Origin: a virus
IMG/VR virus record: IMGVR_UViG_3300049855_000146
Span: 1-21,869 of that record
Strand: one strand, 5' to 3'
DNA length: 21,869 nucleotides
Part shown: piece after piece, positions 1 to 21,869 of the stretch
Layout of the letters: each line of letters starts with the position of its first letter
Numbering within the stretch: position 1 is the stretch's first letter
Notes under the pieces: model-generated
Databases searched by the model: none
Seen by the model: the letters and a program-made list of their open reading frames with translations, nothing else
Told to the model about the DNA's origin: nothing
Program-made: the position numbers and the translations under genes

Positions 1-2556
1 ACCGCTGCTGGTGGCGCCACGGGCGGCCTGCTAAAGGTCGCCGGCAAGGCCAAGGCTGCCGCCAAGGGCCTGGACCTTGAATCGGACGCCGGCAAGGACT
101 TCACGACCTACCTCGGCAACAACGTCTCGGACCTCGACAACGCATACAACAGCGTGGTCGACAACCTGGCTTTCCGGCAGTCGACGGGCGAGGCGTTCGT
201 TCGCAACGCCAAGGACGACTATCTCGTCGGCGCCACGACCGACCTGACACACTTCGCGGACAACGTCGAGAGTGCTGCCTCGAAGGTGCTTCGCAAGCCC
301 CCGGTTGCGCCTAAGACTCCTCGGCTCGCCCTTGAGACCAGCCCCACCCGGCTGCTCGGTGCTGGCACCCCGGCCGAGGCTGCTCCCGCAGCCGTGTCAC
401 GCATTGACGAGATCCCGGAAGCGTACTTCCTGAAGGAAGGCAGTGCGCCGGGCAGGGATGGATACATCCCCCGCAACATGCTGCACGCCGTAGGGGGTAC
501 TGCTGATGAGGCCGTCGACCTGGCAACGGTGACCGGCTACACCGGGCCGGCACTGACCCGTGTGCGACAGGCTCGCCGCGCCGTGGACGCCGCAATCGAC
601 CCCAAGGGGGCGGGCTACGGTACGGGGGCCTCGAAGGGTCGTTCGCTGCTGGCGGGCCCCGAGAACGGGTACAGGACCACGGCGAACATGGCGCAGTACC
701 GTGTGGCCTTGCAAGAGTACCACGATGCGGCCATTGCGCTTGGTCGCGATCTCGGTGTCGACACCGAAGCAACGATGGCGGCCAGGCTGGCCCCGTTCTT
801 TGACGACGCAACGGCCGACCTACCGGCGCAGGCAGCCAAGGCTGCCGCCCGGCACCCGACGCATGATGTGGTAGCGGCGGCGCAGTCCGCTGCGCGTACC
901 AAGACCGCGATTGCTACTGAGGAAAAGTTTGCCGCCGATGTGGCCCAGCACGAAGCTGAGCTTCTCAAGTACAACACTATCCAGGCGGCTGCCCGCGAGG
1001 TCGAGCAGACCGGCAAGATGTTCCGCCAGATGGGTGGCTTCGGCGACACCGTTACGCTCGGTGCCCAGCCCGGCGAGGCCCTGCTCCGTGGCGCTGCTGG
1101 CCAGGACTACCTCGATAGCCTGACGAAGCTTGCCCGCGAGATGGGCCAGGACGTCCCCGAAGCCCTGACCGAGTCGATGGCCCGGCTCCAGGACGACCTC
1201 GCCGCGATTGCCCGCCAGTCGGACAGCGTGGGCCCCCTGACCAAGACCGAGTTCCTGGGCCTCAAGCAGGCACGGGCGGCCTTCAACAAGCACGACTGGT
1301 CCATCGGGTCGCTTCTCGGCAAGAGCCACGAAGAACTTGTCAAGCAACTCGATGAGATGGACAACTACTGGAACGCGCTCCAGGGCGTTGGCCGCAAGAT
1401 GGCGGTCCCAGGCATGATCGAGCAGCTTGAGGCGAATGCGTCTCAGCTCGCTACTCGCGTCGAGTTTGCTACCGGCCTGTCGGGTGCCGAAGTTGACCGC
1501 GCCTACGCCAAACTGGTGGAGCAGCTCGGTGGCCCCGAGATCGCTTTCAAGGGCCCTGCGGCCGAGATCCACCGGGCCTGGACGGTCCACCAGGCGATGC
1601 TTGGTGGCGGCGAGTTCGGCAAGGCCCTCAAGGCCAGTTTCCGCAAGACCCTGACCGACACCGTGGTCGAGAGCGGTGTGCGCAGGGGCGCGCAGTCACT
1701 GGCGTTCAAGGCTGGTTCCGCTGTGGGTGGCCCGCTCGTGGGTGCCGTCGCTTCGGGCGTCATGGGCAAGGTTGCCAGCAACAGCCTGCGTGGCACGCAC
1801 TTCCTTACCGAGGCGGCGGGCTATGCCAGGGGTGCTCTCAGCACCGTTGCCCGCGTCACCAGCAAGGCCACCCGCCAGGTCGGGCTCAACGTCGGCAGCC
1901 TGCTGCGGCAGACCTCGTTTAGCGGCGAGGAGCCTCCTAAGAAGGAGTCTCAAAGGCAGACCTACGACCGCCTGAGCAAGGAAGTCACGGCCCTCGCTTC
2001 GAGCCCGAACACGCAGTTCGCGCTCAACGAGGCCCTGTCGGAAGTCCGCGACGTCCACTGGGGCATTGGCGACAAGATGGAAGTTCAGGCTATGACGGCG
2101 CTGAAGTACCTCGCCGACGCCAAGCCTAAGGACCCGGGCGTGCTCCAGAAGTGGGGCATGTCGACCTGGAAGGCCTCCGATGCTGAGGCCTACGGCTGGC
2201 TGCTCAAGGCCGGCGCCGTCGTCGACCCTATCAACAGCTTCAAGCGGTTCATGTCAGGCGGTGGTTCTCCCCAAGAGGCCGATGCCATCAAGAACGTCCA
2301 CCCGGAGTTGTTCGCCGAGTTCCAGCAGCGGTTCATGGAGAACCTGCCGGAAGTCAAGGACAAGATCGACGGTCCCACGCGGGTGCGCCTGGGCATCCTC
2401 TTTGATGCTCCCATCGACAGCCGCCTGCGCCCCGAGTTCCGCGAGTTCATGAAGCAGCAGTGGATTGCTCGCGCTGAAGAACAGAAACCTATGGATATCA
2501 ATGCCGGCATGAATCCATCGGAACCCACCGCCGCGCAGAAACTACTCTCAAGTTAG
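1..2556 (+). CDS. Very large virion protein, C-terminal 851 residues (5' partial)
   Basis: The reading frame is open from base 1, so the gene starts upstream of the window. The visible part is rich in Ala, Lys and Glu and looks largely helical. A Gly/Ala-rich hydrophobic stretch lies at visible residues 561-594 (around GGPLVGAVASGVMGKVAS). The tail is polar and ends in KLLSS. No catalytic motif is visible. Size, composition and position just upstream of tail-fibre-type genes suggest a large internal (ejected) virion protein or a minor tail protein. Internal proteins of podophages are typically this long and Ala-rich and can carry membrane-interacting segments. That assignment is inference; a tape-measure-like role is possible. 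The gene is followed after 15 bases by the next structural gene, which has its own ribosome binding site. Confidence 0.7.
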   Translation, partial: TAAGGATGGLLKVAGKAKAAAKGLDLESDAGKDFTTYLGNNVSDLDNAYNSVVDNLAFRQSTGEAFVRNAKDDYLVGATTDLTHFADNVESAASKVLRKPPVAPKTPRLALETSPTRLLGAGTPAEAAPAAVSRIDEIPEAYFLKEGSAPGRDGYIPRNMLHAVGGTADEAVDLATVTGYTGPALTRVRQARRAVDAAIDPKGAGYGTGASKGRSLLAGPENGYRTTANMAQYRVALQEYHDAAIALGRDLGVDTEATMAARLAPFFDDATADLPAQAAKAAARHPTHDVVAAAQSAARTKTAIATEEKFAADVAQHEAELLKYNTIQAAAREVEQTGKMFRQMGGFGDTVTLGAQPGEALLRGAAGQDYLDSLTKLAREMGQDVPEALTESMARLQDDLAAIARQSDSVGPLTKTEFLGLKQARAAFNKHDWSIGSLLGKSHEELVKQLDEMDNYWNALQGVGRKMAVPGMIEQLEANASQLATRVEFATGLSGAEVDRAYAKLVEQLGGPEIAFKGPAAEIHRAWTVHQAMLGGGEFGKALKASFRKTLTDTVVESGVRRGAQSLAFKAGSAVGGPLVGAVASGVMGKVASNSLRGTHFLTEAAGYARGALSTVARVTSKATRQVGLNVGSLLRQTSFSGEEPPKKESQRQTYDRLSKEVTALASSPNTQFALNEALSEVRDVHWGIGDKMEVQAMTALKYLADAKPKDPGVLQKWGMSTWKASDAEAYGWLLKAGAVVDPINSFKRFMSGGGSPQEADAIKNVHPELFAEFQQRFMENLPEVKDKIDGPTRVRLGILFDAPIDSRLRPEFREFMKQQWIARAEEQKPMDINAGMNPSEPTAAQKLLSS

Positions 2557-2559
2557 GTC

Positions 2560-2563
2560 GAGG
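2560..2563 (+). promoter_or_regulatory. Ribosome binding site for the 260 aa structural protein
   Basis: GAGG, continuing into GGAA, lies eight bases before the ATG at 2572, in the 15-base gap after the large virion gene. It is one of the few clear Shine-Dalgarno sites here, because most other starts overlap the preceding stop codon. It marks an independently initiated gene within the late operon. Confidence 0.55.
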
Positions 2564-2571
2564 AATATTTA

Positions 2572-3354
2572 ATGGCTCAATTCGCTAAGGGCGACACCTA
2601 CGTGCGCCTGTTGCCTGTTGGCGGAACCTTCGCTACCGGCACCCTTACGTTTGCCGGCAACGCAGTTGCCAACGAAACCGTCACCATCGGCGACCAGGTC
2701 TACACCTGGAAGGCGGCCCCGACCACCACGGCCAACGAGGTCAAGGTGGGCGCATCGGCCGCGGCCTCGGTCACCAACTTGGTTGCGGCGATCAACGCCA
2801 CGGCCGCCGACGCCGGTACCCTGTTCGGCTCGGCCACGGTCCAAAACGTGTACGTCTCTGCGGTTGATGGTACGGGCGACGTTGTCGACCTCACGGCGCG
2901 CAAGGCCTACGAGGGCCCGCTCGGTAACACGGTGGCGACCACCGAGACCATGACCAACGCATCGTTCGGTGCGACCAAGCTCACGGGTGGTGGTGCTACG
3001 AGCAGCGCTGCCCCGACCCTGACCACGGCGCCCAGCATCTATCTGCCGTTCGCCTGCGACGAAGCGCTGCTCATGATTCGGAACTGCGACAACATCGCCG
3101 GTACCACCAAGACCGCCGATCTCGCTCTCTGGGGCTGGTCCCCGACACAGGCGCGGTGGTTCTACATCGGCAAGCCGAACAACGGTACGGCCCTCGCTGA
3201 GGTTGCTTCCGACACCCTGTCCGAGAGCGAAACCCTGAACGGTCTGCGTCGGTTCTCGGGTCTGTACTGTCAGATTGTTTCCTTGGGCGGTGCTGGTACT
3301 GAGGTCGAGGTTGTGGTCGACTGCGTCAAGGCCAGCCCAGTTAGTGGTGGGTAA
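2572..3354 (+). CDS. Phage structural protein with VTIGxxxYTxK domain
   Basis: A 260 aa protein with no signal peptide or membrane segment. Residues about 20-140 carry a pattern I recognise from many phage virion proteins: a GTLTFAGN strand, then ETVTIGDQVYTWK, an NLVAAINA helix and an EGPLGNTVAT segment. This is usually a small alpha/beta decoration or adhesin domain. The C-terminal half is a separate beta-rich region with aromatic residues (LWGWSPTQARWFYIG) and several cysteines. The ATG at 2572 follows a good ribosome binding site. It lies between the large virion protein and fibre-like genes, so a role in the tail, neck or head surface is likely. The exact role cannot be told from sequence. 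Its stop overlaps the next start as TAATG. Confidence 0.65.
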   Translation: MAQFAKGDTYVRLLPVGGTFATGTLTFAGNAVANETVTIGDQVYTWKAAPTTTANEVKVGASAAASVTNLVAAINATAADAGTLFGSATVQNVYVSAVDGTGDVVDLTARKAYEGPLGNTVATTETMTNASFGATKLTGGGATSSAAPTLTTAPSIYLPFACDEALLMIRNCDNIAGTTKTADLALWGWSPTQARWFYIGKPNNGTALAEVASDTLSESETLNGLRRFSGLYCQIVSLGGAGTEVEVVVDCVKASPVSGG

Positions 3355-3761
3355 TGGCGGTCCAGAAATCAGCTGCGGTTCGGAACGCCGAACTTGACGC
3401 CATCGAAGCCACGGTTGGTACCAGCGCGGTATTCAAGTTCCGTACAGGCACCCAGCCAGCTACGTGTGCCACAGCCGATAGCGGCACGGTCATTGCGTCT
3501 ATTACGTGCCCGTCGGACTGGATGAGTGCAGCCAGTTCGGGCTCGAAAGCCTTGCTCGGTACGTGGTCCGATACGTCGGCTGATGCCTCAGGCACCATCG
3601 CCCACTGGCGGCTGTACGCCTCAGACGGCACGACCTGCCACATGCAGGGTACGGCCACAATCACCGGCGGCGGCGGCGACATCACGCTCGATGCGGTCGT
3701 TGTGACTGCTGGGCAGACCGTAGCCGTGACGTCGTGGACGTGGACCGCGGGTAACGCCTAA
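3354..3761 (+). CDS. Small beta-rich virion protein (tail or head surface type)
   Basis: A 135 aa protein of a type often found beside tail-fibre genes in phages of aquatic bacteria. The N-terminal helix contains RNAELDAIEATVG. A run of beta strands follows with signature segments FKFRTGTQPA, CPSDWM, LLGTWSD, IAHWRLY, TCHMQG and a Gly-rich GGGGDITLD near the end. It closes with VAVTSWTWTAGN. I know this architecture as an uncharacterised phage structural family; decoration, collar or tail-tip roles are all possible. The ATG overlaps the upstream TAA by one base, and the next gene starts the same way, so three consecutive genes are translationally coupled. No enzymatic motif is visible. Confidence 0.6.
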   Translation: MAVQKSAAVRNAELDAIEATVGTSAVFKFRTGTQPATCATADSGTVIASITCPSDWMSAASSGSKALLGTWSDTSADASGTIAHWRLYASDGTTCHMQGTATITGGGGDITLDAVVVTAGQTVAVTSWTWTAGNA

Positions 3762-4564
3762 TGGCGATCAGTACAATTGACGACGTCGTTACTGCGCTGG
3801 CGGCTAGCAGCAAGCAGAAGATCAACTTCTTCAAGAACTGCACCGCGGCCAAGGCGATCGGTAGCTATCAGTCGGCGTGGATGGCGACCGGTAGTCCGGC
3901 TGCGGGTGCCGCAAGCCCCACGTATACCACAGGCTCGGGCTATACGGCGTCATCAGCCACCACAGGCGCTATGCCGTACACCAACGCCGCAACCCAGAAC
4001 TACCTTGCGCGAGCCAACTCACAGGCCACATTGGCTTGTTCACTCATCATCGCAGACCGCCTCTGGTCGTGCTCTGGCATGGGTTTTGCAGCGGCTACGT
4101 ACACAGTAACCACACCAGGCAGTTTGCCTGCACGCATTACGGATAACGGTCTCGGGTGCGAACTGTGGGTGGAGCAGTTTGTCGCAGCGGGTGCCGCGTC
4201 GGGTACGCTGACCGCCAACTACGTCGACTCAGCCTCAGGCAGTGTGGCAGGTGTCATCAGTGCTGTTGTGTCGGCCCCTGTTACTGGACAACTGCAACCG
4301 GTCCCACTCGCCAACAACCTTGGCGTCAAGCAACTCACCAGCGTAGTTACGTCGGCAACTTGGACCTCGGGTAGCTTCGGAATGACCATCCTGAAGCGCG
4401 TTGTTGAGATCCCGCTAGTGTTGGCCGGCATCGGCGGCGTGCTAGATTACGCCCAAACCGCACTCGCTCGAATTCCTGCCGATGCGTGCCTGTTTGGGTT
4501 TATCAGCGCGACGTCAACCACAGCAGTAACACTGAGCGGTTCACTCGACATCATCGACAAGTAG
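3761..4564 (+). CDS. Putative virion protein, paralogue A of a tandem pair
   Basis: A 267 aa Ser/Thr/Ala/Gly-rich protein that looks beta-structured, with no membrane segment or catalytic motif. It is clearly related to the next gene. Shared landmarks in the same order are a GSGYT segment, an N-A-T/A-TQNYLA segment, a D-LW-C-GM segment, TVTTPGSLPARI followed by DNGL, and PLANN-GVKQ near residue 190. Such repetitive, low-charge beta-rich proteins beside fibre genes are normally appendage or head-decoration proteins. The ATG at 3761 overlaps the upstream TAA by one base. I do not recognise a named family, so structural function rests on context and composition. Confidence 0.6.
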   Translation: MAISTIDDVVTALAASSKQKINFFKNCTAAKAIGSYQSAWMATGSPAAGAASPTYTTGSGYTASSATTGAMPYTNAATQNYLARANSQATLACSLIIADRLWSCSGMGFAAATYTVTTPGSLPARITDNGLGCELWVEQFVAAGAASGTLTANYVDSASGSVAGVISAVVSAPVTGQLQPVPLANNLGVKQLTSVVTSATWTSGSFGMTILKRVVEIPLVLAGIGGVLDYAQTALARIPADACLFGFISATSTTAVTLSGSLDIIDK

Positions 4565-4566
4565 CC

Positions 4567-5442
4567 GTGGCTATCACGTCTGTCAGTCAGTTGGTCGGGG
4601 CGATTGCCAGGTGTCAGCGTGTCTTTTGCTACAAGACGCCAGCAACCAACGCCGATACAGCGTTTAGCGTGGCTCCGACACAGTTTGCGGGAGAGACCGC
4701 AGGTAACTTTCCAACAGGAACCACGCACAACGTGGCCTACACGGCGGGGTCCGGTTACACGCTAGACAAGTCGTCAGTAGGCGCCGCTGTCTACGCGAAC
4801 GCTACCACGCAGAACTACCTGGCTGGCGTGCTTGGTGTAGGGTACAGGCCGGGGAACGGAGCCAGCAATAGTGGTTGCCCTGTTGACGTCTACTTGGTGG
4901 ACCTTCTGTGGCAGTGCCGAGGAATGCTGTGCACCGCAGGTGGCGCGACCAGCACCGTAACGACCCCGGGCAGCCTTCCTGCACGTATCGCAGATAACGG
5001 GCTTGAGGCTGAAATATGGATGCACAAGGCTGCCGCTGACACGTCGATCGCAACCGGTACCAGCAGCTCATTGGTCGTTAACTACCTTGACGCCGACGGG
5101 GCTGCTCGGTCAACGGTCTCACTGACGTTCCCTAACACGACCACCATAGGTCAGTCTGACGTGTTCAGACTACCGCTAGCAAACAACCGCGGCGTGAAGC
5201 AGATTACCGCGGGTGTTTGGTCTAACTCGGCCAGCAGTTCCGGGACCTATACAATCATGGTTGTGCGCCCAATCACACGATTTGCCATGACGCCTGAGAT
5301 GTCCCAGGTGGGTTGGGCTGCGCTTGGACTACCGCGGATACACAACGATGCCTACATCACCGCGTTTCTTGACTCCAACACAGCACAGTCCGGGTCGTCG
5401 CTAAGCCGCGTGGCCTTTCAGTTACAGATAGTGGACCTGTAA
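4567..5442 (+). CDS. Putative virion protein, paralogue B of a tandem pair (GTG start)
   Basis: A 291 aa protein, a diverged copy of the preceding gene. It keeps GSGYT, ATTQNYLAG, LLWQCRGM, TVTTPGSLPARIADNGL and PLANNRGVKQ in the same order, and carries extra residues in its N-terminal third. I place the start at GTG 4567, two bases after the upstream TAG. An in-frame ATG at 4486 would overlap the upstream gene by 79 bases. The GTG start also gives an N-terminus (VAIT) matching paralogue A (MAIS). The pair probably arose by tandem duplication and may form hetero-oligomers or alternative surface proteins in the virion; that is inference. The C-terminal region (after about residue 230) is the most diverged. 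Confidence 0.6.
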   Translation: MAITSVSQLVGAIARCQRVFCYKTPATNADTAFSVAPTQFAGETAGNFPTGTTHNVAYTAGSGYTLDKSSVGAAVYANATTQNYLAGVLGVGYRPGNGASNSGCPVDVYLVDLLWQCRGMLCTAGGATSTVTTPGSLPARIADNGLEAEIWMHKAAADTSIATGTSSSLVVNYLDADGAARSTVSLTFPNTTTIGQSDVFRLPLANNRGVKQITAGVWSNSASSSGTYTIMVVRPITRFAMTPEMSQVGWAALGLPRIHNDAYITAFLDSNTAQSGSSLSRVAFQLQIVDL

Positions 5443-5445
5443 ACC

Positions 5446-5922
5446 GTGGCCTACCTCCCAGGCATATACAACGTAACCGGTAGTCGGAACCAGTCGGTCT
5501 CGGTGCTCAGTGGCGGTACGAGCACGACCGTCCAGACTGTTGGCAAGCGCCTGTTCTTCGGTCAGGTCGCGGTAGCAACTGCGGCGACTACGTTCGATGT
5601 GATGACCACAGCCGGCACCGCGAAGGTGTACGTGTCGTCGTCAAGCACACTGGTCTTCGATACAACCACATCCGCTGGTGCAGCACTGGTTGCTGTGCTC
5701 GCCACAGGCGCGGTTACGCTGCAAGCCATGACGTCGGCTGGCGCCGCCAACGTGTACGTGTCGGCCACAGGTACTGTGACTTTCGATGGCACGGTAGCGG
5801 CCGGTACGGCGCTAGTCACAAACACAGCCACTGGCTGGGGTGGGTTGCCGCCGCGCTACCTGCTCAACAAGGGGCTGCTCTCGCGCAAAGCCAGAACACT
5901 GGTCCCGCAGGGACGAAGGTAA
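5446..5922 (+). CDS. Small beta-repeat structural protein (GTG start)
   Basis: A 158 aa protein built from short beta-strand repeats. Residues 52-93 and 94-130 are two copies of a roughly 42-residue unit (MTTAGTAKVYVS...TLVFD and MTSAGAANVYVS...TVTFD), each of which looks like two half-units. Val, Thr, Ala and Gly alternate as expected for a small beta-solenoid or stacked-strand fold. The C-terminus is basic (LLSRKARTLVPQGRR), quite unlike the neutral repeat. The start is GTG three bases after the upstream TAA, with no strong Shine-Dalgarno motif, so reinitiation by ribosomes finishing the previous gene is likely. Context suggests a minor virion or fibre-attachment protein; I do not recognise a family. 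Confidence 0.55.
   Translation: MAYLPGIYNVTGSRNQSVSVLSGGTSTTVQTVGKRLFFGQVAVATAATTFDVMTTAGTAKVYVSSSSTLVFDTTTSAGAALVAVLATGAVTLQAMTSAGAANVYVSATGTVTFDGTVAAGTALVTNTATGWGGLPPRYLLNKGLLSRKARTLVPQGRR
5599..5835 (+). repeat. Two-copy 42-residue tandem repeat inside the small structural gene
   Basis: Codons 52-93 and 94-130 encode the same strand pattern (V/AMT-T/S-AG-A-VYVS, then FD, then AG-ALV, then ATG). The DNA shares the word GTGTACGTGTCG at the same phase, 126 bases apart. Synonymous positions have drifted, so this is an old duplication, not a recent slippage. Confidence 0.6.
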
Positions 5923-5924
5923 CC

Positions 5925-6296
5925 GTGGACACCGTAACAGCAATTGAACTAGCGCTAGCCGGCATTACTGTCGTCGGCTCGTATTTCGTCGGCTCCGCTA
6001 AGGGTAAAGCCGCTGTGATCGAACTATCTGCCGAGGACAGCCGCACGTTGGCCGCAGCCCCGGACGCCACCACCGATGATCTCAAGGTCGCGGTCGTAAA
6101 GCTTGAGAGCGAACTGGCCGAAGCCCACGACACGCTGAGGACCTTCGGGCAGCACCGGTTCCAGAAGCTGTCGGATGACGATCCGGTGCCTGTGTGTACG
6201 CTCGCTGTGGGTTACGGCGATGTCCGCTACAACTGCACGTGCGGGCTGAACGACACCGTGGAGAAGCTCCAGGTGTACAAAGAGCCGGTGAAGTAG
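5925..6296 (+). CDS. Small membrane-anchored protein with coiled coil and Cys-containing C-terminus (GTG start)
   Basis: A 123 aa protein. Residues about 5-25 (IELALAGITVVGSYFVGSAK) form one hydrophobic helix followed by Lys residues, consistent with an N-terminal membrane anchor. Residues about 50-72 are a charged, coiled-coil-prone helix (DDLKVAVVKLESELAEAHDTL). The C-terminal part has three cysteines, including a CTC motif near residue 105, but not a full zinc ribbon. The GTG start lies two bases after the upstream TAA, preceded by GAAGG about seven bases away, which is a usable ribosome binding site. The stop TAG overlaps the next GTG. Function unknown; a virion or lysis-related membrane protein are both possible. 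Confidence 0.5.
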   Translation: MDTVTAIELALAGITVVGSYFVGSAKGKAAVIELSAEDSRTLAAAPDATTDDLKVAVVKLESELAEAHDTLRTFGQHRFQKLSDDDPVPVCTLAVGYGDVRYNCTCGLNDTVEKLQVYKEPVK

Positions 6297-7531
6297 TGGC
6301 CGACGTATCACACCGCGACAACGACGGCGACCTAGCGCTCCTGACCGGGGTGCTGACGGGGCTTGGCTCCCCTGAGGGCGTCGTCACCGCCAACATCGGT
6401 GCCATCTACCGACGCCGCGACGGCGGTACCAGCACCACCCTGTACGTCAAGGAATCGGGCGACGGGCTTAGCACCGGCTGGGTGGCGTATGGGGCAGCCA
6501 GCGTTGCTGATGCAGATATTGCCGCCCTCGACGCGCGGGTCGACGACCTGGAGGCCGCCGATACCGCGCAGACCACGGTCAATACCAACCTGAACAACGC
6601 CATCGTGGCTGAGACCGCCAGCAGGGTGGCCGGCGACGACGCACTCGATACCCGGCTGGACGCGATCGAGGCCAACGGCTGGGTAACCAACGCACGCCTT
6701 GGTACTGGCGCCGTCACGCAGACCAAGATCGGCGACGCCGAGGTCACGTATGCGAAGATCAGTAGCTTCGCTTCGGGGACTATCTTCGGCCGGTGTCAGT
6801 CGGGCATCGGCCCCGCCGAGAACATCTACCTGGGTAACAGCATCGAGCTGCCCACCGGGTCGTCACAGCTTCTGCGGCGGGCGGCCCTGACCGGGGATGT
6901 CACCGCGGCTGCCGACAGCAACGCGACCACGATCGCCAACAACGCGGTAACCAACGCCAAACTGGCTCAGGTCAGCACGGCTACCTTCAAGGGCCGCACT
7001 ACGGCAGGTACTGGCGACCCCGAAGATCTGACTGCGACGCAGGCCACCGCGCTACTCAACGTCGTTACGACCTCGGCCAAGGGACTGGTCTCTACCGCAC
7101 CCAACAACACAGACAAGTTCTTCCGGGGTGACGCGACATGGGTGGCCCCGGTGATCCCGTACCACTGGGGTGGCGCCGTGATGACTGCCGGAACGACCGA
7201 CAGATTCCCTAACCCGGTCGGATCTTCGACGTCGCCCATCGGCACCACGGGACGTGGCTACCGCATGCCGTTTGCGTGTGAGTTGGTTGCGACGAGTTAC
7301 AGTGTGACCACCGCGCACACCACAAACACGGTGACCATCACGCCGCGAGTTGCTGGCGTCGAGCAGACATCCCACACGGTTACTGTTAGCGCCGGAACGG
7401 CCTACGTGCACACCGTGCACGGCACCCCCCTCGCACTAGCAGTGGGTGACCACGTCATCCCCCAAATGGACCACAACGGCGCCACGGACCTGGCGGTGCT
7501 CTCGGTCATCTACTGGATTAGGCCCACGTAA
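6296..7531 (+). CDS. Tail fibre protein (GTG start)
   Basis: A 411 aa protein with classic tail-fibre features. The N-terminal part has GAIYRRRDGG, LYVKESG and TGWV, the common phage motif for a small trimeric adhesin domain. Residues about 80-125 are a heptad-like coiled coil (ADIAALDARVDDLEAADTAQ and onward). The middle has shaft repeats of the ARLGTGAVTQTKI and NNAVTNAKLAQVSTATFKGR type, then TTAGTGDPEDLTATQA, seen in many fibres. A DKFFRGDATWV segment leads to a C-terminal beta-rich domain likely to bind the host surface. The start GTG at 6296 overlaps the upstream TAG by one base; an earlier ATG at 6194 would overlap the upstream gene by about 100 bases and is rejected. Receptor specificity cannot be inferred. 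Confidence 0.8.
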   Translation: MADVSHRDNDGDLALLTGVLTGLGSPEGVVTANIGAIYRRRDGGTSTTLYVKESGDGLSTGWVAYGAASVADADIAALDARVDDLEAADTAQTTVNTNLNNAIVAETASRVAGDDALDTRLDAIEANGWVTNARLGTGAVTQTKIGDAEVTYAKISSFASGTIFGRCQSGIGPAENIYLGNSIELPTGSSQLLRRAALTGDVTAAADSNATTIANNAVTNAKLAQVSTATFKGRTTAGTGDPEDLTATQATALLNVVTTSAKGLVSTAPNNTDKFFRGDATWVAPVIPYHWGGAVMTAGTTDRFPNPVGSSTSPIGTTGRGYRMPFACELVATSYSVTTAHTTNTVTITPRVAGVEQTSHTVTVSAGTAYVHTVHGTPLALAVGDHVIPQMDHNGATDLAVLSVIYWIRPT

Positions 7532-7537
7532 GGAACC

Positions 7538-8323
7538 ATGGCTGTTGACATCTACCAGGAACTGCTTGCGCTCGGCGCCCGCCTCACCGCGGCTGAGGCC
7601 AAGGCTGCCGCCCTTGAAGCCCGGGTGCTCAAGCTTGAGACGCCGCCGCCAACCGGACTGAAACTAGCCGTTATCAGCTACTTCCGGTCCAGTACGCTGT
7701 GGGCCTCGACCCTGGCCGCCAAGCCGGCGTTCTGCTGTATCAACCCCGGCTCTGGCCCGGGCCCTTCGGCCGATAGCCTGTACGTCGCCCAGGTGCCCAA
7801 GAACAAGGCCGCTGGCGTACCCACACTGGGCTACGTCCACAGCAAGGGCGCTGGTGGTTACGGCACCCGGCCGCTGGCCGAGATCAAGGCTGACGTTCTG
7901 AACCACATCGCCTGGTACGGCGTTGACGGCATCTTCGTCGACACGGTCTCCACGGACCCGCTGTATGTCCCGTACTACGCCGACCTCTGCGCCTTCATCA
8001 AGAGCAAGGGCCTCAAGGTCTGCCTGAATCCGGGAACCAAGGGCCTCGAAGCCCACGCCCAGATGGCCGACTGGGTGATGTGTACCGAGACGTACGCCAC
8101 GACCTATCTGGCCGCAAGCCCGCGCCCTGCCTGGGAGAAGAACTACCCCGGCAAGATGCTCCACTGCGTGCACACGTGCACCGCGGCCCAGATGCCGGCC
8201 GTCGTGGCTAAGGCCAAGGCCGAAGGCGCAGGACTGGTCTACGTGACCGACGACGTGATGGCTAACCCATACGACACGCTGCCGGCCTACCTACCGGCGC
8301 TGCTGGATGAGATCAAGAAATGA
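7538..8323 (+). CDS. Spherulin-4 / GH135-like glycoside hydrolase-type protein with N-terminal coiled coil
   Basis: A 261 aa protein. Residues 1-36 are a short coiled coil (ALGARLTAAEAKAAALEARV), then a PPP linker. Residues 42-260 match the Spherulin-4 family, a TIM-barrel fold related to GH135 (Sph3): YF at 48-49, NPGSGPG at 69-75, GYV at 98-100, WYGVDGIFVD at 126-135, NPGT at 164-167, TETY near 183-186 and YVTDD at 235-239. GH135/GH166 relatives cleave galactosamine-containing polysaccharides. Asp130/Asp135 and Glu184 are candidate acidic active-site residues. No signal peptide. It lies after the tail fibre and its stop overlaps the XhlA-like gene as ATGA, so it could be a tail-borne depolymerase (coiled coil for trimerisation) or a lysis enzyme. 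The fold call is firm; substrate is unknown. Confidence 0.75.
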   Translation: MAVDIYQELLALGARLTAAEAKAAALEARVLKLETPPPTGLKLAVISYFRSSTLWASTLAAKPAFCCINPGSGPGPSADSLYVAQVPKNKAAGVPTLGYVHSKGAGGYGTRPLAEIKADVLNHIAWYGVDGIFVDTVSTDPLYVPYYADLCAFIKSKGLKVCLNPGTKGLEAHAQMADWVMCTETYATTYLAASPRPAWEKNYPGKMLHCVHTCTAAQMPAVVAKAKAEGAGLVYVTDDVMANPYDTLPAYLPALLDEIKK

Positions 8324-8532
8324 GCCGAGATGTGTTCCACAGGATTGGTGCCCTTGAGGTTAGTGCTACCCGCCATGACGCTCGACTAGAGGTCCTGGAG
8401 AAGGTGGCCGAAGACCACGAGGAGAGAATTCGTCCCCTGGAACACCTCCGCTCGCAGCTTACTGCACTCGCTTTCCTTGGCGCCGCCGTTGGTGCCGCAA
8501 TTGTCAACTACCTGTTTTCGAGGGTCCCCTAG
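8320..8532 (+). CDS. XhlA-like small membrane protein (holin-associated type)
   Basis: A 70 aa protein with a charged helical N-terminus (RIGALEVSATRHDARLEVLE, then EERIRPLEHL) of coiled-coil type. One C-terminal membrane helix follows at about residues 47-66 (LTALAFLGAAVGAAIVNYLF). That order and length match the haemolysin XhlA-type family encoded in phage lysis cassettes. It is coupled to the Spherulin-4 gene by an ATGA overlap and abuts the next small membrane gene with no spacer. A role in lysis, helping a holin or acting as one, is inferred. No cysteine lipobox is present, so it is not an outer-membrane spanin subunit. Confidence 0.55.
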   Translation: MSRDVFHRIGALEVSATRHDARLEVLEKVAEDHEERIRPLEHLRSQLTALAFLGAAVGAAIVNYLFSRVP

Positions 8533-8751
8533 ATGTTCGACTTCCTTTCTACCATCCCCCACGCCGCTGACGTCATGACCGGCATCGGTCTGCTTATCTC
8601 GGTCCTTACGGTTGTTTCGCCGCTGACCCGGTCGGACATCGACAACAAGGTCCTCGACTTCCTGCGCAAGATTGTCGCTATCGGCGGTACCGTCGTCGGC
8701 CACAAGGATCGCCCGGCGGGTAGCGTGCGCGACCATCGAGCCGCCAAGTAG
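8533..8751 (+). CDS. Putative holin: small single-span membrane protein
   Basis: A 72 aa protein. Residues about 11-30 (AADVMTGIGLLISVLTVVSP) form one hydrophobic helix. A segment SDIDNKVLDFLRKIVAI follows, then a basic hydrophilic tail rich in Arg and His. Similar short proteins with a membrane helix followed by D-NK-L-FL-K are often annotated as putative holins. The ATG directly follows the upstream TAG, and the TAG stop overlaps the GTG of the protease lipoprotein gene. Pairing with the XhlA-like gene supports a lysis role. The peptidoglycan hydrolase normally found with such genes is not adjacent; an M15 peptidase gene is on the opposite strand at 16307-16690. Confidence 0.5.
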   Translation: MFDFLSTIPHAADVMTGIGLLISVLTVVSPLTRSDIDNKVLDFLRKIVAIGGTVVGHKDRPAGSVRDHRAAK

Positions 8752-9362
8752 TGCGTCACCTGGTCCTGCTCGTTCTCCTGGCCGGCTGCACCGCTGCGCA
8801 GCACCCTCAGGTGGGGCCGCCTAACCCGGTCATGCACGCCATCGACAAGACGCACTTCATCCCGGACCCGGGGTGTACTGGCGTCATGGTGGCGCTGCGG
8901 ACTATGGTCACAGCCAAGCACTGTATGCCTGACGGCGCTGTCGTCGGTCAGCAGTACGACGTCGGCGGGGTCATCAAGTACATCAGCCCCAGGGAGGACT
9001 TTGCCGTGGTCTCGTACCCGGCGCCGCGCACCCTCGGGGACACCGATCTTATCGAGATGCGGCAGTCGCGGGTGGGGGAGCACATCTACGTGGTGGGCTT
9101 CCCTGTCCAGCTTGGCTCCGACAAGCAGGCCCTGACCGTCACCGACGGCATCGTGGCTGGCCCGATCAACGACGCTGGCGAGGTTCGCATCACGGCCCCG
9201 GTTTACTTCGGTAACAGCGGCGGCGGTGTGTGGGGTGACGACGGTGCTCTGATCGGCATCGCGGTCAACATCTACGCCTACAGCGGCACGGGCGGCTACC
9301 CGCTGCCCTACGTTGCGCAGGCGTTCATGGTCCCGGCCGAGAGCTTCATGGAGCACCTGTAG
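8751..9362 (+). CDS. Trypsin-like (S1 fold) serine protease lipoprotein (GTG start)
   Basis: A 203 aa protein starting MRHLVLLVLLAGC, a lipoprotein signal peptide with the lipobox Cys at 13. The mature part has a complete chymotrypsin-fold triad: His57 in TAKHC, Asp83 in REDFAVV, and Ser156 in GNSGGG. Cys42 and Cys58 flank the His strand as in the conserved disulphide of trypsin-like enzymes. The size fits one catalytic domain without PDZ or other extras. The product should be exported and lipid-anchored in the envelope of the infected cell. The GTG start overlaps the upstream TAG, and the stop overlaps the next GTG. Phage-encoded envelope proteases are uncommon; roles in lysis, receptor removal or defence against host factors are all possible and none is shown by the sequence. 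Confidence 0.8.
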   Translation: MRHLVLLVLLAGCTAAQHPQVGPPNPVMHAIDKTHFIPDPGCTGVMVALRTMVTAKHCMPDGAVVGQQYDVGGVIKYISPREDFAVVSYPAPRTLGDTDLIEMRQSRVGEHIYVVGFPVQLGSDKQALTVTDGIVAGPINDAGEVRITAPVYFGNSGGGVWGDDGALIGIAVNIYAYSGTGGYPLPYVAQAFMVPAESFMEHL

Positions 9363-10267
9363 TGGGCGGTAAGTACGACGACGCGCTCCGCAAGGCCTGG
9401 GGCGTCTACAAGAACGCCGATAACCAGACGGCGTACCGGGACAAGTACGAGAAGCTTGTAGACGAGACCGCGAACAACGACAGTATCACGCAGGACGAGT
9501 TCCAGCGCGGTGCGCCGCCTAACGTGGTCGGGCGTACGTTCACTAAGTACCCACCGCTGCCGCAGCCCCACTACGCGGACATTCCCAAGGCGTACCCCAA
9601 GGTGGCTATGCCGTTCGGTACCAGGGTCGATCCGTACGCTGGACAGGCTCCTGGGCCTAACCCGACGGCGCGAGCCTTCGTGCGCCCCGGCACGCCTGAG
9701 AGCACCGCCAAGCACGAGCAAGTCCACGTCGACACGAACACCCTGGGGCGTCCCACCGACAGGAACGCGGCCTGGTTCAACGAACTGAGCCCGGCTGAGC
9801 GCCTCCAGTTTAAGGTGGTCAAGGCTGTGTACGATCGTGAGAACAGCCACACGGCCCGCTTTGACGACGCGGGCGGCAGCGACATGACCACCGACAAGGG
9901 TCAGGCGCTAGCGAATCAGCGCAAAGAGCTGACGGCTGTGATGCAGGAGCTTGACCGGCGGCAGAAGGCGGCCGGCAAGGAGCTGTACCCCGAGGACCGC
10001 ACGAAGGTCACGGCGCTCCTCGACATGAACTCCCAGGCTATGCGCAGCCTGCCTGCGCCAGACTACGGCGACAAGCGGGCCAACGAGATCGCCGCCAAAC
10101 TGTTCAAGGCACGGGAAGGCCTTAAAATGCAACATGCCGCAGACCAAGCTGCGACGGCTCACGGCGGCAGGCCGATGAACACGTCGGAGATGATGCTGCG
10201 GCACATCGACAAGCTAGAGTCCGCCCTGGCTGGGGCGCTGTCGAAGGGCAAAAAGCCCCGCAAGTAG
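9362..10267 (+). CDS. Unknown protein with HExxH motif, possible metallopeptidase (GTG start)
   Basis: A 301 aa hydrophilic protein without signal peptide or membrane segment. Residues 118-122 are HEQVH, a zinc-peptidase-type HExxH in a TAKHEQVHVDT context, preceded by a Pro-rich region (residues about 60-115). The C-terminal half is helical and charged (RKELTAVMQELDRRQKAAGK; HIDKLESALAGALSKGKK). No metzincin HExxHxxGxxH extension is present and a third ligand cannot be assigned; Glu138 and Glu143 are only candidates. The motif may be chance, but its surroundings look like a real helix. It is the last gene of the late block, coupled to the protease lipoprotein by TAGTG. Its stop codon touches the stop of the methyltransferase gene on the other strand. 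Confidence 0.5.
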   Translation: MGGKYDDALRKAWGVYKNADNQTAYRDKYEKLVDETANNDSITQDEFQRGAPPNVVGRTFTKYPPLPQPHYADIPKAYPKVAMPFGTRVDPYAGQAPGPNPTARAFVRPGTPESTAKHEQVHVDTNTLGRPTDRNAAWFNELSPAERLQFKVVKAVYDRENSHTARFDDAGGSDMTTDKGQALANQRKELTAVMQELDRRQKAAGKELYPEDRTKVTALLDMNSQAMRSLPAPDYGDKRANEIAAKLFKAREGLKMQHAADQAATAHGGRPMNTSEMMLRHIDKLESALAGALSKGKKPRK

Positions 10268-10792
10268 TTACCCGCCCATAGGTTGCCACAGGTTACTTGT
10301 GGCACCGAGGTGCATCCGCACCGACGCCGTGTTCTCTGGGTTCAGCACCAGGAGCACGGCGTTCGCTTGTGTGGGGCTTTTACCTTTCAGGCCAGTCACC
10401 GGGTCCAGGAACCGAATGCGCTTCCTGGGGACAGCCAGGACGACCTCCTTGCCGGGGAAGGCCCATTCCGACGGCTCGATGCCGCGGGCCTGCTCCAGGC
10501 TAAAGGCAAGGTAGAACAACTGGGCAGCCCGGCCCTCGTTGAACTCGGCGTGGGCCTTGAGTAGGAACTTACGCCACAGGCCGCCGGGAGGGTTCAGGAA
10601 CAAGTTGCCGGACCAAGGCTGCTCCAGTCCGTTGTCGGAGGCGTAGTACGGCTGGCGCGCGCAGATACGCGCCTGGGCCACCATGTCGGTAGCCGGGTCG
10701 GTGTCGATGGAGCCCATGATCTTGCGGGCAGCTTCGACCCACTCGACCGGGGTGTGCCACGACGGGTTCTCGGCGGAGTGCAGAATGTTCAC
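10268..10792 (-). CDS. Phage-type DNA N6-adenine methyltransferase (Dam family)
   Basis: A 174 aa protein of the phage Dam family (PF05869 type). It has the WHTPVEWVEAARKI start, a DTDPATD segment near residue 30, an ARQPYYASDNGLEQPW segment, and the catalytic motif FLNPPGG at residues 65-71, corresponding to the (D/N)PP(Y/F/W) motif IV of adenine methyltransferases. A late IRFLDPVTGLKGKSP segment is also typical. It should transfer methyl groups from S-adenosylmethionine to adenine in DNA, perhaps protecting phage DNA from restriction; the target site is unknown. Gly replaces the usual aromatic residue after NPP, which is worth noting for activity. The start is GTG at 10792 in a GTGA overlap with the upstream gene. 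It is the last gene of the early operon. Confidence 0.75.
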   Translation of the reverse strand: MNILHSAENPSWHTPVEWVEAARKIMGSIDTDPATDMVAQARICARQPYYASDNGLEQPWSGNLFLNPPGGLWRKFLLKAHAEFNEGRAAQLFYLAFSLEQARGIEPSEWAFPGKEVVLAVPRKRIRFLDPVTGLKGKSPTQANAVLLVLNPENTASVRMHLGATSNLWQPMGG

Positions 10793-11217
10793 TTACTTAC
10801 CCCCAGACCGTAGTAGATGCCGTCAGAGTTAACCCAGCGCTGCGTCAGGGTGCCGGTGTCGTGGACCTCGATACCGTGGTTGCGGCTAGGGTCGAATACA
10901 ATCAGGCTGTTACCGCAGCGGCCGATGGCGGTAACCCAGTGCTCGTCATCGTCAACGCACAAGATCGTAGGCCACCCTAGGGTCATGGATGCACGTACCC
11001 ACTCGATGCTGTTGGTGAGGTTAGTGCTCTGCCACTCGTCAACGCGCACGCCGTTGGCCAGGAGCGCGCGTTTCATCTCGGTCTCATTGGTACCTGCGTC
11101 CTCGTTGACGTCACACAGTTTGGCGATCTCACGCTGGGTACGCCTGATACCAAGCACCTCAAGGGCGTTAGCAATGCTAGCAATTCCGCACCAGTAGCCC
11201 TTGCGCTGGTGCCTCAC
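10789..11217 (-). CDS. C39-like cysteine peptidase domain protein (GTG start)
   Basis: A 142 aa protein. With the GTG start at 11217 (GTGA overlap with the upstream stop) it begins VRHQRKGYWCGIASIANALE, which resembles the active-site helix of C39-like peptidases. Cys10 is the predicted nucleophile with Gln4 at the oxyanion-hole position. His93 lies in DDEHWVTAIG and Asp109 in LIVFDPSR, completing a Cys-His-Asp set in the order and spacing of the C39/papain-like fold. There is no signal peptide and no ABC-transporter domain, unlike bacteriocin-processing C39 enzymes, so it is probably a stand-alone cytosolic peptidase or related hydrolase. A longer form starting at 11271 would overlap the upstream gene by 58 bases and is less likely. 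Substrate unknown. Confidence 0.65.
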   Translation of the reverse strand: MRHQRKGYWCGIASIANALEVLGIRRTQREIAKLCDVNEDAGTNETEMKRALLANGVRVDEWQSTNLTNSIEWVRASMTLGWPTILCVDDDEHWVTAIGRCGNSLIVFDPSRNHGIEVHDTGTLTQRWVNSDGIYYGLGVSK

Positions 11218-11510
11218 GTCTTCACCCGAAGCATGCCGCCGCAGGTACCGAGGGCGTACGTCATGCGGCACGTAGCCCCGTCGGCCACGTCGTTGACGTC
11301 ATACATACCGGGCGTACCGCAGGCCTGACACGCGTAGAGCTGGTGCACCGGGGAGCCCGGGTTCGTGGGCTCGTCGAACCAGAAGTCGAACTCGTCATCC
11401 TGGTTGGCAGGCTCGGTCTTGGACCGCAGCGGCTGCTTGTCACACTTAGGGCAAAGTGAAAACTGCCCAATGATGGGCAGCAACACCGACGAGCATGTCT
11501 TACAGGTCAT
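11214..11510 (-). CDS. Small double zinc-ribbon protein
   Basis: A 98 aa protein with eight cysteines in two four-cysteine sets. The first is C3xxC6 and C20xxC23 (MTCKTC; LCPKC). The second is C61xxC64 (ACQAC), C81 and C90. The segment between them is acidic (NQDDEFDFWFDE). This is the pattern of two small zinc ribbons, probably for nucleic acid or protein binding. The ATG at 11510 sits in an ATGA overlap with the upstream stop, and the stop sits in a GTGA overlap with the C39-like gene. An upstream extension of the frame to 11609 would overlap the membrane protein gene by about 100 bases and is rejected. The specific function is unknown. Confidence 0.6.
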   Translation of the reverse strand: MTCKTCSSVLLPIIGQFSLCPKCDKQPLRSKTEPANQDDEFDFWFDEPTNPGSPVHQLYACQACGTPGMYDVNDVADGATCRMTYALGTCGGMLRVKT

Positions 11511-11731
11511 CGCCTCATACCAACGAGAGTACCCACAAACAACCCTCCCAGATAAGCAGGAGCAGTCCAGGTATCGCCCACAACACCAGTGAGGCCAACA
11601 AGGCTGCAAGCACCGATGAACACGCTAGCCAGAGCAGCTCGAAGCGGCTCAGCGTCACGGACGTGGAGCATCCAGCGACAGTACCCGACGTCGAGCAGGA
11701 AGGCTGCAAGGAAGACGAGGACATAGTTCAC
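11507..11731 (-). CDS. Small multi-span membrane protein (GTG start)
   Basis: A 74 aa very hydrophobic protein. Likely membrane helices are at residues about 2-16 (NYVLVFLAAFLLDVG), 32-50 (ALASVFIGACSLVGLTGVV) and 57-72 (APAYLGGLFVGTLVG), separated by a basic loop (CRWMLHVRDAEPLR). The GTG at 11731 is in a GTGA overlap with the lipoprotein stop. That start was chosen over an ATG at 11770 and earlier ones because it fits the junction pattern of the operon and removes a longer overlap. It could be a holin-like, superinfection-exclusion or membrane-modifying protein; no family is recognised. Its neighbours are a lipoprotein upstream and a zinc-ribbon protein downstream. Confidence 0.5.
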   Translation of the reverse strand: MNYVLVFLAAFLLDVGYCRWMLHVRDAEPLRAALASVFIGACSLVGLTGVVGDTWTAPAYLGGLFVGTLVGMRR

Positions 11732-12081
11732 TTCGGCGTCTCTGGTCGGATCTCGAAGATACCGGAGCATTCTGGCGGCGTGACACCGTAGAACCCGAGC
11801 AGGAAGCAAGCCTGGTTCTCCAGACCCTGGAGGGCCGCGTCACAGGCGTCGAGGGCGTCCTGGGCGGCGGCCTCGTTGACCTCGATCTCGCACGTGGCCT
11901 GCGCGTCACACATGTGCCACTTGTTGTGCTCAACGCAGCGTTCCTCGCGTTCCGGAGCCAGTGCGCCACAGGCCACGAGGCCCGAGCAGTACGACTCTGA
12001 GAACGCCTGGGCGGTGTCGCCCCACGTGTACGGGTGCTCAGCGCACCCAAGCAGCAGCAGAAGCGGCAGTGCCTTAAACAT
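11728..12081 (-). CDS. Cysteine-rich exported lipoprotein
   Basis: A 117 aa protein starting MFKALPLLLLLGCAEHPY, a short but clear lipoprotein signal with lipobox Cys13. The mature part has eight more cysteines (32, 38, 49, 58, 64, 80, 92, 105), an even number that suggests four disulphides and an extracytoplasmic location. Acidic residues and helical segments lie between them. The ATG at 12081 overlaps the end of the nucleotide pyrophosphohydrolase gene by eight bases; the open frame extends upstream to 12309 but the signal peptide fixes the start. Phage lipoproteins in non-lysis positions are often superinfection-exclusion factors; that role is a guess here. Cys-rich lipoproteins of this general look are also frequent in Myxococcota genomes, which may hint at the host. 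Confidence 0.6.
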   Translation of the reverse strand: MFKALPLLLLLGCAEHPYTWGDTAQAFSESYCSGLVACGALAPEREERCVEHNKWHMCDAQATCEIEVNEAAAQDALDACDAALQGLENQACFLLGFYGVTPPECSGIFEIRPETPK

Positions 12082-12370
12082 GTTGTCCAGTCCCCTTCCC
12101 GTCGGTGGCCCACACGCGAGCCCGGTTGGTACCCATCTTGAGGTCAACGGCGGCACCAAGATCGCGGTAACAGTATGATGCGACCTGAGCCAGCATGATG
12201 TATACGTCGGCGCATTCGGCGGCAACGTCACTCCAGGACGTCTTCTCGGACAGCGCCGCGGTGATAAGCTCGGCCATCTCCTCGTTGAGCCTGGCCACGA
12301 GCTGCTCAAAGTGAGCCGGCCCGAAGGTCTCGCGGGCCCATTCGGAAATGCTTTCTTGGGTCTCGGTCAT
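12074..12370 (-). CDS. MazG/DUF550-like nucleotide pyrophosphohydrolase
   Basis: A 98 aa all-helical protein. It has the MazG-like metal-binding pattern: LNEEMAEL (Glu30, Glu31, Glu34) and, about 18 residues later, AAECADVYIMLAQV (Glu52, Asp55). The C-terminus VDLKMGTNRARVW followed by GTGQHV is the signature of the DUF550 group, which includes the phage dATP/dGTP pyrophosphohydrolase MazZ. The predicted reaction is hydrolysis of a (d)NTP to (d)NMP and pyrophosphate, with magnesium. The ATG is in an ATGA overlap with the preceding gene. DUF550 proteins also occur in many phages with ordinary DNA, so a Z-genome role is not implied by this gene alone; the HD protein and PolA in the same operon make the question worth asking. 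Confidence 0.7.
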   Translation of the reverse strand: MTETQESISEWARETFGPAHFEQLVARLNEEMAELITAALSEKTSWSDVAAECADVYIMLAQVASYCYRDLGAAVDLKMGTNRARVWATDGKGTGQHV

Positions 12371-12921
12371 CCTGGCACCACCCTGAAGATCGCACGCAGG
12401 CGGATTTCGTACTCTCGGCTAGTAGCAAGCCGCGTGGCGATGTTGCCGTCGGACTGAACCACGTGAAGTATGTCGGCGCCCAGTGTCAGGAGTCGTCCAT
12501 CGGACCAGCTCCTGGAGTCGACCACCGCGCGCACAGTCTGGTTGACGGCCTCGGCCAGTTCCAGTCCTGCGTGGTTGATGGCCATCCAAACCTCGGGTCC
12601 GCTCATTTCGTCGGGCAGCGTCAGGGGCCTGTACAGCTTGTTCGAGTAAGCCAGTGTGTGATACCCAGAGACAGGGTCGAGAAAATTCGTACAGGTACCC
12701 CAGGCCCCGACTTGCGTGGGGTAGTTGATCTCGGCGGCACAGACCTTGAGGATGCTTGCGATCTCACCGGCCGACGGGATCGGCAGGGTCGGCGGGGTCC
12801 ACTCCAGCGTCAGCCGCTCTGGCGCTGCCGCAGCCTTCGACTCGCCACCGCAGCTCTTGCAGGTCCAGAAGTTACCGATCACGCACTCAGCATCGAGATG
12901 TCCACAGGGTGCTTTGCTCAT
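12367..12921 (-). CDS. Unknown protein with N-terminal zinc-ribbon motif
   Basis: A 184 aa protein. The N-terminus has a likely zinc site: C6-G-H8, C13 and C21xxC24 (PCGHLDAEC ... WTCKSCGG). A Pro-rich linker follows (around residues 44-52). The rest (about 55-184) is a mixed alpha/beta region with no motif I recognise; it includes NFLDPVSGYHTLAYSNKLY and a helical segment ELAEAVNQTVRAVV. The ATG at 12921 is in an ATGA overlap with the polymerase stop, so it is translated together with the polymerase, and the stop is in an ATGA overlap with the pyrophosphohydrolase. Function is unknown; its position between polymerase and nucleotide hydrolase suggests a link to replication. Confidence 0.5.
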   Translation of the reverse strand: MSKAPCGHLDAECVIGNFWTCKSCGGESKAAAAPERLTLEWTPPTLPIPSAGEIASILKVCAAEINYPTQVGAWGTCTNFLDPVSGYHTLAYSNKLYRPLTLPDEMSGPEVWMAINHAGLELAEAVNQTVRAVVDSRSWSDGRLLTLGADILHVVQSDGNIATRLATSREYEIRLRAIFRVVPG

Positions 12922-14936
12922 TTCTTCGCCTTCGCCCACGAGGGGCCGTAGCCTGCCTCAACGATCAGGGGGACCTTCAGTAGCCCCGGCCTGAGAGGAT
13001 TACACATCGTCTTGGTCACGATGTCCAGTGTTACTTGCTCAAGGCCCTGCCGGCACTCAACCACCATCTCATCGTGAACTTCGAGCACGATGCTGACGAG
13101 CTTGTCGAGCTTGCCTCGGGCCGCCGTCATCACGTCGGTGGCAGATCCTTGGATGGGGGTGTTGTAGGCTTGTCGCTCGGCGCCGGCCCTGAGTCCACGG
13201 TCTTTGGAATAGATGTTAGGAAGCGGCCGGAAGCGTCCCAGTAGCGTGTGAACGCCTCCGTGCTCCCTGGCGTAGTCGGCCATGAATACTTGAAAACGAG
13301 GGACCCCCGGGAAAGCGGAATCAATTCGCTCAACAATGGCGCGGGTTTCATCGACGGACTTCTTTAGTTGGAGTGCCATGCCCATGAGGCCCTTACCGTA
13401 CGCCTTAGCCAGGAGAACGATCTTAGCCTCGCCACGAAGCTTGTCGGCCTTGATCGCGTCTAGGGTCCAGCCCCGGAACTTGTCGGGCCAGCATTCGAGG
13501 GCGATACCGGAGTAGACGTCGCCGAAGTTGATGGCGTCGAGCAGCGACGTGTCGTTGAACAGAGTAACCAGGAAATGCGCCTGTAGACGAGGTTCAAGGG
13601 CACCATAGTCTGCCACCACCAGACTGTGCCCAGGAGCAGCAACAAAAGCAGACCGCAGACCATAGGTGTCGTCCTTTGGGATGTTCTGAAGGTTCGGCTT
13701 AGACGAACTTAGCCGACCCGTGCGGGTATCGGGCTTGAGGATACTGTGGATGCGCCCGAACGTGTCCTGGAACGTAGGCAGCCGGTCAAGGAACTGGATC
13801 AGGTCGGTGAGCTTGCGCTCCTTGAGGATGTGCTCGATGCCGGGCTCAAGGTGCTGAATGGCGATGTGCTGGAGGGCGGCCTCGGACGTCGAGGGCTTAC
13901 GCTCGCGGTTAGCCTTGATAGCCTTGACGGTGCCCATGACCGGCGGGACGTCGTAGAAACGCTCCTGGTAGAGCACCTGGGCCAGCTGTGCCGGGCTGTC
14001 GAGGTTGACCTCGTGGCCGACCCACTCGATGGCCGCAGCGTGTGCTACTTGCCGTTCTTGCTCGGCGGCAGTGCGTCCAGCCGCAGCGATGCCGGCGTCG
14101 TACTGGATTCCTCTCCGCTCGATTCCGTGGAGGACGCCAAGACTGGGGTGCCAGAAGTCTCGATAAAGATCCCAGAGTGTACCCCAGAGACGGGCCTGAC
14201 CAAGACCACGCCAGGGAGCCTCCCGTAGTCGTCGCTGCAACAGAAAGAATAGTTCGAGAGAGCCTTTTGCATCGAGACCAGCATACTCATACAGTACGGG
14301 CAGCAGCTGCGGGTAATCTTCTCTGATTCTGTCGAGGGGGATGAGGTCTCGGGCGGCACCCACCCGGCTGGCGGGCCCTCCCACAACGGTCGGTACGCGG
14401 GCCTGGTCGTCGACCTTTCGCCACGTATCCCGCGGTGCTCCCAGGTCTTCGGTAGCACCCGGTTTCCGCCGGCTGAATAGTTCGGTGTACTCGCCGACGC
14501 CGTAGTCGAAAGCTCGCCTGATCCAGGACTTAAGGCTGTTGTCGTGGGAGTCGACGTCGAGGAGCTTAGCCATTCTGAGCGAGTCGCCAACAATCCCGCC
14601 CAGGTCAATGCCGTGGTTGCGAAACATGTGGCGGTCAAAGCCAACAACATTGTGTCCGACGACAGGGGCGCTCCTGAGCCAATCAGCGAACACGTCCAAA
14701 CTGTCAGCCCAAAGGAAAGCACTGCGAGCAACAGGGGTACCGCGCTCCGGATGAAGCCCCAGCGCCGGGTCGACCCACCCGATGGACCAACACACAATCT
14801 TGCCTTTGCCAACGGGCGACTCCTCGGTAGGGTCAACGCCAACGGTCTCGCAGTCGAGGCCGTACGGGCCCTCGGTGTTCTCTTGCAGCCACGCCAGGAA
14901 GGCCGCTGCATCTGTAACGACGAGCGGCTTCTCCAC
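12918..14936 (-). CDS. Family A DNA polymerase with 3'-5' exonuclease domain (GTG start)
   Basis: A 672 aa replicative polymerase. The proofreading domain has Exo I Asp28/Glu30 (LDCET), Exo II around Asp101 (GHNVVGFD) and Exo III Y218xxxD222. The polymerase domain has TGRLSSSKPNLQNIP (407-421), motif A at 440-455 with Asp443 and Glu448, motif B Arg501/Lys505/Tyr513-Gly514, and motif C VHDE (620-623). Thus exonuclease and polymerase residues are complete; no 5'-3' exonuclease domain is present, as usual for phage PolA. Two oddities: motif A reads DYGALEPR, with Pro where DYSxxELR has Leu, and the residue equivalent to E. coli Phe762 is Leu509. The GTG start lies two bases after the upstream TAG (TAG-CC-GTG). 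It probably copies the phage genome with the helicase and ssDNA-binding protein of this operon. Confidence 0.93.
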   Translation of the reverse strand: MEKPLVVTDAAAFLAWLQENTEGPYGLDCETVGVDPTEESPVGKGKIVCWSIGWVDPALGLHPERGTPVARSAFLWADSLDVFADWLRSAPVVGHNVVGFDRHMFRNHGIDLGGIVGDSLRMAKLLDVDSHDNSLKSWIRRAFDYGVGEYTELFSRRKPGATEDLGAPRDTWRKVDDQARVPTVVGGPASRVGAARDLIPLDRIREDYPQLLPVLYEYAGLDAKGSLELFFLLQRRLREAPWRGLGQARLWGTLWDLYRDFWHPSLGVLHGIERRGIQYDAGIAAAGRTAAEQERQVAHAAAIEWVGHEVNLDSPAQLAQVLYQERFYDVPPVMGTVKAIKANRERKPSTSEAALQHIAIQHLEPGIEHILKERKLTDLIQFLDRLPTFQDTFGRIHSILKPDTRTGRLSSSKPNLQNIPKDDTYGLRSAFVAAPGHSLVVADYGALEPRLQAHFLVTLFNDTSLLDAINFGDVYSGIALECWPDKFRGWTLDAIKADKLRGEAKIVLLAKAYGKGLMGMALQLKKSVDETRAIVERIDSAFPGVPRFQVFMADYAREHGGVHTLLGRFRPLPNIYSKDRGLRAGAERQAYNTPIQGSATDVMTAARGKLDKLVSIVLEVHDEMVVECRQGLEQVTLDIVTKTMCNPLRPGLLKVPLIVEAGYGPSWAKAKK

Positions 14937-14938
14937 GG

Positions 14939-15139
14939 CTAGTTCTCAGTCCGCGGCACACCCGAGCGCCGCACGATGATCCGCTCCGGCTCAGGTTCTT
15001 GGAGGATGTCGAGCAGTTTCTGCTTGTAGGCTTCGGTTTCAGCGCGGCGCAGCTTATCGCGCACGTGCGTATACAGCAGCAGCGACACGGTTCCCGCAAG
15101 GTACCCGCAGAACACACCGAGAAAGCTAGGCAGGAACAT
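14939..15139 (-). CDS. Small membrane-anchored protein
   Basis: A 66 aa protein with one N-terminal membrane helix (residues about 3-23, PSFLGVFCGYLAGTVSLLLY). A positively charged helical tail follows (HVRDKLRRAETEAYKQKLLD) and ends with a basic segment (IIVRRSGVPRTEN). The tail should be cytosolic. The ATG overlaps the upstream stop as TAATG, and the stop is two bases before the polymerase GTG. The single anchor plus amphipathic tail could tether something to the membrane or act in lysis. No family is recognised, and being just ahead of the polymerase gene may only reflect operon packing. Confidence 0.5.
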   Translation of the reverse strand: MFLPSFLGVFCGYLAGTVSLLLYTHVRDKLRRAETEAYKQKLLDILQEPEPERIIVRRSGVPRTEN

Positions 15140-15318
15140 TAGTCATCCTTGAGCGCGTTAGGCTTGGCGGGCTCGTCGCCAGCAACGTCCTGGTCCCGAT
15201 GGTAGGCTGCGTCGCCACACGGGCAATCACAGTAGCTGGAGACCGCACAGCCGTCGTCCTGCCACACCACGTAGCCGGAATCTCGGCACATGAGGCAGAT
15301 CTGTTTGTCAGTCTTCAT
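15139..15318 (-). CDS. Very small Cys-rich, zinc-finger-like protein
   Basis: A 59 aa protein with cysteines at 8, 11, 24, 30, 32 and 34 (ICLMC; DDGC; YCDCPCG). A CxxC pair followed by a cluster of CxC repeats looks like a small zinc-binding module, somewhat like a DnaJ-type CxxCxGSG finger. The C-terminal 20 residues are acidic and disordered-looking. The ATG at 15318 overlaps the end of the previous gene by 11 bases. The frame is open upstream to 15411, but that longer form has a Trp/Ser-rich out-of-frame look and would overlap the previous gene by over 100 bases. Function unknown. Confidence 0.45.
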   Translation of the reverse strand: MKTDKQICLMCRDSGYVVWQDDGCAVSSYCDCPCGDAAYHRDQDVAGDEPAKPNALKDD

Positions 15319-15562
15319 CAATGGCCTGCTCAGCGAGGGCTTCCAGCTTCTCCAGGGCCACCATGTCGCGGCCCCTGTACCACTCCACCAACTCTTCCTT
15401 GGTAAGCTCAAGGGTGTAGAACTTCCGGCTGTAGTCCTTACCGTGCTTTGCGTGGTAGGTGGTCAGGTAGTCTAGCGCCCTATCCCGGGAGTCGTGTGCA
15501 GTAATCACCACGCCGTTGTCCACCACACAGAACTTGCCATTGATGCCTTCGACTCTAGCCAT
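15308..15562 (-). CDS. Small hypothetical protein
   Basis: An 84 aa soluble, charged protein. The N-terminal part is predicted beta (GKFCVVDNGVVITAHDSRD), followed by helices (ALDYLTTYHAKHG; KEELVEWYRGRDMVALEKLE) and an acidic end (QAIDED). I do not recognise a family. The ATG at 15562 overlaps the metallophosphoesterase stop by eight bases, so it is coupled to that gene. Conservation of reading frame without a gap on either side supports it as real. It may be a small regulator or a host-takeover protein, but nothing in the sequence decides this. Confidence 0.5.
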   Translation of the reverse strand: MARVEGINGKFCVVDNGVVITAHDSRDRALDYLTTYHAKHGKDYSRKFYTLELTKEELVEWYRGRDMVALEKLEALAEQAIDED

Positions 15563-16310
15563 ACTTTTTCCTCAGCCAATCAAGGGTTACCTCGGTAAGG
15601 GCGAAGTTTCCGCCCTTTACTTCGTGTAACGAAAGCACACCCCGCCAGTAGCGAACGCCTTGAGGGCTAAGGTAGGCCTCCTGGTGCAGGTAGCAAGAAC
15701 CAGCGATGACTCCCCGGATGGTTCGGCTTCCGGTGCAATGAATATGCACGTCGAGACCCTGCTTGTGCCCGGCGACAGTGCTTCGCATCTCACGGAGTAC
15801 CTGAGCCCTGGCAGATGGTGCGCCCCGCTTAGTCTGAGAGATGTTGCCATCGCCGCTCCTTGGGAAGTAGTGACAGAACGTTACGCCCTCGATCGTGATC
15901 GTTTCAAGGAACGGAACAACCTCCCACCCCAGGGCCCTGTCGTTGAACTGGTGGTAGCCGACGGCTCCTTCGAGTTCTGGGTGGTCTTCCGTGTAGCGTT
16001 CAAGGCGCTGTTCATGGTTTCCACGAAGGATGACCAGACGCGGAGAGTAGCCTCGAAGGCGTCTAAATGGTGCGCAGAGCCGTTGCAGTCCGGCGTTACC
16101 TGCCTCAATATCTCGAATGACCCGTCGGCCTTCAGCTGAAGCTTTGCCTTTGTCGTAGCTTGACAGCGAAGGCATGTCCCAGTGGTCTCCCAAGTGGACA
16201 ACAACGTCGGGTCGCTTTGCTGCCACATACTTACCGATCCATTCTAGGTGGTCCGTGCGGACGCCTGGCTTTACCTGGGTGTCGGGAATGACAAGGATGC
16301 GTTTACTCAT
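15555..16310 (-). CDS. Calcineurin-like metallophosphoesterase
   Basis: A 251 aa protein with the metallophosphoesterase motif set in order: Asp10 (VIPDTQ), HLGDHWD at 39-45 (Asp42), LRGNHEQR at 95-102 and an AGHKQG segment towards the C-terminus. The first motif reads D-x-Q, where the family usually has D-x-H, which may alter metal binding. A PGVRTDHLEWIGKYVAAKRP region follows motif I, as in related phage proteins. Substrate is unknown; phage members can act on phosphomonoesters, cyclic nucleotides or nucleic acid ends. I chose ATG 16310 (MSKRIL), in an ATGA overlap with the endolysin stop, over an ATG nine bases earlier. It is one of several phosphohydrolase-type genes in this operon. Confidence 0.75.
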   Translation of the reverse strand: MSKRILVIPDTQVKPGVRTDHLEWIGKYVAAKRPDVVVHLGDHWDMPSLSSYDKGKASAEGRRVIRDIEAGNAGLQRLCAPFRRLRGYSPRLVILRGNHEQRLERYTEDHPELEGAVGYHQFNDRALGWEVVPFLETITIEGVTFCHYFPRSGDGNISQTKRGAPSARAQVLREMRSTVAGHKQGLDVHIHCTGSRTIRGVIAGSCYLHQEAYLSPQGVRYWRGVLSLHEVKGGNFALTEVTLDWLRKKYG

Positions 16311-16690
16311 CCCTGCCACCGCGCGGGAACAGCCCGGATGTCATAGTGCGTGAAGTTCTTGTAGCTACCAAGCCCACCGTTGTGGATTTTGTGCTCACGG
16401 ACCAGCGCCTCGATCAGGCCACGCAGGGACTTGGGGGTTACCCCGGCAACCACGATATCCGCGGCCATGCCCTTCATGTGGAACGAATTCTTCGCCCCAC
16501 CGATCTTCTTGTTGTAGGCCGGCGACCTGTACCCGCTGAGGATGGCGACGGGGCGCTTGTATTCGGCTCGAATCACCTCAAGTTCACAACAGAGTTGCAC
16601 GACGTTCTCGTAGTACTTCTTCGGCACCGGAGTACCGTCGTGGCACCTGAACTCGTCCAGGCGAAAATGGTCCGTGATCCAAGTAATCAT
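16307..16690 (-). CDS. Endolysin: M15-type zinc peptidase (L-Ala-D-Glu or D-Ala-D-Ala type)
   Basis: A 127 aa single-domain protein of the Peptidase M15 (VanY/M15A-like) group. Residues 48-59 (VAILSGYRSPAY) precede the zinc motif with His71 (NSFHMKGMAADI) and Asp78. The third ligand is His115 in FTHYDIR, followed by Arg and Trp near the end (RAVPARW). All expected catalytic and metal ligands are present and no cell-wall-binding domain is attached. Such small phage enzymes cleave peptidoglycan stem peptides and serve as endolysins. It has no signal peptide, so it would need a holin, and holin-like genes lie at 8320-8751 on the opposite strand. Its place in the early, replication-type operon is unusual. 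The ATG is in an ATGA overlap. Confidence 0.8.
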   Translation of the reverse strand: MITWITDHFRLDEFRCHDGTPVPKKYYENVVQLCCELEVIRAEYKRPVAILSGYRSPAYNKKIGGAKNSFHMKGMAADIVVAGVTPKSLRGLIEALVREHKIHNGGLGSYKNFTHYDIRAVPARWQG

Positions 16691-16905
16691 TTGCGCTCCA
16701 GTTGTTTGATTCTACGCTGGATGTAGTAGATCGCCTTGAGCAGGTCCGTGGTCTCATCACCCTTACGGCCGGCTCGGCTCAGATACTTGACGGCGTTGCC
16801 CAGGAAGTAGCCCAGCTGCCAGTCCTCGATGACCTCGATCGGCTCGAACTGCCGGCCCTCGGCGTAGTGCGGGGGCTTCTCGATGATGTCCTTAGGAACG
16901 CTCAT
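16687..16905 (-). CDS. DUF3310 family protein
   Basis: A 72 aa protein matching DUF3310 (PF11753). It has PPHYAEG near the start, FEPIEVIEDWQ, LGYFLGNAVKYLSRAGRKG and a DLLKAIYYIQRRI helix. The domain is common in phages and forms part of T7 gene 1.7 nucleotide kinase, but alone its activity is not established. ATG 16905 is chosen; it overlaps the HD gene stop by 14 bases, and an upstream GTG or ATG would lengthen the overlap. Position between the HD phosphohydrolase and the endolysin fits a nucleotide-metabolism group, though only by association. Confidence 0.7.
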   Translation of the reverse strand: MSVPKDIIEKPPHYAEGRQFEPIEVIEDWQLGYFLGNAVKYLSRAGRKGDETTDLLKAIYYIQRRIKQLERK

Positions 16906-17485
16906 CGGGATCACTTGGCACGATTGACTCGGTGAGGGCGTCAAATCTGTCCATCCAGCCGCTAACCGACTCGTGGTAGTCCCACGGCATCACGTTGGCC
17001 CAGCCCGGTTGTACCTCAAGGCGATACTTCGGGTCAATGTCGAAGGCAGATTGCTGTGCCTTTGGTACGAGCATCCTAACCTCAGCGGCAAAGAGTAGCT
17101 TGTCGGCGTCGCGGACTATCGGGTCGTCGAGGTACACCTTGTAGCGTGCCTCGATGGCAGTATTCTGAAGGGCCTCGATGTAGTTGTAGCCCATGAAATA
17201 CTTCTTGAGGGGGCTGGGGATGTCGCCAGTAACCATCTCAGCGGCATCGTGGACCAGCCCCGCAAGCTGCTGCCGCGGGGTACCGCCTAGGGCTTCGACC
17301 GCCAACGAGACCAACACCTGATGCTGGGTCACGGAGTACGGTCCGTAACTGCCGGCGAAGCGGTTCTCGTTGGCAAGGGCCTTGGCCACCCGCAGCGGGT
17401 CGTAGTCCGAAGGCTTTGGCTCAAGGAAGTAGACCTTGTGGCCGCCGTGGACTACGAGGTACGGCTTATCCTTCACCACCGCCAC
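16892..17485 (-). CDS. HD-domain phosphohydrolase, candidate deoxynucleotide hydrolase (GTG start)
   Basis: A 197 aa protein with a complete HD metal site: His55 (YSVTQHQVLVS), His79-Asp80 (GLVHDAAE) and Asp126 (IVRDADKLLF). The intervening AAEMVTGDIPSPLKKY is typical of YfbR-like and phage HD nucleotidases that remove phosphate from deoxynucleotides. It resembles the group containing DatZ, the dATP triphosphohydrolase of Z-genome phages, but also ordinary phage HD proteins. No transmembrane or signal segment is present. The GTG at 17485 overlaps the upstream gene by 20 bases; GTG codons at 17479 and 17476 are alternatives. A likely job is trimming a dNTP pool during replication. Which nucleotide it uses is not visible. 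Confidence 0.75.
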   Translation of the reverse strand: MAVVKDKPYLVVHGGHKVYFLEPKPSDYDPLRVAKALANENRFAGSYGPYSVTQHQVLVSLAVEALGGTPRQQLAGLVHDAAEMVTGDIPSPLKKYFMGYNYIEALQNTAIEARYKVYLDDPIVRDADKLLFAAEVRMLVPKAQQSAFDIDPKYRLEVQPGWANVMPWDYHESVSGWMDRFDALTESIVPSDPDERS

Positions 17486-17789
17486 TGAATTCGAATACCC
17501 AGTACCGAGCGGTACGGAACATGCGATGGAGGTTGGTGTAGCCCAGCTTGGCGCCCAGTTCCAGGCCCCGCTTGGTGGCGTCGGGCTGGTCGTTGTACTT
17601 GTCGGTCGGGACCAGGATACGGCGTCGCTTGTCGGGCGGCGGGCGCGTACTGTACCCGTGGTTCTCGGCCGGCATGTCGTGGGTGGCCGCGTGGTAGACG
17701 TCGTGCTCGTCGGCAGGGAAACTGGCGCCAGCGATGCTACTCGCCTTGATCAAGTTCTTCGAGCCGGATAAGAATGGAGTCTTTGCCAT
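17466..17789 (-). CDS. Small basic hypothetical protein overlapping the RusA-like gene
   Basis: A 107 aa soluble protein. It contains a His/Tyr-rich part (DEHDVYHAATHDMPAENHGY), a basic patch (RPPPDKRRRILV), and a C-terminal part with TNLHRMFRTARYW and a glycine-rich end (FSGGGEG). No family is recognised. The ATG at 17789 follows an AAGAGAAAG ribosome-binding-like stretch, but it overlaps the RusA-like gene by 53 bases, the longest real overlap in the window. A shorter form from an internal start is possible. The end overlaps the HD gene by about 20 bases. Confidence 0.4.
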   Translation of the reverse strand: MAKTPFLSGSKNLIKASSIAGASFPADEHDVYHAATHDMPAENHGYSTRPPPDKRRRILVPTDKYNDQPDATKRGLELGAKLGYTNLHRMFRTARYWVFEFSGGGEG

Positions 17790-18162
17790 CTGCTGCTTTC
17801 TCTTGGTGGTAACTGCCCAGAAATAGGCTTGGTCGGTCATCCTTCAGGTACCCGAGCCCAACCATAGCGTCGATGAGGGCTTTTCCTCCCCCACGTAGGT
17901 TAGCGTCATCGTAGTCCCGACAACCCTTACCATAACGTCGAACAAGATAAGCTCGTCGCCATCCTGAAGCTGGGGCAACGGCTTTGGCATACCTTCGAAG
18001 ACAACCTTCGAAACGGGCCTTGAACTTACGGTAGCGCCATCCTGAGTAGCCACGATTGTTTGCTCCTAGTTCGTTCTGGGAAGGCCACTTGAGTGGCAGG
18101 ACCATTTCAGCGGACCAGACGACCTTTGCGTCGAGGTCCCACAGGCACATCGGGCAGATCAC
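17737..18162 (-). CDS. RusA-like Holliday junction resolvase (GTG start)
   Basis: A 141 aa protein of the RusA type. The core RDYDDANLRGGGKALID (82-98) holds acidic residues Asp83, Asp85 and Asp86, with Asn88, Lys94 and Asp98. It is followed by GLGYLKDD with Asp108/Asp109, matching the D-x-D-N...K...D...DD metal-site order of the family. An early PSQNELGANN segment is also typical. RusA enzymes cut four-way DNA junctions during recombination or before packaging. The N-terminus carries a short CPMC motif not normal for RusA, starting from GTG 18162 in a GTGA overlap with the helicase stop. An internal ATG 20 codons in would give a standard RusA start, so the CPMC extension may or may not be translated. 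Confidence 0.75.
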   Translation of the reverse strand: MICPMCLWDLDAKVVWSAEMVLPLKWPSQNELGANNRGYSGWRYRKFKARFEGCLRRYAKAVAPASGWRRAYLVRRYGKGCRDYDDANLRGGGKALIDAMVGLGYLKDDRPSLFLGSYHQEKAADGKDSILIRLEELDQGE

Positions 18163-19514
18163 ACGTACCGTTCCATGTTGAACGGGGTCACAACGCCGGT
18201 GGCGGGGTTCACGCGGGCGTACACCACACTGGGCGCCACACCGGCTACTTGCTTGGCGACGATAAGCTCCAGGAGTTCTGGGTAGACCTTTGCATCAAAA
18301 TCCACTGGGCCGGTTGGCCAGGCTTCTCGAAGGCGGGCGTAGATGCCGTAGGGGCCTTCGTCGTCGATTGGCGCCTTGCAGTGATTGAATGGACGAAAGA
18401 CAGCAACACCAAGCTTGGTAGCAGTACGAATAGAACTACTTCCAATGGGGTCATAAATCGTCGGACGGGGGTTCTTACGTTCATAGTTGGTTCCGATGTC
18501 CTGCTTGACCTGACTGACACATATGACGGCGATTTGTTCCCGCTTTGCGAGGATCTGAAAACTTCGCATCGCTTCGTCAAGGGTTTCGCGCTGTCCCAGC
18601 TTGCCGCTCTCTAGCAACTGAAGGTAGTCCACCACGATGGCCTTGGCGTTGGCTAGGCGCTTATACTGCCGCGCCACCCGAAGTACTTCGGCCACGGTGG
18701 GCGCCATGTCACCAGCGGCAATCACTCGTCCTGCGGCGGCCAGGGACGGCAGGTTAGGATTGACCATACCGATGGTTCGGCTGGCGAGGGCGCCGTAGGC
18801 AACTCCTGTGTCACGACTGATCCAGCGGGCTGCGGTGAGGCTGTTGGAATCTTCAAAGCTGCAATCAACGACCACATGTCCAGCAGATGCGATAGCATGG
18901 ACGACAGCGTTCTTGACCGTGGACTTGAAGGAGCCAGATTCGCCAAAGATCGTCGTAACCCGGTCAGTCGGGATTCCGCCAGGTACAACCGCCTCAAGTC
19001 CAACTCCAGTTGGCAGTCCTGCTGGTACTGGCTCAGAAAGCTGTCGAAGTTCATCGGCGATCACCAGGTCCAGTGTCGGCAGCTTACTGCCCGACGTCGT
19101 CATCAACTGGGTAACGCGGGTCTCTAGGAGGCCCACCATCTCAGCGCCGCTGCGGCCCGGCACCACCATCTCGCCAGAGAGCACAGCGATCTCACGTCGC
19201 AGCCACGCATCGCGGACTAGGTCGGCGTAGTGGTCTGCGTTTGCGGCCGTTGGAACCGCCCCCATCGCCTCGGAAAGGCGAATGATGATGTTCTCGGGGG
19301 CACCACGCTTCTCAAGTTCGGCAGTAAGGACCAGCGGATCAAGGGGCTTGCCGCTGGCGTGGACGGCCTGCATGGTCTCCCAGCAGGCACGCCACACGAT
19401 GTTACCGAAGTGATCCGGCCGGATAGCGACGTTGTCGAGGGTGCTACTGGCAAGCAGGGCGGCACCGATTAGGCACCGCTCTGCTTCCTCGTTCAGTAGC
19501 TCGTGGTTAACCAA
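18159..19514 (-). CDS. DnaB-type replicative helicase (TTG start)
   Basis: A 451 aa protein. Residues about 8-110 match the helical DnaB N-terminal domain (EEAERCLIGAALL; RPDHF). The RecA-like ATPase domain has Walker A GESGSFKST (191-199), a catalytic Glu at 221 (CSFED), Walker B IVVDYLQLL (293-301) and a sensor VSQVKQD (333-339). The Walker A has Phe just before Lys instead of Gly, a variant I also know from RepA-like helicases. The protein should unwind the phage fork as a hexamer ahead of the polymerase. The start is TTG at 19514, eight bases inside the previous gene; no ATG or GTG fits as well. No helicase loader or primase gene is seen in the window. RusA follows by a GTGA overlap. Confidence 0.88.
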   Translation of the reverse strand: MVNHELLNEEAERCLIGAALLASSTLDNVAIRPDHFGNIVWRACWETMQAVHASGKPLDPLVLTAELEKRGAPENIIIRLSEAMGAVPTAANADHYADLVRDAWLRREIAVLSGEMVVPGRSGAEMVGLLETRVTQLMTTSGSKLPTLDLVIADELRQLSEPVPAGLPTGVGLEAVVPGGIPTDRVTTIFGESGSFKSTVKNAVVHAIASAGHVVVDCSFEDSNSLTAARWISRDTGVAYGALASRTIGMVNPNLPSLAAAGRVIAAGDMAPTVAEVLRVARQYKRLANAKAIVVDYLQLLESGKLGQRETLDEAMRSFQILAKREQIAVICVSQVKQDIGTNYERKNPRPTIYDPIGSSSIRTATKLGVAVFRPFNHCKAPIDDEGPYGIYARLREAWPTGPVDFDAKVYPELLELIVAKQVAGVAPSVVYARVNPATGVVTPFNMERYV

Positions 19515-20040
19515 ACGGAGAAACTTCGGTCTCCGTGGGCTGGCTATCAGCCGCGGTCACAGGTTCAACGGTCTCGGGGGCAGCCACCGAGGGGTCCATG
19601 GCGAGGGCCGGCTTGGCCTTGAAGAGGGCCTTGAACTTGCTGGCGACCTGGGCGGCCTGCTTATCGGAGACGGGGTTGTTGACCTTGATCTTGGCCGGCT
19701 CGATGGCGTCGATGAAGTCGATGCGGCTCTTGTTCTTGGCGCCGGGGTACAGGTTCTCACGCTCGACAGCGGTGGCCTTGCGGCTACCCAGGCCAACAGG
19801 GGCCGTGGGGTCGTCGTTGGTCATGCCCAAGGCACGCAGCGCCGCCGCGGTATACTCCTGGCAGGCCTCGTGGAAGCTGCCGTAGTACATCACAGTATCG
19901 CCAGTACGCGGGCCAGCGACAATCTGGAGCCGGCAGATCGCCTGGGGGGCCTTCTTCTCGACCGGGTTACCATTGTCGAAGGCGTAGTCGATGCACTTCA
20001 CGGTGTGCTTGGCAATGGTCTTGGGGCGGGGCTTGCTCAT
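19507..20040 (-). CDS. Putative OB-fold single-stranded DNA-binding protein
   Basis: A 177 aa protein. The first half has a strand-rich pattern (KHTVKCIDYAFDNG, ICRLQIVAGPRTGD, VMYYGSF) that looks OB-fold-like. The second half is Lys/Ala-rich, then a Pro/Thr/Glu-rich disordered tail ending in SPFG. An acidic tail ending near an aromatic residue is a feature of SSB-like proteins. Order in the operon (nuclease, Sak4-like ATPase, this gene, helicase) is where phages often keep a ssDNA-binding protein. These points together suggest SSB function, but I cannot name a family with certainty. The ATG overlaps the ATPase stop as TAATG. Confidence 0.45.
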   Translation of the reverse strand: MSKPRPKTIAKHTVKCIDYAFDNGNPVEKKAPQAICRLQIVAGPRTGDTVMYYGSFHEACQEYTAAALRALGMTNDDPTAPVGLGSRKATAVERENLYPGAKNKSRIDFIDAIEPAKIKVNNPVSDKQAAQVASKFKALFKAKPALAMDPSVAAPETVEPVTAADSQPTETEVSPFG

Positions 20041-20801
20041 TACTTGGTCTCCTGCGGGTTGAGGGCGCCTTCAAGGGCAGCCCAGGTAAGATCGATTTCG
20101 TCGGGGACGTTGATACCTTGCTTCGTCTCGTAGGCCGGGTTATGGCCAAAGTAAAGGACGCGCTCGCCGGTGGTGCTGGCCTTGCCCTTGGTAATCTGCT
20201 CGCCCTTCCTGTCAAACTTGGCCTTGACGTCGTCCTGGAAGCTGGCAAAGCCGATGATATCCATCTGCTTGGTGATGAACTTGTTAGCCAACTTGCCCAG
20301 CATCAGGCCCCAGGTCTGGTAATCGGCCCCGCTAGGATTCTGGAAAGCCTTAACCGTAGAGTGCGCCAGCAGAAGTACGCCCACACCAAGGGAGCGCAGG
20401 CCCTCAAGAAGAACAAAGAACTCCTTCCAGTGCTCGAAGGCGACCGCGTATCCCTTGCCATAGCCGGGCTCCTCGATATTGGCCCAGCCCTGCTCGGCGC
20501 AGGTGGCGTCGTTGATCCACATGTCCAGGTGGTCCACGGTATCGATCACGATCCACTTGCAGGGCGGCTTGCCACCCTTGGCGGCCTTGCCCACCTCGAT
20601 GAGGGCGGCCTTGACGTCAGCCCAGTTCTTAACCGGCAAGCGGTTGACATCCAGATGACCAGTACGACCCTCGATGTCGAGAAAGAGCACGTCCGGTGCC
20701 CCAGAAGCGAACGTGCTCTTTCCGACACCGGGCGACCCGTGGATCATGATCCGGGGCACAAGGGCTTGCTTGCCCGACTGGATTTTGGCTAGAAAGCTCA
20801 C
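20040..20801 (-). CDS. Sak4-like AAA_24 ATPase, recombination-associated (GTG start)
   Basis: A 253 aa protein with Walker A GSPGVGKST (22-30), a DIEGR segment at 42-46, Walker B KWIVIDTVDHLD (82-93) and GVGVLLLAHS (sensor-like) before residue 160. This is the AAA_24/Sak4 type of RecA-fold ATPase that phages use with an ssDNA-binding protein for annealing and strand transfer. It has no second domain. The gene starts with GTG at 20801 in a GTGA overlap and is followed by the putative ssDNA-binding protein and helicase, the usual Sak4 neighbourhood. It probably loads or anneals single strands during replication and recombination. Confidence 0.8.
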   Translation of the reverse strand: MSFLAKIQSGKQALVPRIMIHGSPGVGKSTFASGAPDVLFLDIEGRTGHLDVNRLPVKNWADVKAALIEVGKAAKGGKPPCKWIVIDTVDHLDMWINDATCAEQGWANIEEPGYGKGYAVAFEHWKEFFVLLEGLRSLGVGVLLLAHSTVKAFQNPSGADYQTWGLMLGKLANKFITKQMDIIGFASFQDDVKAKFDRKGEQITKGKASTTGERVLYFGHNPAYETKQGINVPDEIDLTWAALEGALNPQETK

Positions 20802-21049
20802 TGGAAGATCTCCACTAGAAGGTCCTTTTTCTCTGCGGGAAGGATCATGTCGTTGTTAGACAGGTAACACAGCCCGAAGTAATCGTCAAACGCTTCGTGA
20901 TAGATCGCGTTCGTTTTCTTGTGGCGGAACACACGGCCCTCAGGACGGGTGACCTTGTCAAACTGTGCCACGTCAGGGCCCTCGTGTTGCTGTCCGCAAC
21001 CGTCGTGGACTCCGCGGCCGTGATACCGGCCATTACTCCACCCGGCCAT
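20798..21049 (-). CDS. Small hypothetical protein
   Basis: An 83 aa protein. The N-terminus is Gly/His/Arg-rich (GWSNGRYHGRGVHDGCGQQH) and the rest is mixed (FRHKKTNAIYHEAFDDYFG; LSNNDMILPAEKKDLLVEIF). Only two cysteines are present, so no zinc site is evident. The ATG overlaps the nuclease stop as TAATG, and the stop overlaps the ATPase start as GTGA. The tight coupling on both sides argues it is real and possibly linked to the nuclease and ATPase, but no function can be read from it. Confidence 0.5.
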   Translation of the reverse strand: MAGWSNGRYHGRGVHDGCGQQHEGPDVAQFDKVTRPEGRVFRHKKTNAIYHEAFDDYFGLCYLSNNDMILPAEKKDLLVEIFQ

Positions 21050-21864
21050 TAGCCACTGCTCTTTCTGATCTGAAACAGCCGATCGTTGTCGATACTTTCG
21101 TTACCTCGACAAACATCCAGGTACTCGCAGGCCCGCCCATACGCCCAGCAACTGCGCGGGGCCTTGGGGTAATCAGCCTTCTCCGGGGTACCGGGAACCT
21201 GCGTTGCCACGGTGTGCAGGTCCCGCCAAGTATCGGCCACCTGCTCCTCGGTGAAGGTAAACGTACGCCGCTGAAAGTAGGCGCCAGGGTCGGCCTCGAT
21301 GGTTTCCTGAAGGCGCTTGCCGTAGTCCTCTAGCGACTCCTTGGGCTTACGCTTGATCATGGGCTTACGCGCGACATCGTACAGGACCTCGTTGTAGGTG
21401 TGCCCAGCCGACCACAGCGCCCCGAGGTAGGTCTGGATCTGGCGGTCGTCGAGGACTCGCTCCCAGTACACAGAACCGGCGTCGATGTAACTCGACGTGG
21501 TCTTGTACTCGATCAGGCTGCTAGCGTTGCGAGCGTCAATCCGCCCATGCACACGAATATCAGGGTCCAGTCGATTGCCATCAAAGGCAGGGAGCGAAAA
21601 CTCTTCCTCATAGGCAAGAATGTCAAGGGGATGGTCCTTCCAGTGCTTGACGTAGCACTCGTTCATGACGCGCAGCTTGAGTAGCTCCGCGCCTTCGAGG
21701 CTGCGGGTGTTGGGTTGGCCGTCGCGGAAACTGTGCCACGCCTTGCCGAAGACTAACTCAGCGGCTTCCTCACGAGGCTCGCGGCGCAGTTGGTACCGGA
21801 AATAGAACTTACGCGGGCAAGCCTGCCAGCAGTCGGCAGAGCTTACGCTCAACTTGAAGGCCAC
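21049..21864 (-). CDS. Cas4/RecB-like PD-(D/E)XK nuclease with likely 4Fe-4S site (GTG start)
   Basis: A 271 aa protein of the PDDEXK_1 superfamily. The N-terminal SSADCWQACPRKFYFRYQ has Cys16 before the RK-F motif. FGKAWHSF carries His44. The active site is Asp110 (GRIDA) with Glu119-Tyr-Lys121 (IEYKTT), followed by the QxxxY-like RQIQTYLGAL at 141-150. The C-terminus has Cys239, Cys246 and Cys252 (CWAYGRACEYLDVC), which with Cys16 would hold a 4Fe-4S cluster, as in Cas4 and AddB. The expected activity is a DNA exonuclease making single strands for the downstream Sak4-like ATPase. The GTG start overlaps a TAG of an upstream gene. The gene is complete, as that stop codon is visible at the window edge. 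Confidence 0.85.
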   Translation of the reverse strand: MAFKLSVSSADCWQACPRKFYFRYQLRREPREEAAELVFGKAWHSFRDGQPNTRSLEGAELLKLRVMNECYVKHWKDHPLDILAYEEEFSLPAFDGNRLDPDIRVHGRIDARNASSLIEYKTTSSYIDAGSVYWERVLDDRQIQTYLGALWSAGHTYNEVLYDVARKPMIKRKPKESLEDYGKRLQETIEADPGAYFQRRTFTFTEEQVADTWRDLHTVATQVPGTPEKADYPKAPRSCWAYGRACEYLDVCRGNESIDNDRLFQIRKSSG

Positions 21865-21869
21865 TACTG
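21864..21869 (-). CDS. Last codons of an upstream early gene (partial)
   Basis: The final bases of the window read CAG TAG GTG-type on the minus strand: a TAG stop at 21866-21864 whose last base is the first base of the nuclease GTG. This is the same TAGTG junction found elsewhere in the window, so the early operon probably continues to the right with another gene. Only two codons are visible, so nothing can be said about its product. Confidence 0.3.
   Translation of the reverse strand, partial: Q

Follow-up and report, generated by a model that had tools for sequence, protein, structure and literature searches.

Known C39 peptidases belong to bacteriocin exporters or form domains of phage lysins, and an active site with a Gln/Cys/His/Asp layout is typical of the family. 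The closest described counterparts of the protein considered here are the bacteriocin-processing domains of ComA and PCAT1 (PF03412), single-domain proteins of the Peptidase_C39_2 (PF13529) and DUF3335 (PF11814) families, and PeiR together with the C39 domains of phage lysins. Here, we analysed a window of 21,869 bases, which is one whole IMG/VR virus record, and describe in it a single-domain, C39-like cysteine peptidase of 142 residues with a GTG start (10789-11217, minus strand; referred to as C39), identified by Pfam, AlphaFold2 and Foldseek. C39 resembles ComA and PCAT1 in fold (Z 17-18, rmsd about 2 Å) and in its Gln/Cys/His/Asp layout but differs from them in being viral, in sharing only 19% identity, in carrying the signature VDxxEHWV and in having no ABC transporter, either fused to it or among the scanned proteins of the window. 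The profiles of PF13529 and DUF3335 are matched by phage C39 members, which differ from those single-domain proteins in that they are phage-borne, shorter and without an ATP-grasp neighbour. PeiR and the lysin domains have the same fold, whereas C39 of the window lacks a wall-binding domain, its gene lies outside a lysis cassette, and its relatives include a fusion to a portal-like protein. A literature search found nothing on a phage C39 family of this kind.

The replication operon and its last five genes

Genes in the left part of the window, up to position 10267, are on the plus strand, and the right part is a replication operon on the minus strand that runs from 21864 down to 10268. The operon encodes a family A DNA polymerase (12918-14936, minus strand; phrog_17, 4.3e-87) and a metallophosphoesterase (15555-16319, minus strand; phrog_221, 6.8e-58), the latter given here as the longest ORF, with a start at 16307 used in some analyses. 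An M15_3 endolysin-like peptidase (16307-16690, minus strand) also lies inside the operon. Away from it, in the plus-strand block, a gene for a trypsin-like protease with the lipobox LLAGC (8751-9362, plus strand) follows two small transmembrane (TM) genes (8320-8751), and the three may form a lysis cassette; a similar lipoprotein protease is present in the C39-bearing record G005 (E 0.003; L125, 5897-6529, minus strand). The same block contains a Spherulin4-family protein (PF12138, 1.8e-30; 7538-8323, plus strand).

The last genes of the operon are five accessory genes on the minus strand, from 12081 to 10268. They encode a lipoprotein of 117 residues (LIPO; 11728-12081, minus strand), recognised by its lipobox LLGC, Cys count and codon usage; a protein of 74 residues with a GTG start and about three hydrophobic segments (MEM; 11507-11731, minus strand), supported by codon usage and a weak similarity to three-TM proteins; a double zinc-ribbon-like protein of 98 residues with eight Cys in four pairs (ZR; 11214-11510, minus strand); C39; and a protein of 174 residues with a GTG start that resembles phage N6-adenine methyltransferases by phrog_111, tblastn and alignment (MTase; 10268-10792, minus strand). 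All five have coding-like codon usage (0.11 to 0.23 per codon), and even MEM, the lowest, scores far above its alternative frame (-0.24) and the antisense ORF (0.01). The preliminary description had placed five genes with GTGA/ATGA overlaps at the end of the operon and had read them as lipoprotein, membrane protein, double ribbon, transporter-free C39 peptidase and methyltransferase; both the arrangement and the gene-by-gene reading are borne out by our analysis.

Each junction from LIPO through MEM, ZR and C39 to MTase is a 4-base overlap (GTGA or ATGA), and LIPO overlaps its own upstream gene by 8 bases. Because most other junctions of the replication operon also overlap, these overlaps do not mark the five genes as a special unit, and overlapping genes in a compact operon should more generally not be taken as evidence of a functional unit.

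Fold, active site and possible substrates of the C39-like peptidase

C39 scores above the cut-offs of both Peptidase_C39_2 (PF13529; 32.3 bits, cut-off 24, 1.8e-7) and Peptidase_C39 (PF03412; 25.7 bits, cut-off 22, 1.1e-5). Its active site Q4/C10/H93/D109 (Met1 counted) is intact, and in the alignment the corresponding Q3, C9, H92 and D108 (numbered without Met1) are the same in each of the eight rows, with the Gln six residues before the Cys; VDxxEHWV and RW are likewise invariant in the eight rows. An AlphaFold2 model computed from an alignment of eight real sequences (pLDDT 92.3, pTM 0.89) has as its top solved structure the ComA peptidase domain 3k8u (Foldseek E 1.6e-7, Z 18.3, 128 aligned, rmsd 2.1), tied as closest structure with the pseudomurein endoisopeptidase PeiR (Z 18.2). 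The predicted fold and the invariant Gln, Cys, His and Asp together make it very likely that C39 is an active cysteine hydrolase.

The single C39 domain fills all 142 residues of the protein, which contains no signal peptide and no wall-binding or second catalytic domain, although one of the latter two is common, if not universal, in phage endolysins of the C39 type. Together with the missing transporter and the position of its relatives in replication and head modules, these features point to a cytosolic peptidase. We therefore favour, with roughly even confidence, a model in which the five genes are an accessory tail of the replication operon and the central one encodes a cytosolic C39 peptidase directed against a host or phage protein. 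In this model, C39, a single domain with the predicted double-glycine (C39) peptidase fold, would use Cys10, His93 and Asp109 for catalysis, with Gln4 as the putative oxyanion-hole residue. It would cut cytosolic proteins of the host or the phage behind small residues, at either peptide or isopeptide bonds, most likely in the service of host takeover or counter-defence. Should its targets be host proteins, C39 would make a small and easily assayed candidate for either. MTase ends in PMGG and the product of gp2572 (2572-3354, plus strand) in VSGG, which places Gly-Gly termini beside a peptidase of double-glycine type; as candidate substrates these two C-termini prove nothing and are possibly a matter of chance.

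What counts against this model is that PeiR and phage lysins share the fold and that the link to ATP-grasp ligases described below is found only in distant bacterial proteins. C39 could instead contribute to an extra lysis function, as a second endolysin or peptidoglycan peptidase acting with MEM as a holin-like protein, LIPO as a spanin-like outer-membrane lipoprotein and the M15 endolysin-like protein (16307-16690) encoded in the same operon. Consistent with such a role, phage lysins with C39 domains are among the structural matches of the C39 model (BFVD), C39 has a weak PHROG endolysin match (4e-5) besides its similarity to PeiR, and viral endolysins with C39_2 domains have been described (PMC5017753). 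However, C39 has neither a wall-binding domain nor a signal, its relatives either form part of a portal-like fusion or are encoded among head or replication genes, and two small TM proteins and the lipoprotein protease at 8320-9362 form a separate candidate lysis cassette, so that we regard a role in lysis as fairly unlikely.

Relatives of the peptidase in viruses and bacteria

The C39 subfamily defined by the VDxxEHWV signature occurs in seven virus lineages, the window included, and on one bacterial contig from a genome scan. The six further virus lineages were found by scans of viral_contigs with loosened motifs; two alignments, A2 and A4, included invented or altered rows that served to loosen the search patterns, and later inferences use real rows only (A3, A5). 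Single-protein 8-mer scans of viral_contigs with C39, LIPO and ZR did not lead to usable loci, and tblastn of C39 against isolate phages and plasmids returned nothing. All seven members scanned match PF13529 and PF03412, and four of them also match DUF3335. The C39 tree gives the window no firmer placement than a weak grouping with L087 (83/91).

The genomic setting of the gene varies among these lineages. At L108, in record G010, the order is DnaB, DUF3310, metallophosphoesterase, a 65-aa gene, C39, a SLOG-like gene and DNA polymerase, which is a replication operon as in the window. At L104, the gene before C39 is metallophosphoesterase-like and matches a family of phage exonucleases. At L106, it lies upstream of the small and large terminase and the portal genes; at L105, downstream of MuF and a scaffold-like gene; and at L103, antisense to the head operon, between the MuF and DUF2213 genes. 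At L092, L093 and L094, C39 forms the C-terminal part of an ORF of roughly 690 residues, the N-terminal part of which is putatively portal-like, judging by its sequence and by its position, the next ORF being S78-like/capsid. The subfamily is best read as mobile and carried by several unrelated, uncultured phages in different places, and the occurrence of a free-standing phage C39 in replication and head modules, and once within a portal-like protein, suggests that the protease is used inside the cell or virion.

These settings also raise the question of whether C39 is a virion-assembly peptidase that processes, for example, portal, scaffold or internal proteins, as might be expected from the portal-like fusion at L092-L094, from C39 following MuF/scaffold-like genes at L105 and from its place beside DUF2213 at L103 and before terminase and portal at L106. 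Yet in the window and in G010 the gene is in the replication operon, outside the head module; at L103 it is antisense to the head operon in a phage that already has DUF2213; and in the phage with the portal-like fusion, the capsid protein already comes with an S78-like protease stretch. A virion-assembly role for C39 appears distinctly unlikely to us.

Returning to a peptidase that acts on cytosolic proteins, a hint as to the bond that might be cut comes from distant bacterial C39-like relatives, most of which have about 290 residues, score 76-101 bits and carry a C-terminal extension. At nine of eleven such loci (L127-L134 and L136), the C39-like gene is head-to-head with a gene for an ATP-grasp ligase; these pairs come from genomes that belong to the same phylum as a Melioribacteraceae MAG. 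This neighbourhood suggests that peptide bonds made by ligases can be substrates of the wider C39-like family. In a similar vein, a review (PMC10318531) notes fusions of DUF3335 proteins with GNAT domains that are possible peptide ligases. No ATP-grasp ligase of the kind seen in the bacterial pairs is present in the eight virus records searched. As one example of host takeover or counter-defence, the phage C39 might remove peptide tags similar to those that may be added by the ATP-grasp ligases beside its distant bacterial relatives. A more elaborate version, in which C39 and the three-TM protein, joined in some phages by a lipoprotein, form a module that strips host ATP-grasp-type peptide tags or cleaves a membrane-linked defence protein, is in our view a long shot.

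Neighbours of the peptidase and their linkage

The preliminary description had proposed that LIPO, MEM, ZR and C39 form one functional unit spanning envelope to cytosol, for example for superinfection exclusion or counter-defence. The genes are indeed contiguous and translationally coupled, and a weakly similar three-TM protein lies near C39 at L103 and L104; the overlaps, however, are operon-wide, and the co-occurrence search that the description had called for speaks largely against the idea. In whole-record searches of ten C39-bearing IMG/VR records, all of them fragments, we found no homologue for any of the three proteins ZR, LIPO and MTase. Among kin of the window, the phage most readily recognised as such is G010, which has in common with it the polymerase (6.4e-32), the best link between the two, as well as DUF3310, the metallophosphoesterase, DnaB and a homologue of the window's 800-aa protein gp154 (154-2556; 1.3e-18), and it has C39 in its replication operon; LIPO, MEM, ZR and MTase were not found in the G010 record, also a fragment. 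As every virus record compared is a fragment, these absences weigh little. The metallophosphoesterase, a landmark common to the window and L108, was rejected as a general marker of kinship, as the 80 loci fetched through it share few other genes. PADLOC gave no family at E<=1 for any of the five proteins, and none of the libraries scanned (Pfam, PHROGs, PADLOC and the TIGR01712 set) names a system with this set of genes, in line with the earlier remark that no described system of this kind is known. We therefore consider a single four-gene system very unlikely; the best reading is that LIPO, MEM, ZR and MTase were each acquired separately and serve functions of their own, unrelated to C39.

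Of these neighbours, MEM comes closest to a recurring partner. It has weak PHROG matches only, and tblastn against isolate phages gave hits at E about 3 only, but the records of L103 and L104 each encode one three-TM protein weakly similar to MEM, in both cases near C39. The seeds for this comparison were first chosen by eye from C39 neighbourhoods; the pairwise E-values are 0.0017-0.019, and a two-sequence profile reaches E 0.0036 among 10,952 ORFs. In a control, the best inter-locus match was 0.001 to 0.02 for 13 of 150 hydrophobic ORFs. Because other hydrophobic ORFs reach such values by chance, we treat the similarity as suggestive only; as a sequence resemblance, it hints that C39 may in some cases be accompanied by another gene, with a possible three-TM partner in two other lineages.

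LIPO has a short signal, the lipobox LLGC at Cys13 and eight further Cys in its mature part (nine in all), a pattern that may resemble that of lipoproteins of Myxococcota. It had no match in Pfam, PHROGs or PADLOC and none by tblastn to isolate phages at E<=1, and its single-sequence structure is poor (pLDDT 54.8) and was left uninterpreted. At L104, a different, unrelated lipoprotein is coupled to C39 through an ATGA overlap, an arrangement that could be counted in favour of a unit. However, this record encodes other lipoproteins as well. The L104 contig, a virus contig of 105 kb, carries a collagen-like repeat lipoprotein and a further lipoprotein (567-1400 and 5309-5791, both minus strand). 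In ZR, the Cys pairs are 3/6, 20/23, 61/64 and 81/90; its zinc-ribbon matches in Pfam are all sub-threshold, and tblastn against isolate phages returned nothing.

The last gene of the operon had been called a Dam methylase. The similarity of MTase to phage N6A-methyltransferases stands (phrog_111, 7.5e-16), and the label 'Dam' proved loose: MTase has no Pfam match, and its score against TIGR01712 is 32.4 bits, below the cut-off of 97. By tblastn, MTase matches Dam-like genes of Vibrio phages (9e-15, about 34% identity), and its likeness to phage N-6-adenine methyltransferases (phrog_111, TIGR01712) amounts to about 31-34% identity along most of the protein, with DxDPA and NPP motifs. Its motif IV, however, reads NPPG, unlike the pattern [DNS]PP[YFW] and the NPPY of the relatives read. 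If the NPPG motif is active, the role of MTase is probably DNA modification.
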